DNA of 64,000 nt from Mariprofundus ferrooxydans PV-1 (GTDB taxonomy: Bacteria > Pseudomonadota > Zetaproteobacteria > Mariprofundales > Mariprofundaceae). The translations under genes and the position numbers were made by a program. Location of the stretch: contig NZ_DS022295.1 of NCBI RefSeq assembly GCF_000153765.1, forward strand, positions 1,209,849 through 1,273,848. Reading direction: 5' to 3'. Under the pieces are notes generated by a model. That model made no database searches and was not told the DNA's origin. It saw nothing but the letters and a program-made list of their open reading frames with translations. Of the stretch, positions 1-64,000 are shown piece by piece. How positions within the stretch are numbered: position 1 is the first letter of the stretch; each line of letters begins with the position of its first letter.

Positions 1-146
1 ACAGGTTTAGAGCCCGTCTTGGTCAGCGTATTCAACTCCTCCAGAGTAGGCTTGAAAGGGTCCACTTCGGCGTCACGGGTGCCAAATGCTCTATCCCAGT
101 CCTGCTGAGTCCAGCCTTCAGGAAGGTCCTTGTCATCAATCGGCAT
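1..146 (-). CDS. Unknown island protein (5' part only, runs off the left edge)
   Basis: An open frame starts at the ATG complementary to 144-146 and stays open to the window edge for 48 codons. It begins MPIDDKDLPEGWTQQDW. A good Shine-Dalgarno sequence (AGGAGGT) lies 6 nt upstream. The start overlaps the last 11 bp of the preceding gene (136-570), so the two are probably translationally coupled. The visible part is short, charged and rich in Trp, Asp and Glu, with no signal peptide or membrane segment. I do not recognise the family. It belongs to the AT-rich island operon that reads leftward out of the window. Confidence 0.6.
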   Translation of the reverse strand, partial: MPIDDKDLPEGWTQQDWDRAFGTRDAEVDPFKPTLEELNTLTKTGSKP

Positions 147-570
147 CGCATACCTCCTGCTTCTGAGCGGCTTCAACAAAACCTTGGGCGATAAGATTCT
201 TCGTCCACGTATCCAAGAACTTGTTCAAGCTCTTCAGCAAACTCATTTGCACCATCAGCTTCCCGTTATCATCGAAGAACAAACATTCTTGGTAGATACC
301 CAGCCCATCGTTTTGGAAAGTCATCCCCTGAATGGTTTGCTTCTTGAAGCTGACAAGGAGCTGCATGTCTGGGTCTGCCATAACATCGCCATTCTGAACG
401 TAGTTATGTGCAATACTGATAACCCTTCCGTACTCAGTATCTGCCAGCACATCCATGCTCAGCGGCATATAAGGCTCGTTGACGACCTTCCGGTGACCGC
501 CTATATCCATTGATTCCAAATCAGGAAACACCTTCAGCAATCGTTTATAGATTCGTTCTTCTCGTGTCAT
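136..570 (-). CDS. DUF6908-like protein of an integrated element
   Basis: This 144-residue protein begins MTREERIYKRLLKVFPDLES and contains the block GDVMADPDMQLLVSF followed by a helical C-terminus. That pattern resembles the small DUF6908 domain I associate with integrative elements and plasmids, whose function is unknown. The family call is from memory. It is soluble and has no signal peptide. It overlaps the next gene by 11 bp, and a sigma70-like promoter lies about 170 nt upstream (744-771), so it probably heads the operon that continues left of the window. Confidence 0.6.
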   Translation of the reverse strand: MTREERIYKRLLKVFPDLESMDIGGHRKVVNEPYMPLSMDVLADTEYGRVISIAHNYVQNGDVMADPDMQLLVSFKKQTIQGMTFQNDGLGIYQECLFFDDNGKLMVQMSLLKSLNKFLDTWTKNLIAQGFVEAAQKQEVCDAD

Positions 571-883
571 ATAGCCCTCCGTTCAGGCAATAGATATCTG
601 TGCCGCAATTAAGCGGCTGAAAAAACAGCAAGTGGGTTGTGTCAGGCAAGCCTGAGAGAAGGATTTAAGTTGTATTACTCATGGGTTTGCTACCTCGTGT
701 TTGGGAGCTGTTGTTACAGAAGCGCTCCAGTGATAGCTTCAATATCATAACAAAGATTGAGAAAAAGTCAATAAAAACATCGTTGTTTTTCAGTAGGTTA
801 CAAAAATATTTTGCTTGACTTTTTGGGAATGGCTCTATATCAACAATAAGAGCTAAGTATTAAGTTTGGAGAGAGAATACAGC
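571..883. other. AT-rich intergenic region of the island
   Basis: I see no gene in this gap. It holds one good leftward promoter (744-771), which gives the DUF6908-like gene an untranslated leader of roughly 170 nt. A T-rich stretch around 780-830 lies downstream of the PIN-like gene. No convincing terminator hairpin was found. Confidence 0.5.
744..771 (-). promoter_or_regulatory. Sigma70-like promoter for the leftward island operon
   Basis: On the minus strand a TTGACT -35 (766-771) and a TATGAT -10 (744-749) are separated by 16 nt. Both hexamers are one mismatch from consensus. The promoter faces the DUF6908-like gene. Confidence 0.55.
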
Positions 884-1621
884 TCACCTATTATAGTGCG
901 AAAGAATCGAATCCCTGCACTCTGATAGCCACTTCTCGCTCGTCAGAATCCCATCAAAGTAACAGGAAAGAGCCGTATATTTTAAATCGAAACCGTCATT
1001 AGGAATCTTTTTGCTCTGTTGATAACCGTGATTGAGTCGCCATTGAACCACCTTCCAGAGGTGGGCATATGTAACTATAAAAAGCATCGACTTGTTTTGT
1101 ATGAAATCATCAATCTCATATCGATTCTTACAGTCTCTCTCTAACAATGCTTTGACCACATCAATAACTACCCAAGCAATATCCGCTTGAAGTTTCTCTT
1201 TATCATGATGGTATTCTCTCATATCAAGCTGGCCCGCTTTTGCAGCCAGACATCGAATGTAATCCTCTGAGAACTCATTATTGTCTTCTATTAAACCTTG
1301 GGCCTTTGGCTCATGTTCGACCAACTCATCTTTTAACTGCTCTTCATTCAAACTCAGTAGGTACCTGAGGGTTTCAGTATACTCATGACAAACAACTTCA
1401 TCAGAGGATGTTCGCAATCCGTTTTCAAGTTCACGCCTGACCAACTCTCCACGGCTATAAGGAACAACCACTAATTGAGGGTGTTGCCGAAGAATCTCCA
1501 AGTTCCTGTATAGCATTTGGTAAGGTCGTCCAGATTTAAAACACTCAACAACGAATTCATCGAGAAGAACAACTTGATTCCCTTCCTCCAAGAAGTCCCT
1601 CAACTCGTCGTCACGAGACAT
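884..1621 (-). CDS. PIN-like domain protein of unknown role
   Basis: This is a soluble protein of about 245 residues. An in-frame TTG at 1645 is an alternative start; I prefer the ATG at 1621. The N-terminus has a hydrophobic strand ending in an acidic pair (VVLLDEFVVECF). The C-terminus has the motif DLKYTALSCYFDGILTSEKW, which resembles the last acidic strand of PIN-fold nucleases (D..Y..A....D.ILTS.K). Acidic residues at both ends suggest a divergent PIN-like metal-dependent RNase. This is inference from motif shape, not a confirmed family hit. The gene lies 57 bp downstream of the secreted endonuclease gene and reads the same way. It could be a lone defence or toxin protein of the island. 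Confidence 0.5.
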   Translation of the reverse strand: MSRDDELRDFLEEGNQVVLLDEFVVECFKSGRPYQMLYRNLEILRQHPQLVVVPYSRGELVRRELENGLRTSSDEVVCHEYTETLRYLLSLNEEQLKDELVEHEPKAQGLIEDNNEFSEDYIRCLAAKAGQLDMREYHHDKEKLQADIAWVVIDVVKALLERDCKNRYEIDDFIQNKSMLFIVTYAHLWKVVQWRLNHGYQQSKKIPNDGFDLKYTALSCYFDGILTSEKWLSECRDSILSHYNR

Positions 1622-1678
1622 ATTTACATCCAAGACTTTTCTCAAGTTACCGGCCTACACACATCAAAATATTCATGA

Positions 1679-2347
1679 TTATTTTAAATCATTACAGTCT
1701 ACTACATGGTCTCTCAGCTTATCACCTTTAATTTTGGCATTGCTGTCATTCTTGTAAAAAAAGCACCGCTCAAACCCATTGCTATCATATAACATTTTCC
1801 AGAACGCTACAGGATACGCTATCCCAGACTTCCGAAGCCTCTGCCGGTAATCACCATAGACTACACCATTAATTACCGTCACTGCCCCAAGCTTACTCGC
1901 CACTTGCCTCTCATATTTCTCCGCCTTCACCCAAGTTTTACGGTTAATATATCGGTACTGGGGAATAATATTAGCCATCGAATAAACCGACTTCAGCGAC
2001 TGCTTACTCCAATCAAAACTGGCATCCGGAGCCAGATGCCCACGGTCTGCATGGAATTCATTGTGTGTATAATCAGAGGAAGTCGTCCTGTATTTCTTCG
2101 GAATAGATTTATCTGGATAGAACCTCGGACGCTTCTTGATATTGCCGGAGTTCACCTTGGAACCGTCAAGCGTATAGGCAACATATTTGGCACCTTTGGC
2201 ACGGTAGTCATAGCAAATCTGATAATACCCCTTATCCAATATCTGGTCACAGTTCCTATCGTTAATGTAGTCCCGAATCTCTGAAGCTGACGCAATTCCA
2301 GCACCGGCAACCATCAGCATCGATAACAGCAATAGTAATCTTTTCAT
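1679..2347 (-). CDS. Secreted DNA/RNA non-specific endonuclease (NUC1/EndoG superfamily)
   Basis: The protein is 222 residues. Residues 1-21 form a signal peptide (MKRLLLLLSMLMVAGAGIASA), so the product is exported. The beta-beta-alpha-metal nuclease signature DRGHLAPDASFDW lies near residue 103. Its His is the expected general base, and the Asn and Tyr residues downstream (MANIIPQYRYINRKTW) include the expected metal-binding Asn. The length and motifs fit small bacterial NUC1-family nucleases, which hydrolyse DNA and RNA without sequence specificity. The start codon overlaps the stop of the 55-residue gene upstream (ATGA), so the two are translated together. Possible roles are nutrient acquisition, antagonism, or limiting entry of foreign DNA in the periplasm. 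The sequence does not decide between these. Confidence 0.8.
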   Translation of the reverse strand: MKRLLLLLSMLMVAGAGIASASEIRDYINDRNCDQILDKGYYQICYDYRAKGAKYVAYTLDGSKVNSGNIKKRPRFYPDKSIPKKYRTTSSDYTHNEFHADRGHLAPDASFDWSKQSLKSVYSMANIIPQYRYINRKTWVKAEKYERQVASKLGAVTVINGVVYGDYRQRLRKSGIAYPVAFWKMLYDSNGFERCFFYKNDSNAKIKGDKLRDHVVDCNDLK

Positions 2348-2511
2348 GATTTCTGCTCCGAATATGTTTTCTGGACCGCTCTGACCTGCTCCAGCAACTC
2401 TTCTTGTGAAAGAATACCTTTATTAATTAATAAACGAACAAGAGCTTCCTGTTCGATATGGTTCGACCAGCTTAGCTCTTCCCATGTTACCGTTTGGCGT
2501 TTATCTACCAT
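2344..2511 (-). CDS. Small 55-residue protein coupled to the endonuclease
   Basis: A short frame begins MVDKRQTVTWEELSWSNHIE and runs 55 codons. It is predicted to be helical, acidic and cytosolic, with no signal peptide. Its TGA stop overlaps the ATG of the secreted nuclease by the classic ATGA arrangement, a strong sign of translational coupling. The family is not recognised. A regulatory or protective partner of the nuclease is conceivable, but the lack of an export signal argues against a periplasmic inhibitor. Confidence 0.6.
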   Translation of the reverse strand: MVDKRQTVTWEELSWSNHIEQEALVRLLINKGILSQEELLEQVRAVQKTYSEQKS

Positions 2512-2614
2512 GTATGCTCCTTATGTTATTACCGTCATTTCTTAATGATAACAATATATTTTCTTGATGTTGTCTGCGAGTTTACGAGCCAAATAACAAA
2601 TCCCAAGAACATAC

Positions 2615-2660
2615 ATTCTTAACTCAATCAGGCGCTTCTCAGACTGATTGAGTTAAGAAT
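2615..2660. repeat. Perfect 17-bp inverted repeat
   Basis: The arms ATTCTTAACTCAATCAG (2615-2631) and its exact complement (2644-2660) flank a 12-nt loop. There is no U-tract on either side, so a protein-binding site or a replication structure is as likely as a terminator. Confidence 0.75.
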
Positions 2661-2777
2661 AGGTCAAGCGTTACGCTTGCCGCCGGAGGCAGAATAATAT
2701 TCCAAACTATTGTTTACTAAACTTTTCTCATCCTTTACACCTATGATGTTGTGTTAATTCCATTCATAGTGACAACT

Positions 2778-2817
2778 GTCCCATGTCCCTCTCTCTAAGG
2801 AGAGGGACAAAGGGACA
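2778..2817. repeat. Inverted repeat of TGTCCC units
   Basis: The left arm TGTCCC-A-TGTCCCTCTC pairs with the right arm GAGAGGGACA-A-AGGGACA around the loop TCTAAG, with a single mismatch or bulge. It lies 15 bp from the stop codon of the RepA-like ATPase, so it could also act as a Rho-dependent or non-canonical terminator. Confidence 0.65.
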
Positions 2818-2832
2818 ATGTCACATCCCATA

Positions 2833-4320
2833 TCATTTAATACTCTCAATAGCCTTTTTATTTAACCGTTCGACTGTTGATTTGCTGATACCTAAGATAT
2901 CTGCTATCTCTCGATAACTTTTACCCTCTAACCTTAATTTAGATACCTCAAGAATATTTTTATCAATTGTAGGGTCTGATATATCCCATGTTCGAATTCC
3001 ATCGATGCTGGTATGTAGTTCTGCCCTTATGGGTTTGACTGCACTACCAAAAGAATGTCTGGTTTTCTCAAATAGAATATCAAAACGTGCGCCAACATCA
3101 TCATTTGCTGCATCATCTTTAATTGGTTTAAGGCCAATCACAATATCCATCACATCTTCACGTTTGCTCGTGCCCCTTTGCTTTCCATTTTTTCCCGCGT
3201 GATGGATGAAGATAATACTGCAACCTTGCGACCTCATATCAACCGCCCATTCTTGAATAGCCTTCCATGAAATCGCATCATTTTCAGAATATTCATTGCT
3301 ACGACATAGGCTTGATATGTTGTCTATAATCACAAGTTTAATTTTCTTTTGACCAACAATATTGAATATTAAATGCCGCCCCTCCTCTGTTGATAAGTCA
3401 GGCAACCAAGGTGATATCTCAGGGGTTATCAACTCAAAGTTAATGTTGTTATCAGTCAATTTTTTGCTCGAAATGATGTTTGACAAGCGCACCTTCATAT
3501 CATGTCCGCTCATTTCGCCATCAACATAAAGCACTCCTTCAGCACCGTGAGATTTCCATCCGAGACAGTCAGTTCCAGTTGCAACCGCCATCGCAATTTC
3601 AAGTGCAAGCTGTGTTTTACCAAGCCCTCGTTCAGCATAAATAATCGATAGGCTTTTATACAGCAGCCAGTCACCAAGAAGCTTCTTCCTTGGTTGAACC
3701 TTAGCATCCATAAACGCATGAATCCCTATACTACGAACACCTGTATACGTCTTAACGGTAGAATCAATATGCTGATTAAGGGCACCAATCACCGTCGAAA
3801 CATCTTCAGTTTGGAACCACTGCTTGATACCTTGATTGTGTAAAAGATACCCGTGTTCGTCTCTCCCTTTTCTCACTGGGCAGCAAGTCACGCCAACCGC
3901 CACATCAATTACTTGGAAACGCAACGCTTCAGCAAACGTTTTAATATTTTCCATGATATCATCGTCATCACGCATTTGTGATTCGCACACAATCAGAATA
4001 TTCTGAATTGAATATCTATGCACAACTTCAACTATCACAGGATTAACGCTGGATTCTTTTGTTAAAGCACCTCCATAAGCCTGCATAGCCCACGCTGAAT
4101 CATCTTTCAGGGCCAGACATGGAAACCCATTCTCAATGGCTGCAAGAGCGTTATCAACGCCAACAGTAATCAGCAAGCTGGTATGCCCCTGACTCAGCAC
4201 ATATTCACATCCATCAGGGATACATACGTCCACTTCATTCTGATATAATAAATTTTCCTCTGCTTTAGCGCTATCGACAAGGCGCAGGGAACCCTCAGTT
4301 TTATATACTGACATTTTCAA
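2833..4320 (-). CDS. RepA-like RecA-fold ATPase with C-terminal HTH
   Basis: This 495-residue protein has three parts. The N-terminal ~170 residues resemble a TOPRIM-like segment (residues ~40-150, with LLITVGVDNALAAIENGFPC). The central RecA/AAA_25-type ATPase carries Walker A AERGLGKTQLA (residues ~229-239) and Walker B KLVIIDNISSL (~331-341), followed by FIHHAGKNGKQRGTSKREDV, the hallmark of RepA/RSF1010-type hexameric helicases. The C-terminal ~45 residues form a helix-turn-helix (SYREIADILGISKSTVERL) like that of resolvases and sigma factors. Proteins of this type are replication or mobilisation helicases of plasmids and integrated elements. Here it suggests the island can replicate or excise. 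The start is an ATG preceded by an AAGGAG-type site. Confidence 0.75.
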   Translation of the reverse strand: MKMSVYKTEGSLRLVDSAKAEENLLYQNEVDVCIPDGCEYVLSQGHTSLLITVGVDNALAAIENGFPCLALKDDSAWAMQAYGGALTKESSVNPVIVEVVHRYSIQNILIVCESQMRDDDDIMENIKTFAEALRFQVIDVAVGVTCCPVRKGRDEHGYLLHNQGIKQWFQTEDVSTVIGALNQHIDSTVKTYTGVRSIGIHAFMDAKVQPRKKLLGDWLLYKSLSIIYAERGLGKTQLALEIAMAVATGTDCLGWKSHGAEGVLYVDGEMSGHDMKVRLSNIISSKKLTDNNINFELITPEISPWLPDLSTEEGRHLIFNIVGQKKIKLVIIDNISSLCRSNEYSENDAISWKAIQEWAVDMRSQGCSIIFIHHAGKNGKQRGTSKREDVMDIVIGLKPIKDDAANDDVGARFDILFEKTRHSFGSAVKPIRAELHTSIDGIRTWDISDPTIDKNILEVSKLRLEGKSYREIADILGISKSTVERLNKKAIESIK

Positions 4321-4447
4321 CTCCTTAAGATTTAGTTATTAAGGAAACCCGTTGACTTTTGCAGGCAGATTGAGGAAAATAGCGGTTCAAGAGGTCGCCA
4401 AACAACTTGAACCGCATTTCCGAACCCACCTCAAAAAGGTGGGTTTC

Positions 4448-4825
4448 TTATTTCACACTGTTAAACACCTTTCGAACATGTCGCTCTGAATTGCTGAACT
4501 TTGGAAGTTTTACAGGGAATATTGCTATATTCTTTGCATCCTCTCTGCTTATGCGAGTCACAAACCATCCTGATGTGAATCGTTCAATTCTTACAAACGT
4601 AGATTTAGGATAACCAAAATATGAACAAGCAATATGATGAGCATTAGTTAAATCAAACGTACTTCCAAGCCACTCTTTTTTTGGTGCCATGAGCCTAAGA
4701 ACTGATTCAATATCAGAAATCAGAGGTTGTATATCTTCAGCCGTCATTGTCCTTGCCCAACTTTTTCCCTCAGCGGCCTTAATAGCCTTATTTAATTTTT
4801 TACTGTCCTTTACGTTTATTTTCAT
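4448..4825 (-). CDS. Unknown 125-residue island protein
   Basis: I place the start at the ATG for MKINVKDSKKLNKAIK because AAGGAG lies 7 nt upstream. An in-frame ATG at the end of alpA would add 25 residues, but that segment is basic and low-complexity. The protein is basic and soluble, with an aromatic middle section (HHIACSYFGYPKSTFVRIERF). No known domain is recognised. It lies between the AlpA-like regulator and the RepA-like ATPase, all read leftward, so the three probably form one operon. Confidence 0.6.
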   Translation of the reverse strand: MKINVKDSKKLNKAIKAAEGKSWARTMTAEDIQPLISDIESVLRLMAPKKEWLGSTFDLTNAHHIACSYFGYPKSTFVRIERFTSGWFVTRISREDAKNIAIFPVKLPKFSNSERHVRKVFNSVK

Positions 4826-4892
4826 TTTATTCTCCTTATTTATCTTAATAGTTTGATGTGAAGAGGGTTTCCTCTTCGTGATTGATTGCTGA

Positions 4893-5075
4893 TTAAGCAT
4901 TGGATGCCTCCTTGCGTTGCTGAAGCCATTCGTCGATTTCAGCGGCATCCCAGCCAACTGTGTTGGCTGATAATTGAATGCGTTTGGGGAATAGCCCTTG
5001 CCTCTCCAATCTCCAAATTTGTGTCCGTGATAACGGGACACGTTTTTGCAATTGCGCAAATCGAATTGTTTGCAT
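4893..5075 (-). CDS. alpA: AlpA-family excisionase-like transcriptional regulator
   Basis: The protein is 60 residues and consists almost entirely of a MerR/excisionase-type winged helix: FAQLQKRVPLSRTQIWRLE, then a wing, then GWDAAEIDEWLQQR. That C-terminal W..-EI-.W pattern is characteristic of the AlpA/prophage CP4-57 regulator family. Members control integrase expression or excision of prophage-like islands. It heads the leftward operon with the unknown gene and the RepA-like ATPase. A pair of operator-like palindromes lies 90-130 bp upstream (5166-5202). Confidence 0.8.
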   Translation of the reverse strand: MQTIRFAQLQKRVPLSRTQIWRLERQGLFPKRIQLSANTVGWDAAEIDEWLQQRKEASNA

Positions 5076-5383
5076 GTATTTCTCCTTTTAATGTTATATA
5101 AACAACAGCAGGTTTCGTGCTGTTCAGGGGGCCATTATGGGGAGGAGGGGTTCATGCGATAGAAGGTTGAGTACTCAACATACTATGCTTAGTACTAAAG
5201 CAAGCATTATGATATGTGGAAGTTTTTGATGAAAAAATAGTATTTAGGAAGGAGTTCTTTCCAAGATTTTATATACCAGAGAAAATAATTAAGTATTTGT
5301 CATTGTACCTAAGCAGAACCAAAATCGTTCAATAGATACAACAATTAATTATTCCCATTGCAGATTGTCAATGCATTATAATA
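5076..5383. other. AT-rich intergenic region upstream of alpA
   Basis: No coding frame is convincing here. The gap probably carries the promoter of the alpA operon, and it contains the paired palindromes described separately. The rest is AT-rich without further recognisable structure. Confidence 0.5.
5166..5202. promoter_or_regulatory. Paired AGTACT palindromes, probable operator
   Basis: A perfect 14-bp palindrome GTTGAGTACTCAAC (5166-5179) is followed by the near-perfect TGCTTAGTACTAAAGCA (5186-5202). The two AGTACT cores are exactly 21 bp apart, about two helical turns. This suits cooperative binding of a dimeric repressor upstream of alpA. Confidence 0.5.
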
Positions 5384-6283
5384 TCAAATCCATTTAAGTA
5401 AGTATTCCTTATCAGTGACAACCTGTTCCATCATCTTACTCATGGATTTATCCGTAGAAGCAAATGAGTTTAAGTCCATAAAGATTTTATCGCAAATCTC
5501 ATCATTCGTTATATTGTTATTGCTCTTTCTCACTTCATCAGCCAAACGACAAGCTTCTTCTCTTATTTTTAAATATGGATTTATCCATGATGTATAGAGA
5601 GCCCCAAAAGGGTCGGGTGATAGAAATAAGCCCTTCTTTTTTGCGAACGACTGAACCTCAGAATGTATTTTCCCTGAAATACTACGTGGGCTTGCAGTGC
5701 TGGAATTATCTCTCTGAATATCAGCCAATCTAAGTGCTTCAGCCCTTAGAACATAGCTCCTATTTTCATGCCCCTTATATCCCCCAGACTGACCTTGCTT
5801 CTTTCGAGCCTCTTTAAGGAATCTATCAGATGGCAATGCATCCAACCCTCCATCTGAAAGAACGAAAGCAAAAAAGCCAAATAGAGAGCATTCATCACTT
5901 TCAACTGCCAATGTGTCAAAAAGTGTTTGATAAAGTGGCTTAAGTATCTTATCGCTAACCGGCCCATTAGTTTTCAAAGCTTCTTCAAGGATTCGCCATT
6001 CTTTTTTCTGAGCGTCCAGTGCCATAGAACTTCCATAGCCATAAAAATCCAAAAGAAGTCTCAAATAGCTCTTTTTTTTCCCATCATTAGTACATGGGTC
6101 TATTGAATATATGGATGCCCTAAGTATATCCTCATCATCACAGACAACAATTTCATCTGGTTCACCAATGTCAGAATTATCCACCCTAAAAGCAACCTTG
6201 GATGATTCCCGTTTAACTGTGGCAACACTTTTTAATTTCGGACAAACATCTGTGAATGGGTCTTCAGATTCTTCGTATGGCAT
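5384..6283 (-). CDS. Unknown 299-residue island protein
   Basis: This is a soluble, acidic protein (MPYEESEDPFTDVCPK at the start) with alternating charged helices. I see no transmembrane segment, signal peptide, nucleotide-binding loop or recognisable catalytic motif. The segment KKQGQSGGYKGHENRSYVLRAEALRLADIQR and the later IREEACRLADEVRKSNNNIT contain similar helical stretches (..EA.RLAD..R). These hint at an internal repeat or a DNA-binding helix bundle. Codon use and AT content match the island. It is the gene nearest the tRNA-Arg junction, on the edge of the island. Confidence 0.55.
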   Translation of the reverse strand: MPYEESEDPFTDVCPKLKSVATVKRESSKVAFRVDNSDIGEPDEIVVCDDEDILRASIYSIDPCTNDGKKKSYLRLLLDFYGYGSSMALDAQKKEWRILEEALKTNGPVSDKILKPLYQTLFDTLAVESDECSLFGFFAFVLSDGGLDALPSDRFLKEARKKQGQSGGYKGHENRSYVLRAEALRLADIQRDNSSTASPRSISGKIHSEVQSFAKKKGLFLSPDPFGALYTSWINPYLKIREEACRLADEVRKSNNNITNDEICDKIFMDLNSFASTDKSMSKMMEQVVTDKEYLLKWI

Positions 6284-6384
6284 AGCACTAATAATATCTG
6301 ATGATTGCCAACACGCAAAGAAAACAAAAAGTTTGCACAGTTTTCAACTGAGTGACTGTAGAACAAAAAAGCATGTTGTTATTC

Positions 6385-6408
6385 AAAAGGGAACCCAAAA
6401 GGGAACCC
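6385..6408. repeat. Tandem 12-bp repeat at the island edge
   Basis: Two exact copies of AAAAGGGAACCC lie head to tail (6385-6396, 6397-6408), between the last island gene and the terminator of tRNA-Arg. They could be recombinase arm-binding sites. Confidence 0.6.
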
Positions 6409-6411
6409 ATA

Positions 6412-6448
6412 AAAGAAAAAGGACTCACAGCCGAAGCTGTAAGTCCTT
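6412..6448 (-). terminator. Intrinsic terminator of tRNA-Arg(ACG)
   Basis: On the minus strand a long stem (AAGGACT, an A/C mismatch, then ACAGC) closes on a stable TTCG tetraloop. It is followed by TTTTTCTTTT. Confidence 0.8.
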
Positions 6449-6456
6449 GTTTTATA

Positions 6457-6533
6457 TGGCGCTCCCTGAGCGATTCGAACGCCCGGCCTTCTGATTCGTA
6501 GTCAGATGCTCTATCCAGCTGAGCTAAGGGAGC
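6457..6533 (-). tRNA. tRNA-Arg(ACG)
   Basis: The 77-nt gene reads GCTCCCT...AGGGAGC with a G discriminator and an encoded CCA. The anticodon loop CTACGAA gives ACG (reads CGU, and CGC/CGA after A34 deamination). The D-arm (GCTC) and T-arm (GGGCG-TTCGAAT-CGCTC) fold normally. The AT-rich island begins immediately past its 3' end, so this is the likely attachment site. Confidence 0.95.
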
Positions 6534-6540
6534 CTTGTTT

Positions 6541-7047
6541 TTAACCTTCGGTTTTTGCTGCGGCGCGAAGCGTAATGCCTTTCAACCAAACTTTCCACTC
6601 CGGATCGTCCAAACCAAATAATTCCGGAAACTCCTGAAACAACCAGCCACGGTATACTACCTTTCCGCCTCGGCTGATCTCCACGAGCGCGGCGGGATTA
6701 TGCACATTTTCATCGTCGAGAAAAGTACTATTTTTAACACGCAAGCCGGAGGCCAGTCCCAGCAGGCGAATATGCCACCCTTCCACGTCAGCGGCATCGC
6801 CCAACGCCAGCTTGGTATGCACCAGATGCGTCGTGGATTTCTGCAACCAGACTAATTCCGCATCGCCCTGGCGCGCAGTTGCCCAATCAGGAACGGTAAC
6901 ATGCGATTGCACCGCATGCGGATCATCCGGAGCCTCCAGCGGCAACTGCCACTGAATCTTTTCCGCCTTCTGCTGCTCGCAACCACCATTGATGAGGATC
7001 ACAGATGCGAGCAGGGCAAAATAACTGAGTTGAGAGATTCGCTTCAT
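6541..7047 (-). CDS. Putative lipoprotein, DUF2155-like
   Basis: The protein is 168 residues. Residues 1-23 form a lipoprotein signal (…ASVILINGGCEQQ) with the lipobox Cys at about position 23, so it should be anchored in the envelope facing the periplasm. The C-terminal half (NPAALVEISRGGKVVYRGWL ... DDPEWKVWLKGITL) has the beta-rich pattern I associate with DUF2155 proteins, which have no known function. The family link is tentative. Base composition is that of the backbone, so it lies outside the island. Confidence 0.65.
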   Translation of the reverse strand: MKRISQLSYFALLASVILINGGCEQQKAEKIQWQLPLEAPDDPHAVQSHVTVPDWATARQGDAELVWLQKSTTHLVHTKLALGDAADVEGWHIRLLGLASGLRVKNSTFLDDENVHNPAALVEISRGGKVVYRGWLFQEFPELFGLDDPEWKVWLKGITLRAAAKTEG

Positions 7048-7236
7048 GCCGCAAAGCTAGCCGGGCGGAAATGAAAAGAAAGGGTAATAGAGATAAGGCG
7101 TGTTGATTCTGCGGTTTAATTAACCCCATGCAGGCAAAGCGTATCCTGTGGGCTTACGTAAATTCAAATAGAAGGATGATGTCAGAGGGTTTCTGCGCCC
7201 TGCCCCTGTGGTGCGCTCTCAAACAGCGGGATTATG

Positions 7237-7309
7237 TCGGGCTCCTGCCCTCCACCCCTGCGGGGCCGCCGCAAGTGGCGTTCGAATCGGCTATCCTGCC
7301 GATTCGTCG
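7237..7309 (-). repeat. Three-hairpin tRNA-associated repeat, unit A1
   Basis: The unit holds, in plus-strand order, a GGGC-TCCT-GCCC hairpin, a CCCTGCGGGG hairpin plus arms, and GAATCGGCTATCCTGCCGATTC ending in GTCG. The same architecture recurs in units A2, A3 and B1-B4. The orientation is given as that of the upstream tRNA. Confidence 0.7.
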
Positions 7310-7450
7310 ACAATTTTTCAGGACAGAAAAATTGCACGCCCTGCGCCCTGCAAGGGTGGAGCACATGGATGTGCGACATGACAATTTTTCAGGACAGAAA
7401 AATTGCACACTCCAGCGCCCGTATGGGTGGAGCACAGGATGTGCGACATG
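7309..7450. repeat. 71-bp tandem duplication with internal hairpins
   Basis: Copies at 7309-7379 and 7380-7450. Their first 29 bp are identical (7309-7337 and 7380-7408) and contain the inverted repeat AATTTTTC-6 nt-GAAAAATT. The remainder is diverged but ends in the shared GATGTGCGACAT. Confidence 0.75.
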
Positions 7451-7468
7451 AACCCAATAGGGTTTATG

Positions 7469-7538
7469 TCAGGCTCCATGCCTTCGACCCTGCGGGCCGA
7501 CCATACAGTCGTTCAAATTTGCTCCTGCAAATTTGTCG
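7469..7538 (-). repeat. Three-hairpin tRNA-associated repeat, unit A2
   Basis: Same plan as A1: GGC-TCCAT-GCC, then CCCTGCGGGCC, then the hairpin CAAATTTGCTCCTGCAAATTTG followed by TCG. The hairpin sequences have changed in both arms together, so structure rather than sequence is conserved. Confidence 0.7.
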
Positions 7539-7546
7539 TCGCCCCT

Positions 7547-7596
7547 CCTCTTCAGGCATATAATAAAAAAGCGCACCATAAAGGCGCGCTATCTTT
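7547..7596 (-). repeat. Duplicate of the tRNA-Ser(GCT) terminator
   Basis: This segment repeats 7703-7752 almost exactly (CTCTTCAGGCATATAATAAA, then the GCGC stem), but its T-tract is degraded. It is followed by AGGGATT (7601-7607), a possible remnant of the tRNA T-arm, directly before unit A3. Confidence 0.65.
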
Positions 7597-7610
7597 AAAC
7601 AGGGATTGAT

Positions 7611-7681
7611 TCGGGGCTCCTGCCCCTCACCTTACAGGCGGCCTTTCGGCCGTCTAAATTGGCTGTCCTGCCAATTTATCG
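7611..7681 (-). repeat. Three-hairpin tRNA-associated repeat, unit A3
   Basis: GGGGC-TCCT-GCCCC, GGCGGCCTTTCGGCCGTC and AAATTGGCTGTCCTGCCAATTT form three successive hairpins, ending in ATCG. It lies between the two terminator copies. Confidence 0.7.
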
Positions 7682-7720
7682 AACCACAGGGCCGCATCGA
7701 CACCTCTTCAGGCATATAAT

Positions 7721-7751
7721 AAAAAAGCGCACCGTAAAGGCGCGCTTTTTT
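7721..7751 (-). terminator. Intrinsic terminator of tRNA-Ser(GCT)
   Basis: AAAAAAGCGC...GCGCTTTTTT forms a GC-cored stem with A/T tracts on both sides. It begins 7 nt past the CCA end of the tRNA. Confidence 0.75.
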
Positions 7752-7757
7752 ATTGTA

Positions 7758-7847
7758 TGGCGGAGAGAGAGGGATTCGAACCCTCGATAGGTTTTAGCCT
7801 ATACACCCTTAGCAGGGGCGCGCTTTCGGCCACTCAGCCATCTCTCC
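7758..7847 (-). tRNA. tRNA-Ser(GCT)
   Basis: This is a 90-nt type II tRNA with a long variable arm. The acceptor GGAGAGA pairs with TCTCTCC, and there is a G discriminator and an encoded CCA. The anticodon loop CTGCTAA gives GCT, which reads AGC/AGU. It is followed downstream by the repeat array 7237-7681. Confidence 0.95.
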
Positions 7848-7868
7848 GTACGTGTACAATGTAATAAA

Positions 7869-7956
<88 letters not shown>

Positions 7957-8047
7957 GTTTTATTAACCCGAATAAGGCTGACGCCTTCACTTCGGGCGGC
8001 GAAAGATAAACATGCTGTCCGCAGAAGGCAATGCCAATTACGCAAAT

Positions 8048-8075
8048 GAAAAAAGCGGCCCCGCAGGACCGCTTT
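8048..8075 (-). terminator. Intrinsic terminator of the peroxiredoxin gene
   Basis: On the minus strand AAAGCGGTCC-TGCGG-GGCCGCTTT is followed by TTT. It lies 24 bp after the peroxiredoxin stop codon. Confidence 0.75.
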
Positions 8076-8098
8076 CTCACACATCTTGCGCCAGACTA

Positions 8099-8746
8099 TT
8101 ACAGCTTGTCTGACTCGCTTGCCAGGTAGGATGCAACACCGTCGGCATCAGGAACCATGCCCTTCTCGCCCTTGTTCCAGCCGGCAGGACAGACTTCACC
8201 ATGCTCTTCAGTGAACTGCAGTGCATCAATCATACGCAGCATCTCATCGACGTTACGGCCCAGCGGCAGGTTATTAACTACCTGATGCTGCACAGTGCCA
8301 TCCTTGTCGATCAGGAACGAACCGCGCAGGGCAACCGAACCACCCAGCAGGTGGACCATATCGCCATCTTCATCCTGAATGCCATCGTTATCAACCAGCA
8401 CATCGTAATCAGCAGCAATCGTCTTGGTCAGATCTGCCACCAGCGGATAAGATACAGGACCGATACCACCGGCATTCACAGGCGTATTGCGCCATGCTGC
8501 GTGGGTAAACTGGGAGTCAACCGAACAACCGATTACCTGTACACCGCGGGATTCAAACTCCTTGATACGGTGGTCAAATGCAATCAGCTCCGACGGACAT
8601 ACAAAGGTGAAGTCCAGCGGGTAGAAAAACAGAACGACGTACTTTCCGTCATAGTCGGACAGTGAAAATTCTTCATTGATAGAACCGTCTGCCATCACAG
8701 CTGCAGCGGTAAAATCAGGGGCTTGTTTGCCAACCAATACACTCAT
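8099..8746 (-). CDS. Typical 2-Cys peroxiredoxin (AhpC/TSA family)
   Basis: The 215-residue cytosolic thiol peroxidase reduces hydrogen peroxide and organic hydroperoxides. The peroxidatic Cys lies in FTFVCPSELIAFDHR (Cys at residue ~51), and the resolving Cys is in GEVCPAGWNKG (~171), as in the Prx1/AhpC group. The conserved Arg of the active site is present in LRGSFLIDKDG. The start has GGAG about 8 nt upstream. It is a single-gene unit with its own terminator, and no ahpF is nearby, so thioredoxin is the likely reductant. An OxyR-type site was not identified. Confidence 0.92.
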   Translation of the reverse strand: MSVLVGKQAPDFTAAAVMADGSINEEFSLSDYDGKYVVLFFYPLDFTFVCPSELIAFDHRIKEFESRGVQVIGCSVDSQFTHAAWRNTPVNAGGIGPVSYPLVADLTKTIAADYDVLVDNDGIQDEDGDMVHLLGGSVALRGSFLIDKDGTVQHQVVNNLPLGRNVDEMLRMIDALQFTEEHGEVCPAGWNKGEKGMVPDADGVASYLASESDKL

Positions 8747-8811
8747 GGAACTCTCCTTGGGGATTATAAATTGAAATGCAATAATAGAAGAAACGAACGG
8801 CGAGCACCACC

Positions 8812-9783
8812 CTAAGCTTTATCCGGTTTATCCTCCGGTGTGGCAAACTCGATAAATATATGTCGGGCTTCGGGCGCCTGCCTGCTCACCTGATCTTCCA
8901 GCCCACGCCGGATCATGTCCAGCTTGCGCATAAAACGAATGGCCCGGCTCACTTCATCAGCGCTCATATCGGCAAAGATCGCCTCTTCCCTGAGCTCAAC
9001 CTCGGCCATCAGCAGGGTGTCATCGGGAGAGAGCACAATACTGTTCACCCTCTGTACATGCTGCACCTGCCTGTCTGCCTGCCAGACGCGGGCGGCGATG
9101 TTATTCACCTCATCATCCGACCTGTTCAGCAGATATTTGCGATTGATCGAGGCCAGAAACAGGGCCAGCACCCCCATCATCAGGCCGATACAGATGGCCG
9201 CAACGCCGTCGAACATGGCAGAGCCGGTCCATGCCGCCAGCCCCATACCGATCAGTGCAACCATCAGTCCGAGCACAGCCACGCTATCCTCAATCAATAC
9301 CGCCAGCGTGGTCGGATCACGTGTTTCAACAAAATAGGTACGCAGCGGTTTGCCTGCTGCCCCCGCCTGCTGCCTGAACTCCGTCAGCGCCACGCCCAGG
9401 GAGTAACCCTCAGCCAGAAACGAAACGCCGATAATCAGAAACGGAATCCAGGAGAGCTCCGGCTGATGCGCATCATGCAACTGCTCCACGGCATGCATAA
9501 TGGTGTAACCGCAGCCGAGAAAGAAGATGGTGACGGCCGATACCAGATTCCAGAAGTAACGCTCCTGACCGTACCCGAAATGGTGCTCGCTATCGGCTTT
9601 GCGCGTAGAGCGGCGCAGCCCCAGATACAACAGCCCCTGATTGGCGGTATCCGCCAGCGAATGTACAGCCTCGGCCAGCAACGCGCTCGAACCGGAAACA
9701 AAGAAACCGAAAAATTTGGCCATCGTAACCAGACTGTTGCCGGCTAACGCCGTCAGAACGGTCCTGGTAGAACCATGTGACAT
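8812..9783 (-). CDS. Cation diffusion facilitator (CDF) metal transporter
   Basis: The protein is about 324 residues. I start it at MSHGSTRTV (GGAGGG 5 nt upstream); a longer frame would run into the divergent gloB. It has six predicted transmembrane segments. TM2 carries the metal-site motif AEAVHSLADTANQ (H-x3-D), and TM5 has a matching acidic residue. A C-terminal cytosolic dimerisation domain follows. CDF exporters exchange Zn2+, Fe2+, Mn2+ or Co2+ for protons across the inner membrane. The N-terminal part (GLRRSTRKADSEHHFGYGQERYFW) is typical of the family. The particular metal cannot be assigned from sequence alone. Confidence 0.88.
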   Translation of the reverse strand: MSHGSTRTVLTALAGNSLVTMAKFFGFFVSGSSALLAEAVHSLADTANQGLLYLGLRRSTRKADSEHHFGYGQERYFWNLVSAVTIFFLGCGYTIMHAVEQLHDAHQPELSWIPFLIIGVSFLAEGYSLGVALTEFRQQAGAAGKPLRTYFVETRDPTTLAVLIEDSVAVLGLMVALIGMGLAAWTGSAMFDGVAAICIGLMMGVLALFLASINRKYLLNRSDDEVNNIAARVWQADRQVQHVQRVNSIVLSPDDTLLMAEVELREEAIFADMSADEVSRAIRFMRKLDMIRRGLEDQVSRQAPEARHIFIEFATPEDKPDKA

Positions 9784-9812
9784 ACTACCCTCCGGGAGGT
9801 TAAACTCTCCGC

Positions 9813-10601
9813 ATGCTCTCATACAATCACAGCAATTTCACCGTTCACCAGCTGCCTGTACTCAAGGACAACTATATCTATCTGATTGAAGCGCATGCTT
9901 CCAGTGCACTGATTGTCATTGATCCGGCCGAAGCAGTCAGCGTACGGCGCGCATGTCGCGAACTGGGCAAGCCGCTGACTCATATTTTCAACACCCACCA
10001 TCACTGGGATCACACCGACGGTAATCAGTCGCTGAAAAAGGATTTTGGCGCAGTTGTTATCGGTGCAGCCCACGATGCAGAGCGCATACCGGGCATCAAC
10101 CTGAAAGTCAGTGAGGCATCTCCGCCGCTGGTGGATGGACTCAATATCCGCGTACTTGATGTTGCCGGCCACACGCGCGGCCATATCGCCTACCTGCTGG
10201 ATGATGCACTCTTCTGCGGCGACACACTCTTTGGCGCCGGTTGCGGGCGCCTGTTTGAAGGCACGCCGGCACAGATGTGGCAGAGCCTGCAAAAGATCGC
10301 GCAGCTCGACGGCAATACCCGTATCTATTGCGCCCATGAGTACACGCTGGCCAACCTCGCATTTGCCGTCATGGTTGATCCGGAGAACAGTACACTGAAA
10401 GAGCGGCTGGCACGTGATAGTGAGAAGCGGCAGCAGGATATCCCCACAATTCCATCCACCATCGAGATTGAAAAAGCGACCAACCCGTTTCTCAGGCCGC
10501 TGGATGCGGCATTTCTGTCCGCTTACGCAGCCGGAAAAGCGGTTAAACCCGAAGCATTAGCTGTATTTACCCATATCCGACAACAGAAGGATCATTTCTA
10601 G
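9813..10601 (+). CDS. gloB: Hydroxyacylglutathione hydrolase (glyoxalase II)
   Basis: The 262-residue metallo-beta-lactamase-fold enzyme hydrolyses S-D-lactoylglutathione to D-lactate and glutathione, the second step of methylglyoxal detoxification. The binuclear metal site THHHWDHTDG (residues ~56-65), the downstream His in GHTRGHIAYL and the bridging Asp in FCGDTLFGAGCGR are all present. The glyoxalase II-specific C-terminal domain follows, with NPFLR near residue 230. The gene is divergent from the CDF transporter with only ~29 bp between starts, so the promoters must overlap. The length equals the usual ~250-260 residues. Confidence 0.93.
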   Translation: MLSYNHSNFTVHQLPVLKDNYIYLIEAHASSALIVIDPAEAVSVRRACRELGKPLTHIFNTHHHWDHTDGNQSLKKDFGAVVIGAAHDAERIPGINLKVSEASPPLVDGLNIRVLDVAGHTRGHIAYLLDDALFCGDTLFGAGCGRLFEGTPAQMWQSLQKIAQLDGNTRIYCAHEYTLANLAFAVMVDPENSTLKERLARDSEKRQQDIPTIPSTIEIEKATNPFLRPLDAAFLSAYAAGKAVKPEALAVFTHIRQQKDHF

Positions 10602-10659
10602 GAGCGTCTGTTTATAAAAAGAAGAGTCTGCTTAATAGTATAAAGCGCTGCGTCCTGGA

Positions 10660-11091
10660 TCAACGCCCCGGCGGATGCATGATCAGCGCGTGCTGGCTGA
10701 TAATATCATCGAGTTTGGCAACCTGATCCTGACTTTGCTGATCAAAACGAAGACCGACGCCATCCTCTTCTTTTCGTACCACTTCACCCGTGAGCCTCAC
10801 CGGATTCGGTGCGGAAATAAACGTCAGTTCAAGACTGACCTGTTCGCCAAGCTCAAAGTCGGCCAGCGTTTCAACAAACACGCCGGTGCCGCTGATATCG
10901 CGGGCATGGCCATAGTGCGCCCCCTTTGATGAGGAAAAGTGAAGCAGTTCATTATAGGACTCGCGCGGAGAACGGCGCACATCCTCACGCCAACTGGCAA
11001 TCAGACTCAGCAGTTGCCGCTCCTTCTCCTCCGGCAACCGCTCGGCCAGCGATGTCAGCTCTTCGATGATATTGGTATCCGTCTTCCCCAT
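10660..11091 (-). CDS. PilZ-domain protein (c-di-GMP binding candidate)
   Basis: I place the start at MGKTDTNIIEELTSL. The upstream extension would overlap the tRNA-Lys terminator region. The product is ~143 residues. The first ~45 form an acidic coiled helix. The PilZ domain follows: RRSPRESYNELL supplies the RxxxR-like motif, and DISGTGVFVET supplies the D/NxSxxG motif. The barrel ends with GVGLRFDQQ. The two motifs together suggest real c-di-GMP binding. Partners could include the GGDEF and EAL enzymes elsewhere in the window, though no direct link is visible. Confidence 0.82.
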   Translation of the reverse strand: MGKTDTNIIEELTSLAERLPEEKERQLLSLIASWREDVRRSPRESYNELLHFSSSKGAHYGHARDISGTGVFVETLADFELGEQVSLELTFISAPNPVRLTGEVVRKEEDGVGLRFDQQSQDQVAKLDDIISQHALIMHPPGR

Positions 11092-11211
11092 AGTCGCTAC
11101 GCTAGCATGGATAGCATAGCCATTGCTACGATCAGAAAAGAGGTTATTTCCGGGAGTGAAACAGCGACGGCGTGCAAGATTCGGGATGACATATCCGGAA
11201 TAAAGTGAGAA

Positions 11212-11242
11212 TAAAAAAAGGAGCCCCGAAGGACTCCTTTTT
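11212..11242 (-). terminator. Terminator of the tRNA-Pro-Arg-His-Lys operon
   Basis: On the minus strand GGAGTCC-TTCG-GGGCTCC is followed by seven T residues. It begins a few nt past the CCA of tRNA-Lys. Confidence 0.85.
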
Positions 11243-11247
11243 ATGCA

Positions 11248-11323
<76 letters not shown>

Positions 11324-11366
11324 ATGCTTCGGCGCGAATCATAGCGAATCATCGCATCCGTGCAAC

Positions 11367-11441
11367 TGGGGTGGACGAGGGGACTCGAACCCCCAACCAC
11401 CGGCATCACAAGCCGGGGCTCTACCATTGAGCTACGTCCAC
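11367..11441 (-). tRNA. tRNA-His(GTG)
   Basis: The acceptor GTGGACG/CGTCCAC has a C discriminator with an encoded CCA, and an extra G at -1 (position 11442) as expected for histidine identity. The anticodon loop TTGTGAT gives GTG. Confidence 0.95.
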
Positions 11442-11456
11442 CAGACTTCATCATGG

Positions 11457-11533
11457 TGGTGCGCCTGGCAGGAATCGAACCTGCAACCTACGGCTTAGAA
11501 GGCCGTTGCTCTATCCGGTTGAGCTACAGACGC
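11457..11533 (-). tRNA. tRNA-Arg(TCT)
   Basis: 77 nt. The acceptor GCGTCTG/CAGGCGC includes one G-T wobble, with an A discriminator and an encoded CCA. The anticodon loop CTTCTAA gives TCT, which reads AGA/AGG. Confidence 0.95.
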
Positions 11534-11577
11534 TCGCCAGTCACGCTAAAACAAAAAAACTCCACAACAGTTCTAAA

Positions 11578-11654
<77 letters not shown>

Positions 11655-11684
11655 ATTATTTAGACCCTCTTGCGAAGGCGGCGG

Positions 11685-11713
11685 ACATTAGGCATCCGTG
11701 CGCCTTTCGTCAA
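11685..11713 (-). promoter_or_regulatory. Sigma70 promoter of the tRNA operon
   Basis: TTGACG (11708-11713) and TAATGT (11685-11690) lie 17 nt apart on the minus strand. They point at tRNA-Pro. Confidence 0.65.
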
Positions 11714-11816
11714 TCCCTTAATTTGCATTCGAATAAAATTGACAGTGATAGCTGCTGACGAGCCACGCTTACACGGCTAGCATTGTCTGCTGTAGTTCAA
11801 CTTGAGAGGTAAAGCT

Positions 11817-12374
11817 ATGGCTGGAATTTCCATGCGCGGCACAACCATTTGCTGTGTACGCAAAAATAGTGAGGTCGCGATAGGCGGTGACGGCCAGGTC
11901 ACACTGGGAGACACCGTCGTCAAGCATGGCGGTCGCAAGGTTCGCTCGATTCGCAATGGTGCCATCCTGACCGGCTTTGCAGGCTCAACAGCCGATGCAA
12001 TGAATCTGTTCGAACGTTTTGAAGCCAAGCTCGATGAGCATGGCGGCAGCCTGATGCGTGCAGCCGTCGGCCTGGCCAAGGAGTGGCGCACGGATAAATA
12101 CCTGCGTCAGCTCGAAGCCATGATGATTGTTGCCGATGCCGACAATACGCTGATTATTTCCGGTAATGGTGATGTACTGGAACCGGACGACGGCGTCGCA
12201 GCCATCGGCTCCGGCGGCGCTTATGCCAAGGCTGCAGCCACGGCTCTGGTTCATCACAGCGAACTAAAAGCCAGCGACATTGCCCGCGAGGCGATGCTGA
12301 TTGCCGCCAACATATGCATCTATACCAACAGCAATATCACCATCAAATCCATTCCCGAGGAGAATCAGGCTTGA
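11817..12374 (+). CDS. hslV: ATP-dependent protease HslV, peptidase subunit
   Basis: HslV forms the double-hexamer threonine protease core of HslUV (ClpQY) in the cytosol. The chosen ATG ([17 protein letters not shown]) has GAGAGG 7 nt upstream. The catalytic residue is the Thr of TTICCVR, so an eight-residue propeptide must be removed; E. coli HslV has only the initiator Met before it. [21 protein letters not shown], in overlapping parts, is the family signature. The product is 185 residues, slightly longer than usual. hslU follows immediately, overlapping by a few bases. Confidence 0.94.
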
Positions 12375-13711
12375 GCCATACGATGACACCACGCGAAATT
12401 ATTTCTGAACTGGACCGCTATATTGTCGGCCAGCATGATGCAAAACGGGCGGTAGCCATCGCCCTGCGTAACCGCTGGCGCCGCCAGCAGGTGCCCTCAC
12501 CGATGCGCGAGGAGATCACCCCGAAGAATATCCTGCTGATCGGCCCGACCGGCGTCGGTAAAACGGAGATTGCACGCAGACTCGCACGACTGGCCAACGC
12601 CCCGTTTATCAAGGTGGAAGCCACGAAATTCACCGAAGTGGGATATGTCGGTCGCGATGTAGAAACCATAGTCCGCGACCTGGTCGACACATCAATCAAG
12701 ATCGTACGCGAAGAGCATCTGACCCGCGTCCAGATTCCTGCGGAGAAGATGGCCGAAGAGCGTCTGCTCGATATCCTGATTCCGCATTCGGTCAATCCCA
12801 ACGGCCCTGCCGTAGCCAGCAGCCCTGCCGGCAACAACGATTCGCGGGAAAAAATGCGCCACAAGCTGCGTCTGGGCGAGTTGGATAACCGTCAGGTCGA
12901 AATTGAGGTAGAGCAGACGCCGAGCATGCCGATGATGCAGGTATTCCCCAATCAGGGTGGCGATGGCGGCATGGATCTGCAGGAGATGCTCGGCGGCATG
13001 ATGGGCAAGCAGAGCAAGCCCAAACGCATGAGCGTTGCCGATGCGATGAAAATTATTCAGCAACAGGAGGCCGATCGCCTGCTCGATGAGGATGCGATCA
13101 GGGATGAGGCGATCAATCGGGCGGAAAACGACGGTATCGTCTTTCTCGATGAGATGGACAAGATCACCCATCGTGGCGGAACCGGCGGCGACGTTTCCCG
13201 CGAAGGGGTTCAGCGCGACCTGCTACCGCTGGTTGAGGGCACAACAATCAACACCCGCTACGGACATATTAAAACCGATCATGTGCTGTTTATCGCCTCC
13301 GGTGCATTCCATCTGGCCAAACCTTCCGATTTGATACCGGAACTGCAGGGACGCTTCCCGATCAGGGTCAATCTGAATGCACTGGGTGAGTCGGAGTTCA
13401 GACGTATTCTGGTCGAACCGGAATCATCCCTGACCCGCCAGTACGCAGCACTGTTACAGGCGGAAAATGTCAGCATCAGCTTTACCGATGAGGGCATTGC
13501 GGAGCTGGCCCGTATTGCCGTACTTGTGAATGAGAAAACCGAAAATATCGGTGCCCGACGACTGCATACACTACTGGAGCGCGTACTCGAGGATATCAGC
13601 TTCGAGGCTTCAGATCGGGGCGGAGAATCTATCGAGGTTGATGCAGCCTATGTGCTCGCCCAACTGGGTGAAATCAGCGCCGACGAGGATCTCTCCCGCT
13701 ACATACTATAA
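12371..13711 (+). CDS. hslU: HslU, unfoldase subunit of HslUV
   Basis: The Clp/Hsp100 AAA+ ATPase unfolds substrates and feeds them into HslV. I place the start at a TTG overlapping the hslV stop (TTGA), because GAGGAG lies 8 nt upstream and the resulting [10 protein letters not shown] matches the E. coli N-terminus MSEMTPREI. An ATG at 12383 is the alternative. Walker A is [15 protein letters not shown] (residues ~60-74), and Walker B is [11 protein letters not shown] (~255-265). The intermediate I domain lies between them (HslU-specific), with a methionine-rich stretch. The C-terminus ends LSRYIL, the tail that inserts into HslV. Length 446, as expected. Confidence 0.95.
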
Positions 13712-13719
13712 GGCAGTTC

Positions 13720-13863
13720 ACCACGGAGGACACGAAGGACGCAGAGGAAAAACATAATAAGAAGGGTGGATGTCACTCTCTTTCCGGGCGCACTACCTTA
13801 TAAATAATCTGACAGCATCAAATATATAATGCTTTCCCCTGCGTCCTTCGTGTCCTCTGTGGT
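13720..13863. repeat. 31-bp inverted repeats, MITE-like intergenic element
   Basis: The arms at 13720-13750 and 13833-13863 match at 29 of 31 positions (ACCACGGAGGACACGAAGGA and onward). A third, partial copy TCCTCTGTGGTGA follows at about 13905-13917. The spacer has no gene. This sequence type is a widespread intergenic repeat in bacterial genomes. Confidence 0.75.
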
Positions 13864-13922
13864 AAAAGCTTTGAACTAACGCGCGCCGGGAGTGCCGGCG
13901 CTTGCTCCTCTGTGGTGAGAGG

Positions 13923-14480
13923 TTACAGCAGTTTCGTAACCGGAGCGAACGAGCGGCGATGAGCCGGGCACGGGCCATGTTCACGCAGGGCATCCATATG
14001 CACCTTCGTGCCATAGCCCTTGTGTTTGGTGAACTGATAGCCGGGATGGCGGACGTCGAGCATGGCCATCAGCCGATCCCGCACCACTTTGGCAATGATT
14101 GAGGCTGCGGCAATCTCCTGCACCAGATCATCACCTCCGATAATCGCCTCGGCAGGCATGGTCAGATCCGGAATGCGATTGCCATCGACCACGACTCTCA
14201 CCGGTCGCACAGCAAGCCCTTCAACCGAGCGACGCATCGACAGCATCGTCGCATGCAATATATTCAGATGATCAATCTCCTCTACCGTAGCCATCGTTAC
14301 CGTATAGGCCACCGCATGCTTGCGGATATGGTGATAGAGTTTCAGGCGCTTCTTTTCAGCCACCTTCTTGGAGTCGCGATATTGCCCCAGATACGGGTCA
14401 TCCGGCGACAAAATCACCGCTGCCGTCACCACAGGCCCGGCCAGCGGCCCACGCCCTACTTCATCTACACCTGCTAACAT
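13923..14480 (-). CDS. rnhB: Ribonuclease HII
   Basis: The 185-residue cytosolic enzyme cleaves RNA in RNA-DNA hybrids and removes single ribonucleotides. The N-terminal motif [16 protein letters not shown] supplies the first Asp-Glu pair. [10 protein letters not shown] supplies the third acidic residue, and [12 protein letters not shown] the fourth. [14 protein letters not shown] is the substrate-contacting C-terminal motif. The length is slightly below the E. coli protein (198). The gene is read leftward, convergent with hslU across the inverted-repeat region. Confidence 0.93.
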
Positions 14481-14555
14481 TGATCATCCCTTGCCTGCTA
14501 TTGGTCAGGGAATCTATGCGACATCAGAGCGGTTACAACAGCGCATCCGCATCTC

Positions 14556-16757
14556 TCAAAACGGCACTTCCAACCCTTTATCTTCGGTCACCCGCAAGCC
14601 GATCTGGTAACCCAGTTCACGATAGGCCTCAAACTGCTTTTCATCGAAGAACTGATCGGCAGTCGTTTCATCCGGAAAGTCGGGGTGCGCATTTTTGTAG
14701 CCGTAAATATCTTTGGGAAGCCCCTCTGTCATCGTGGTCTTGATATATACCAGCGTACCGGTCGAACCGTCGTCGTAACAGATATTGCCCTTGATATAGC
14801 CCTGCTCAGCTGTTTCAACGGCATACCGGTTTGCCAGGTTACCGTGCTCATCGCGTACGGGCGTCGGACACATCTTCAGAAACGACTTATCCATGATGAT
14901 ATCCGTGCCGAAATCAACCCGTACCTTCTCCACAACATTGCTGAAATCGGCAAAGCTGTAATCCGGGTCCGCCGCCCCGTCGCATACCACAATGATTTTC
15001 ACCCTGCGCCGGATCAATTCATAGATCGCCAGATTCTCAAAGTGACCACCGTCGGCCAGATGTACAAAGGGGCCCTTTTCATCCATGCGCGAACCGCTTA
15101 ATTCGCGCCACCCCTGCATAAACCAGTTCGGATAACAGCCAGCGGACGTTTGATCAGAGCCGCCGGATGTGTGATCAAACCGTCTGGGATTCACCGCCCA
15201 GTAACCCAGCCGCACATTAAACAGTGCCATCAGCAGGCCCACACTCACATTACGTAACAGCCCTTCCCCGCCGGGTGCACCATGCGGATCCGCCGCAGCC
15301 CCCGAAATGGCCATGGCCGTAGGCAGAGACATCATCCCTGCCATATACTCTTTTGTACCGCGCCAGCCGGTCACGGCATTGCCACAGTAGAGTGGAGAGA
15401 AGATGAAGTTATCACCGCCACGAGCACTGAGCTTCATGTATTTCGAGCCCTTGGTCACCATATTGGCATTGATAATATGGTAGGGTCCATCAGCGGGATT
15501 CGACGGATCAGCGGAGAACTGACACATATCCGACAGCATCGCATTATTGGCAAGATCGGCCCGATCCAGTGAGCCGTTATGAAATAGCGCATTCACATCC
15601 GGCATAAACAGCTCCATCAAGCGATCGCGGTAGTATCGGTGAATGGAGATATGATTGATATTGGCGCGCAAGGCCAGCTGATACGGGATCACGGTCAAAA
15701 GCAACACGGCAAACAGTGCAGCAAATGATCCCTTAACGACTGCCGCTGCCAGAGCAACACCACCCAGATAACTCACCAGCAGAATACCGTAGATCAACAG
15801 CGTTGCCGCAACCGGCCCCAGCAGACCCAGCGGTATTTTACCTTCATCTTTTCCCTGAGATTTCATAATGGCGAAAACAGAGCTGACAATGCCGGCAACA
15901 GTAACAGACGAGGAGATCTGAAGCTGAAGGTAGTGGGCGGCAAGCGGAATGGTGCCAAGCACGGCCAGCAGAGCGGTAACCACTAATAATCTTCCCGCAT
16001 ACTCGTCGTATTGCCGTCGCAATGCATAGGCCGAGTCGCTATCGCGCTTCTTGCCGCTACGTATGCCAAAGTAGATGTTGATCACCAGCATAACTGCAAG
16101 GAGCAAGCCGGAAAGCAGCAGGGTTGGATTCATACCATCATGAAGCAGCCCTGTCAGGGAGAGTATACCCATCAGCACAACAAGCGGACCGCCAAAGACC
16201 AGCAGACTTAAAAAAGCGCCGCGCAGGATTACCGCCAACAGCGATGCCATCGAGATGCCGTGACCGGGCGTCAGGTATTTGCTGTGCTGCCGCAGATAAC
16301 GCATCAAGCGTTTGGAGCGATCATATTTATCCCGTTCGGTTGTACTTTTATCCGGCGCCTTGGGCTGGTCATGGAAACGGAAATAGGGAAAATTCTGCTC
16401 GGCATCAAATCGCAGCGGCTTGCCGTTGCCATCACTCCAGTTCCGGTGCAACAGCCAGGTCAGGGATGCGCCGATATAACCGCCGCCGGAGACGGTCGAG
16501 AGGTAGTGAAACTGCTTGAGCCACCCCTTCTCGGCCAGCGCCTGCATCACGCCGAGGCTGAATGTGGAGGAGCGGATACCGCCGCCGGAAAAAGCCAGGC
16601 CGAAGAGATTTTTCTTAAGCGTTGCGAAATCCTGCTCCACACCCGCTCTTTGCTGAATATGTTCAAGCTCTGCCTGCAGCAGTTTTTTATCGAAATCATC
16701 CCCGCGAATATAATCGCCGGGATCATTTTCAGTGCCGCCTTTTTCAGATACACCCAT
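14556..16757 (-). CDS. Membrane-embedded patatin-like phospholipase
   Basis: The protein is 733 residues. An N-terminal patatin start has the oxyanion-hole motif AFSGGGIRSSTFSLGVMQAL (residues ~53-72) and a nucleophile strand LSTVSGGGYIG (Ser at ~90). The latter lacks the first Gly of the usual GxSxG. A block of six to eight hydrophobic segments follows (residues ~155-380, for example GPLVVLMGILSLTGLL). The second catalytic half, with the dyad Asp in HLADGGHFENLAIYEL, lies near residue 590. Patatins are Ser-Asp acyl hydrolases acting on phospholipids. Here the catalytic domain is split by a membrane insert, so it probably acts at the inner membrane. No partner genes adjoin. Confidence 0.8.
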   Translation of the reverse strand: MGVSEKGGTENDPGDYIRGDDFDKKLLQAELEHIQQRAGVEQDFATLKKNLFGLAFSGGGIRSSTFSLGVMQALAEKGWLKQFHYLSTVSGGGYIGASLTWLLHRNWSDGNGKPLRFDAEQNFPYFRFHDQPKAPDKSTTERDKYDRSKRLMRYLRQHSKYLTPGHGISMASLLAVILRGAFLSLLVFGGPLVVLMGILSLTGLLHDGMNPTLLLSGLLLAVMLVINIYFGIRSGKKRDSDSAYALRRQYDEYAGRLLVVTALLAVLGTIPLAAHYLQLQISSSVTVAGIVSSVFAIMKSQGKDEGKIPLGLLGPVAATLLIYGILLVSYLGGVALAAAVVKGSFAALFAVLLLTVIPYQLALRANINHISIHRYYRDRLMELFMPDVNALFHNGSLDRADLANNAMLSDMCQFSADPSNPADGPYHIINANMVTKGSKYMKLSARGGDNFIFSPLYCGNAVTGWRGTKEYMAGMMSLPTAMAISGAAADPHGAPGGEGLLRNVSVGLLMALFNVRLGYWAVNPRRFDHTSGGSDQTSAGCYPNWFMQGWRELSGSRMDEKGPFVHLADGGHFENLAIYELIRRRVKIIVVCDGAADPDYSFADFSNVVEKVRVDFGTDIIMDKSFLKMCPTPVRDEHGNLANRYAVETAEQGYIKGNICYDDGSTGTLVYIKTTMTEGLPKDIYGYKNAHPDFPDETTADQFFDEKQFEAYRELGYQIGLRVTEDKGLEVPF

Positions 16758-16874
16758 CGCTTGCCTCCCCCGGATTGGTTACAGAGGAGATATAGACGAT
16801 CAGACAGGCTTGCGCAAATGCAGACCCGGACAATCAGGGCGGACTATTAATCCACCCTGTTGTCCCACAAAATC

Positions 16875-19229
16875 CTAGCGCAGGGCTGCGCCGAAGCGTT
16901 TATCCATGGCCGCAATAATGGCCGATGAGGCGGCATCGGAATCGGCCTGCGTCAAAGTACGCTTGCCATCCTGCAGCGTGAAGCGGATACCGAGACTAAC
17001 CTTGCCCTCCGGCACACCTTTGCCGTCGTAGAGATCGAAGATACGAGCCTCCGTAAGCAGCTTGCCACCTGCACTCCTGATTGCATTGAGAATCGCATCG
17101 GAGGCTGCACCTCTATCAAACAGGAACACCAGATCGCGCTCCACACCGGGAAACTCCGCCAGCGGTACAAACTTCGCCTGCTTACCTGTCGGCAACAGAT
17201 CCAGATTGATCTCGGCCACAAACACCGGTGCATCGATATCAAACTGATCGGCAAGATCAGCATCCACGCGGCCGATACGACCGGCCTCAACACGCCCGAC
17301 CATGATTTTTGCACTCTGTCCGGCCTGTAAACCCAGTATGCTATCATCGGCGATAAAGCGTCCACTCAAACCACGCAGCGCCAACCAGCCGTCCACAGCA
17401 CCCTTGAGGTCAAAGAAATCTGCCGCACGCGCATGGCCGTACCACTGATCCGATTCCACCTCGCCGGTCATCAGCCAGGCCAGCACATTCTCTTCATCGT
17501 GGCCGCGATCACTGCGCACATAGGTACGTCCCTGCTCGGCCAGAGCCACGCCCGGTTGCTGCCGGTTCAGGTTACGTTTGGCGGTATTGAGCAAACCAGG
17601 CCAAACCGAACGACGCATCACGCTCATCGCATCGGAAATCGGGTTGGCCAGTGCAATATCCAGTCCGTCATCGGCTACAAACAGGCGCTGCTCCCCGGCC
17701 GAAATAAAGGCATAGGTCACCACCTGCAGAAAGCCACCGGCTACCGCATCATGAATCGAGCGATCCGTTTTTGCCGGTGCCGTTGTCGCCAGCGGCGGCA
17801 ACAGCGTCGGAATCGCATCAAAACCGATCACACGCGCATACTCTTCGGAGAGATCCTCAGGGATCGACACATCATGGCGGAATGACGGCACCGTCACCTC
17901 CAGCGCATCCCCCTGTCGCGACAGGGTAAAGCCCATACGTGCCAACACTTCATCGGTAGCCTGTGGGATCTCAACGCCCAAACGGGATTCCAGCCGGGAG
18001 AGCGAACAGAGCACTGTGCGATCTGCGTTAATCGCTGTCGCATCACCACACACAGCAATCTCGCCTGCCGAACCGCCAAACAGGTCAATAATCATTGCCG
18101 TGGCCTGCCCCATCGCCGTGGCAACCATCAACGGATCGACACCACGCTCAAAGCGCATCGATGCCTCGGAGACCATGGCATAAGTACGGCGCGTTTCGCT
18201 GACCCGCGCAGGACGGAAAAAGGCTGATTCCAGTACAATATTCGTCGTCACATCACTTACACCCGACGGCTCGGAACCCATAATGCCGGCCAGAGCTATG
18301 ACACTGGAATCATCACAAACCACCAGATCGCCGGCATGCAGTTTCAATTCACGCCCGTCGAGCGCAGCAAACGCCTCGCCACTTGCAGCCGCACGAATCG
18401 CGATATCACCGCTCAACTTGTCGGCATCAAATGCATGCATCGGCTGGCCCATGGTCAGCATCACATAATTGAGCACATCAACGACGCCATTAACCGGACG
18501 CATACCGGCCATGATCAGAGCGGCCTGCATCCACTCCGGCGAATCCGCCAGACTGATACCGTTAATGGCTCTGGCCATATAGACCGGACAATCCTGCGCG
18601 GCTGTAACCGTCACAGACGGCGTGGCTACCGCCGCATCGATCGCTACAGCGGCCGGTGTAACATCGGTAAACGGCAGGCCGGCATCGGCTGCCAGATCAC
18701 GGGCGATGCCGCGTGCATTCATACAATCACCGCGATTAGGCGTGATGGAGAGATCAAACACCGCCTCTTCCAGCGCCAGATATTCACCTACCTCGGCACC
18801 CACCGGCGCATCGGCCGGCAGAATCAGCAGGCCGGCTGACTCATCGGCCAGACCCAGCTCAACTTCGGAGCAGCACATACCGCAACTAACCTCGCCGCGG
18901 ATCTTGCCTTTTTTAATCACCAGACCGCCCGGCAGGCTGGTACCGATCGTGGCCACCGGCACCTTGTCGCCCTCACCCATATTCGATGCACCGCAAACGA
19001 TATCCAGCGCTTCCGCCTCACCGATCTCCACCTTCAACAAGCTCAGCTTGTCGGCGTCCGGATGCGGCATCTTGGAAGTAATCAGTCCGACGCGCACACC
19101 TTTCACCGCAGCGCGCGGCAGCTCTACAGCCTCAACCTCATGACCCAGTCGTACCAGATCATCGGCAATCTGTGCCGGAGTAGCCGTCAACGACACATAA
19201 GTTTTCAGCCAGGAAAATGGAATTTTCAC
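16875..19229 (-). CDS. pheT: Phenylalanyl-tRNA synthetase beta subunit
   Basis: The 784-residue protein pairs with PheS in the alpha2beta2 enzyme that charges tRNA-Phe. An N-terminal EMAP-type tRNA-binding fold (VKGVRVGLITSKMPHPDADK, residues ~44-63) is followed by the B1/B5 and B3/B4 editing domain (MNARGIARDLAADAG). At the end is the FDX-ACB domain (LAEFPGVERDLVFLF ... VSLGIRFTLQD). The start overlaps the pheS stop by 4 bp (ATGA-type). Length matches E. coli (795). It is the last gene of the operon; no ihfA follows, unlike in enterobacteria. Confidence 0.95.
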   Translation of the reverse strand: MKIPFSWLKTYVSLTATPAQIADDLVRLGHEVEAVELPRAAVKGVRVGLITSKMPHPDADKLSLLKVEIGEAEALDIVCGASNMGEGDKVPVATIGTSLPGGLVIKKGKIRGEVSCGMCCSEVELGLADESAGLLILPADAPVGAEVGEYLALEEAVFDLSITPNRGDCMNARGIARDLAADAGLPFTDVTPAAVAIDAAVATPSVTVTAAQDCPVYMARAINGISLADSPEWMQAALIMAGMRPVNGVVDVLNYVMLTMGQPMHAFDADKLSGDIAIRAAASGEAFAALDGRELKLHAGDLVVCDDSSVIALAGIMGSEPSGVSDVTTNIVLESAFFRPARVSETRRTYAMVSEASMRFERGVDPLMVATAMGQATAMIIDLFGGSAGEIAVCGDATAINADRTVLCSLSRLESRLGVEIPQATDEVLARMGFTLSRQGDALEVTVPSFRHDVSIPEDLSEEYARVIGFDAIPTLLPPLATTAPAKTDRSIHDAVAGGFLQVVTYAFISAGEQRLFVADDGLDIALANPISDAMSVMRRSVWPGLLNTAKRNLNRQQPGVALAEQGRTYVRSDRGHDEENVLAWLMTGEVESDQWYGHARAADFFDLKGAVDGWLALRGLSGRFIADDSILGLQAGQSAKIMVGRVEAGRIGRVDADLADQFDIDAPVFVAEINLDLLPTGKQAKFVPLAEFPGVERDLVFLFDRGAASDAILNAIRSAGGKLLTEARIFDLYDGKGVPEGKVSLGIRFTLQDGKRTLTQADSDAASSAIIAAMDKRFGAALR

Positions 19230-20311
19230 TTGCTCACCCCCATCCGGCGCAGGAATCGGACATCGTTTTCAAAGAACAGGCGCAGATCGGGAATGCCCTG
19301 CTTGAGCATAACCAGTCGCTCCACACCAAGCCCGAAGGCAAAACCGGAGAATTCGGAGGAATCAACGCCAACCGAGCGCAGTACGTTCGGATGGATCATG
19401 CCGGAGCCCAGCACTTCAATCCAGCCGCTACCCTTGCAGATACGACAACCCTTGCCGGCACAGAAAACGCAGCTGATATCGACTTCGGCAGAGGGCTCGG
19501 TGAACGGGAAGTAGTGCGGACGCAGACGAATACCCACATCCTTTTCAAAATAGGTGGAGAGAAAATGTTTCAGCACGCCTTTCAGGTGCGCCATGGAGAC
19601 ATCGCGGTCCACCTTGAACACCTCCACCTGATGAAACATCGGCGAATGGGTTACATCGTAGTCGCAGCGGTAAACACGACCCGGTGCCACAACCGCCAGC
19701 GGCGGCTCGCCGTTTTCGGCCAGAAAGCGCTTCATCGTGCGAATCTGTACCGGTGACGTATGGGTACGCAGCAGCATCGGCTCGGCATCATCGCCGTGCG
19801 TCAGCTCTTTAAGGAAAAAGGTATCGTGCATGGCGCGAGCCGGATGCTCGGGCGGTATATTCAGCGCATCGAAGTTATGAAACTCGTCCTCGATCTCCGG
19901 CCCTTCGGCTACGGCAAAGCCCATCTGTGCAAAGATGGCAGTGATTTCATCCAGCCCCTGCTGCACAGGATGCAGTGCACCGGGACTCTTGTTACGACCG
20001 GGCAGGGTTACATCCAGACGCTCCGCTTCAATGCGCGCAGCCTTGCCTTTGAGTGCCAGCTCCGCCTCACATTCGTCGAGTGCTGCCGAGAGTGTCGCTT
20101 TAGCCAGATTTACATGCTGGCCGATCACCGGCCGCTCTTGCGGCGGCAGTTTCCCGACACCCTTGAGCACCTCGGTCAAAGCCCCTTTCTTGCCCAGATA
20201 GTGAACACGCAGCTGCTGCAGTGCGGCCGAATCTCCGGCTGCTGAAAAGGCTGCCAATGCCTCGGACTGCAGTGATTCCAGCTGAGCTTTCAGCGCATCA
20301 ATCTCGCTCAT
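19226..20311 (-). CDS. pheS: Phenylalanyl-tRNA synthetase alpha subunit
   Basis: The class II catalytic subunit has 361 residues from the ATG of MSEIDALKAQLES; further in-frame codons upstream read through the attenuator hairpin and are rejected. An N-terminal coiled coil (residues 1-~85) binds tRNA. Motif 2 is LLRTHTSPVQIRTM, and motif 3 is GFAFGLGVERLVMLKQGIPDLR. The Cys-rich loop CVFCAGKGCRICKGSGW (near residue 280) is a feature of some bacterial PheS and might hold zinc. It lies ~180 bp after rplT, separated by a terminator-like hairpin. Confidence 0.95.
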   Translation of the reverse strand: MSEIDALKAQLESLQSEALAAFSAAGDSAALQQLRVHYLGKKGALTEVLKGVGKLPPQERPVIGQHVNLAKATLSAALDECEAELALKGKAARIEAERLDVTLPGRNKSPGALHPVQQGLDEITAIFAQMGFAVAEGPEIEDEFHNFDALNIPPEHPARAMHDTFFLKELTHGDDAEPMLLRTHTSPVQIRTMKRFLAENGEPPLAVVAPGRVYRCDYDVTHSPMFHQVEVFKVDRDVSMAHLKGVLKHFLSTYFEKDVGIRLRPHYFPFTEPSAEVDISCVFCAGKGCRICKGSGWIEVLGSGMIHPNVLRSVGVDSSEFSGFAFGLGVERLVMLKQGIPDLRLFFENDVRFLRRMGVSK

Positions 20312-20399
20312 AATCCCAAACCCCTTTGGTGAAAGCTTTTGACTCTTTTCTCTGTCGTACGCCGGAAATACCGCCGCTTGCTTCTGTAGTGAAAGACCC

Positions 20400-20441
20400 T
20401 GAAAAACCAAAAGGCAGGACTGCGTGAACAGCCCTGCCTTT
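20400..20441 (-). terminator. Terminator/attenuator between rplT and pheS
   Basis: On the minus strand AAAGGCAGG and CCTGCCTTT form a 9-bp stem, extended inside the loop by CTG/CAG and followed by TTTTGGTTTTT. In E. coli the pheST genes are attenuated at the same place. No phenylalanine-rich leader peptide was found here, so simple partial termination is equally possible. Confidence 0.75.
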
Positions 20442-20488
20442 GATTTCATCACATCATCGCCGGCGTGTTAAAACCGGATACGTGTTGT

Positions 20489-20845
20489 TTACTGAATCTG
20501 TGTGCGAGCTGTTTCTACGAGCTTCGCAAAACCCTCTGCATCGCGAACTGCGATATCAGCCAGAACCTTACGATCCAGATCGATACCGGCCAGTGTCAGG
20601 CCGTGCATGAAACGGGAGTAGCTCAGGCCATTTGACTTGGCTGCAGCATTGATACGGATAATCCACAGGCTGCGGAAGTCACGCTTTTTGACCTTACGGT
20701 CACGATAAGCGTACTGACGCGCCTTATCGACGGCCTGGGTGGCAACGCGGAAGCAGCTCTTGCGACGACCACGGTAGCCCTTGGCTGCCTTGATTACACT
20801 CTTGTGGCGCGCATGCGCCTGTACACCGGATTTAACGCGAGGCAT
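20489..20845 (-). CDS. rplT: 50S ribosomal protein L20
   Basis: The 118-residue, very basic protein has the family start [15 protein letters not shown] and the 23S-binding segment [35 protein letters not shown], here cited only by its ends. L20 is needed for early assembly of the large subunit. In many bacteria it represses translation of its own operon. Length and sequence are standard. rpmI lies 27 bp upstream. Confidence 0.97.
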
Positions 20846-20872
20846 ATATCTCTCCTAACCTAATAACTATTC

Positions 20873-21073
20873 TTAGCCGCGGCCTGGAACTAAACGTTCC
20901 AGCGCTTTTGCATCAGAACCGGAAACCAGTTCTGTACCACGCATATTGCGTTTACGCTTGGGCGACTTTTTGGTCAGGATATGACTCCCGAAAGCCTTGT
21001 TGCGCTTCCATTTACCGCTTCCCGTTTTGGAAAAGCGCTTGGCAGCACCACTGTTTGATTTCATCTTCGGCAT
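20873..21073 (-). CDS. rpmI: 50S ribosomal protein L35
   Basis: The 66-residue basic protein ([20 protein letters not shown] at the start, [12 protein letters not shown] in the middle) has the normal L35 length. It lies 15 bp after infC and 27 bp before rplT, the conserved infC-rpmI-rplT order. L20 usually controls this gene by binding its leader. Confidence 0.96.
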
Positions 21074-21088
21074 TGTCCTGAACCTTCC

Positions 21089-21604
21089 TTACTTTTTCAG
21101 AGGGGCCAGAATCATGATCATCTGACGCCCTTCCATATTTGGCATTTTTTCCGGCTTACCAAACTCGGCCACAAGTTCCGCAACGTGCTTCATCTGTGCC
21201 AAACCCTGTCCGGTATGAGCCATTTCACGTCCGCGGAAACGCAGTGAAACCTTCACCTTGTTACCCTCGGACAAAAACTGTTTCGCATGTCGCATTTTCA
21301 CATCCAGGTCATGTTGATCCGTGCTGGCACGAACCTTCACTTCCTTGATCTGCATTACATGCTGGCGTTTCTTTGCTGCATTCGCCTTCTTGCTCTGCTC
21401 GTACTTATATTTACCATAGTCCATGATTCTGCATACAGGCGGATTGCTCTTGGCTGCCATCAGCACCAGATCGAGCCCCTTGGCCTCAGCCTGCGAAACG
21501 GCATCTCTGAGTTTCAAAACACCCAGCTGTTCACCTGTTGTATCATCGACCACACGCACCAAATCCGCGTTGATCTCAAGGTTGATTGGTAAATCCTTTT
21601 TAAT
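21089..21604 (-). CDS. infC: Translation initiation factor IF-3, probable AUU start
   Basis: IF-3 keeps 30S subunits free and proofreads start codons. There is no in-frame ATG or GTG near the expected N-terminus. I choose ATT at 21602-21604 because AAGGGGG sits 5 nt upstream, and AUU is the conserved infC start used for IF-3 autorepression. This gives 171 residues (M-KKDLPINLEI...). A TTG at 21625 would add seven codons but lacks a ribosome site. Family motifs are PPVCRIMDYGKYKYEQSKK, VSLRFRGREMAH and MEGRQMIMILAP. Confidence 0.93.
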   Translation of the reverse strand: MKKDLPINLEINADLVRVVDDTTGEQLGVLKLRDAVSQAEAKGLDLVLMAAKSNPPVCRIMDYGKYKYEQSKKANAAKKRQHVMQIKEVKVRASTDQHDLDVKMRHAKQFLSEGNKVKVSLRFRGREMAHTGQGLAQMKHVAELVAEFGKPEKMPNMEGRQMIMILAPLKK

Positions 21605-21642
21605 ACGAGCCCCCTTGCTCAGCAAGCAATTTCATTCCACAC

Positions 21643-23547
21643 TCAGGCATGACGCGACCGCATATCAACCATCTCGGCAATCCAGTCATCAACACTGAAT
21701 GTACCCAGATTCTGACCGCTGAGGTCGCGCACACTGATGGTTCCATCTTCCCGTTCCCGATCTCCGGCAACAAGGATGTACGGCACCCTCGCCAGTGTGT
21801 GGGCGCGCACTTTATAGCCGACCTTCTCATTTCGCAAGTCCATTTCTGCACGGAAGCCTGCTTTGTGCATCGATTTGGTCACTTCGGCCACATAATCCGC
21901 CTGCGCATCGGTGATATTACACGCAACAACCTGCACCGGTGCCAACCAGAACGGGAACTTGCCTTCATAGTGTTCGATCAGGATGCCGATAAAGCGCTCC
22001 ATCGAACCGAGAATGGCGCGATGCAGCATCACCGGCGTCTGACGCGAGGAGTCTTCCGCCACATATTCAGCATCCAGCTTGCCCGGCATTGAGAAATCCA
22101 CCTGGATAGTGCCGCACTGCCAGACACGTCCCAGACAATCCTTCAGCGAAAACTCGATCTTCGGCCCGTAAAACGCGCCCTCGCCCGGATTCAGGCCGTA
22201 CTCGATACCCTTGGAGTCCAGCGCCTGATGCAGCGCCGCCTCAGCCTTATCCCACTGCTCATCGGTACCAACGCGCTTTTCCGGCCGATCGGAGAGGAAA
22301 ATAATGACATCATCAAAGCCGAAACGCTTATATACATCATAAGTCAGATCAATGAAGTTACATACCTCATCCTGAATCTGCGCTTCGGTACAGAAGATAT
22401 GGGCATCATCCTGCACAAAATTGCGCAGACGCATCAGACCGTGCAACGTGCCCGATGGCTCATTGCGGTGGCAGGAGCCGAACTCCGCCAGTCTCAGCGG
22501 CAGATCGCGGTAGGAGTGCAGATTCTGGTTAAACACCTGAATATGGCACGGGCAGTTCATCGGCTTGATGGCATAATCGCGGTTCTCTGTGCTGGTGGTG
22601 AACATCTCCTCGCGGAATTTGTCCCAGTGACCGGACTTCTCCCACAGCTTGCGATCCACCATCTGCGGCGTCTTGATCTCCTGGTAACCGTTATCGCGCA
22701 TTACGCCGCGAATCTCGTTCTCCACCTGCTGCCAGACGCTCCACCCCTTCGGATGCCAGAAAATCATACCCGGCGCCTCTTCCTGCAGGTGAAACAGATC
22801 CAGCGATTTGGCCAGTTTGCGATGATCGCGCTTCTCCGCCTCTTCCAGACGGGTCAGGTAAGCTTTCAGATCGCCCTTGGATGCCCATGCCGTGCCATAG
22901 ATGCGGCAGAGCTGCTCATTATCGGAGTTACCCTCCCAATAAGCGCCGGAAACCTTCATCAGCTTGAAATGCTTGAGCACGCCGGTATTCGGCACATGCG
23001 GGCCACGACAGAGGTCGGACCATTCACCCTGCTTGTAGAGGCTCACCGTTTCACCGGCCGGAATGCGGCCGATCAGCTTGGCCTTGTAAATTTCACCAAT
23101 CCCCTCGAAGTGGGCAATCGCTGCATCGCGGTCCCACTCTTCGCGCGTAATCGGCAGCTTCTGGTTGGAGAGCTGACGCATCTTCTCTTCGATCTTGGTC
23201 AGATCGTCCGGCGTAAAAGCCCGCTCATAGGCAAAATCATAATAGAAACCATCTTCAATGACCGGGCCGATCGTGACCTGCGCACCGGGGAAGACCTCCT
23301 GCACAGCCATAGCCATCAAATGTGATGTCGAGTGACGGATAACTTCCAGCCCCTCATCGGATTTCTCGGTAATCAGGGAGACGGTATCGCCATCATGCAG
23401 CTGATGCGAAACATCCACCTGCTTGCCATTAACGGTGGCGGCAATGGTTGCACGTGCAAGACCCGCGCCGATATCGGCGGCCAAGTCATAGGCTGTTGCG
23501 CCCTCGTTGAGCGTGCGGCTTGAGCCGTCAGGCAGTGAAATATTCAT
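21643..23547 (-). CDS. thrS: Threonyl-tRNA synthetase
   Basis: The 634-residue class II synthetase starts at [16 protein letters not shown], the beginning of the TGS domain (residues 1-60). GAGGA lies about 11 nt upstream. The HxxxH-type editing domain contains [15 protein letters not shown]. The catalytic core has the zinc-ligand motif [10 protein letters not shown] (Cys ~334) and motif 2 [11 protein letters not shown]. The anticodon-binding domain is C-terminal. It heads the thrS-infC-rpmI-rplT-pheST operon; only 38 bp separate it from the infC AUU. Confidence 0.96.
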
Positions 23548-23618
23548 GGCGATGCGCTTCCTCCAGCTTCGAAAGGTCTGCATCCTAGCGTTGCAACGAC
23601 ATACGCCAAGAGCCTGAT

Positions 23619-23651
23619 TAAAAAAGGCCGGACTTAATTCAGTCCGGCCTT
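23619..23651 (-). terminator. Terminator of tRNA-Val(GAC)
   Basis: AAGGCCGGACT pairs perfectly with AGTCCGGCCTT around a 6-nt loop. On the minus strand a run of six T residues follows. It separates the tRNA transcript from thrS. Confidence 0.85.
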
Positions 23652-23674
23652 GGTATAATCGATCTATCTGTAAA

Positions 23675-23749
23675 TGGTAGGCTCGGGCGGTTTCGAACCG
23701 CCGACCCCCACCATGTCAAGGTGGTGCTCTACCCCTGAGCTACGAGCCT
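23675..23749 (-). tRNA. tRNA-Val(GAC)
   Basis: 75 nt. The acceptor AGGCTCG/CGAGCCT has an A discriminator and an encoded CCA. The anticodon loop TTGACAT gives GAC, which reads GUC/GUU. Confidence 0.95.
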
Positions 23750-23967
23750 GTACTGGGTATCCCCTCACGAGGGCGGCGAACAATATTGATGCCTCCCCGT
23801 TCGGTCAAGCTTCGTGCAACCTGACAACGCCATTGTAATCCCCACAACATCGCCAATCTGCCTGCAACAGAAAAAATTAATGCCGCTCCTGTTACTGGGA
23901 ATTGCAGAACAGGCCGGATTGCATCATGCTGTCGAGGGTGATATAAAAGCTACAATAAATACGCGAG

Positions 23968-25350
23968 ATGCCCGCTGAAGGTGCTATGTACGATCAGATA
24001 CTGAAATGGAAGGCCGCCCTGCTGCACATGCTCTGGCCGGAAAATATCGAATCATTCCCCGGCTGGAAGGTGCTGCTTACGCGCATGCTGCAGGTGAGCT
24101 TTGCCGTGGTGCGCGATTTCCTCGAGGGGCAGCTGACCCTGCGCTCGATGAGCCTGGTCTACACCACGCTGTTATCGCTGGTGCCGCTGCTGGCACTCAC
24201 CTTCTCCGTACTCAAGGGCTTTGGTGTGCAGAACCAGCTTGAACCGATGCTGGTGAACACGCTGTCGGCACTGGGCGACAAGGGTGAAGAGATTGCCCGG
24301 CAGATTGTCGGTTTCGTGGACAACATCAAGGTCGGCGTATTGGGCTCACTCGGACTCGGCATGTTGATCTACACCGTGATATCACTGCTGCACAAGATCG
24401 AGAAATCCTTTAATTATATCTGGCACATCGAACAGGCCAGGCCACTGGGACAACGCTTCAGCGAGTACCTGAGCGTGATTCTCGTTGGCCCGCTGCTGAT
24501 TTTCTCCGCCCTCGGCATGACAGCCTCACTGATGAATTCAAATGTGGTTGAGGCGCTCGCCAGCATGCCGCTCCTCGGCCTGGTCGTGCACTCCATCGGC
24601 AAACTGATTCCCTACGCACTGGTGATCGTTGCCTTTACCTTTGTATATATATTCATGCCGAACACCCGTGTAAAGATCGGTCCGGCACTGATTGGCGGCA
24701 CGGTGGCCGGTGTTGCCTGGGAAACGGCAGGTTGGGCGTTCGGTGCCTTTGTCGCCAATTCAGGCAATTACACCGCCATCTATTCCGGCTTTGCCATCCT
24801 GATCATGTTCATGATCTGGCTGTTTATCAGCTGGCTGATCCTACTGCTGGGCACCAGCATCGCGTTTTACTGCCAACATCCCGAACATCTGGCTGTACGG
24901 CACGGCAAACAGCAGCTAAGCGCCATAATGACGGAAAAACTGGCGATGCTGACGATGTTCTATATCGGACGGCATTTCTACCGGCAGCAGAACGACTGGA
25001 AACTCGACGACATGGCGCGCTGGCTGGGCGTGCCGTTAAATATATCTGAGGCCATCGTGGATAAGTTACACGCTACCCAACTCATTATCCTTACCAGCGA
25101 GGGGTCACCACCCTATGTGCCGGCCCGGGATATGGAGACCTTGCAGACCCGGCATATTCTCGATGCCATCCGCTCCGGCAACGAAGATGAGGGCCTGATG
25201 CAGTGGCGACTGCCGGCAGAGCCGGCGGTTGACCGGCTTCTGGAGGCAAGGGATGAGGCGATAGATCAAGCCATGCAACATCAAACACTCAAGGATATGG
25301 TTCTTGCCGGCATGGACAGCAACACATCCAGCGGGGAGAAACATAGCTAG
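23968..25350 (+). CDS. YihY/BrkB-family inner-membrane protein
   Basis: This 460-residue protein starts at MPAEGAMYDQ (a second ATG 18 bp inside is possible). It shows six transmembrane segments between residues ~60 and ~300, including SLVYTTLLSLVPLLALTFSV, the family signature region, and FMPNTRVKIGPALIGG. The ~150-residue cytosolic tail (MLTMFYIGRHFYRQQNDWKL…) resembles a winged helix. The family was once called RNase BN in error; its function is uncertain. The gene stands alone, divergent from the tRNA-Val transcript. Confidence 0.85.
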   Translation: MPAEGAMYDQILKWKAALLHMLWPENIESFPGWKVLLTRMLQVSFAVVRDFLEGQLTLRSMSLVYTTLLSLVPLLALTFSVLKGFGVQNQLEPMLVNTLSALGDKGEEIARQIVGFVDNIKVGVLGSLGLGMLIYTVISLLHKIEKSFNYIWHIEQARPLGQRFSEYLSVILVGPLLIFSALGMTASLMNSNVVEALASMPLLGLVVHSIGKLIPYALVIVAFTFVYIFMPNTRVKIGPALIGGTVAGVAWETAGWAFGAFVANSGNYTAIYSGFAILIMFMIWLFISWLILLLGTSIAFYCQHPEHLAVRHGKQQLSAIMTEKLAMLTMFYIGRHFYRQQNDWKLDDMARWLGVPLNISEAIVDKLHATQLIILTSEGSPPYVPARDMETLQTRHILDAIRSGNEDEGLMQWRLPAEPAVDRLLEARDEAIDQAMQHQTLKDMVLAGMDSNTSSGEKHS

Positions 25351-25453
25351 TTGAAGCGGCACGCGGCAGTATCAACCACCCTGTTTTATAGCGAACGGGG
25401 TAGAGAAAACCTGTTCACGCACTGACCCAAGTAGCGCATGGACAGTTGTTCGA

Positions 25454-26947
25454 TCAATCTGTTTTTATAGATTCTGTCGGCTGGAAAAAGTGGAAACCGG
25501 ACTCCGGCTTCTGTTTGGCTACATACATGGCCTCATCCGCATTGCGGATCAGCTCTTCAAAGTCTGCTGAATCATCCGGATAAAGACTAATACCGATACT
25601 GCATCCGATGTTAAGCTCGGTACCATCGACCCTGATCGGTTGCTGTAATGTATCAATAATCTTTCTGGCAACTAGCGCTATGCCTTCGGTACTGGTTACA
25701 TCTACCAGCGTCACGGTAAACTCATCACCTCCGTAACGGGCAATCAGATCAACCTCGCGCAGACAGGCCGACATGCGCGTAGCAACACTGCGCAGCACTG
25801 CATCACCGGCAGCATGGCCATATGTATCATTAATAAACTTGAACCGATCCAGATCAACAAACATCACAGCCAGCTTCGCTTTGCGCCGCTGTGCATGAGC
25901 AACAGCCATCTCCAGTCGATCCAGAAACATATAGCGATTGGAAACGCCGGTAAGCGTGTCCCTGTGAGCAAGATGCTCCAGCTCCTTCTCCGCGAGCTTG
26001 CGCCGGCGGATCTCCTCCATCATAACAGCGCTTTGCTGCTCCAGGCGCTCGACATGGTCTTTTATTTCAGAATGGATACGCGCATTTTCAATCGCGAATC
26101 CGACCTCGTGAATCATGATGGCAGCCAGATCTACATCGTCCTGATGAAAGCTTTCATCATTATCCTTGTGCGCAAGGTTGAGTACGGCGACCAATTTATT
26201 ACCGGCACGCACCGGTAGCGACAGAAACGATGGCGAGCCATATTTCGGATCATTCTTTTTCCGGGTGCGTTCATCTGTTTCAACATCATCCACCAGCAAC
26301 GACGTTGTAGAGCCATCAATAACAAAGCGAGAGATGGAATCCTTTATCGCGACCTTGCTACCGACTATGTCCTGGCCTGCAAGACCTCTGGAACAGATAA
26401 TATGAAAGTTTTCACCCTCCTCATCCACGAGGAACACCGAACCTATATTGGCTTTGTTCACCTGCATGATTTTATCGAGCAGAATACTGAGCAGCATATG
26501 CATATCCAGATTGGAGCTCGCCTCAGCGGACAACTCCTTGATCAACAGCAACTCAAGCGCCCGTCGCTGGAGATCACTACTGGCTTGTTTGTATTGCTCC
26601 AGCATGGTGCCGAAGCTGCCTACAATGCCGCGCAGCTCGTATGCACCCTGAAGCTCATTCAACTCCCCCAGAGCATGCTCTCCCCCTTCCATCATCGCCG
26701 ATGAAATCATGGAGAGCTTCGAAAACATATTCTGCAGCAGCGCCAGCACGCCAAGCGTAATAATTAAAGAGAACAGGTATGGCACAATATATTGCGCCTG
26801 AAACAGCTCAGACAATGAACTCATATTGCTCGCGATATAGAGAAAGACAGCAGTCGGGGTAAGCAACAACAGCATGGCAAACACCCGGAACTGATCGCTT
26901 AGGCGTTTATCTTCAATACTGTATTTGCTGGTCCACCTATCAACCAC
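25454..26947 (-). CDS. Membrane GAF-GGDEF diguanylate cyclase
   Basis: The 497-residue protein has two N-terminal transmembrane helices (residues ~20-45 and ~55-75). A linker is followed by a GAF sensory domain (~145-300, with DISRFVIDG and HKDNDESFHQDDVDLAAIM), a coiled-coil stretch and a GGDEF domain (~335-490). The active site RYGGDEF is intact, and the inhibitory-site RxxD (REVD) lies just upstream. It should therefore make c-di-GMP with product inhibition. The GAF ligand is unknown. Together with the EAL protein (44031-45686) and the PilZ protein it indicates c-di-GMP signalling. Confidence 0.92.
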   Translation of the reverse strand: MVDRWTSKYSIEDKRLSDQFRVFAMLLLLTPTAVFLYIASNMSSLSELFQAQYIVPYLFSLIITLGVLALLQNMFSKLSMISSAMMEGGEHALGELNELQGAYELRGIVGSFGTMLEQYKQASSDLQRRALELLLIKELSAEASSNLDMHMLLSILLDKIMQVNKANIGSVFLVDEEGENFHIICSRGLAGQDIVGSKVAIKDSISRFVIDGSTTSLLVDDVETDERTRKKNDPKYGSPSFLSLPVRAGNKLVAVLNLAHKDNDESFHQDDVDLAAIMIHEVGFAIENARIHSEIKDHVERLEQQSAVMMEEIRRRKLAEKELEHLAHRDTLTGVSNRYMFLDRLEMAVAHAQRRKAKLAVMFVDLDRFKFINDTYGHAAGDAVLRSVATRMSACLREVDLIARYGGDEFTVTLVDVTSTEGIALVARKIIDTLQQPIRVDGTELNIGCSIGISLYPDDSADFEELIRNADEAMYVAKQKPESGFHFFQPTESIKTD

Positions 26948-27137
26948 GCCGATGTCACCTCCTGTTGTGTTATGACAGTCGATAGATTATTACGAGCATT
27001 TCAAATATATCAAGCAACGGCTGTCACAATACAAACGACTGCCCCGCTCACGCGTCATACGTTCAATGCAGGCATCGTTTACAAAACCCGCCTGCTATCT
27101 GAAATTCCTCTGCATGCTGCTGTTCCGGGCAGAATCT

Positions 27138-27902
27138 TCAGCGAATGAAAACCCAGTGATCGCCTTCACTCATCTCCGCTGAATAGCGATAATCAGCCAG
27201 ATCAAAACCCTTGATCTGTTCCGGCTCACTCAGGGCATTCTGAATAATATAACGACTCATTAGCCCTCGTGCTTTCTTGGCACTGAAGCTGATGATTTTG
27301 TATTGGCCGTTTCTATTCTCCTTGAATACCGGCGTAATGATGCGCCCGTTTATACTGGCCTGCTGCACTGCCTTGAAGTATTCGCCGGAAGCCAGGTTGA
27401 TCAGGATATCATCGCCCTGTTCCACCAGCGCGCGATTAAGCGCGTCGGTAATAATGCTCCCCCAGAAAGCATACAGATCGCGACCGCGTGCATTGGTCAA
27501 CTTTGTGCCCATCTCCAGCCTGTAGGGCTGCATCAGATCCAGAGGACGCAGCAGACCATAGAGGCCTGAGAGGATACGCAGATGAGACTGGGTAAAATTC
27601 AGTTCATCAGGCGTAAGCGAGTCGGCGTCCAGACCCTGGTAGACATCTCCGCGAAACGTAAAGATGGCTTCTCTGGCATTATCGGGCGTAAACGGCCTCT
27701 GCCACGTCTGGAATCGTTGCATGTTCAAGTCGGCCAGCGCCATCGACAGATGCATCAGTTCGGCCACCTGAAAACTGTCCATATCACGCATCATCGCAGC
27801 CAGTTCAGCGGCGTGATCAAGCAGTTCAGGCTGCCTGTAGCAGGTCGTTGCAGCACCGGTATGGTTATCGAGTTTCTTGGCGGGAGAGATAATAATCAGC
27901 AT
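27138..27902 (-). CDS. yaaA: Peroxide-stress protein YaaA (DUF328)
   Basis: The 254-residue soluble protein begins with the family signature MLIIISPAKKLD. It continues with TFRGDVYQGLDADS, LSGLYGLLRPLDLMQPYRLEMG and FSAKKARGLMSRYI, all characteristic of YaaA. In E. coli YaaA lowers free iron during hydrogen peroxide stress and binds DNA; the activity here is by family only. It is divergent from ribD with about 50 bp between starts. Confidence 0.93.
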   Translation of the reverse strand: MLIIISPAKKLDNHTGAATTCYRQPELLDHAAELAAMMRDMDSFQVAELMHLSMALADLNMQRFQTWQRPFTPDNAREAIFTFRGDVYQGLDADSLTPDELNFTQSHLRILSGLYGLLRPLDLMQPYRLEMGTKLTNARGRDLYAFWGSIITDALNRALVEQGDDILINLASGEYFKAVQQASINGRIITPVFKENRNGQYKIISFSAKKARGLMSRYIIQNALSEPEQIKGFDLADYRYSAEMSEGDHWVFIR

Positions 27903-27953
27903 CGCGACATGCTATGGCTTGATTTGCAGAAAGGAAAACGCCAGCTTAATGGG

Positions 27954-29048
27954 ATGATGTCGGAAGATATGCCAACACAACATGAAGCGTTAATGCTGCA
28001 GGCTATTGAGCTGGCCCAGCGAGGCGGGGGTACAACCCACCCGAATCCGCGGGTTGGCGCTGTTGTCGTCAACCGCGGAGAGGTCGTCGGCGTAGGCTGG
28101 CACAAACGGGCGGGCGGGCCTCACGCTGAAGCCGTGGCACTGCAGGTAGCCGGCAAAAGAGCACGCGGCGGCACACTCTATGTCACGCTGGAACCCTGTT
28201 CCGCGCACGGACGCACACCTGCCTGTACCGAAGCCATCCGGCGTGCCGGCATCAAACATGTGGTTTATGCCTCACCCGATCCGAACCCGCAGATGTCCGG
28301 TGGCCACAAGATTCTGGAAGCCGCAGGCATCAGCGTTACAGCCGGCGTACTGCGTGAGCAGGCAGAAGCCCTGAATATCCCGTTCTTTCATTACCTGCGC
28401 ACCGGCAGGCCCTATGTGATCGCCAAGGCAGCCATCTCGCTGGATGGCAAAATGGCTACCCGCACACACCATTCACAGTGGATCAGCGGCGAGGCATCGC
28501 GCCTGCATGCACAGGGACTCAGAGCGGCCAGCGATGCCATTATCGTCGGCGCAGGCACGCTCAAGCATGACAACCCCTCATTGACCGTCCGCGGCGTCCC
28601 TGCCGTCGGTGATGTACCGTTGCGGGTAGTGATGTGCTTTGAAACCCCTAAGTTTTTTGCCGACTGCAAACTGCTTTCAGCAGAGGCGCCGACACGATTT
28701 TATGTGCGTAGCATCAATACGCATACGGAACAGTGGCGCGAGGCCGGCATCGAGGTCGAACAGGTTACCTCTCTGGCCGGTGTACTCAAACATCTGGCCG
28801 AGGATGGTCGCCTGATGCTGCTGCTGGAGGGTGGCGGTGAGTTGCACGCCTCTTTTCTTGAAGCACGCTTTACCGATGAGCTGGTACTCTATCAGGCGCC
28901 CATTCTGATCGGCGGTCGCGATGCTATCCCGCTATGGTCCGGTCAGGGTGTGGACAGCGTTGATCATGCTCCGCATCTGGAGCAGATCGAGCGCCGGATA
29001 CTGGGGGTCGATCAGATGATTCGCGGCCGGGTAATCTACCCCGACTGA
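27954..29048 (+). CDS. ribD: Bifunctional riboflavin biosynthesis deaminase/reductase
   Basis: RibD deaminates diaminohydroxyphosphoribosylaminopyrimidine and then reduces the sugar, the second and third steps of riboflavin synthesis. The zinc deaminase domain has PHAEAVAL (His-Ala-Glu) and TLEPCSAHGRTPACTEAI. The reductase domain follows (VIAKAAISLDGKMATRT, IIVGAGTLKHDNPSLTVR, LLLEGGGELHASF). The start is uncertain: ATG 27954 is used, with 27972 and 27909 as alternatives, none with an ideal ribosome site. No FMN riboswitch is visible upstream. ComEC follows 22 bp downstream. Confidence 0.94.
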   Translation: MMSEDMPTQHEALMLQAIELAQRGGGTTHPNPRVGAVVVNRGEVVGVGWHKRAGGPHAEAVALQVAGKRARGGTLYVTLEPCSAHGRTPACTEAIRRAGIKHVVYASPDPNPQMSGGHKILEAAGISVTAGVLREQAEALNIPFFHYLRTGRPYVIAKAAISLDGKMATRTHHSQWISGEASRLHAQGLRAASDAIIVGAGTLKHDNPSLTVRGVPAVGDVPLRVVMCFETPKFFADCKLLSAEAPTRFYVRSINTHTEQWREAGIEVEQVTSLAGVLKHLAEDGRLMLLLEGGGELHASFLEARFTDELVLYQAPILIGGRDAIPLWSGQGVDSVDHAPHLEQIERRILGVDQMIRGRVIYPD

Positions 29049-29070
29049 GCAACCTATAGCCGGTTGCATC

Positions 29071-31545
29071 ATGATCTCCCGAACCGGCCGCCCTGCCCCC
29101 GTATATCTGCAACAACTGCCGCTGCTATTGCCTGTGAACGCATGGGTGAGCGGGCTGGCGCTGGCCCGTAGCGATGTAATAGCGCTCTACCCTGCAGCAA
29201 TCATACTGGCTCTGCTGTTCCTGCTGCTGCTCGCTCTGCGTTATCGCGTATCGGCTCTGCTACTGCTGCTGGCTGCCCTCTGGGGTACCGGAGACCTGCT
29301 GTTGGATGCAGGTAAGGTAGCAGCAGATGACAGTTGGCTGGCTGCGCCGACAGCCTGTTCGGCCCGTATACAGAGCATTCAGCGCACCCCCTCCTTTACG
29401 CGTCTGTTATTATATGATGTGCGCCGCAGTGACGGCGCCAGACTGACCGGCAATGCTCTGCTCTATATTTACCCGAAAGAATCTGGCGACCACCAGTCAC
29501 TTCTGCGCGCCGGTGACACCATTGCTTTCCATGCCCGCTGGCACCTACCACACAACAGACACAATCCCGGCGCCTTCGATTACAGCGCCTGGTGCTTTGA
29601 TCATCATATTGCCCTGCTGGGCAGCGAACGCGGACATCTACAACGGCTGGCGCGCGGTTCATCTGTATTACAACAGGGACGCGAGCGCATTGAGCGTGCG
29701 ATCACCGGCTTGCCCGATGAACCGGCAGCCATCCTGCGGGCGCTGTTGCTCGGCGATCAGACACAGCTGTCCGTTTCCGTAAGGAGTGCCTTTGCGGCCA
29801 CGGGAACCGCGCATCTGCTGGCTATTTCAGGCATGCATGTAGGCATGACTGCGGCGTGGGCCATGGCGCTGCTCTGGTGGCTGCTGACCCGTCGGGAGGC
29901 GTGGATCGTCCAACTGCCGGTACGCGGACTGGCCATGTTCGGCGGTTTACTGGCAGCCATGAGCTACGCACTGATCGCCGGCTGGCCACTGCCTGCCGTA
30001 CGCTCCACCATGATGCTGGCTGCCGCTGTGCTGGCATGGTTTCTCTCCGAGCGCAATGCGCCGATGAATATTCTGCTGGCGGCTCTGGCCCTGATTCTGC
30101 TCGTCGATCCGACTGCGATAACCTCGCTCTCGTTGTGGCTCTCCTTTTCGGCAACTGCAGCACTACTGCTCTGGGCTGTTCAGAGCAGAGCAGATCATGC
30201 CCTGCAGGCAGCCGGGCGCAGGCAGCGACTGATTACGGCCATTACCACACTGGCCTGGGTATCACTGGTCGCAACACTGGCCACACTGCCGATCACGCTG
30301 GCTACTTTCGGCAGATTGCCTGTCTACAGCATACCGGCCAACCTGCTGCTGGTGCCTATATATGCACTGTTGGTGATGCCTGCTGCACTACTGGCAGAGC
30401 TGACAGCCCTGTTCAACCTGCCGACTCTTGCCGGCGGATTCATGCAGATTGCCGGCATGGCTGCGGAGGCCGGCCTGCACCTGCTGCAGCGGATGACACA
30501 CTTACCAGCCGGCAACCTATGGGCTGTCCATCCACCATTGTGGCTGGGCGGACTCTATTTGGCCGGCATGCTGTTCGCCGGCAGACAGGCTTTGCACAAA
30601 CGCAAGCTGCAGGCTGCCCTCTCGGCTCTGCTGGTTATCGGCCTCTACTCAAGCGCAGTGTTGCATGAAAGCAGTATCGATGCGCCCCGGTGGGTGGTCT
30701 GGGATGTCGGTCAGGGTGCGGCCTCCACTCTGCTACTGCCCGACAAGCGCGTAGTTGTAATCGATGTGCCGGGGCGTACAGGCAGCCGCTTCAACGGCGG
30801 AACCAGCGTGGCAAGCGGATTGCGCTTTCTCGGCTTCACGCACGTGGATCTGCTGATTCTGAGCCATACCCAATCCGACCACCTGGGTGGCGCCCTCTCC
30901 CTGTTACATTCGGTCAACAGTACCGGAGAAATCTGGCTGCCGGATGTGCCTGCTGCACACAAGGATGCGCGGGTACTGGCTATCGTCGATGCTGCGCGGG
31001 CGCAGGGCACGCCTGTTCGCTGGCTGGCCAAAGGCGATACGCGCCGGCTAGAGACAGACACCGCAGGAAAGAAATCCGCCACCCGATTCAATATCCTGTG
31101 GCCACCACGCGGATTTGCGCCAAGCAATGAGAACAATACGTCGCTGGTGGTATCCGTTACTGTTGCCGGAGAGACAGAGCTGTTATGGCCGGGCGATATT
31201 GAAGCGAGCAGTGAGAGAGAACTGTTTAAAGCAGGTTTATCACCGGTTCATGCCATGCTCATGCCGCATCACGGCAGCAGAACATCGAGCAGCCCCGGTT
31301 TTATCGGCGCACTGACTCCTGAGCTGGCTGTCGCACAAGTTGCAGCGCATAACCGTTACCGCTTTCCGGCAGCCGATGTGATTGCCCGCTACCGGGCAAT
31401 CGGGACGCAGGTAGCCAGTACCGCTAACGGCGCCATCATCGTGCGCTGGCACGGCTCACACCCGTACACCCTGCAGCCAGAGAAACGGGAAACATCCAGA
31501 CGCATGCTGGCGCGCTACTGGTGGCAAAGATTACACGCAAAGTAG
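29071..31545 (+). CDS. comEC: ComEC/Rec2 DNA-uptake channel protein
   Basis: This 824-residue inner-membrane protein has an N-terminal hydrophobic pair with a DUF4131-like domain (residues ~1-185). The competence core has many transmembrane helices and the signature HLLAISGMHVGM (~250). A C-terminal metallo-beta-lactamase domain (~545-800) has SHTQSDHLGG, PGDIEASSE and MPHHGSRTSSS. ComEC conducts single-stranded DNA across the inner membrane in natural transformation, and the nuclease-like domain may degrade the other strand. All expected parts are present, so uptake capacity is plausible. Confidence 0.92.
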   Translation: MISRTGRPAPVYLQQLPLLLPVNAWVSGLALARSDVIALYPAAIILALLFLLLLALRYRVSALLLLLAALWGTGDLLLDAGKVAADDSWLAAPTACSARIQSIQRTPSFTRLLLYDVRRSDGARLTGNALLYIYPKESGDHQSLLRAGDTIAFHARWHLPHNRHNPGAFDYSAWCFDHHIALLGSERGHLQRLARGSSVLQQGRERIERAITGLPDEPAAILRALLLGDQTQLSVSVRSAFAATGTAHLLAISGMHVGMTAAWAMALLWWLLTRREAWIVQLPVRGLAMFGGLLAAMSYALIAGWPLPAVRSTMMLAAAVLAWFLSERNAPMNILLAALALILLVDPTAITSLSLWLSFSATAALLLWAVQSRADHALQAAGRRQRLITAITTLAWVSLVATLATLPITLATFGRLPVYSIPANLLLVPIYALLVMPAALLAELTALFNLPTLAGGFMQIAGMAAEAGLHLLQRMTHLPAGNLWAVHPPLWLGGLYLAGMLFAGRQALHKRKLQAALSALLVIGLYSSAVLHESSIDAPRWVVWDVGQGAASTLLLPDKRVVVIDVPGRTGSRFNGGTSVASGLRFLGFTHVDLLILSHTQSDHLGGALSLLHSVNSTGEIWLPDVPAAHKDARVLAIVDAARAQGTPVRWLAKGDTRRLETDTAGKKSATRFNILWPPRGFAPSNENNTSLVVSVTVAGETELLWPGDIEASSERELFKAGLSPVHAMLMPHHGSRTSSSPGFIGALTPELAVAQVAAHNRYRFPAADVIARYRAIGTQVASTANGAIIVRWHGSHPYTLQPEKRETSRRMLARYWWQRLHAK

Positions 31546-31624
31546 CTGAGTGACTTTTGGTCGCTCATCATGATAATTGCCGCGACAGTTACTTATCCGG
31601 TCCGGATAATACATGGAGGCACAA

Positions 31625-32233
31625 GTGATAGAATTTATTCAACAGGGCGGCACGGTAATGTATTTCCTGCTGGCAACATCTATCCTGTCTTTAACAATTA
31701 TCTTCGAACGCGCATGGAGCCTGCGTCGCTCTGTCGTCATTCCACTGAATGTGGTCAATCAGGTGGAAACATCCGTACGTGACGGCGATGTAAAATCGGC
31801 CATGACATTCTGCCAACATCATAATACAGCCATGAGTCGTATCCTGTGGGTAGCACTGGCCAACCGCGGCGTAAATCGCTCGGTGATGAAAGAGATACTG
31901 GAAGAGTCCGGACGTCAGGAGGTGGCACACCTGGAACGTTTTGTCGGCGTACTCGGCGTGGTCGCCGCCATTGCACCGCTGCTCGGCCTGCTCGGTACCG
32001 TCATCGGTATGATTGAGGTGTTTCAGCAGATTTCGCTGGTCGGCGTCGGCAAGGCGGATGTGCTGGCCGGCGGCATCTCCAAGGCTCTGAATACCACCGC
32101 CTTCGGACTGGTCGTAGCCATCCCCTCAATGGTTGCCTACCGTTATTATGAATCACGCGTGGACCGCTTTGTGTTGGAAATCGAGCATCATGCACTGCGC
32201 TTTGTTGAGCTGCTGAAGGGAGAGCGTGCGTGA
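31625..32233 (+). CDS. exbB: MotA/TolQ/ExbB proton-channel protein
   Basis: I start at the GTG with GGAGG 5 nt upstream; an ATG 12 bp earlier overlaps that ribosome site. The ~202-residue protein has one N-terminal transmembrane helix (VMYFLLATSILSLTIIF), a cytosolic loop, and two more helices (VVAAIAPLLGLLGTVIGMIEVF and TTAFGLVVAIPSMVAYRYY, the latter with the conserved Thr). With ExbD it converts proton flow into work, probably through a TonB-type protein for outer-membrane import. No tonB gene is adjacent. TolQ is less likely, as no tolAB follows. Confidence 0.88.
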   Translation: MIEFIQQGGTVMYFLLATSILSLTIIFERAWSLRRSVVIPLNVVNQVETSVRDGDVKSAMTFCQHHNTAMSRILWVALANRGVNRSVMKEILEESGRQEVAHLERFVGVLGVVAAIAPLLGLLGTVIGMIEVFQQISLVGVGKADVLAGGISKALNTTAFGLVVAIPSMVAYRYYESRVDRFVLEIEHHALRFVELLKGERA

Positions 32234-32649
32234 ATCTACGCCAGAAGAAGCGTCCCGATTATATGGTGGACATTGCACCGCTGATTGACGTCGTTTTTCT
32301 GATGCTGATTTTCTTCATGGTCTCCACGACGTTCAATGTGACATCCAGCCTCAAGCTGGAGCTGCCATCGAGCCATGCCACCGCCCAGCAGAAGGAGGTC
32401 AAGCAGCTTACCATTGCCATCAATGCCGATGGAAAACTGTTTGTGCAGGACAAGCCGGTAGCCGATTCAGAGCTGCGCTCCCGCATCCTCAATGCCACAC
32501 ATGGCGACCCGAATATGCGCGTGGTACTGCGCGCGGATTCGGAATCACATCACAAGCGCACGGTTTTCGTACTCGATACCCTGCAGGGACTGAATATCAG
32601 CAAAATCGGCATCGCCACCATCTCTCCGGATGATCAGGGGAATCAGTAA
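32230..32649 (+). CDS. exbD: ExbD/TolR-family energy-transducing protein
   Basis: The 139-residue protein begins at a GTG that overlaps the exbB stop (GTGA). It has a short cytosolic N-terminus ([13 protein letters not shown]), a single transmembrane helix with the essential Asp ([20 protein letters not shown]), and a periplasmic domain. It forms the stator with ExbB. The stop codon overlaps the ATG of lysC, so lysC is translated from the same message. Confidence 0.9.
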
Positions 32650-33875
32650 TGCGGATCGTACAAAAATTCGGCGGTACGTCGGTAGGCTCTCTTGAGCGCA
32701 TTCGCGCTACAGCTGATCTGGTTGAGGCAGAGCTGGCACGCGGCAATCAGATAGCTGTCGTGGTCTCAGCCATGAGCGGAGAGACCAACCGCCTGATCGG
32801 CATGGCAACAGAGATGGATGCAACCCCGTGCGAGCGGGAGATCGACGCACTGGTGGCAACCGGTGAACAGGTCAGTGCCGCCCTGCTGGCCATTGAACTG
32901 CAGCACCGGGGCATTCGCGCATACTCCTACAATGGCGCTCAGGCAGGCGTCACGACCAGCGGTGATTACAAACGCGCACGCATCAAGAGCATCAGCTGCG
33001 CACATCTGCAGAACCACCTGCAGGCCGGAGAAGTCCCGGTCGTCACCGGTTTTCAGGGCGTGGACGAACAGGGTAATATCACCACGCTCGGTCGCGGCGG
33101 TTCGGATACTTCAGCCGTAGCGCTGGCCGTGGCTGTCGAAGCCGATGTTTGTGATATCTATACCGATGTCGATGGTATTTACACCACAGATCCCCGCATT
33201 GTCAGCAAAGCCCGCAAAATGGAACAGATCAGTTACGAGGAGATGCTGGAGATGGCCTCGCTGGGAGCGAAGGTATTACAGACGCGCTCGGTGGAGATGG
33301 CCATGCGTTACAATATGCCGATACATTTACGCTCCAGCTTCGAAAACATAACCGGCACAATGGTAGTAAAAGAGGATGATACCATGGAAAGAGCAGCTAT
33401 TTCCGGCGTGGCTTACAACCGGGACGAAGCCAAGATCACGATACTGGGCATTCCGGATCACCCGGGCATTGCAGCCAATGTATTCGGCCCGGTGGCGGAA
33501 GCCGGCATCAATGTTGATGTCATTGTGCAGAATGTCTCGGCGCAGGGATTCACCGATATCACCTTTACCGTACCGCGCAGTGATTATCAGGCCACCATGA
33601 AGCTGATGCGCGACCTGTGTACATCGCTGCACGGACGCGATGTGCAGGGGGACGATGGTGTAGCCAAGGTGTCGGTGATCGGCGTGGGCATGCGCTCCCA
33701 TGCCGGCGTAGCCAAAACAATGTTTGATGCGCTGGCGGCCGAAGGCGTCAACATCCAGATGATCACAACCAGCGAAATCAAGATCACCGTTGTCATTGAA
33801 GAGAAATATGTCGAACTGGCCGTGCGTTCACTGCACACAGCCTTCGCTCTGGATGCAACACCGGACGAGCGTTAA
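32649..33875 (+). CDS. lysC: Aspartate kinase
   Basis: The 408-residue enzyme makes aspartyl phosphate, the entry to lysine, threonine and methionine synthesis. The N-terminal kinase has [11 protein letters not shown] (residues ~3-13), [16 protein letters not shown] and [13 protein letters not shown]. Two C-terminal ACT domains (~265-400) have [14 protein letters not shown] and [19 protein letters not shown]. The ACT domains imply feedback control by lysine and/or threonine. It overlaps exbD by one base and is followed by csrA, an arrangement seen in several proteobacteria. Confidence 0.95.
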
Positions 33876-33937
33876 CACAACCCACCCTTGCGTTATCTCC
33901 AAAGATAGTCTATTTAGAATCCCTAAGAGGAGAAACC

Positions 33938-34123
33938 ATGCTAATTTTGACACGCAAAAAGGGTGAAGCCATCGCTATCGGTGACAATATTCAGATTCAG
34001 GTACTGAATGTAAAAGGCGGACAGGTGCGCATTGGCATCGAAGCGCCGCGTGATGTGCAGGTGAATCGGGAGGAGCGCCTGGAAGAGAGCGGCGGCACTG
34101 CTATTCAGGCTTCAGCTACCTGA
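33938..34123 (+). CDS. csrA: Carbon storage regulator CsrA
   Basis: The 61-residue RNA-binding dimer begins [18 protein letters not shown] and includes the core [20 protein letters not shown], the strand that binds GGA motifs in message leaders. A GAGGAG ribosome site precedes the ATG. CsrA controls carbon flux, motility and biofilm genes post-transcriptionally. No CsrB/C-type RNA was recognised nearby. A GC-rich hairpin without a T-tract lies shortly after the stop. Confidence 0.95.
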
Positions 34124-34310
34124 TTCAACCAGACTTGATGTAAAAAGGGGCTGACCTCTCTCGCCCCTGCCCCACTCTGTATAGTTACAACATTAGTACT
34201 AAAACCCGTTCACAGAGCATAGATACGCAATAGCACTTGAATGCGGCTGCTGTGTGCCTATGGTTCTTCCGCGCCTGAAAAGCAATCCTGAGTCCCTCAT
34301 GAGGTAGATC

Positions 34311-34928
34311 TTGATTACAGTCATCCAGTTACCCGCTGCCGTGCATGCCCTGGATCTGTTCGGGACGGCGGTTTTTGCGCTGACCGGCGCACTCAGGGCC
34401 CTGACGCGCAAGCTGGATCTGATGGGCGCGGTCGTATTGGCTGTGGTCACGGCACTGGGCGGCGGCATGATGCGCGATGCCCTGATCGGACGTCACCCGC
34501 CTGCGGCCTTCGCCGATCAGACCTACCTGCTGATTGCCATCGTCGTTGGGATTGCCGTTTTCTTCTGGGGCCGCACCATCAGGGAACAGGAGAGCTGGCT
34601 GATTACCTTTGACGCCATCGGGCTTGGTGTATTCACGCTGGTCGGCGCATGGGTAGCGGATCAGACGGGGCTCGGCAATATCGGCATCCTGTTTATCGCC
34701 ATGCTTACCGCCACCGGCGGCGGCGCGCTCAGGGCCATGCTGGTTGCTGAAATCCCGTTTATTCTGAAAAAAGAGATCTACGCTTCTGCCAGCCTGTTCG
34801 GCGCATTAACCTATCTGGCTCTGAGTGCACTGGATTGCTCAAACACCGTGATTATCTGGTCGGTGATGCTGATGACCACCGGCAGCCGCCTGCTGGCATG
34901 GCGGCTGCATCTGAACCTGCCCAGATGA
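34311..34928 (+). CDS. TRIC-type cation channel family protein (UPF0126)
   Basis: The 205-residue membrane protein consists of two repeats of a three-helix unit with glycine-rich kinks (FGTAVFALTGALRALTRKLD and FDAIGLGVFTLVGAWVADQT; GGGMMRDALIG and GGGALRAMLV). This duplication is the hallmark of bacterial YadS/YicG, homologues of TRIC channels. The start is TTG, supported by GAGG 6 nt upstream. It overlaps the next gene by 4 bp. Confidence 0.88.
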   Translation: MITVIQLPAAVHALDLFGTAVFALTGALRALTRKLDLMGAVVLAVVTALGGGMMRDALIGRHPPAAFADQTYLLIAIVVGIAVFFWGRTIREQESWLITFDAIGLGVFTLVGAWVADQTGLGNIGILFIAMLTATGGGALRAMLVAEIPFILKKEIYASASLFGALTYLALSALDCSNTVIIWSVMLMTTGSRLLAWRLHLNLPR

Positions 34929-35362
34929 GTGCCATGCAGGTGATGTGGGCTGATCTGATAGCCCTCATGCATGATTGGGGGCTTTGGCTGGCCATAGGAT
35001 CTGTCGCCATATTCGTCATCGGCCTGATATCGACCCCGTTTATCGTCGCCCGCATCCCGGTTGATTATTTCACCCACGACAGACGCCGCTGTTTAAAGGA
35101 AAACCTGCGCCACCCTGCAATCGAAATGATCGTCATCGTACTGAAAAATATGCTGGGTCTGGTTCTGCTGCTGGCGGGTTTCATCATGCTGTTCACGCCG
35201 GGGCCGGGACTGATATGCATGCTGATCGGCCTGATGATTATGAACTATCCCGGCAAATACCGGCTGGAGCGCTGGTTTATTCATCGCCCGTTGATTCTGC
35301 ATGCGGTAAATGCCATGCGCGAAAAACGGAACCAGCCGCCACTACTGCCACCGGGGACCTGA
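34925..35362 (+). CDS. PGPGW-type transmembrane protein
   Basis: The ATG overlaps the previous stop (ATGA), so it is coupled to the TRIC gene. The 145-residue protein has a first helix (LWLAIGSVAIFVIGLISTPF), a cytosolic loop (HDRRRCLKENLRH) and a helical hairpin with the signature MLFTPGPGLICMLIGL. The family has no known function. The C-terminus is basic and proline-rich. Confidence 0.8.
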   Translation: MSAMQVMWADLIALMHDWGLWLAIGSVAIFVIGLISTPFIVARIPVDYFTHDRRRCLKENLRHPAIEMIVIVLKNMLGLVLLLAGFIMLFTPGPGLICMLIGLMIMNYPGKYRLERWFIHRPLILHAVNAMREKRNQPPLLPPGT

Positions 35363-35392
35363 CCGGCCCCCGGCAACAGCAGATGATTTGGC

Positions 35393-37081
35393 TTATGCAG
35401 TCACGCCGAGAATTTTAATCAGCGGCTGCAGATGCTTTTCATAACGTTTCCAGCGAGCAACCGCATCCGAATACATCTCGCGTCTGACCTGCGCCACACT
35501 GGCCGTAGCAACAACAGTGGGTGCCTTATTAAACTGCAGGCAGGCATCATTCCAGTCCAGGTCGCAGAATTCGAGCAAGCGCCGCGTCTGATCCTCCTGA
35601 TTGGCCACCAGCTCTTCATAATCCATCTCGTACATAACCCCGGCCGGCAACACTGTCCGCCAGTGCTGCATCAGCCGCTGATACATACGATAGTAATATC
35701 CCAGCCGGCCCAGATTATAACCGAAATCAAAGTGCCCACCGCTCAGGTTTGCCCTGTAAATGGAGAGGCAATTATCCAGCGGATGGCGACGCACATGAAT
35801 AATACGGGCGTGTGGCAGAGCGCAGTGAATAGCGCCGATCAGACGGAAATTGATGAGCGTTTTATCAATAATACGCTTCGACGCATCATCATCCAGCCGG
35901 TCAAGATAGGCCTGACCGGTTTCCCGCCACTGCTCGGCGGAAAAGGCGGTCATCTCCTCAAGCGTCAGCGGCTGATCCGGCTGCCCGCGATCAAGCAATG
36001 ACTCCTCAAAGGCGTTCCATTCGCCACGACTGCCTACATCCGGATGTGCAGCCAGTATTTGTTCGGTCAGAGTACTGCCGCTACGCGGCATACCGACAAT
36101 AAAAACCGGCCGGTCATCATCCAGGCTACTGGTGCACTGTAAAACCTCCGGTGTATAAAATGACATCACCGCGTCCAGATGGGCAAGCTCCGCATCAAGA
36201 TTGTAATCCGAATATCGCTGTCGCAGCGTGTTTCCCTCTTCGAAATATGCGAACGCTTCACCGAAATGTTTCAGGTCTTCATTCGCCTTGCCCAGAGCAA
36301 AACAGAGGTAAACTCGGTCCACTGAACCCGGAGCACTCTGTTGATACAAAGCCTCCATCGTTTTCTTGTCCGCATCATCATCGGAGGTGAATTTTTTCAT
36401 CTCCACCAGCATAGAGTAGGCCTTGCTATAGTCCGGACGCAGGGCCAGAGCTGCATGCAACTCATCCTCTGCCTCCTGCATACGCCCCTGCTGCATAAAC
36501 AGCTGACCACGCTGAAAACGTGCGTCGAAATGATCGGCATCCCCGGCAATAAGTTTATCCAGACAGGCCAGCGCATCATCTATCCTGCCAAGTCCCTGGT
36601 AGGCGTAAAACAGGGCCATGAACAAATCCGGGGGATTCGGCTTTTTGCTGCGCAGTTGCTCCAGTATGGGAAGCGCCTTTTCCGGCTCTCCCATACCGAC
36701 CAGGGAGGCGCAATAACCGAGCTTCAGATCCAGCGAATTCCTGTCATAGTGCATGGCGCTACGGTAGCGCTCGGCTGCATCCGTGAACAACTTCTGACTC
36801 AAATAGAGTTTACCCAGATTATTGTGAAATTCAGCTCTTTTCGGCGCAGCATTGATCGCCTGCACAAACAACTGTTCAGCCTGCATCTTGTCACCGGCCT
36901 GCACACAGACTATGCCGCGAATATTGGCTACATCCGCATTACCCGGTTGAATCGCTTCAATTTTCAGACACAGCTGCTCGCAAACGTCAAAACGTCTGGC
37001 GGAAAGAGCACTTGCAGCCTGCTCTACCAGCGCCTCAATTTGCCGTTTCTTGTTATTGGAAAGCTTCGTTACACGCGCCAT
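35393..37081 (-). CDS. TPR-repeat sulfotransferase-domain protein
   Basis: The 562-residue protein has about 6-7 tetratricopeptide repeats in residues ~10-270 (for example AEFHNNLGKLYLSQKLFTDA). A sulfotransferase domain follows (~320-545): the 5'-phosphosulfate loop FIVGMPRSGSTLTEQIL and the 3'-phosphate motif HVRRHPLDNCLSIYR of PAPS binding are intact. Proteins of this build resemble bacterial homologues of tyrosylprotein or polysaccharide sulfotransferases; the acceptor is unknown. No signal peptide is present. It lies downstream of the SEC-C protein on the same strand. Confidence 0.85.
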   Translation of the reverse strand: MARVTKLSNNKKRQIEALVEQAASALSARRFDVCEQLCLKIEAIQPGNADVANIRGIVCVQAGDKMQAEQLFVQAINAAPKRAEFHNNLGKLYLSQKLFTDAAERYRSAMHYDRNSLDLKLGYCASLVGMGEPEKALPILEQLRSKKPNPPDLFMALFYAYQGLGRIDDALACLDKLIAGDADHFDARFQRGQLFMQQGRMQEAEDELHAALALRPDYSKAYSMLVEMKKFTSDDDADKKTMEALYQQSAPGSVDRVYLCFALGKANEDLKHFGEAFAYFEEGNTLRQRYSDYNLDAELAHLDAVMSFYTPEVLQCTSSLDDDRPVFIVGMPRSGSTLTEQILAAHPDVGSRGEWNAFEESLLDRGQPDQPLTLEEMTAFSAEQWRETGQAYLDRLDDDASKRIIDKTLINFRLIGAIHCALPHARIIHVRRHPLDNCLSIYRANLSGGHFDFGYNLGRLGYYYRMYQRLMQHWRTVLPAGVMYEMDYEELVANQEDQTRRLLEFCDLDWNDACLQFNKAPTVVATASVAQVRREMYSDAVARWKRYEKHLQPLIKILGVTA

Positions 37082-37099
37082 TCAAGATACCCCACCGCA

Positions 37100-37816
37100 T
37101 TACACATGAGCAGCTACCAGTTTGAGCCAGTAGTGAGTCAACAGAGGCGCCCGCTCACTCTGCTCGAACGGTTGCAGCAACTGCTCCAGCTCTGACAGGT
37201 ATACATCGGGTATGTGGTAAATCGCACCGGAGGTTTCCCAGCCGGCCGGCGTTTCGATCAGGCGCAAGCCCACCGTATCTCCGGCATCGAACATACGACT
37301 GCCGTATGTATCGGCGATATCAATCACCTTGCTGTCACCATCGAGCGTTTCACGTACGCTGAAGCTTTCTCCGGGCACACAGTGATCCACCGTATACAAC
37401 TGCAGCGGGCGCGACGGCAATTGCATCAGATAATCTCGCTGTCCCTGATCCAGTTCCAGCTCATCCGAGGCGAGAATCAACTGCAACGGGCTATCTTCAC
37501 CGTCCATGTCGGAAAAGCGGCCTTCCGCCACCAGATACTCCAGCAAATTCACATCGTGGATACTGCGGATTTTCGGATCGGCACTGGCAATTCCCTGTCG
37601 TTGCTCATCGGAAATGTCCGCCAGCCAGACATCTTCCACCCAGCGATCAAGTTGCTCCCTGTAGAGGTGACTGACCCAGACGAGTGCATGCTGGACACCT
37701 TCGCGCCGCCCCATACTGGCCACGGCCTGATCACGTTCATTGATCATACAGCATTTTTTGTATTTCTTGCCGCTGCCACACGGGCATGGCTCATTGCGTT
37801 GAACTTTGCGGGCCAC
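37100..37816 (-). CDS. SEC-C zinc-motif protein
   Basis: I start at a GTG with GGAGG 4 nt upstream, giving 238 residues (VARKVQRNEPCPCGSGKKYK). An ATG 54 bp earlier is possible. The N-terminal SEC-C motif CPCGSGKKYKKCC binds zinc, as in SecA tails and various small proteins. The rest is acidic and not recognised. It shares a strand and a short gap (18 bp) with the TPR-sulfotransferase, so the two may be an operon. Confidence 0.75.
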   Translation of the reverse strand: MARKVQRNEPCPCGSGKKYKKCCMINERDQAVASMGRREGVQHALVWVSHLYREQLDRWVEDVWLADISDEQRQGIASADPKIRSIHDVNLLEYLVAEGRFSDMDGEDSPLQLILASDELELDQGQRDYLMQLPSRPLQLYTVDHCVPGESFSVRETLDGDSKVIDIADTYGSRMFDAGDTVGLRLIETPAGWETSGAIYHIPDVYLSELEQLLQPFEQSERAPLLTHYWLKLVAAHV

Positions 37817-37978
37817 GGGGCCTCCCCTTACTGGTTTGTCTGCGTCCACACAGGCGCGGACGGCTTCCATAAGCCGTGATGATAGTGAATTGTTCCGCAG
37901 CTTTCCATGCTCGCCGACAACCCGTTCGTAACAGCGATGATACTACCCAAAGAAGCATGACTCGGGCATGCTGCGCCG

Positions 37979-40732
37979 ATGCCACATCTTGTTCTGATCG
38001 ACGGACCCAATTACGTATTTCGCGCCTTTCATGCCGTGCGCCATAACCTCACCAACTCAAAAGGTGAGCCAACCAATGCCGTGTTCGGCTATGTGCAGAT
38101 GCTGCGCAGCATCCTCAAGGAGCTGGGCCCTACCCATGTGGCTGTCGCCTTTGATCCCAAAGGCGGCACCTTCCGCAATCGCATGTATGCTGACTACAAG
38201 GCCCACCGTCCGCCGATGCCGGAAGATCTGGCAGCGCAGTGGCCATCGATTTTTGATGTCACCGACGCCTTCCGGCTCAACCGCATCTGTGTCGAGGATT
38301 ATGAAGCCGATGACGTGATTGCCACACTGGCGCGTCAGGCGGAGGCCAGAGGCTGGGATGTCAGCATCGTCTCGACCGACAAGGACCTGATGCAGCTGGT
38401 TGGCGAGCGCATCTGGATGCTCGATACGATGAAACGCAAGGATTACGGTCCGGAAGAGGTAAAAGAGCGCTGGGGCGTGGGGCCGGATCGCATTCAGGAT
38501 CTGCTGGCTCTGGCCGGCGACAGTGCCGACAATATCCCCGGCGTGCCCGGCATCGGACCGAAGACAGCCGTGACCCTGCTGGAGGCCTACGGCGATCTGG
38601 AAGGTGTATTGACGCGCGCGGGCGAAATAAAGCAGCAGAAGCGGCGCGAAAATCTGATCGAATTTGCCGATGATGCACGCCTCTCCTACCGTCTCGTGGC
38701 ACTCGATGAGCAGGTGCCGCTACCGATCGAGCTGGATGACCTGGCAGTCACGGAGCCGGATCGCGAGCGGCTGGCCGAGCTGTTTACCCGTCTGGAGTTT
38801 CGCCGCATGCTGGCTGAATTCAGCGGACCAGCAGCCATCGATACGCCTGTCGTGCCGCAGGCTAAACCAGCTGAGCCCGTCCGGACATCAACCCCTGCAA
38901 CGGTCACTCCGCGCATCGATCGTCTGGTGAATGATGAAACCACGCTGCAATCGCTGCTGGCAGAGCTCTCAAGCGCTGAGTTGATTGCACTGGATACCGA
39001 AACCACCTCCCTGCAGGCACATGATGCCGAACTGGTAGGACTATCGTTTGCCACCCGGGCCGGCGAAGCATGGTATATACCTGTCGGCCATCGCAGCACC
39101 GACCTGCTTGTACCTGCGCCACAACAGCTGCCTCTGCAACATGTACTGGCAGCTCTGAAACCGCTTCTCGAAGACGCCGCCAAGCGCAAATGCGGACACA
39201 ACCTGAAATATGATGCGCAGGTTCTGCGCCGCGCAGGCATTGAACTGGCCGGCATCGCTGCCGATTCGATGTTGCTGGCATACTGCCTTTATCCGGCCAA
39301 ATATCCGCCCAGCCTGGACAGCGTGGCGGAGGATTATCTCAACTATCACTGTACCCCCTATAGCGAGGTGGCCGGCAAAGGAGCCAAACAGGTCTGCTTC
39401 GATGAAGTGCCTGTGTCCATTGCAACGCCCTATGCCTGCGAGGATGCGGATATCGCCCTGCGCCTGACCGGGCTACTGTCAGCGCAACTGCTAACCGAGG
39501 GTCGGCTTACCCGTCACGATGAGATTGAGCTACCCCTGTCGCAGGTACTGGCTGACATAGAGTGGACCGGGGCACATGTCGATGCAGAGATGCTGGCCGG
39601 GCTCTCAACTGGTTTCGGGCTGCGCATTGCCGAGCTGGAGTCTCAGATCCATGCCGCCGCAGGAGAGAAGTTCAATATCCAGTCACCCAAGCAACTCGGC
39701 GTTTTGCTGTTTGAAACGCTGGCCATCCCCGGCGGCAAGAAGACAAAATCCGGTCAGTGGGCAACCGGCCAGGAGGTGCTGGAAAAACTGGCCGATGAAC
39801 ATGAGGTACCCCGCCTGATTCTGCAGGTACGTCAGCTGGCCAAGCTAAAATCCACCTATACCGATGCCCTGCCGAAGCTGATTCATCGGACAACAGGTCG
39901 CGTGCACACCTCATTTAATCAGGCCATCACTACCACCGGTCGCCTCTCCTCATCCGATCCGAACCTGCAGAATATACCTATTCGCAGTGCGGAAGGACGT
40001 GAAATACGCAAGGCATTCATTGCTGAAGAGGGACATACCCTGCTTGCTGCCGACTACTCACAGATCGAGCTGCGACTGATGGCACATTTTTCCGGCGATG
40101 CAGCCCTGTGCGCGGCCTTTGCCAACGGCGAGGATATTCACGCCGCCACCGCAGCAGCGGTCAACGGCATTGCCCTTGAGGATGTGAGCGGTGAAATGCG
40201 CAGACGTGCCAAAGCCATTAATTTCGGTATCCTCTATGGCATGAGTGCCTTCGGACTGGCCAAACAGCTGAATATATCCCGCGGCGAAGCACAGACATTT
40301 ATCGACACCTATTTCGAACGTTATCCGTCGGTACGCGGCTTTATGGATGATACGCTGGTACTTGCTCGTGAGCAGGGTTATGTTGAAACACTACTCGGTC
40401 ACAGGGTCTATGTGCCGGAGATCAGCAGCAGTAACGGCATGCGCCGCGCCTATGCCGAACGTACGGCGATCAATGCCCCGCTGCAGGGCTCAGCCGCCGA
40501 CATTATCAAGGTAGCCATGATCCATCTGCACCGGCGCCTGCGGCAGGAGGCACCGGCAGCAGCCATTATCCTGCAGGTGCATGATGAGTTGATCGTGGAA
40601 GCACCTGTTGACCAGATTGATGCGGTTTCAGCTATAATGCGACAAACCATGGAGCAGGCTGTTACACTGGAGGTACCACTGACCGTGGATATCGGGTCAG
40701 GACACAGCTGGTATGACGCTCACGGGTTATAA
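37979..40732 (+). CDS. polA: DNA polymerase I
   Basis: The 917-residue repair polymerase has all three domains. The 5'-3' exonuclease covers residues 1-~290 (DGPNYVFRAFHAVR, DYEADDVIATLA). The 3'-5' exonuclease is at ~315-500, with the DxE motif LIALDTETTSLQ intact, so proofreading should work. The polymerase covers ~530-917, with motif A AADYSQIELRLMAHFSGD, the O-helix RRRAKAINFGILYGMSAFG and motif C LQVHDELIVEAP. Length agrees with E. coli (928). The ribosome site is weak. It is divergent from the SEC-C gene. Confidence 0.97.
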   Translation: MPHLVLIDGPNYVFRAFHAVRHNLTNSKGEPTNAVFGYVQMLRSILKELGPTHVAVAFDPKGGTFRNRMYADYKAHRPPMPEDLAAQWPSIFDVTDAFRLNRICVEDYEADDVIATLARQAEARGWDVSIVSTDKDLMQLVGERIWMLDTMKRKDYGPEEVKERWGVGPDRIQDLLALAGDSADNIPGVPGIGPKTAVTLLEAYGDLEGVLTRAGEIKQQKRRENLIEFADDARLSYRLVALDEQVPLPIELDDLAVTEPDRERLAELFTRLEFRRMLAEFSGPAAIDTPVVPQAKPAEPVRTSTPATVTPRIDRLVNDETTLQSLLAELSSAELIALDTETTSLQAHDAELVGLSFATRAGEAWYIPVGHRSTDLLVPAPQQLPLQHVLAALKPLLEDAAKRKCGHNLKYDAQVLRRAGIELAGIAADSMLLAYCLYPAKYPPSLDSVAEDYLNYHCTPYSEVAGKGAKQVCFDEVPVSIATPYACEDADIALRLTGLLSAQLLTEGRLTRHDEIELPLSQVLADIEWTGAHVDAEMLAGLSTGFGLRIAELESQIHAAAGEKFNIQSPKQLGVLLFETLAIPGGKKTKSGQWATGQEVLEKLADEHEVPRLILQVRQLAKLKSTYTDALPKLIHRTTGRVHTSFNQAITTTGRLSSSDPNLQNIPIRSAEGREIRKAFIAEEGHTLLAADYSQIELRLMAHFSGDAALCAAFANGEDIHAATAAAVNGIALEDVSGEMRRRAKAINFGILYGMSAFGLAKQLNISRGEAQTFIDTYFERYPSVRGFMDDTLVLAREQGYVETLLGHRVYVPEISSSNGMRRAYAERTAINAPLQGSAADIIKVAMIHLHRRLRQEAPAAAIILQVHDELIVEAPVDQIDAVSAIMRQTMEQAVTLEVPLTVDIGSGHSWYDAHGL

Positions 40733-40794
40733 ACCTCACAGCAGGTAAGATAATCCGGAGATCATATCGCTTCACACGACACACAGGAGGTGCC

Positions 40795-41436
40795 ATGCCC
40801 GTTCAGGCCATAGTTGTTGTGCTCACTGTATTGGTGTTGCTGGTTGTCATCTATGCCGTCAGGACATTGCGCCATGACAGACTTTCATCACAACAGAGCC
40901 CGCGCCATGAAGCAGCCGGCGAAGCCGGCCTGAACGAAATGGAGCAGGCATGCCTGAAATCACTGACGGCGGTGGTCGGCAACGACTATCGCATCATCTG
41001 CAAAGTATCCGTAGCCGATCTCGTTGCGGCTAACATACCGCAGCAGCACAAGGGTGCGATTGCCGATTTCGTCCTCTATGACGACTCCGGAGAACATGCG
41101 GTGGCTGCCATCTGGCTGCAGCAGCCGGGTAACAAACAGCAGGCGGAGCAGCGCCGGCTCGTCGAGAACAGCGGCATCCGGGTATTCCAGTTGCAGCGAA
41201 AAACCAGCTACAGCATCATGGAAATACGTAATCTTCTCGAACCATTACTCAAAAAACCGCCCCCTTCACCGGATGAGTTGGTGGCAACCATCTCCATGGA
41301 GGCATTACACCTGTGCCAACGCTGCCAGTCACGCATGCATATCAGGCGGGCCGCCAGCGGCCCGCAGAAGGGCACACTGTTCTGGGTATGCGAGAAATAT
41401 CCCGCCTGTCGTCAGCTTGAGCTCTACATTGAGTAA
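40795..41436 (+). CDS. Membrane-anchored DUF2726 protein with zinc finger
   Basis: The 213-residue protein has an N-terminal transmembrane helix (residues ~4-22), a DUF2726-like region (~45-160; LNEMEQACLKSL ... GAIADFVLYD ... ENSGIRVFQL) and a C-terminal topoisomerase-type zinc ribbon (CQRCQSRMHIR ... FWVCEKYPACR). DUF2726 resembles restriction-endonuclease-like folds in some proteins; no catalytic role can be shown here. A GGAGG site precedes the start. The cupin gene overlaps its end. Confidence 0.75.
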   Translation: MPVQAIVVVLTVLVLLVVIYAVRTLRHDRLSSQQSPRHEAAGEAGLNEMEQACLKSLTAVVGNDYRIICKVSVADLVAANIPQQHKGAIADFVLYDDSGEHAVAAIWLQQPGNKQQAEQRRLVENSGIRVFQLQRKTSYSIMEIRNLLEPLLKKPPPSPDELVATISMEALHLCQRCQSRMHIRRAASGPQKGTLFWVCEKYPACRQLELYIE

Positions 41437-41785
41437 CGCAAAAAAAACAGCCAACCTGTTCTCCCTGCCGGCCATTAGCGATGATGCGGAGCAGATCGCA
41501 ACACTGGCATCGGCTGCAGGGATGCGTATTGAGCGCATTGTATCTCATGGTCACAGCTCACCGGCAGACTTCTGGTATGATCAGGATGAAGATGAATGGG
41601 TTATCCTGCTCACCGGTGCAGCAGGCCTGACATTTGATGACGGCAACCCGCCGCAAACCCTGCAACCCGGCGACTATCTGTTGATCCCAGCCGGAGAGCG
41701 TCATCGCGTAGAATGGACCGCCCCCGATCAGGAGACCGTCTGGCTGGCGATCTTTTCCAACACACCGATGCGAGCAGCGCCATGA
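41429..41785 (+). CDS. Cupin-domain protein
   Basis: A TTG start overlapping the end of the previous gene gives 118 residues; no ATG lies upstream of the conserved part. The single cupin barrel has the first motif WYDQDEDEWVILLTGAAG, with Glu in place of part of the His cluster, and the second motif PGDYLLIPAGERHRVEW (His present). Small cupins of this type bind a metal and have varied, mostly unknown roles. Confidence 0.75.
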   Translation: MSNAKKTANLFSLPAISDDAEQIATLASAAGMRIERIVSHGHSSPADFWYDQDEDEWVILLTGAAGLTFDDGNPPQTLQPGDYLLIPAGERHRVEWTAPDQETVWLAIFSNTPMRAAP

Positions 41786-41867
41786 TCCGGGGCAACTCCC
41801 TTTGCCATTGCCGCAGGATACGCCTATCGTTCACTGATGCGCCGACACTAGTCGGTCGGAGGATGCC

Positions 41868-42563
41868 ATGTTTATGAAGTCTGCTCTCGCGCTTGTGCTG
41901 CTCCTGTCATCATTGTTGCTTTCAGCCCCCATGGCTGCGCAAGCCACTGAAACTGAAATTTATTTCGTCCGTCATGCTGAAACGATGGGCAACATTACCC
42001 ATAGTCATTCAAAAAAGGATGATCAGACACTCTCGCCTGAAGGCAAAAGGCAGGTGGCTGAGCTTACACGCAGGCTCGGGCAGCTGAAAATTGATTATAT
42101 TATCGTCAGCCCCAAACTGCGCGCCCTGAAAACCATCCTCCCCTATCTGAAGAAACATCGGGTCACAGCTGAAATATGGCCGGAACTGGCTGAGTGCTGC
42201 TGGCAGAAGGATCGCAGCCAGACCTCCGCCTTCGATCTGCAACGCGGAGGAAAAATCGAGCTGCCTGCCGACATGCAGCACTGGTTCTCTTTTGCCGATA
42301 ACGATTCACACTATAGCTACTATACACGCAACTATTCAGAGGGGATTCTGCAAACACTGATGGCTGCGGATCGTCTGAAAAAACGCTTTGGCCAGTCTGG
42401 CAAAACTATTCTGGTGGTTGGTCATTATCATGCAGGATCACGCCTGCTGGAAATCCTGCAGGGCATGGAGCCCATTGGCCGATACAAACTGGCCAATACC
42501 AGCATCTCCCATCTGGTAGAAAATCCGAATGGCACCTTCAATCTCCTCAACCAGCATCGTTAA
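41868..42563 (+). CDS. Exported histidine phosphatase family protein
   Basis: The 231-residue protein has a signal peptide (residues ~1-26, ending AAQATETE). The phosphatase signature FVRHAETMGN supplies the catalytic His, and VGHYHAGSRL the second His. It may dephosphorylate small periplasmic phosphoesters or a phosphosugar; the substrate is unknown. GGAGG lies 5-9 nt before the ATG. The Sel1-repeat gene overlaps its 3' end. Confidence 0.82.
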   Translation: MFMKSALALVLLLSSLLLSAPMAAQATETEIYFVRHAETMGNITHSHSKKDDQTLSPEGKRQVAELTRRLGQLKIDYIIVSPKLRALKTILPYLKKHRVTAEIWPELAECCWQKDRSQTSAFDLQRGGKIELPADMQHWFSFADNDSHYSYYTRNYSEGILQTLMAADRLKKRFGQSGKTILVVGHYHAGSRLLEILQGMEPIGRYKLANTSISHLVENPNGTFNLLNQHR

Positions 42564-43809
42564 ATCACCCTGCATGGGCATAGTGCTGGCGGCAGGATGG
42601 ATGGCCGCCTCCTGCGCACCCGCATGGGCCGACAGTGCAGGACTGTGCCTGCAACTCTATTACTCAAAAGCCTATACCCGCGCTATCGCGCCCTGCCAAC
42701 TGGCCGGACAAGCAGGCAACAGTCACGCCCAATATGTATTGGGCGTGATGTATGCCGATGGCCTCGGGGTTGAAAAAAACAGCGCACAGGCCAACCACTG
42801 GTACGGCAAGGCGGCAGCTCAGGGCAATGCTGTAGCAGACTACAAACTGCAAGCCCTGCAGGCTGATACAATGCGTAGCCTGAAGATGAAAAACATTCTG
42901 GACTCCTGGCAGCGTAGTGAAACCGTCGTTTCGCAACCTGCCACCGCCCTACCCTCTGTGGCACAACCGGTTACAACAACATCCAAAACAGCCACGCCGG
43001 TTGTCGTCCCTTCGACTGCACCCGTTAAGGCGCCTGCTCCCAACGTGACCGCGGTGAAGAACGTCCCCGCCAAACTGAGTGATAAGGAGAAGCTGTTCCG
43101 CCGTTACATGAGCGAAGCCAAAACGGGAAACAGCCATGCACGTTACCTGCTCGGGCTGATGTTTCATGAAGGCGTCGGCGTCGAAAAGGATGATCTGCAA
43201 GCAATTGAGATGTTTATGCTGGCTGCCAGACAGGGGCTGCCCGAAGCCCAGTCCGCGCTAGGTCTGATGTACTATCAGGGTGTTGGCGTCAAACGGAATC
43301 TCGGCAAGGCCAAGCGGTGGCTGAATAAAGCCGCTCGCCGTGGAGATGCCAATGCCCAGTACTGTCTCGGGCTGATCTATGCCGATAGCGGCAGTCACAA
43401 GGGTGAAGTCGAGGCTGCGACGTGGTGGCGCAGAGCAGCCAGACAGGGACATGCTCAGGCCCAGCATAATCTCGCAGTGCTCTACCTTAAAGGCGCTGTC
43501 CCCGACAATGACGGAGTTGCCGCCATGGAGTGGTTTGTCAGAGCGGCGGAACACGGCGGCCCCGAGCTGCAGTTTAATCTGGCTCGCATCTATAGTGAAA
43601 GCAAAGGCGTCGTGCGCAGTGGTGGCGATGCCGCCAACTGGTATTTCCGGGCAGGTGAAGCCTGGCTGAAACAAGGCGATATCAAACATGCCAAAGTATC
43701 CGTCGACAAAATCCGCCAGCTCGCCAACAACCAGCTACTGAGTGTACCCAATGCCTTTCTTGCCGATGTGCTGGATAAGCAGATTCAGCAGGCTTCATCA
43801 GGCAGCTGA
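42529..43809 (+). CDS. Exported Sel1-like repeat protein
   Basis: The product is up to 426 residues; starting at the ATG 42574 would avoid a 35-bp overlap and leaves a clean signal peptide (MGIVLAAGWMAASCAPAWA). Two Sel1-like repeats (HAQYVLGVMYADGLGVEKN) are followed by a Pro/Thr/Ala-rich linker (~145-190), then five to six more repeats (HARYLLGLMFHEGVGVEKD and similar). Sel1 repeats form alpha-solenoids that mediate protein contacts. A periplasmic scaffold role is likely, but the partner is unknown. Confidence 0.82.
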   Translation: MAPSISSTSIVKSPCMGIVLAAGWMAASCAPAWADSAGLCLQLYYSKAYTRAIAPCQLAGQAGNSHAQYVLGVMYADGLGVEKNSAQANHWYGKAAAQGNAVADYKLQALQADTMRSLKMKNILDSWQRSETVVSQPATALPSVAQPVTTTSKTATPVVVPSTAPVKAPAPNVTAVKNVPAKLSDKEKLFRRYMSEAKTGNSHARYLLGLMFHEGVGVEKDDLQAIEMFMLAARQGLPEAQSALGLMYYQGVGVKRNLGKAKRWLNKAARRGDANAQYCLGLIYADSGSHKGEVEAATWWRRAARQGHAQAQHNLAVLYLKGAVPDNDGVAAMEWFVRAAEHGGPELQFNLARIYSESKGVVRSGGDAANWYFRAGEAWLKQGDIKHAKVSVDKIRQLANNQLLSVPNAFLADVLDKQIQQASSGS

Positions 43810-44030
43810 TCAGCAGCAGGCAGAATATGGCATGTTCTATTCTTAACCAGCAAATGAGCTCTTTCCAGCCAACTTCAGACGGTCATAATTTTATAACAGC
43901 AGAAGGATATAAGGTTTGGCCCTTGCGTTTAACAGGACCTTTGATTTCGAATAAATTAAGCGTTTTAGTAATACCGTCATCGTCATTCTCACAACAGATA
44001 ATTGCTATCCGTAGCGTTATCTATTGAGCG

Positions 44031-45686
44031 TTACTGTTGTTGAAATGAAAAACCGGGAAATTTCTCACTGGCAAGCGGGCGGCTGATAAAGAAGCCTTGA
44101 GCAATATCACAGCCCATATCGCGCAACATGCTGTAGTTCTCCTCTGTCTCCACTCCCTCGGCAATCACTCTCATACCAAGCGAATGCGCCAGACCGATTG
44201 CAGCCTGCACGATTTGGCGACTGCCAGCATCCCTGGCCATTCGAAAGACAAATGACTGATCAATCTTAATCGCGGCTGTCGGCAACAGGTCGAGGTATTT
44301 GAGTGAGGAGTAGCCTGTGCCGAAATCATCAATAGAGATAATCACATTGGCACCGGATAACCGTTTTAATACGTCAACTGAAGTAGCAATATCCTCCATC
44401 AATGCACTCTCGGTCACTTCAAGCTCGAGGTTCCCGTTGTCGAGATTACCCTGTTCCAAAGTCTGTAACACGACATCATGGAAGCCGGGCACCATCAGGT
44501 CATGTACTGAGATATTGACCGCTACCTTCAACTGCTCCATTCCCCGCATTGCGCACCACTGTGATTGTTGCGTCACTGCCGAACGCAGCGCCCAGACGGT
44601 CAACTCATTGATGATACTGGACTTCTCGGCCTGAGGGATGAACTGGTCTGGTGGAATCATGCCACGTTCAGGGTGCTCCCAACGCATCAGCGCCTCTGCC
44701 CCGACCAATGAGTTATCGGCGAGCAGCAGCTTGGGCTGATAGTGCAGCCTGAGCTGATCGGCCCCCACCGCATTGCGCAACTCTCCAAGCAAGGCCAGAT
44801 TATCCCGGCTAACCTTATGGCTGGCGTGATCATAGGCCACAACATGGTGATGTTGATTTCTGGCCCTCATCAACGCCACTTCGGCCATCTGCAAGACCCG
44901 GTCCGGATCTTCGGATCTTTCGGAAAGGTGCAGATAGCCGATCGAAGACTCGACATGCAGTGGAATATCTCGATGGCTGAAAGCACATTTGAAGCTCTCG
45001 TTCACACCATTGGCGAGAGCTGCAACCTCGCCTTGCGACATCCCTTTGATCAGTGCTGCAAATTCCGAGCGATGCGTACGCGACAGGAAGGTCGCAGGAG
45101 GCAAAGCTGAATTCAGCCGCTCGTGCATCTGGGCAACAACACTGTCCGAAGCTTCGAAACCAAACGCCACCTCAATATCCATCAAATTGTCGCAGGATAC
45201 TTTCATCAGCACATAGTCTGATTTCTGCTGCGCTGGCAATGCGAGGATGGTAGAGAGGTATTCGATCGTACTGGAACGATTCGGTAAGCCGGTGTCCCTG
45301 TCATTGTTGGCCAGATAGCGAATTTCATCCATACGCTTGCGTAGCAGGCCTACGCCATATCCAACCAATACACCTGCAGAGATGAAATAAAAGCTGCGAT
45401 AAATCCAGTTAAGAGTCTGCTGTTGCTCCTGAGTTATTGTATCAATCGGCATAAACGGGCCCAATAAAATACTGCCAAGCAAGCCGATCAGGCCGCCACC
45501 AATAGGACCTAGGAAGTAACCTGCCAATAAAATCGGAAAATACATTGAATGCGAGTAGACATACTTGATGCCACCTGTGGCATAGACCAGCTCATAAACC
45601 AGAAAGGTCATGACAATCAGAAGCGAGGACAAAAATAGCACAAGGTTCCGGTTATACAGCTGCGTTGTTTGATCTGATGCCTTCAT
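44031..45686 (-). CDS. Membrane EAL phosphodiesterase with degenerate GGDEF
   Basis: The 551-residue protein begins with three to four transmembrane helices (residues ~12-118). A GGDEF domain follows in which the signature is replaced by RTHRSEF, so cyclase activity is not expected. The EAL domain (~300-540) keeps GAEALMRWEHPERG, the metal-binding Asn in KVAVNIS, DDFGTGYSSLKYL, KIDQSFV and EGVET, so c-di-GMP hydrolysis is likely. It probably opposes the GAF-GGDEF cyclase at 25454-26947 within the same signalling network. Confidence 0.9.
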   Translation of the reverse strand: MKASDQTTQLYNRNLVLFLSSLLIVMTFLVYELVYATGGIKYVYSHSMYFPILLAGYFLGPIGGGLIGLLGSILLGPFMPIDTITQEQQQTLNWIYRSFYFISAGVLVGYGVGLLRKRMDEIRYLANNDRDTGLPNRSSTIEYLSTILALPAQQKSDYVLMKVSCDNLMDIEVAFGFEASDSVVAQMHERLNSALPPATFLSRTHRSEFAALIKGMSQGEVAALANGVNESFKCAFSHRDIPLHVESSIGYLHLSERSEDPDRVLQMAEVALMRARNQHHHVVAYDHASHKVSRDNLALLGELRNAVGADQLRLHYQPKLLLADNSLVGAEALMRWEHPERGMIPPDQFIPQAEKSSIINELTVWALRSAVTQQSQWCAMRGMEQLKVAVNISVHDLMVPGFHDVVLQTLEQGNLDNGNLELEVTESALMEDIATSVDVLKRLSGANVIISIDDFGTGYSSLKYLDLLPTAAIKIDQSFVFRMARDAGSRQIVQAAIGLAHSLGMRVIAEGVETEENYSMLRDMGCDIAQGFFISRPLASEKFPGFSFQQQ

Positions 45687-45969
45687 TATCCCACCCTCCA
45701 GGAATAAGCTTTTCAGCCGTTCCGTCCCTGGATCGGATAAATCATTTATCAGTATATACGAACTTTAAGTTTATACCTAATCGACAGATTATACAGGCAG
45801 CTTCAGGGACATCATATAGAATGATGTCACAATCACTGACCATCCGGGTTTAGCCGAAGGTAATCGTTGATTCAGTAATGAGGCTATCAGTCATCACTCT
45901 TTATATTCTCGACCTGCCGGTTTGCAGAAAAAAGCCGGGATCGGAAAGAGGATGTAAAGGAATCAGAAC

Positions 45970-46683
45970 TCAACCTGCCCCGTCCTTATCCGGTTTGGAG
46001 TTGACATCTGTTGCGGCCGATTCAGTGACAGGCGCAGTTACAGGGTCTGTCGGCAGTGTTGCTGCGGAGGCTGCCTTTTTGCCGCCGAACCACTCGCCCA
46101 GTTTGCGGAAAATCGTTTTAACACCGCGCCACATCTTCGGCAGCAGCCAGATCATCAGCAGGATAAAGACAAACAGCAGCAGCAGAAACAGCGTAGGATG
46201 ATGCAGTGCGGTCCACAATCCGGCAATCACGGCGACATCTTCGGTTACCGAGGCTGTCCAGTTGGTAAAGGGTTCGGGCGAGGTATTGATCAGCACCCGC
46301 GAGCCGGCCTTGGTGGCATGTGTACCGGCCGCCAGGCCGCCGCCCATGATAGCTGCAGCCAGACTCAGGGCCGGTGTAACATCGCCGATAGCGCCTGCAG
46401 CCAGCATGGCGCCTGCAGGAATACGGATAAAGGTATGCAGCGCATCCCAGCCGGTATCCACGCCGGGAACCTTGTCTGCAACGAATTCGGTGATGTACAT
46501 GACCCCGGCAGCAAACAGCACCATCGGATTGGTCAGTATCTCCAGCCCCGGCGGCAACTGGATGTTACCGGTCATCCCCATCAGCCCTATCATCAGGATC
46601 GTGGCATACAGATTGATGCCGCTGGCCCAGGCCGCGCCCATACTCAGTGCAAGCGTTTGCGAAAGCTGATCTAACTGTTCCAT
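45970..46683 (-). CDS. DUF4126 membrane protein
   Basis: The 237-residue protein has four to five hydrophobic segments (ATILMIGLMGMTGN, VLFAAGVMYITEF, AGAIGDVTPALSLAAAIMGGG, LFLLLLFVFILLMIWLLP). The segment DKVPGVDTGWDALHTFIRIPAGA, cited by its ends, is the DUF4126 signature. The function is unknown. The tail is Ala/Thr-rich and charged. The gene lies just beyond gpmI on the same strand but with a ~120-bp gap. Confidence 0.8.
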   Translation of the reverse strand: MEQLDQLSQTLALSMGAAWASGINLYATILMIGLMGMTGNIQLPPGLEILTNPMVLFAAGVMYITEFVADKVPGVDTGWDALHTFIRIPAGAMLAAGAIGDVTPALSLAAAIMGGGLAAGTHATKAGSRVLINTSPEPFTNWTASVTEDVAVIAGLWTALHHPTLFLLLLFVFILLMIWLLPKMWRGVKTIFRKLGEWFGGKKAASAATLPTDPVTAPVTESAATDVNSKPDKDGAG

Positions 46684-46806
46684 GATTCACTCCTGCCATG
46701 AAGATTGTATGACAATCTCACATCACCGCCATGTCGGCGCAATGGCAAATACAAACAGGCATCATCAGAGCACGGAACAGACCCGGCCTTCAGTTTCTCC
46801 GGATTA

Positions 46807-48456
46807 CTACAGCGCCTCAATCAACGAGGTGTTCAGATCCGTCGGAGGCTCTTTGCCCATCATCGCATAAAGTGTGGCAGCCAGATGGGAGAGGCCCGGC
46901 ATCAGCGCCTTGTCATCACCATCCCGCGGCTGATGCAGCTTATAACTGCCATCATAGGAGGGATCGAACAGGATACATGGCACAGGGTTGGTAGAATGCT
47001 TTGTAGAGGCTTCAACATGGCCGGACTTGTCCTGCACCTGCATCTCTTCGGCATTGCCGTGATCAGCGGTAATCAGCGCACGTCCGCCACAGGCCTGCAG
47101 CGCATCGATAATCTTGCCGATCGCATTATCGACAGCCTCAACCGCGGTGATGGCCGGTGCGATCTTGCCGCAATGCCCCACCATATCCGCATTGGCAAAG
47201 TTAATCAGACCGAAGCCGTACTGGCCCGACTCGATCAACTCGACCGCTTTATCGGCAATCTCCGCCGACTTCATCTGCGGCTGATCAGCGAATGAGACCT
47301 TCTTGTCCGATGGGATCAGAATATAATCCTCCATCGTCGGGTCCAGAGGCTGGCGATAACCGCCGTTAAAGAAAAAGGTAACATGCGGATACTTCTGTGT
47401 TTCGGTCAGGCGAAACTGTTTGATACCGAGCTCCAGAATACGCTTGCCGAACGGCTCATCCACCTTGGTAGGCCCCATCAGCTGCAGGACCGGCAGATTA
47501 CGATCCTCATCGTAGACCATCATGCCGGCATAGGTAACTTGCGGACGCACGCCGCGATCAAAGCCGCTGAAATCATCCAGCTCAAATGCTTCGGTAATTT
47601 CAATCGCCCGATCACCGCGGAAATTAACCATAACAACCGCATCGCCATCACTGATTTTACCGATCGGCGCATCATCTTCACCAACAATAACAAAACCCGG
47701 CATATCCTGATCGATCAGATCCGGCTGCTGCTCGCGCAAACGGGTGATGGCCGCCATCATTGAAGGAAAACGCTCGCTGCCTTCGCCATGCACCATCAGG
47801 TTCCAGCCTGCTTCCACCTTCGACCAGTCGCCATCGCGATCCATGATAATCCGCTCGCGTCCGCCGCCGGAGGCAAATGCGTAATCAAACCCGTCATTGT
47901 CGTTGATACAGGCAAAATCCGATTCCAGTTCGCATACATATTTCTGCGCGGTCTGAATACCAACATCGCGACCATCAAGCAGCGCATGTACATATAAACG
48001 GCGAATACCCCGTTCAAATGCCGCATTGATCAGGGCACGAAAGTGGGTCAGATGCGAATGAATATTACCATCGGAGAGCAGGCCGATCAGATGCAGTGCT
48101 TTCCCGGGCTCAATCGATAATACCTGCTCCAGCGCTTCCGACTCATAGAATGAACCATCGGCGATGGCCTTGTTAATGCGGGTCGGCCCCTGATCGAGGA
48201 TCAGGCCGGCTCCCATTGTCAGGTGCCCCACTTCCGAGCCACCCATATCCTTGCCTGAAGGCAGTCCTACATAACCGCCATGCGTCATCAGCTCGGTATG
48301 TGCGTACTTTCCCCACAACCGGTCAAATACCGGCGTGTTTGCCTGTGCAACGGCATCCTCCGGTCCACCGGAGCCGATACCCCAGCCATCCATGATCAAC
48401 AGCAGCACCGGACCTGTGGGTGGTGTTAGCACCACATTGTTTACGGAGTTATTCAT
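46807..48456 (-). CDS. gpmI: 2,3-bisphosphoglycerate-independent phosphoglycerate mutase
   Basis: The manganese enzyme interconverts 3- and 2-phosphoglycerate in glycolysis. The alkaline-phosphatase fold starts LLLIMDGWGIGSG (metal Asp), and the phosphoserine motif is GGSEVGHLTMGAG. LINFANADMVGHCG and ITADHGNAEEM supply further metal ligands. At 549 residues it is about 35 longer than E. coli GpmI. Its start overlaps the end of the MFS gene by 4 bp, so it is translated from that message. Confidence 0.94.
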   Translation of the reverse strand: MNNSVNNVVLTPPTGPVLLLIMDGWGIGSGGPEDAVAQANTPVFDRLWGKYAHTELMTHGGYVGLPSGKDMGGSEVGHLTMGAGLILDQGPTRINKAIADGSFYESEALEQVLSIEPGKALHLIGLLSDGNIHSHLTHFRALINAAFERGIRRLYVHALLDGRDVGIQTAQKYVCELESDFACINDNDGFDYAFASGGGRERIIMDRDGDWSKVEAGWNLMVHGEGSERFPSMMAAITRLREQQPDLIDQDMPGFVIVGEDDAPIGKISDGDAVVMVNFRGDRAIEITEAFELDDFSGFDRGVRPQVTYAGMMVYDEDRNLPVLQLMGPTKVDEPFGKRILELGIKQFRLTETQKYPHVTFFFNGGYRQPLDPTMEDYILIPSDKKVSFADQPQMKSAEIADKAVELIESGQYGFGLINFANADMVGHCGKIAPAITAVEAVDNAIGKIIDALQACGGRALITADHGNAEEMQVQDKSGHVEASTKHSTNPVPCILFDPSYDGSYKLHQPRDGDDKALMPGLSHLAATLYAMMGKEPPTDLNTSLIEAL

Positions 48457-49817
48457 ACAGCTTCCTCATGCTTTATTCCAAGCAGTGCATCCACAGCCGC
48501 CCGGTCCAGCTCTTTCTTGTTCACACGCAGAAATGCGGTGTTTTCCTCAGGCACAACTCTGGCCTCATAAACACCTGCGATTTGCAGCAGGCCTGGCTCC
48601 AGTGCCGATGCATCCGCATCGGATGCAACATGCAGCATTATAGCCGAACGCATTGCCGGCATACTCATCCCGGCAGCCACTAAAAGCCATAGCACAGCCA
48701 GTCCGACCGAGCCGAAAAACACACCCTGCACATCATAATGACCGTAGCACCAGCCGCCCACAGCGCCGCCCAGAAACGCACCGAAAAACTGCGATGTGGA
48801 GTATACTCCCATGGCAGTCCCCTTGGCATCAATCGGCGCCATACGGGAAATCAGCGACGGCAACGTGGCTTCCAGCACATTATAGGCAACGAAGAACAAA
48901 AACAGACCGGCAACCACACTGAACATGGAATTATGCAGCGCTCCCAGCATCGCACAAGCAATAGCAATCAGCGTAATACTGGTCAGGAACACCTGTTTCA
49001 TCTTCCCCTTCGACTCTGCCATGATAATCAGCGGCACCATAACAATCATCGCCACGACCAGCACAGGCAAGTAGACCCATGCCTGATGTATCGACTCAAT
49101 ATGCAAATGGTCGCGCAACACAAACGGCAGTGCGACAAACATTGCCGTCATGATCGCATTGAGAATAAGGATGCCGAAATCCAGCCGTAACAGCTGCGGA
49201 TTGGAGAGAATACGTCCGAATTCGCCAGGCCTGGACTCGACATCGCGATGCATGCCGCTGTGATCGGGATTGGGAACCATCACATAGAGTACGCCGATAC
49301 TTAGCAGGGCCAATACGGCAATCAGCCAGAAAATACCGTTTACACCAATCCATGCATCCAGCAGCGGTCCGACGATCAGGGCTACCGTGAATGATGAACC
49401 GATGGTGATGCCTATCATCGCCATCGCCTTGCTGCGCACTTCTTCCCGGGTCAGGTCTGCCAGTAGCGCCATCATGGCCGCGGCAATCGCACCTGAGCCC
49501 TGCAGGGCTCGGCCGATAATTACACCCCAGATTGAATCGGACATTGCCGCCACAACGCTACCGACCGCAAAAACAAGCAGCCCCGCAGTAATCACCGGCT
49601 TGCGACCAATACGGTCCGACAGCCAGCCAAACGGAATTTGCAGCATGGCCATCGTGAAGCCGTAAGCTCCCAGCGCCAAACCCAGCAGGGCTGGCGTGAA
49701 ATCCTTCAGTCCTTCGGCGTATATCGCGAATACCGGCAGGATCAGAAACAATCCCAGCATTCGCAAACCATAAATACCGGCGATCGGAATGACCGCCTTG
49801 CGCTCAAGCGAATTCAT
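48453..49817 (-). CDS. YajR-like MFS transporter with C-terminal YAM-type domain
   Basis: The 454-residue major facilitator protein has 12 predicted helices. MFS motif A is PFGWLSDRIGRKPVITAG between TM2 and TM3. The last ~70 residues (LHVASDADASALEPGLL ... TAFLRVNKKELDRAAVDALLG) resemble the ferredoxin-like YAM domain of E. coli YajR. The substrate is unknown. GGAGG precedes the ATG, and a Fur-like box lies ~21 bp upstream of the start. It is transcribed with gpmI. Confidence 0.82.
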   Translation of the reverse strand: MNSLERKAVIPIAGIYGLRMLGLFLILPVFAIYAEGLKDFTPALLGLALGAYGFTMAMLQIPFGWLSDRIGRKPVITAGLLVFAVGSVVAAMSDSIWGVIIGRALQGSGAIAAAMMALLADLTREEVRSKAMAMIGITIGSSFTVALIVGPLLDAWIGVNGIFWLIAVLALLSIGVLYVMVPNPDHSGMHRDVESRPGEFGRILSNPQLLRLDFGILILNAIMTAMFVALPFVLRDHLHIESIHQAWVYLPVLVVAMIVMVPLIIMAESKGKMKQVFLTSITLIAIACAMLGALHNSMFSVVAGLFLFFVAYNVLEATLPSLISRMAPIDAKGTAMGVYSTSQFFGAFLGGAVGGWCYGHYDVQGVFFGSVGLAVLWLLVAAGMSMPAMRSAIMLHVASDADASALEPGLLQIAGVYEARVVPEENTAFLRVNKKELDRAAVDALLGIKHEEAV

Positions 49818-50181
49818 ATGGGCCTCCAGGGGGGATATAAAATGATAATGATTAAAACACTAACCTATAGGGGCGGCATCATAACAGTAGCGATGAGCAG
49901 AAGCATGCGAGAAAAGCGGCCCTGACATCGTAAAAAATACACCACCGGGGTGCGCTGAAAGCGCGAGCTGTCATTCATCTCAGCAGAGTTCGCCAATACT
50001 CCTATCGGCCACTCGTCTGTCTGAGTCTACAGAAAGCTCGCCCTCACACCTTTAGTTACCCGGATTTTCACACCGCCTACTGCGCCCAAACTGTCGCTTA
50101 CCTGCACAATACCGGCAGCAATAAGCCGCCCACAGACGCATTCACTATTCGCCGGCAACCTCTTACATTAGGCTGCGTGCC
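49818..50181. other. Intergenic region between divergent membrane-protein genes
   Basis: No gene is seen. Apart from the Fur-like site near 49838-49855, the gap holds no clear repeat or hairpin. It should contain the promoters for the leftward MFS-gpmI unit and the rightward O-antigen-ligase-like gene. Confidence 0.5.
49838..49855. promoter_or_regulatory. Fur-box-like site upstream of the MFS gene
   Basis: TAAAAT-GATAAT-GATTAA reads as three hexamers of the Fur GATAAT type (3, 6 and 4 matches of 6). It lies about 20 bp before the MFS start codon, where a bound repressor would block transcription. Confidence 0.4.
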
Positions 50182-51534
50182 GTGAGAGAGGTGCCTTTGA
50201 ATCGTCCCGGAACATCACTTGTTCGTTTCCTGTTTATCATGCTGCTACTCTCAGCTGTGTTGAATGGCGCTGCATTCTGGCTTAAACGTGTCGGCTGGTA
50301 TGAACCACAACTGCATCAGTACTATATGAACAACTTTTCTGTGGGCCTCGGGCACCAGTGGACCGATGAAGAGCGGAAGCAGCTGAGTGATTTCACCCAT
50401 AACATTTACCAATCTGTTGGCAACGAGCGTCTACTAAAGCTTTGCAAGGCGCTGTGGATCGGGGCCTTTCTGATCATTTCGCTGCTATTGTTGTGGCGTT
50501 TACCGGATCTGCCTGTCCGGAAACCACCATGGCCTCTGGCATTGATGATCACTGTAACTGCGATCGGCAGTGTAGTTTCACTTATCCAGTTCGGGCCGGC
50601 CATGCTGCTCGGTGGCATGCGTTTTTTTTCATTCCTGATTATTGCAACGGTCGGTTACTGGGCTGTGCAACAAAAGAGCCTGCATTTCCTGGCTCAGTGT
50701 CTGCTGCTGTTCCTGCTGTTCCAGGTCTTGCTTGTGCCGACAGAAATACACCATGGCGTGCATTTGTTTGGTACCTATTTCGGTGCAAGGGCAGCCGGCA
50801 CGATGCTGCAGCCAAGCAGTCTTGGGCTGATGGCCGTGATCGGCTTCATATTTTACCTGCAGTTTTCCAGCTACAGAATGTTGGCCGTTCCTGCCTTTAT
50901 TGCCACAGCCATACTCGTTGTGTATTCACAATCGGCAGCTGCCTTGTTGCTGTTGCTGATAATCCTCTCTGCAAAAGCATACTTTCTGTTAGCTGTGCGA
51001 TACCGAGTAGGACTTCTGTTATGGGGCGGAACCGCCTTTATTCTGTTTATCATCATGCTGCCCGGCATCGTGCAACGGCCGGATGTATACGACTCGCTCT
51101 GGGGACGACTTTTTACATTTGAAGGCTATCTGTCCGGCCTGCCTGATGTACAAACACTACTCTTTGGTCAGGGACTGGGTGCAGGCACCAATGCAGCACT
51201 GAATATAATGATGAATTGGCAAGGTGGTTTTCAGGAGGTGAAGATAAGCAGCAAGTTGTTTACTGCAGACTCTACCCCGCTGGCACTGTTGGCACAGGTT
51301 GGCATTGTCGGCGTTATCGCCTTTTACCTGCTGCTGGCATATGCGGCGTGGCGTGATGCAAAAGCTGCACCACTCTATCTGGCCATTTCGATTGCCAGCC
51401 TGACGACGATTGTTACTGAACTGTTTCCTGTTAATGTGATACTGGGGCTGCTTCTGGCTCGCAGCCTGTATCTGATGCCATCAGAGGATGGCGACAAGGT
51501 AAGCGGGCGTTTGCTACCTACTGCCGGCGAATAG
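50182..51534 (+). CDS. O-antigen ligase/polymerase-like membrane protein
   Basis: The 450-residue protein has about 11 hydrophobic helices and one larger external loop after QRPDVYDSLWGRLFTFEGYL, followed by LLFGQGLGAGTN and DSTPLALLAQVGIVG. This helix-loop-GxG pattern is that of the Wzy_C/WaaL superfamily, which joins or polymerises glycans at the periplasmic face. An exact function is not assignable. It is convergent with the SGNH remnant and overlaps it by 17 bp, so it likely belongs to the same accessory cluster. Confidence 0.72.
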   Translation: MREVPLNRPGTSLVRFLFIMLLLSAVLNGAAFWLKRVGWYEPQLHQYYMNNFSVGLGHQWTDEERKQLSDFTHNIYQSVGNERLLKLCKALWIGAFLIISLLLLWRLPDLPVRKPPWPLALMITVTAIGSVVSLIQFGPAMLLGGMRFFSFLIIATVGYWAVQQKSLHFLAQCLLLFLLFQVLLVPTEIHHGVHLFGTYFGARAAGTMLQPSSLGLMAVIGFIFYLQFSSYRMLAVPAFIATAILVVYSQSAAALLLLLIILSAKAYFLLAVRYRVGLLLWGGTAFILFIIMLPGIVQRPDVYDSLWGRLFTFEGYLSGLPDVQTLLFGQGLGAGTNAALNIMMNWQGGFQEVKISSKLFTADSTPLALLAQVGIVGVIAFYLLLAYAAWRDAKAAPLYLAISIASLTTIVTELFPVNVILGLLLARSLYLMPSEDGDKVSGRLLPTAGE

Positions 51535-52022
51535 CTTCAGCGTATGCACGTGCAATCAGGTGTTGCACCCAACTGCGATAATGCCCGCCGGAGTGCGGAT
51601 TACCGGGCGTTAATGACGGGATGGCCGCAACCACGGACTGCTCGGCCGGATGCCAGTCGATAAATCCCGTACCGTTGGCTGCTGCCCACTGCTTCATCCA
51701 GGCATAGGAGCCGTCACCGTTAGCCGGCAACCCTGACCAGCCGATGATCAGGCGTGCATGGTTATCTGCGGCAATCTGCTGCAACTGCCGGAACACCGGC
51801 TGCTCCTGTTCGGCGACACTAATCCGCGGCTTGCCGGCAGCTGCCTTGTGATGTGTGGCAGCACGGCGTTTGAGCATCGTCCAGGCTAGCCGGGTCCGCT
51901 TGCCGATTTCGCTCTCGTGGCCCAGCCACTGCAACGGCCGCAACCAGATACCCCAGTTCGGGTTGCCATCGACAAGGTGGCGCTGGCGGTAACCCTGATC
52001 AAACAGCCGGTCAAAGCCACTG
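51518..52022 (-). pseudogene. SGNH-hydrolase-like gene remnant (5' end missing)
   Basis: From about 52022 down to 51518 a frame different from that of the ABC gene encodes YSGFDRLFDQGY...NPNWGIWLRPLQWLG, and then ends with TPGNPHSGGHYRSWVQHLIA. The last block resembles the C-terminal His motif of SGNH/GDSL hydrolases. No start codon with a ribosome site is seen, and the expected N-terminal GDS block is absent. An internal ATG at 51943 could give 141 residues. It appears to be the 3' part of a gene joined to the truncated ABC transporter by a deletion. Confidence 0.55.
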
Positions 52023-53184
52023 TAGCGTTCTTGCGGATTTCCAGCGAGATATCGTCGATCACCTGCCGATTGCCGTATTCATAACGAAAGCTGACATGCT
52101 CGAGTACTATCCGCTCTTCCAGTTTCTTCGGCAACACTCCGGCGGCCAGCTTCGACTCAGCAGCGGCATCGCACGCCTGCATCAGCTTCCGCACATCCTC
52201 GAAGGCAGGCAATTGATGCAGTAGACGCTGATAGGAGGACTGAATCGAGGCCAGTTGCGGCATCAGCCGCGAGAAGATCAGCAACAGCAGCAACAGCGTG
52301 GCCAGCGATACAGAGAACCACTCCAGTGCAAAGTAGAAGCAGAGTGAAAAGGCGATGACACCGCCGACCATCGATACCAATTGCGTCAGAGCATTGATCC
52401 GGGTGATGCGCAACACCTGCTGCTCCATGCAGCGGCTCTCCTGATCCATCTTGCCGAGGTATAGGGACTCGCTACCGAAGCTCTTGATCACCTTCAGACT
52501 GTTCAGATGCTCGGTAAACATCTGCATCAGCTGCTTGCTCCCACCCAGCTGCAGATACCCGGAGCGCAGCACCACCCGGTTCAACGGCAACAGGATGGCT
52601 AGCAGTACCACGCCACAGCCGGCAGCCAGCAGCGTCATCTGCCAGGAGAGCAGCAGAGAGACCCCGACATAGACCAGCACCAGAATCAACTGACTGAAAA
52701 GCGTCAGCATCGTGTTGGCGCACATACCCAATGTCGAGACCTGCTGCACAAGACCATGGATGAAATCGCTCATCTTCTGGCTGATGAAATACTGCCAGCG
52801 GCTGTGCAGCAGTGAATCGTACAGCTCATGCCGAATCCGGCAGACATACCCCTGCTGCACGGCAGCCGACATGACCGATTGCAGATAGTTCAGCCCTGCG
52901 ACCACCGAAACAATCGCGACATAACAGACAAGGACCAGCTGCAGCGTCATGACAAGACCTAGAGCGGCAAACAAGCGGCCGATCATTCCGGCGAATTCGC
53001 CGGTCATCCCGGAACCCGTATCGAATCCAACCAGCTGCAGCAGAGGAATAATCAGCAACAGGCCAACACCTGCTGTTACACGCTGAAACAGCATCAGTGC
53101 AAACAGCAATGACAAACGGGTCGGCGCAAAACGAAAAAAGGCCATAACGGCCATCTTCAACGCCCGCCACTGCTCACGACGCAT
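51886..53184 (-). pseudogene. ABC exporter truncated before Walker A
   Basis: I start it at MRREQWRALKMAVMAF (CGGAG 6 nt upstream), overlapping the B2-like gene by 11 bp. Residues ~15-300 form a type-1 ABC exporter membrane domain with six helices. The nucleotide-binding domain begins normally (IVLEHVSFRYEYGNRQVIDD, then ISLEIRKNATVALTG). Where PSGAGKST should follow, the frame turns into unrelated residues and stops at 51886. Walker A, signature and Walker B are absent from every frame downstream. The transporter cannot hydrolyse ATP as it stands. Members next to PqqD/B2 genes usually export a ribosomally made peptide. Confidence 0.75.
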
Positions 53185-53695
53185 CCAGAACTCCGTTATC
53201 GCCGGGCTTGTTAAGCAGTGCCGGCGAGACAAAGGTGGAGACGATGGTAAAGGCGCGATGACCATCGCGACCTGTAACGATCCGGGGGCCTACAGAGAGC
53301 CAGGCATGTGCCTTCATAGCACTGCCATCCGTATCAGTATCTTCACTATCTCGAGCTACGCCCAAATGCATTACATATGGAATCCTGTAATAACGCAGCA
53401 GTATCGATGCCGCACACGCCTGCACCAGACATTTCGACTGCCACGGCGTATAGGAAGCCGCCAGCTCGGTGATCCGACCGATGCGCCAGGCACGCTGCCG
53501 CTGCGTATCACCCACCACCGCGGCCAGTTGCAGATTGCTGCAGTGCTCTCCGAGCATGGGCGCCATCTTGCGAAACGGCAACAGCAGCAGACCGGCACGA
53601 ATCGGGCCGCTGATTATCCAGACCAGACAAAACCAGCACTTCTCCCTGCCCGGCATGCACAAAAAGGTGGTGCATTTGCGCAGCAGAGAGTTCAC
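53174..53695 (-). CDS. Lasso-peptide B2-type transglutaminase-like protease
   Basis: The 173-residue protein begins at a GTG 3 bp after the PqqD-like stop. The transglutaminase-like core has the catalytic Cys in WQSKCLVQACAASILLRYY (~residue 90) and His in MKAHAWLSVGPRIVTG (~130). This is the pattern of Transglut_core3/lasso B2 proteins, which remove the leader from a precursor peptide. The N-terminal ~45 residues are hydrophobic and basic. It stands between the PqqD-like leader-binding protein and the ABC exporter, the usual B1-B2-D order. No precursor or asparagine-synthetase-like cyclase is present in the window. Confidence 0.78.
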   Translation of the reverse strand: MNSLLRKCTTFLCMPGREKCWFCLVWIISGPIRAGLLLLPFRKMAPMLGEHCSNLQLAAVVGDTQRQRAWRIGRITELAASYTPWQSKCLVQACAASILLRYYRIPYVMHLGVARDSEDTDTDGSAMKAHAWLSVGPRIVTGRDGHRAFTIVSTFVSPALLNKPGDNGVLDAS

Positions 53696-53697
53696 GT

Positions 53698-53976
53698 TCA
53701 GGCGATCTCGATCACGTTGCTGGTGGCCATCTCCTCAAGGAAGGTGAGCACCTCGCTGCGGCACTGCTCCTCTTCCACATCGAAATGACCCAGCAGCTCT
53801 GTGCAGATCGCATCCACGCTCATCTCCTGCTCCAGCAGCTCCCATATCTGCGAACCGACACCATTAAGGCCATAGTAACTGCCTTCGTTCACACTCATCA
53901 TCACGGTCTCGCCATCCATATCGCTGTGCACAATCTCTGGGTTACGCCTTACAACGTCACTCATGTTCAGAGCCAT
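53698..53976 (-). CDS. PqqD-like peptide-leader-binding protein (B1 type)
   Basis: The 92-residue protein starts at MALNMSDVVRRNPEIV with a very strong GGAGGAGGGGG ribosome site. It has the PqqD winged-helix pattern: a beta hairpin (GETVMMSVNEGSYYGLNGVG), then IWELLEQEMSVDAICTELL and a final helix (VLTFLEEMATSNVI). Such proteins bind the leader of a RiPP precursor and hand it to the B2 protease. It is the first gene of the leftward cluster. Confidence 0.85.
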   Translation of the reverse strand: MALNMSDVVRRNPEIVHSDMDGETVMMSVNEGSYYGLNGVGSQIWELLEQEMSVDAICTELLGHFDVEEEQCRSEVLTFLEEMATSNVIEIA

Positions 53977-54179
53977 AGCCCCCTCCTCCTCAATCCTTGT
54001 AGACAAGCATAACACGGGACTTCTGACAGCATGGCTCTATGCCTGTCATTATGCCGTCTTTACTTTCATGTCTCAGCCGAAACTATAGGGTTCATGTGAA
54101 ATTGAAACAAACGCCTGCACACATCCGGCCTGCGGTGATGCGGATCATTCGACAGTCCGGCTATTGCATTGGGCAAAGC

Positions 54180-54239
54180 ATAAAAAAAGCCCCCAATGTT
54201 TCCATCGGGGGCTTTCTATGTGGCGGAGCGGACGGGACT
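54180..54239 (-). repeat. Duplicate of the tRNA-Asp terminator plus 19 nt of tRNA 3' end
   Basis: This matches 54589-54648 almost exactly. It comprises the GCCCCC hairpin terminator (one base changed) and then TGGCGGAGCGGACGGGACT (54221-54239), the complement of the last 19 nt of tRNA-Asp. The match ends inside the T-arm, where repeat unit B1 begins. Confidence 0.85.
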
Positions 54240-54240
54240 A

Positions 54241-54313
54241 TTCCGGGCATCCTGCCCTTCACCCCTACGGGCCATCACTACGTGATGTTCAAACTGACTC
54301 CTGTCCTTTTGTA
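54241..54313 (-). repeat. tRNA-associated repeat, unit B1
   Basis: The unit is CCGGGCATCCTGCCC, then CCCCTACGGG, then ATCACTACGTGAT and a degraded third hairpin (ACTGACTCCTGTCC). It is nearly identical to unit B2. Confidence 0.7.
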
Positions 54314-54387
54314 TTCCGGACATCCTGCCCTTCACCCCTACGGGGCCATCACTACGTGATGTTCAAACTGACTCCTGTCCTTTTGTA
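54314..54387 (-). repeat. tRNA-associated repeat, unit B2
   Basis: A tandem copy of B1 differing by one inserted G and one G/A change. The near-identity points to recent duplication. Confidence 0.75.
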
Positions 54388-54465
54388 TTCCGGGCATCCT
54401 ACCCTTCACCCTGCGCGGCCGCCGTCGTACCTCCGGCGTCCAATATCGCTCCTGCGATATTGTCG
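54388..54465 (-). repeat. tRNA-associated repeat, unit B3
   Basis: A diverged unit with a complete third hairpin, CAATATCGCTCCTGCGATATTG, ending in TCG. Only the hairpin plan and the TCCTGC core are shared with B1/B2. Confidence 0.65.
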
Positions 54466-54480
54466 CACCCAATCGGGTTA

Positions 54481-54560
54481 CTCCGGGCCTCCATGCCCTT
54501 CGCCTTGCAGGCCGTCACTTACGTGTCGTTCAGATTGGCTCCCCTGCCAATCTGTCTCGT
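54481..54560 (-). repeat. tRNA-associated repeat, unit B4
   Basis: GGGCCTCCATGCCC, then GCCTTGCAGGCC, then AGATTGGCTCCCCTGCCAATCT, ending CGTCG. It is the unit nearest the intact tRNA-Asp terminator. Confidence 0.65.
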
Positions 54561-54588
54561 CGCCATCCACTCCGCAAAAAACAGGCAT

Positions 54589-54626
54589 AAAAAAAGCCCC
54601 CGATGTTTCCATCGGGGGCTTTTTTT
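54589..54626 (-). terminator. Terminator of tRNA-Asp
   Basis: AGCCCCCGATG pairs with CATCGGGGGCT around TTTC. Runs of A before and T after make it effective in both directions. Confidence 0.85.
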
Positions 54627-54629
54627 ATG

Positions 54630-54706
54630 TGGCGGAGCGGACGGGACTCGAACCCGCGACCTCCGGCGTGACAGGCCGGCATTCTAACCAACTGAACTAC
54701 CACTCC
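54630..54706 (-). tRNA. tRNA-Asp(GTC)
   Basis: 77 nt. The acceptor GGAGTGG/CCGCTCC has one T-G pair, a G discriminator and an encoded CCA. The anticodon loop CTGTCAC gives GTC. Its 3' end is duplicated at 54221-54239. Confidence 0.95.
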
Positions 54707-54817
54707 GTGAAGTTACTGACTGGCAGTTCCTTCGTCGGGCCGCAACATAATAACTTGCGACCCCGAAATCAACCTAAAAGATTGTTTCGTTAATCAAGCC
54801 CTGAAATCGGGCTTAAA

Positions 54818-54893
54818 TGGTGGGCGCTGCAGGGTTCGAACCTGCGACCTACGGCTTGTAAGGCCGTTGCTCTCCCAGCTGAGCTAAGCGCCC
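54818..54893 (-). tRNA. tRNA-Val(TAC)
   Basis: 76 nt. The acceptor GGGCGCT/AGCGCCC has an A discriminator and an encoded CCA. The anticodon loop CTTACAA gives TAC, which reads GUA/GUG. A small hairpin (AAGCCC/GGGCTT) follows without a T-run, so cotranscription with tRNA-Asp is likely. Confidence 0.95.
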
Positions 54894-54894
54894 G

Positions 54895-54922
54895 AAAAAA
54901 ACAAGGGCCTACTGCCCTTGTT
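54895..54922 (-). terminator. Terminator of hupB
   Basis: AACAAGGGC pairs with GCCCTTGTT around a 5-nt loop. On the minus strand a run of eight T residues follows. It overlaps the start of the tRNA-Val transcript region. Confidence 0.85.
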
Positions 54923-54954
54923 CTTCGGAAAGCGGGTTACCCCGCCCTCTGGAA

Positions 54955-55227
54955 TTACTTAACTGCGTCTTTCAGAGCCTTACCAGCTTTGAACTTTGGA
55001 GCCTTGGATGCGCCAACTTCGATGGCTTCGCCGGTACGCGGGTTACGCGCCGTTCGTGCCGCACGTTCAGCGACAGAAAAAGTGCCAAAGCCAACAAGAC
55101 TTACAGCATCTCCATTCGCCAGAGTGCCTGTAATGCCACTCAGTACGGCCTCAACAGCCTCACCAGCTGCTGCCTTGCTTAAATCCGCAGCTGCAGCTAC
55201 GTGATTGATCAATTCTGCTTTATTCAT
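54955..55227 (-). CDS. hupB: DNA-binding protein HU
   Basis: The 90-residue histone-like protein starts [20 protein letters not shown] with GGGAGG 4 nt upstream. It has the beta-arm segment [22 protein letters not shown], cited by its ends, including the conserved RNPxTG that intercalates DNA. It compacts and bends chromosomal DNA. It lies downstream of lon, as in many proteobacteria, but has its own promoter and terminator. The family also includes IHF; the arm sequence and the position after lon favour HU. Confidence 0.95.
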
Positions 55228-55258
55228 TATTCCTCCCGCTGTGTTCAATGGGTTGCGA

Positions 55259-55289
55259 ACTATACGCAAACTACCCCATATCCTGTCAA
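55259..55289 (-). promoter_or_regulatory. Promoter of hupB
   Basis: A perfect TTGACA (55284-55289) and TATAGT (55259-55264) face hupB. The 19-nt spacer is longer than ideal. Confidence 0.5.
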
Positions 55290-55307
55290 CCAATTTTTTT
55301 TATTTTT

Positions 55308-55377
55308 CTAGTGGGCAACAGACGAATTATCGTCAATGTATATATCGCCTATGCGTCCTTGCACAAAACTTGCAGGG
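55308..55377 (-). pseudogene. lon: Severed original 3' end of lon
   Basis: Joined across the insertion element, this stretch continues the lon frame for 21 codons (ASFVQGRIGDIYIDDNSSVA and H) to a TAG at 55308-55310. It includes one copy of the AGGG target duplication. It is no longer translated with lon. Confidence 0.75.
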
Positions 55378-56622
55378 GGGGACCTCGATCAACCGTCATT
55401 TCGAGGCTTCCATTTTGTTGGTGGTGAGATCGGCACGTCTGTTTTCCATGTCGATCGGCGGAACACTGCTGAGGCAGGCGTTTTGGGTAACCTGATGGCC
55501 CCGGTTTCGAGCCCATCACGCTGCAATCCTGCTCTTCAGAGGGAGTACTCCTGCGGATTTGAGATAGCACAGCCGTTGGATGTTGTAGACTGCTGCCTTC
55601 AGGCTGATTCGAAGCCTGGCACGTTCCAACCCGATACATCGTATCGCCTTGCCTCCCATCTGCGCCATGCTGGCAAACGGGTGTTCGACCCGTGCCCGCT
55701 TGCTCGCAATACGCCGGTTCCGCTTCGCCTGACAGGGCGAAAGCGGCTTGCCCTTCTTTGCCTTCCTCTGAATGTGCATGCGCCAGCCTTCCGACCTTAG
55801 CCTGTGTTCCCGCTCCCTGTCGGCATAACCTCGGTCCGCATAGACATCCCGGCAACTGTTATCACCATCCAGTACGTCCTCGAAATGCTTCGTGTCATGC
55901 TCGTTCGCACTGCTCACCTTCACCTTGCGCAGCAACTTGTAGCGATGATCCACGCTGGCCGACATCTTGTACCCGAAGTGTGACTTCCCATGCTTCTTCG
56001 TCCAGCGGGCGTCCATATCCTTCTGCCGACGCTTGGCCTCGGCCCAATCCGCAGGCGTCTTGCCCTGTTCAATGGCTTCATTCTCTTCCTTGCTCATGCG
56101 CTGTATCGGTGCAGAAACCAGTGTCGCATCGATCATCTGTCCACCGCGTGCGACATAACCTGCTGCATTGATCTGACGGTTCACCGACTCCAGAACCCCA
56201 TCGTAGCAGCCGGCTTTCACCAGACGCTCCCTGAACAGCCAGATCGTCGTTCGATCTGGTATCTGGCTGCTGCGACGAAGACCAACAAAACGCTGAAAGC
56301 TCAGCCTGTCCAGAAGCTGAAACTCCATCTGCTCGTCGCTCAGGTTGAAATACTCTTGCACAATCATGACACGAACCATCAGCTCCACAGGGTAAGGTGG
56401 ACGACCACCCTTGCTGCGGTCACGCTGCGGAAGCGACTGCTCAACCTCATGCGCAATCTCCGCAAAGTCGATCAGCTCATCAAAACGACGCAATACATCT
56501 CCAAGTTTATCCAGCCTGGTTTCTCGTTCCGACGCGGCAAAAAGACTCTCTCGTATCATCTCAGAAAACCTCCGTGCTTTGTGTGCATGATCTCATAAAT
56601 GAACCGGTTTTTCGAGGTTCCC
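55378..56622 (-). mobile_element. Complete IS5-family insertion sequence
   Basis: The element is 1245 bp long. Imperfect terminal inverted repeats (GGGGACCTCGATCAACCG at the left, GGGAACCTCGAAAAACCG at the right, reading inward) flank one transposase gene. The 4-bp duplication AGGG is present on both sides (55374-55377 and 56623-56626), as usual for IS5-group elements. It is inserted in the last codons of lon. Confidence 0.85.
55516..56559 (-). CDS. IS5-family DDE transposase
   Basis: The 347-residue protein has an N-terminal DUF772-type region (GGRPPYPVELMVRVMIVQEY). The catalytic RNase H fold follows, with the first Asp in GGQMIDATLVSAP, the second in DVYADRGYADRE, and the Glu in KRARVEHPFASM near residue 295. 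The gene appears intact, so the element may still move. It reads in the same direction as lon and could be transcribed from the lon promoter. Confidence 0.92.
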   Translation of the reverse strand: MIRESLFAASERETRLDKLGDVLRRFDELIDFAEIAHEVEQSLPQRDRSKGGRPPYPVELMVRVMIVQEYFNLSDEQMEFQLLDRLSFQRFVGLRRSSQIPDRTTIWLFRERLVKAGCYDGVLESVNRQINAAGYVARGGQMIDATLVSAPIQRMSKEENEAIEQGKTPADWAEAKRRQKDMDARWTKKHGKSHFGYKMSASVDHRYKLLRKVKVSSANEHDTKHFEDVLDGDNSCRDVYADRGYADREREHRLRSEGWRMHIQRKAKKGKPLSPCQAKRNRRIASKRARVEHPFASMAQMGGKAIRCIGLERARLRISLKAAVYNIQRLCYLKSAGVLPLKSRIAA

Positions 56623-58995
56623 AGGGATACTCATATCGGCAGGCAATCTAGTCAAGGCATGTTCTAACACCTGATCCATATGGCTCACCGCATGTACTTC
56701 AATCCCTTTGAGAACATCCGGATGGATCTCCTTCAAATCCTTGATGTTTTCCTCCGGGATCACAGCCACCGTAAGGCCGCCACGATGGGCTGCCAGCAAC
56801 TTCTCTTTCAGCCCTCCAATCGGCAAAGCCTTACCACGCAAGGTAATTTCACCCGTCATACAGACATTTTTCCGCACAGGAATGCCGGTCAGCGCAGAGA
56901 CAATCGAGGTCGCCATACCCAGCCCGGCCGATGGACCATCCTTGGGGATTGCGCCCTCCGGCACATGCACATGGATATCGACCTTCTGATGAAAATCCGG
57001 CTTCAGGCCCAGTTGAGGTGCACGTGAGCGCACATAGGTCAGCGCCGCCTGAATCGATTCCTGCATCACATCGCCCAGCTGACCGGTCACAGTCAACTTG
57101 CCCTTGCCCGGCATCAGTGCCGTTTCAATCTGCAGCAGCTCACCACCAACTTCCGTCCAGGCCAGCCCGGTCACAACACCTATCTGGTCCTCTTCTTCAG
57201 CCAGACCGAAACGGTACTTGCGCACGCCCAGATAGGCTTCGATATCGCCGGCGTGGAGGGTCATCGTCTCATTCTCCCCCGACTGCACCAGTTTGCGCGC
57301 CACCTTGCGGCACAAACGCGCCAACTCGCGTGAAAGCCCGCGCACGCCGGCTTCACGCGTGTAGTAACGAATCAACTCCAGCACAGCGTCGTCATCCATC
57401 TGCAGCTGTGCATCTTTCAGGCCATGATCACTCCGCTGCTTGGTCAACAGGTAACGCTTGGCAATCTCCAGCTTCTCCTGCTCCGTATAACCGGAGATAC
57501 GGATAATCTCCATACGATCCAGCAGCGGCCCCGGAATATTCAGACTATTGGCCGTAGTAATAAACATTACTTCGGACAGGTCATAATCGACTTCCATGTA
57601 ATGATCGTTGAACGAGTGATTCTGTTCGGGATCGAGCACCTCCAGCAGAGCTGAAGAGGGATCACCGCGGAAGTCGGACCCCAGCTTGTCAATCTCATCG
57701 AGCAGAATCAGCGGGTTTTTCGTACCCACTTTTTTCAGCGACTGAATCACCTTGCCCGGCATCGAGCCGATATAGGTACGACGATGTCCACGAATTTCCG
57801 CCTCATCACGCACGCCGCCCAGGCTCATGCGCACATAACGGCGCCGGGTTGCACGTGCAATCGAACGGGCCAGTGAAGTCTTGCCCACACCTGGAGGACC
57901 GACGAAACAGAGGATCGGCCCTTTCATGCGTCGAACCAGACTCAATACAGCCAGGTGCTCCAACACGCGCTCTTTCACCTTTTCCAGTCCGTAGTGATCG
58001 GCTTCCAGTACAGCCTCGGCGACAGCCAGGTCACGACTGACACGTGATCGCTTGCTCCACGGCACATCCACCAGCCAGTCCAGATAGTTACGTACAACCG
58101 TAGCCTCTGAGCTCATCGGCGGCATCATCTTCAACCGTTTCAGCTCCGCTTCCGCCTTGGCAGCAGCTTCCTTGCTCATGCCTGCCTGCTTGATCTTCTC
58201 TTCCAGCTGCTGCAAATCGCCTTCGCCGTCTTCATCGCCCAGCTCTTTCTGAATCGCCTTCATCTGCTCGGAGAGATAATAATCCCGCTGGCTCTTTTCC
58301 ATCTGCCGTTTGACCCTGCTGCGGATACGCTTATCAACCTGCAACAGCTCCATCTCCTCTTCCATATGAGCATAGAGTCGCTCCAGCCGGTCCATGACCG
58401 CCGGCATCTCCAACAACGCCTGCTTCTCCTCCACCTTCAGATTCAAATGCGACGCAATGGTATCCGCCAGCTTATCTGCCTCTTCAACAGCAGAGACAGA
58501 GACCATCACTTCCGGAGGCAGCTTCTTGTTCAGTTTAACATAAGCTTCGAATTTCTGGACGAGGGAGTGCGCCACCGCATCCAGCTCAGGCGGTTGATCA
58601 ACCGGCGCAAGCAGCGGCACGTAACTGGCAGTAAGATAGTCAGCATCAGCGTGGATGGATTGCACGGCAACACGATCACCGCCCTCCACCAGCACCTTGA
58701 TGGTACCGTCGGGCAATTTCAACAGCTGCAGTACATTGCCGATCGTACCAATATGATACAGATCATCGCCCTGAGGATCGTCGAGTGCGGCATCCTTCTG
58801 CGCCAGCAACAGTACTTTCTTGCCCGAAGCCATGACTTTTTCCAGTGCCTTGACCGATTTTTCCCGGCCGACAAACAGGGGCACAATCATGCATGGAAAA
58901 ACAACAATATCCCTTAACGGCAGCACCGGCAGCAGGTCTGAAATCGCCTCATTGGCATCGGTTGCATTATCTTCATTATTGGTCCATTCAGCCAT
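56593..58995 (-). CDS. lon: ATP-dependent protease Lon, tail altered by IS
   Basis: Lon degrades misfolded and regulatory proteins in the cytosol. The start is [15 protein letters not shown] (AGGAGA 6 nt upstream), giving 800 residues. The N-terminal substrate domain begins [14 protein letters not shown]. Walker A is [15 protein letters not shown], and Walker B is [12 protein letters not shown]. The Ser-Lys catalytic dyad lies in [14 protein letters not shown] and [14 protein letters not shown]. The last nine residues (GNLEKPVHL) are encoded by the insertion element and replace 21 original ones. That tail lies beyond the conserved domain, so activity is probably kept. Confidence 0.95.
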
Positions 58996-59155
58996 GTGAT
59001 TCTCCTGATAAAACAACATGAGTTCGGGAGCATTGTCCGAAAACAGAACCGCCCGACTGACGGGCGGTCAATAGTGATGGCGCCATGAAAAGGCAACTCA
59101 TCGGAGTAGTGATGCGCTTATAAAACAGTCAGCAACAGCCGCCTGCCGAAAAGAG

Positions 59156-60427
59156 TCAGGAAGCAGCCTTGGCCAGCTTTGCATCAGCCCCTTTCAAGAC
59201 CAGTACGGGCTTGCTTCTGCCTTCAACGGCATCGGCATTAACAACACACTGCTCTACATCCGGCATGCCCGGAATGTCGTACATCACATCCAGCATGACC
59301 GATTCCATAATAGAACGCAGACCACGCGCACCTGTTTTGCGGGCCAGTGCTTTTTCAGCAATCGCCTCCAGTGCGTCATCGCTGAAGCTCAACTCCACAC
59401 CATCGTACTGCATTAATGCCTGATACTGCTTGATCAACGCATTTTTAGGCTCTTTAAGGATGCGCAGCAAGGCTGCTTTATCCAGGTTACCGAGCGTAGC
59501 CACAGCCGGCAAACGACCGACCAGCTCCGGAATCAGCCCGAACTTGATCAGATCTTCCGGTTCAACATGGCTGAGAATCTCGCCGATATCCTTTTCATCT
59601 TCCGAACTGACTTTGGCACCGAATCCAATCGAGCGCTGTTTACCCTTGCTCTCGATCATCTTTTCGAGCCCGGCAAATGCACCGCCCAGCACAAACAGGA
59701 TATTGGTGGTATCCACCTGCAGAAACTCCTGCTGGGGATGTTTGCGCCCGCCCTGTGGCGGCACAGCGGCAACCGTACCCTCGATCAGCTTGAGCAGCGC
59801 CTGCTGCACACCTTCACCGGATACATCACGGGTAATCGACGGCCCTTCGGCCTTGCGTGAAAGCTTGTCCACCTCATCAATATAGACAATGCCGCGCTGG
59901 GCCTTGTCCACATCGTAGTCAGCCGCCTGCAACAGCTTGAGGATAATGTTCTCCACATCCTCACCAACATAACCGGCTTCCGTCAGCGTCGTGGCATCCG
60001 CCATCACGAACGGCACATCAAATACTTTCGCCAGCGTCTGGGCCAGCAGCGTCTTTCCGCAACCGGTCGGGCCGAGCAGTAACACATTGCTCTTGGATAT
60101 TTCGACATCACCCTTCTCATTATGGGCAATGCGCTTGTAATGATTATAAACGGCAACAGCCAGCAGACGCTTGGGACCTTCCTGTCCGATCACATAGTCG
60201 TCGAGGTAGGCCTTGATCTCGGCAGGCTTCGGCAGTCCACCCTCATCCTTCTCTTCTTTTTTATCTTTTCCTGCGAGCTCTTCAACAATGATCTCGTTGC
60301 ACAGCTCAATGCACTCGTCGCAGATAAAAACGGTAGGGCCGGCAATCAGTTTTTTGACGTCATGCTGCGACTTTCCGCAGAAGGAGCAGTATAATGTATT
60401 GTCTCCGGTACTATTTTTTGTCGTCAT
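59156..60427 (-). CDS. clpX: ClpX, unfoldase subunit of ClpXP
   Basis: The 423-residue AAA+ protein starts at [20 protein letters not shown]. The N-terminal zinc-binding domain has CSFCGKSQ and [10 protein letters not shown]. Walker A is [15 protein letters not shown] (residues ~120-134), and Walker B is [11 protein letters not shown]. The ClpP-docking loop LGF-type motif is present as IGFG. It unfolds tagged proteins for ClpP. The start lies within the last 17 bp of clpP, so the two are coupled. Confidence 0.96.
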
Positions 60428-61034
60428 TACCACCTCCGGCAGCAACAGCCTCTGCACGGCTGGACAGCACTTTATCCACCAAACCGTACTCACACGCCTG
60501 ATCGGCGGTCAAGAAATAATCACGTTCCACATCGTCCGCCAGCTTCTCAATAGGCTGACCGGTATGCTTCGCCATCATCTCATTGAGTCGATTTTTCAGA
60601 CTAAGGATTTCACGTGCATGAATCTCGATATCGGTAGCCTGCCCCTGAAAACCACCCAGCGGCTGATGAATCATGATACGTGAATTCGGCAGGGAAAAAC
60701 GTTTACCCGGTGCGCCCGACGCCAGCAGGTGCGCCCCCATACTGGCCGCCTGACCAATACAGAGCGTTGAAACATCACAACGGATATATTGCATGGTGTC
60801 ATAAATCGCCAGACCGGATGTAACCACCCCGCCCGGACTGTTGATATACATGTAAATATCTTTATCCGGCCCTTCAGACTCCAGAAACAGCAGCTGGGCA
60901 ATAATCAGGTTGGCCGTATGATCATCCACCTGGCCATTCAGAAACACAATGCGCTCCTTGAGCAGGCGGGAGAAAATATCATAAGCCCGCTCTCCCCGCG
61001 ACGTCTGTTCCACTACTGTAGGCACCAGATTCAT
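60411..61034 (-). CDS. clpP: ClpP protease proteolytic subunit
   Basis: The 207-residue serine protease forms a 14-mer chamber. The catalytic Ser is in [13 protein letters not shown] (~97), His in [15 protein letters not shown] (~122), and Asp in [12 protein letters not shown] (~171). The N-terminus ([20 protein letters not shown]) is like that of E. coli after processing. It is transcribed leftward after tig, in the conserved tig-clpP-clpX-lon-hup order. Confidence 0.96.
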
Positions 61035-61170
61035 AATTACTCCTTTCTATCCTGACCGCCTGCGCGGAATGTCCATCTACAAAGCTTAAGCAAAATGTAT
61101 GCCTGCGTACAGGCGCCCTGCCTCAACTTCAGGTCAAGGCCCTGCGTCGCAACTTATGGCCTGAGCAGAA

Positions 61171-62499
61171 TCACTCCTGTTCCTGCTCCTGCTGCCAGAC
61201 GGAGAGCGGCTTGCTCACGCCGGATGTTTTGGCCTGATCAATGATATGCTGCACACAGGCGCGTTCGAGCAAACGCTCACGTATGGCGCCCATCTGCTCA
61301 TCCTGACCATGCACCCATGCCTTGAACTGAACGCGCTGCTCTTCCGGATACTGCAGGGACTGGCGATCTATCTCCGCCTCAATTTCCGCTTCACTGACAT
61401 TCAGGTCGGCATCCGCACGCACTTTCTGTAGCAAAACCGACAATTTCAGCCCTCTCTCTGAACGGGTACGGATTTCGGTCCGGAACTCGTCATTATCGAG
61501 CATAGCCGGATCCGGCTGCATACCCTGCTGCTTCATGTTCTCCAGTACACGGCGGGTGGTTGCGCGCATATCTTCTTCGATCAGCGCTTCCGGCAACACC
61601 ATATCATTGGCCGCCAGCAATGCATCCAGCGCCGATTCACGGGTGGAAGAAAAAGAGGCTTCATTCGCTTCATCCTGCAGACGAGCCACAGCATCGGCAC
61701 GCAGTGCGGCAGCGTCCTCAAAGCCCAGCATCACTGCCAGAGCATCCTCATCCTCTGCCACCACCGGCTTGCCCACGGACTTCACGGTCGTGGCAAAGCT
61801 GGCAGCCTTGTCCGCCAGGTGCGCGGCCTGATAATCGGCGGGGAAAGTCACTTCGATGGTTACATCGTCGCCGGCAACCTTGCCCAGCAGCTGATCCTCA
61901 AAACCCGGAATAAAGCGGCCTTCGCCCAGCACCAGCGGTACATCTTCACCCTTGCCGCCTTCAAACTCTTCACCATCGATCGAGCCGCAGAAATCGATAT
62001 GCAGCTGGTCACCCGTCTCGGCAGCCCGCCCGGCTTCAATTTCAAATTTCACCTGTGATTTCTGCAACCGGTCAATAACAGCCTGTACATCAGCATCCTC
62101 GACGCTGACAGTCGTCTCATCAAACGCGAGGCCGGATAGCGGCTTGATTTCAACATCAGGCCAGGTCGTTACTTTCATGGTAAATTCAAAACCACTCGAC
62201 GGCTGTGCGGCCGGCACGTCCAGCAGAGGCTGCACAGCAGGGATCAGACCGGACTTTTCAATCGCTGTTACATAATGGGTCTGGATCAGCTCGGAGACCG
62301 TATCTTCATGCAGCTTGGGCCCGAACTGCTTCTTCAGCACGTGCGACGGGGTCTTACCCGGCCGGAAACCCGGCAACTTGGCCTGCATGCTCAGCTTGTT
62401 CACCAACATGGCATAAATGCGGTCATATTCACCCTGTTCCACAGTAACATGCACCTGATATTCATTGGGGGCCAGTGTTTTCACTTCTGTCTGAATCAT
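61171..62499 (-). CDS. tig: Trigger factor
   Basis: The 442-residue ribosome-bound chaperone starts at MIQTEVKTLAPNEYQV (GGAG 6 nt upstream; an ATG 12 bp earlier is rejected). The N-terminal ribosome-binding domain has the signature LPGFRPGKTPSHVLKKQFG (residues ~42-60). The FKBP-type prolyl isomerase domain (~150-245) has GDQLHIDFCGSIDG and FIPGFEDQLLG. A helical C-terminal arm region follows. Length is usual (432 in E. coli). Confidence 0.95.
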   Translation of the reverse strand: MIQTEVKTLAPNEYQVHVTVEQGEYDRIYAMLVNKLSMQAKLPGFRPGKTPSHVLKKQFGPKLHEDTVSELIQTHYVTAIEKSGLIPAVQPLLDVPAAQPSSGFEFTMKVTTWPDVEIKPLSGLAFDETTVSVEDADVQAVIDRLQKSQVKFEIEAGRAAETGDQLHIDFCGSIDGEEFEGGKGEDVPLVLGEGRFIPGFEDQLLGKVAGDDVTIEVTFPADYQAAHLADKAASFATTVKSVGKPVVAEDEDALAVMLGFEDAAALRADAVARLQDEANEASFSSTRESALDALLAANDMVLPEALIEEDMRATTRRVLENMKQQGMQPDPAMLDNDEFRTEIRTRSERGLKLSVLLQKVRADADLNVSEAEIEAEIDRQSLQYPEEQRVQFKAWVHGQDEQMGAIRERLLERACVQHIIDQAKTSGVSKPLSVWQQEQEQE

Positions 62500-62565
62500 T
62501 CGTATCTCCATCCGCCATCCGGACTTTATTATCAGGCAACATAAGTGCCCTGTTTATTGTAAATA

Positions 62566-62649
62566 TGGTACGAGGAGGGGGACTCGAACCCCCACACCGA
62601 TGGTACTGGTACCTAAAACCAGCGCGTCTACCAATTCCGCCATCCTCGC
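62566..62649 (-). tRNA. tRNA-Leu(TAG)
   Basis: This is an 84-nt type II tRNA. The acceptor GCGAGGA/TCCTCGT has a G-T first pair, an A discriminator and an encoded CCA. The anticodon loop TTTTAGG gives TAG, which reads CUA/CUG. It lies upstream of tig on the same strand. Confidence 0.95.
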
Positions 62650-62763
62650 GCATTTCCAACCATTTGAACAAAAAAGGAGCAAGGTCAACCCTTACTCCCC
62701 ATCCAAAACGGCGCCGAATGATGCCACTGCCATGTGTTAAATCAAGAATGCCTGCTGTGATGA

Positions 62764-64000
<1,237 letters not shown>

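Follow-up and report, generated by a model that had tools for sequence, protein, structure and literature searches.

The window, that is, the whole stretch of 64,000 nucleotides that was analysed, comes from the 3.0 Mb genome of the iron-oxidising bacterium Mariprofundus ferrooxydans PV-1 (G000) and carries on its minus strand an array of hairpin units (54220-54629) behind the gene for tRNA-Asp(GTC) (54706-54630; ARAGORN, Rfam tRNA 70.2 bits). In minus-strand order this tRNA gene, the parent stable RNA, is followed by the terminator T1 at the boundary between parent and array (54586-54629, 20 paired positions and a U-run), a short gap, the anti-tail CGGAGUGGAUGGCGAC (54559-54574), four hairpin units, a closing tail that repeats the final 19 nt of tRNA-Asp, CCA included, without a mismatch (AGTCCCGTCCGCTCCGCCA, 54221-54239) and a second terminator, T2 (54179-54222). 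Both terminators are strong intrinsic-terminator matches. The units were scored with the covariance model R1, which was built from 17 units of the genus Mariprofundus and, having been trained on units with GGA, may under-detect those without it. Unit 1 (54479-54556, 82.1 bits) consists of hairpin 1 with the loop AGGGGA, hairpin 2, and hairpin 3 with the loop AUGGAG, and the loops AGGA and AGGAU are found in unit 2 (54386-54464, 75.1 bits) as well as in the near-identical tandem copies unit 3 (54312-54385, 51.4 bits, also detected as a direct repeat) and unit 4 (54239-54311, 59.5 bits); units 1, 2 and 4 were training sequences. GGA is thus present in the loops of both hairpin types, 1 and 3, in all four units. 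A scan of positions 54100-54900 for promoters of the sigma-70 type, which includes the gap between T1 and the array, found no sigma-70-like promoter.

A preliminary description of this DNA had reported that the terminator and the last 19 nt of tRNA-Asp occur twice, 409 bp apart, that the outer copy breaks off in the T-arm at the edge of the hairpin units, and that two units, B1 and B2, are near-identical tandem copies. All three observations are borne out: the repeat D4 (27 nt, one mismatch) has copies 409 bp apart and the repeat D3 spans the terminator, the outer tRNA-Asp copy starts at A58 in the T-loop, exactly where unit 4 ends, and B1 and B2 are 97% identical over 69 nt at a spacing of 74 bp. 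When positions 54220-54572 are folded, the array is closed end to end by a stem of 10 + 3 bp between the anti-tail and the outer tRNA tail, and the fold has a z-score of -7.6 relative to shuffled sequences. The same hairpin family had also been noted behind tRNA-Ser(GCT) (7758-7847, minus strand), and here the covariance model gives three same-strand units within 7232-7680, namely 7607-7680 (72.3 bits), which is followed by a degenerate tail and a copy of the terminator, 7465-7537 (73.5 bits) and 7232-7308 (71.0 bits). Two further units lie inside this array in the opposite orientation, on the plus strand (7309-7379 and 7380-7450, together 7309-7450; 40.0 and 41.5 bits). The Ser(GCT) tail has degenerated in PV-1, with AATCCCT alone remaining (7600-7607), and hence the exact T-arm breakpoint is visible within the window at tRNA-Asp only. 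The earlier statement that the breakpoint falls in the T-arm at two unrelated tRNAs therefore holds exactly for Asp and not for Ser(GCT) in PV-1, while behind Ser tRNAs of sister genomes the tail breakpoint is exact.

The array is almost certainly a set of tRNA-linked repeats (TLRs), homologous to rtT and rrA/rrB/rrF of Escherichia coli. TLRs have been known in E. coli since 1978 without a settled function, and E. coli K-12 has 22 copies at ten loci, which share the 18-19 bp of their 3' end with the tRNA or rRNA that precedes them (Stenum et al. 2021, PMC8144298). The PV-1 array likewise follows immediately on a tRNA gene of the same strand, and its tail matches the 3' end of the parent at 19 of 19 positions. 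Homology in sequence and structure is indicated by R1, which scores 68.1 bits (E=7e-18) on the T1-T2 spacer of E. coli rrnB and 21-25 bits (E=5e-5 to 5e-4) on rtT behind E. coli tRNA-Tyr. Both matches sit between the parent and the copy of the parent tail, and rrnB has the same architecture as the window, with AACTGCCAGGCAT, which copies the 3' end of 5S rRNA, standing between the unit and T2. The Rfam model RtT (RF00391) matches positions 54221-54344 of the minus strand over its whole length, but with 19.5 bits the match does not reach the gathering score of 45. Units scoring so far under this value are missed by current annotation, and at gathering thresholds Rfam finds nothing but tRNAs in the window; permissive matches to Thr_leader and His_leader turned out to be terminator matches.

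A scan that is independent of the units, in which the displaced Asp tail TARTCCCGTCCGYTCCGCCA was searched for across 84,980 species genomes, returned 20 loci. Twelve of these are proteobacterial loci with an R1 unit (Zetaproteobacteria, Kangiella and other Gammaproteobacteria), and the unit abuts the tail at 11 of the 12, the exception being L067, where the R1 match lies upstream and is inverted. Seven loci have neither a tRNA-Asp nor a unit and look like chance matches. The remaining one, L085 of Photobacterium damselae, contains pseudo-tRNA repeats and is a different thing: the true tRNA-Asp on its minus strand is followed by a fourfold tandem repeat of a terminator and a degenerate tRNA-Asp, each degenerate copy ending in the exact Asp tail, and these pseudo-tRNAs are unlike TLR units. 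Given the exact 19-nt match 409 bp away, the z-score of the fold and the recurrence across species, a chance origin of the PV-1 array can be dismissed.

Among known systems, rtT/RttR of tyrT-tyrV shares with the window array its location downstream of a tRNA, a tail of 18-19 bp equal to the 3' end of the parent, the order of the hairpins and a core of GAAC, a hairpin and GGCCCGNAGGGYGA. The E. coli tyrT units, however, lack GGA in their loops and a strong terminator ahead of the first unit, whereas the window array has T1 and places four cores under one closing stem. RrA, RrB and RrF (of rrnA, rrnB and rrnD; PMC8144298) agree with it in the order parent, T1, unit, parent tail and T2 and in having two GGA stem-loops, but their parent is 5S rRNA, they consist of one unit, and their conservation has been reported for Enterobacteriales only (PMC8144298). 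Repeated GGA hairpin loops are also typical of CsrB/CsrC and RsmY/RsmZ; these RNAs differ in having their own promoters, a feature for which the sigma-70-type scan gave no counterpart at the Asp array, and in lacking a parent tail and a closing anti-tail. The exact motif CAGGA(U/A/C)G occurs nine times in CsrB versus twice, plus close variants, in the Asp array, and the Rfam models of CsrC and RsmY reach only 11.5 and 10.8 bits in the window. Finally, the trailer sponge 3'ETS-leuZ (cited in PMC8144298) resembles the array as a regulatory RNA freed from the trailer of a tRNA operon; unlike the array, it base-pairs with sRNAs and has no copied tail and no GGA hairpin array.

Across 58 parent-linked units, all intact tails start at A58 and hence comprise 19 nt, with tRNA-Asp, -Tyr, -Gln, -Ser(gga), -Ser(cga), -Ser(gct) and -Arg as well as tmRNA as parents and an equivalent breakpoint at 5S rRNA in E. 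coli. Pairing of the anti-tail with the unit's own tail has a mean of -17.8 kcal/mol in 39 units, among which related ones are not independent, versus -14.8 +/- 0.46 kcal/mol when tails are reassigned, and none of 20,000 permutations was as good. The pairing is not universal, being absent for instance from several units behind Gln and tmRNA, and in several arrays the own tail is not the best of all tails for the anti-tail. Units behind the tmRNA gene were seen at L147, L149, L154 and L233, and the last unit at L147 ends in the exact 19-nt 3' end of tmRNA. The preliminary description had concluded from the T-arm breakpoint that a common mechanism is at work, such as slippage, recombination or an element with tRNA 3' ends as its target. 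One shared cause is upheld, but since the 19 nt belong to the TLR itself, pair with the anti-tail and have a boundary that recurs at many parents, neither slippage nor an element aimed at tRNA 3' ends is needed; recombination may be a source of new copies.

A comparison with sister genomes for empty sites, as had been proposed, was made with 23 genomes of the genus that match a query of tRNA-Asp and terminator, and it yielded both occupied and empty sites. A tail preceded by at least one unit is found at L006, L008 (which has two tails), L009, L015, L016 and L018, the tails at L007, L011, L013 and L017 are degenerate, and some other sisters have none. Relatives devoid of the 19-nt match and with unrelated unit boundaries, a pattern that would have spoken against the earlier interpretation, were sought, and the opposite was seen. 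The empty site is that of G006 (L005), which has the same flank with one tail and one terminator and then continues with the same downstream sequence. T2 of the window shares CATAGAAAGCC with this single terminator, and the outer copy therefore looks like the ancestral one, as judged from this sequence identity. Gain and loss of units through recombination between repeats cannot be told apart in the sister genomes. In G004 (L019), GGAGCGGAAGGTGCGGTAATTCCGTCCGC lies behind the terminator and resembles a scar composed of anti-tail and tail only, and the tRNA-Val/tRNA-Asp pair is duplicated in tandem ahead of the array site at L007, L013, L015, L016, L017 and L019.

R1 matches are present in 52 of 78 genomes of Zetaproteobacteria, in 149 of 377 genomes of Gammaproteobacteria and in 34 of the 271 further genomes that were sampled from the phylum, and within the genus the number of units per genome ranges from 0 to 54. 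PV-1 itself has 49 matches, most of which do not follow a tRNA gene and make up a subfamily without tails. These tail-less units, of the form ACAAA...GGACG...GAATCACA, are dispersed outside tRNA loci and often stand in tandem (for instance at L047, L048, L050-L057, L059 and L062-L065), and one hairpin unit, at positions 1501-1573 of L063 (G000:C4:691530-691602), seemingly lies inside a Met- and His-rich reading frame.

The hairpin stems of TLRs are under selection at the RNA level, as far as can be told from comparative data: among 27 distinct gammaproteobacterial sequences outside the training set, 18 of 21 pairs have changed on both sides, and 99.3% of cells are paired versus 31-48% in slid controls, a comparison in which the alignment was fitted to the structure and hence favours it. 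While the stems vary, GGA is kept in the loops of hairpins 1 and 3, and hairpin 2 has none; at gammaproteobacterial loci selected by their tail and read by eye, GGA is found in hairpin 1 at six of seven and in hairpin 3 at six of seven. GGA in a stem-loop is the binding motif of CsrA, a global regulator. A csrA gene encoding 61 amino acids, one of the PV-1 copies, lies inside the window beside an aspartokinase gene (33938-34123, plus strand; an open reading frame matching PF02599 with E=7.8e-23), and 63 of 78 Zetaproteobacteria have csrA, usually in two copies. In E. coli, members of the rrA/rrB/rrF group bind CsrA via their GGA loops, as shown for RrB: it pulls down CsrA, the Kd is about 100 nM, a change from GGA to UUU abolishes the shift, and deletion or over-expression of rrA/B/F causes a modest change in CsrA phenotypes (PMC8144298).

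The fate of the loops was followed in Zetaproteobacteria without csrA, a gene that is absent from G068, G030 and G026 (95, 99 and 93% complete) even at E<=10. G068 has 49 units and has retained their stems. GGA in hairpin 1, however, is found in only 6 of 43 units of G068 versus 40 of 44 in G000 (p=8e-14) and 30 of 34 in G075 (p=3e-11), both of which possess csrA; copies within G068 are related to one another, so these p-values overstate their independence. For hairpin 3 the figures are 19 of 43 in G068 versus 37 of 43 in G000 and 29 of 34 in G075, and in the control, hairpin 2, GGA occurs in none of the units of either G000 or G068. Four tRNA-linked units of G068 have GCUUGC, CGCAG, CAAUAG and CCGCAG as loops of hairpin 1 in place of one with GGA, and that these sequences differ points to separate losses. 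The unit of G026 has lost GGA from both loops, and G030 has lost it from two of three units and keeps it in one. G027, a member of the same genus as G026, has csrA. Taken over units linked to tRNA or tmRNA, GGA is present in 34 of 41 from genomes with csrA versus none of five from genomes without it (p=6e-4). The association between loop GGA and csrA is thus strong in Zetaproteobacteria, but it is not seen in the csrA-negative gammaproteobacterial drafts G657, G435, G494 and G402, which keep GGA. These drafts are fragmented and their csrA may be missing from the assembly; for G657 and G494 an assembly gap would be the likelier explanation, to judge by relatives that have csrA and by the single copy that is usual in Gammaproteobacteria. 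GGA is also kept in G163, which has no csrA and one unit, and is lacking from rtT of E. coli despite the presence of CsrA in this organism. Co-occurrence of csrA and units as such is strong in the phylum sample, where csrA is carried by 33 of 34 unit-bearing genomes versus 135 of 271 overall (p=2e-10), but it is confounded by phylogeny and weak within Gammaproteobacteria (p=0.04), and it was not relied on. Units lie near csrA at the gammaproteobacterial loci L234, L235 and L237-L240 by way of tRNA-Ser(GCT). Autoregulation of csrA through nearby units, considered for seven gammaproteobacterial genomes, was discarded; most of these units lie beside tRNA-Ser(GCT), which neighbours csrA there.

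Based on these observations, we hypothesize that the Asp array is probably a processed, tail-closed decoy RNA that binds CsrA and is made by read-through of T1. Transcription of the array would depend on RNA polymerase passing T1 behind tRNA-Asp. Sequence and fold show that such an RNA forms a row of hairpins, its two ends joined by pairing of the anti-tail with the copied tRNA 3' end. This closing helix of 10-13 bp with its CCA is shaped like an acceptor plus T-stem and imitates that of the parent tRNA, and we infer that tRNA-processing enzymes cleave it, trim the array and release it as a separate small RNA. In E. coli, recognition of the tail of RrB by RNase E has been suggested, and T1 of rrnB leaks 13% (PMC8144298). 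A role of the Asp array as a CsrA decoy is likely, and it is suggested by the motif and by its loss in some genomes lacking csrA; the GGA loops would bind CsrA, and the array would act as a minor decoy whose amount follows the synthesis of stable RNA and hence the growth rate. Counting against a decoy are the strength of T1 and the missing sigma-70-type promoter between T1 and the array, and also the loss of GGA from E. coli rtT, its retention in the csrA-negative gammaproteobacterial drafts, in G163 and in one unit of G030, and the modest phenotypes of rrA/B/F in E. coli.

The tail-closed hairpins could instead be a module of the trailer only, providing a second processing site and a second terminator by which read-through from stable-RNA genes is stopped or processed, with GGA loops that have no regulatory target. 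The recurrence of the order parent, T1, unit, tail and T2 at several stable-RNA parents fits this idea, as do the persistence of the hairpins without GGA in csrA-less G068 and the fact that in E. coli 5S rRNA the tail is a known signal for RNase E and tRNA processing (PMC8144298). We nevertheless regard it as rather unlikely, as it leaves unexplained why two of three loops carry GGA amid covarying stems, why GGA decays in csrA-less Zetaproteobacteria and why RrB binds CsrA. Nor do we favour a factor other than CsrA: AGGAG-like loops are common in the units and might mimic Shine-Dalgarno sequences to titrate ribosomes or another GGA-binding factor, but GGGA, UGGA and CAGGAUG loops also occur, GGA decays in csrA-less genomes that would be expected to keep Shine-Dalgarno sequences, and with RrB binding CsrA in E. 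coli (PMC8144298) such mimicry appears highly improbable.

Two further explanations place the cause in the DNA. Most of the 49 R1 matches in PV-1 are found away from tRNA genes, units are inverted within the Ser array and copy number varies widely across the genus, all of which would suit a selfish interspersed repeat in the form of a short, mobile hairpin that inserts both at the 3' ends of tRNA genes and at other sites and is perhaps moved by a REP-type Y1 transposase. The association with Y1_Tnp expected of a REP/RAYT element was not found, however, with no correlation between the numbers of units and of Y1_Tnp genes (Spearman 0.05, p=0.84), a unit nearby in only 4 of 20 Y1_Tnp regions and no flanking pairs; DNA mobility also does not predict a parent-matched tail and anti-tail that require pairing at the RNA level, and we consider this origin very unlikely. 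Classically, att sites have a full tRNA at one end and an exact copy of its 3' end at the other, and this geometry, together with the empty site of G006 with its one tail and one terminator, could suggest an attL/attR scar left by a phage or island with tRNA-Asp as its integration site. This reading is already contradicted and has next to no probability left: the roughly 340 bp between the copies hold hairpins only, with no integrase gene or element and no room for genes, and a unit with a matching parent tail recurs at tRNAs, tmRNA and 5S rRNA, for which one integrase site is insufficient. With a read-through, tail-closed RNA that binds CsrA as the best reading, neither integration nor slippage is needed.

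The Asp array is therefore ordinary in kind, being a TLR, and unusual in its place and comparative pattern. CsrA-binding TLRs had been reported in Enterobacteriales only (PMC8144298), and the same unit is now seen to be widespread in Zetaproteobacteria and Gammaproteobacteria and to occur behind tmRNA as well. The loop decay in relatives without csrA amounts to a natural experiment, through which the CsrA hypothesis can be tested in vivo. TLRs in general might be an ancient module, shared across classes, by which the trailer of any stable-RNA operon, whether of tRNA, tmRNA or 5S rRNA, becomes a CsrA decoy, with loss of csrA leading to decay of GGA while the tail-closed scaffold stays, a generalization on which we are evenly divided. 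If true, it would tie CsrA activity to stable-RNA synthesis and provide evidence, from evolution in vivo, for a function that has been in question since TLRs were described in 1978. The rrnB T1-T2 block, which is in use in many expression vectors, also belongs to the TLR family.
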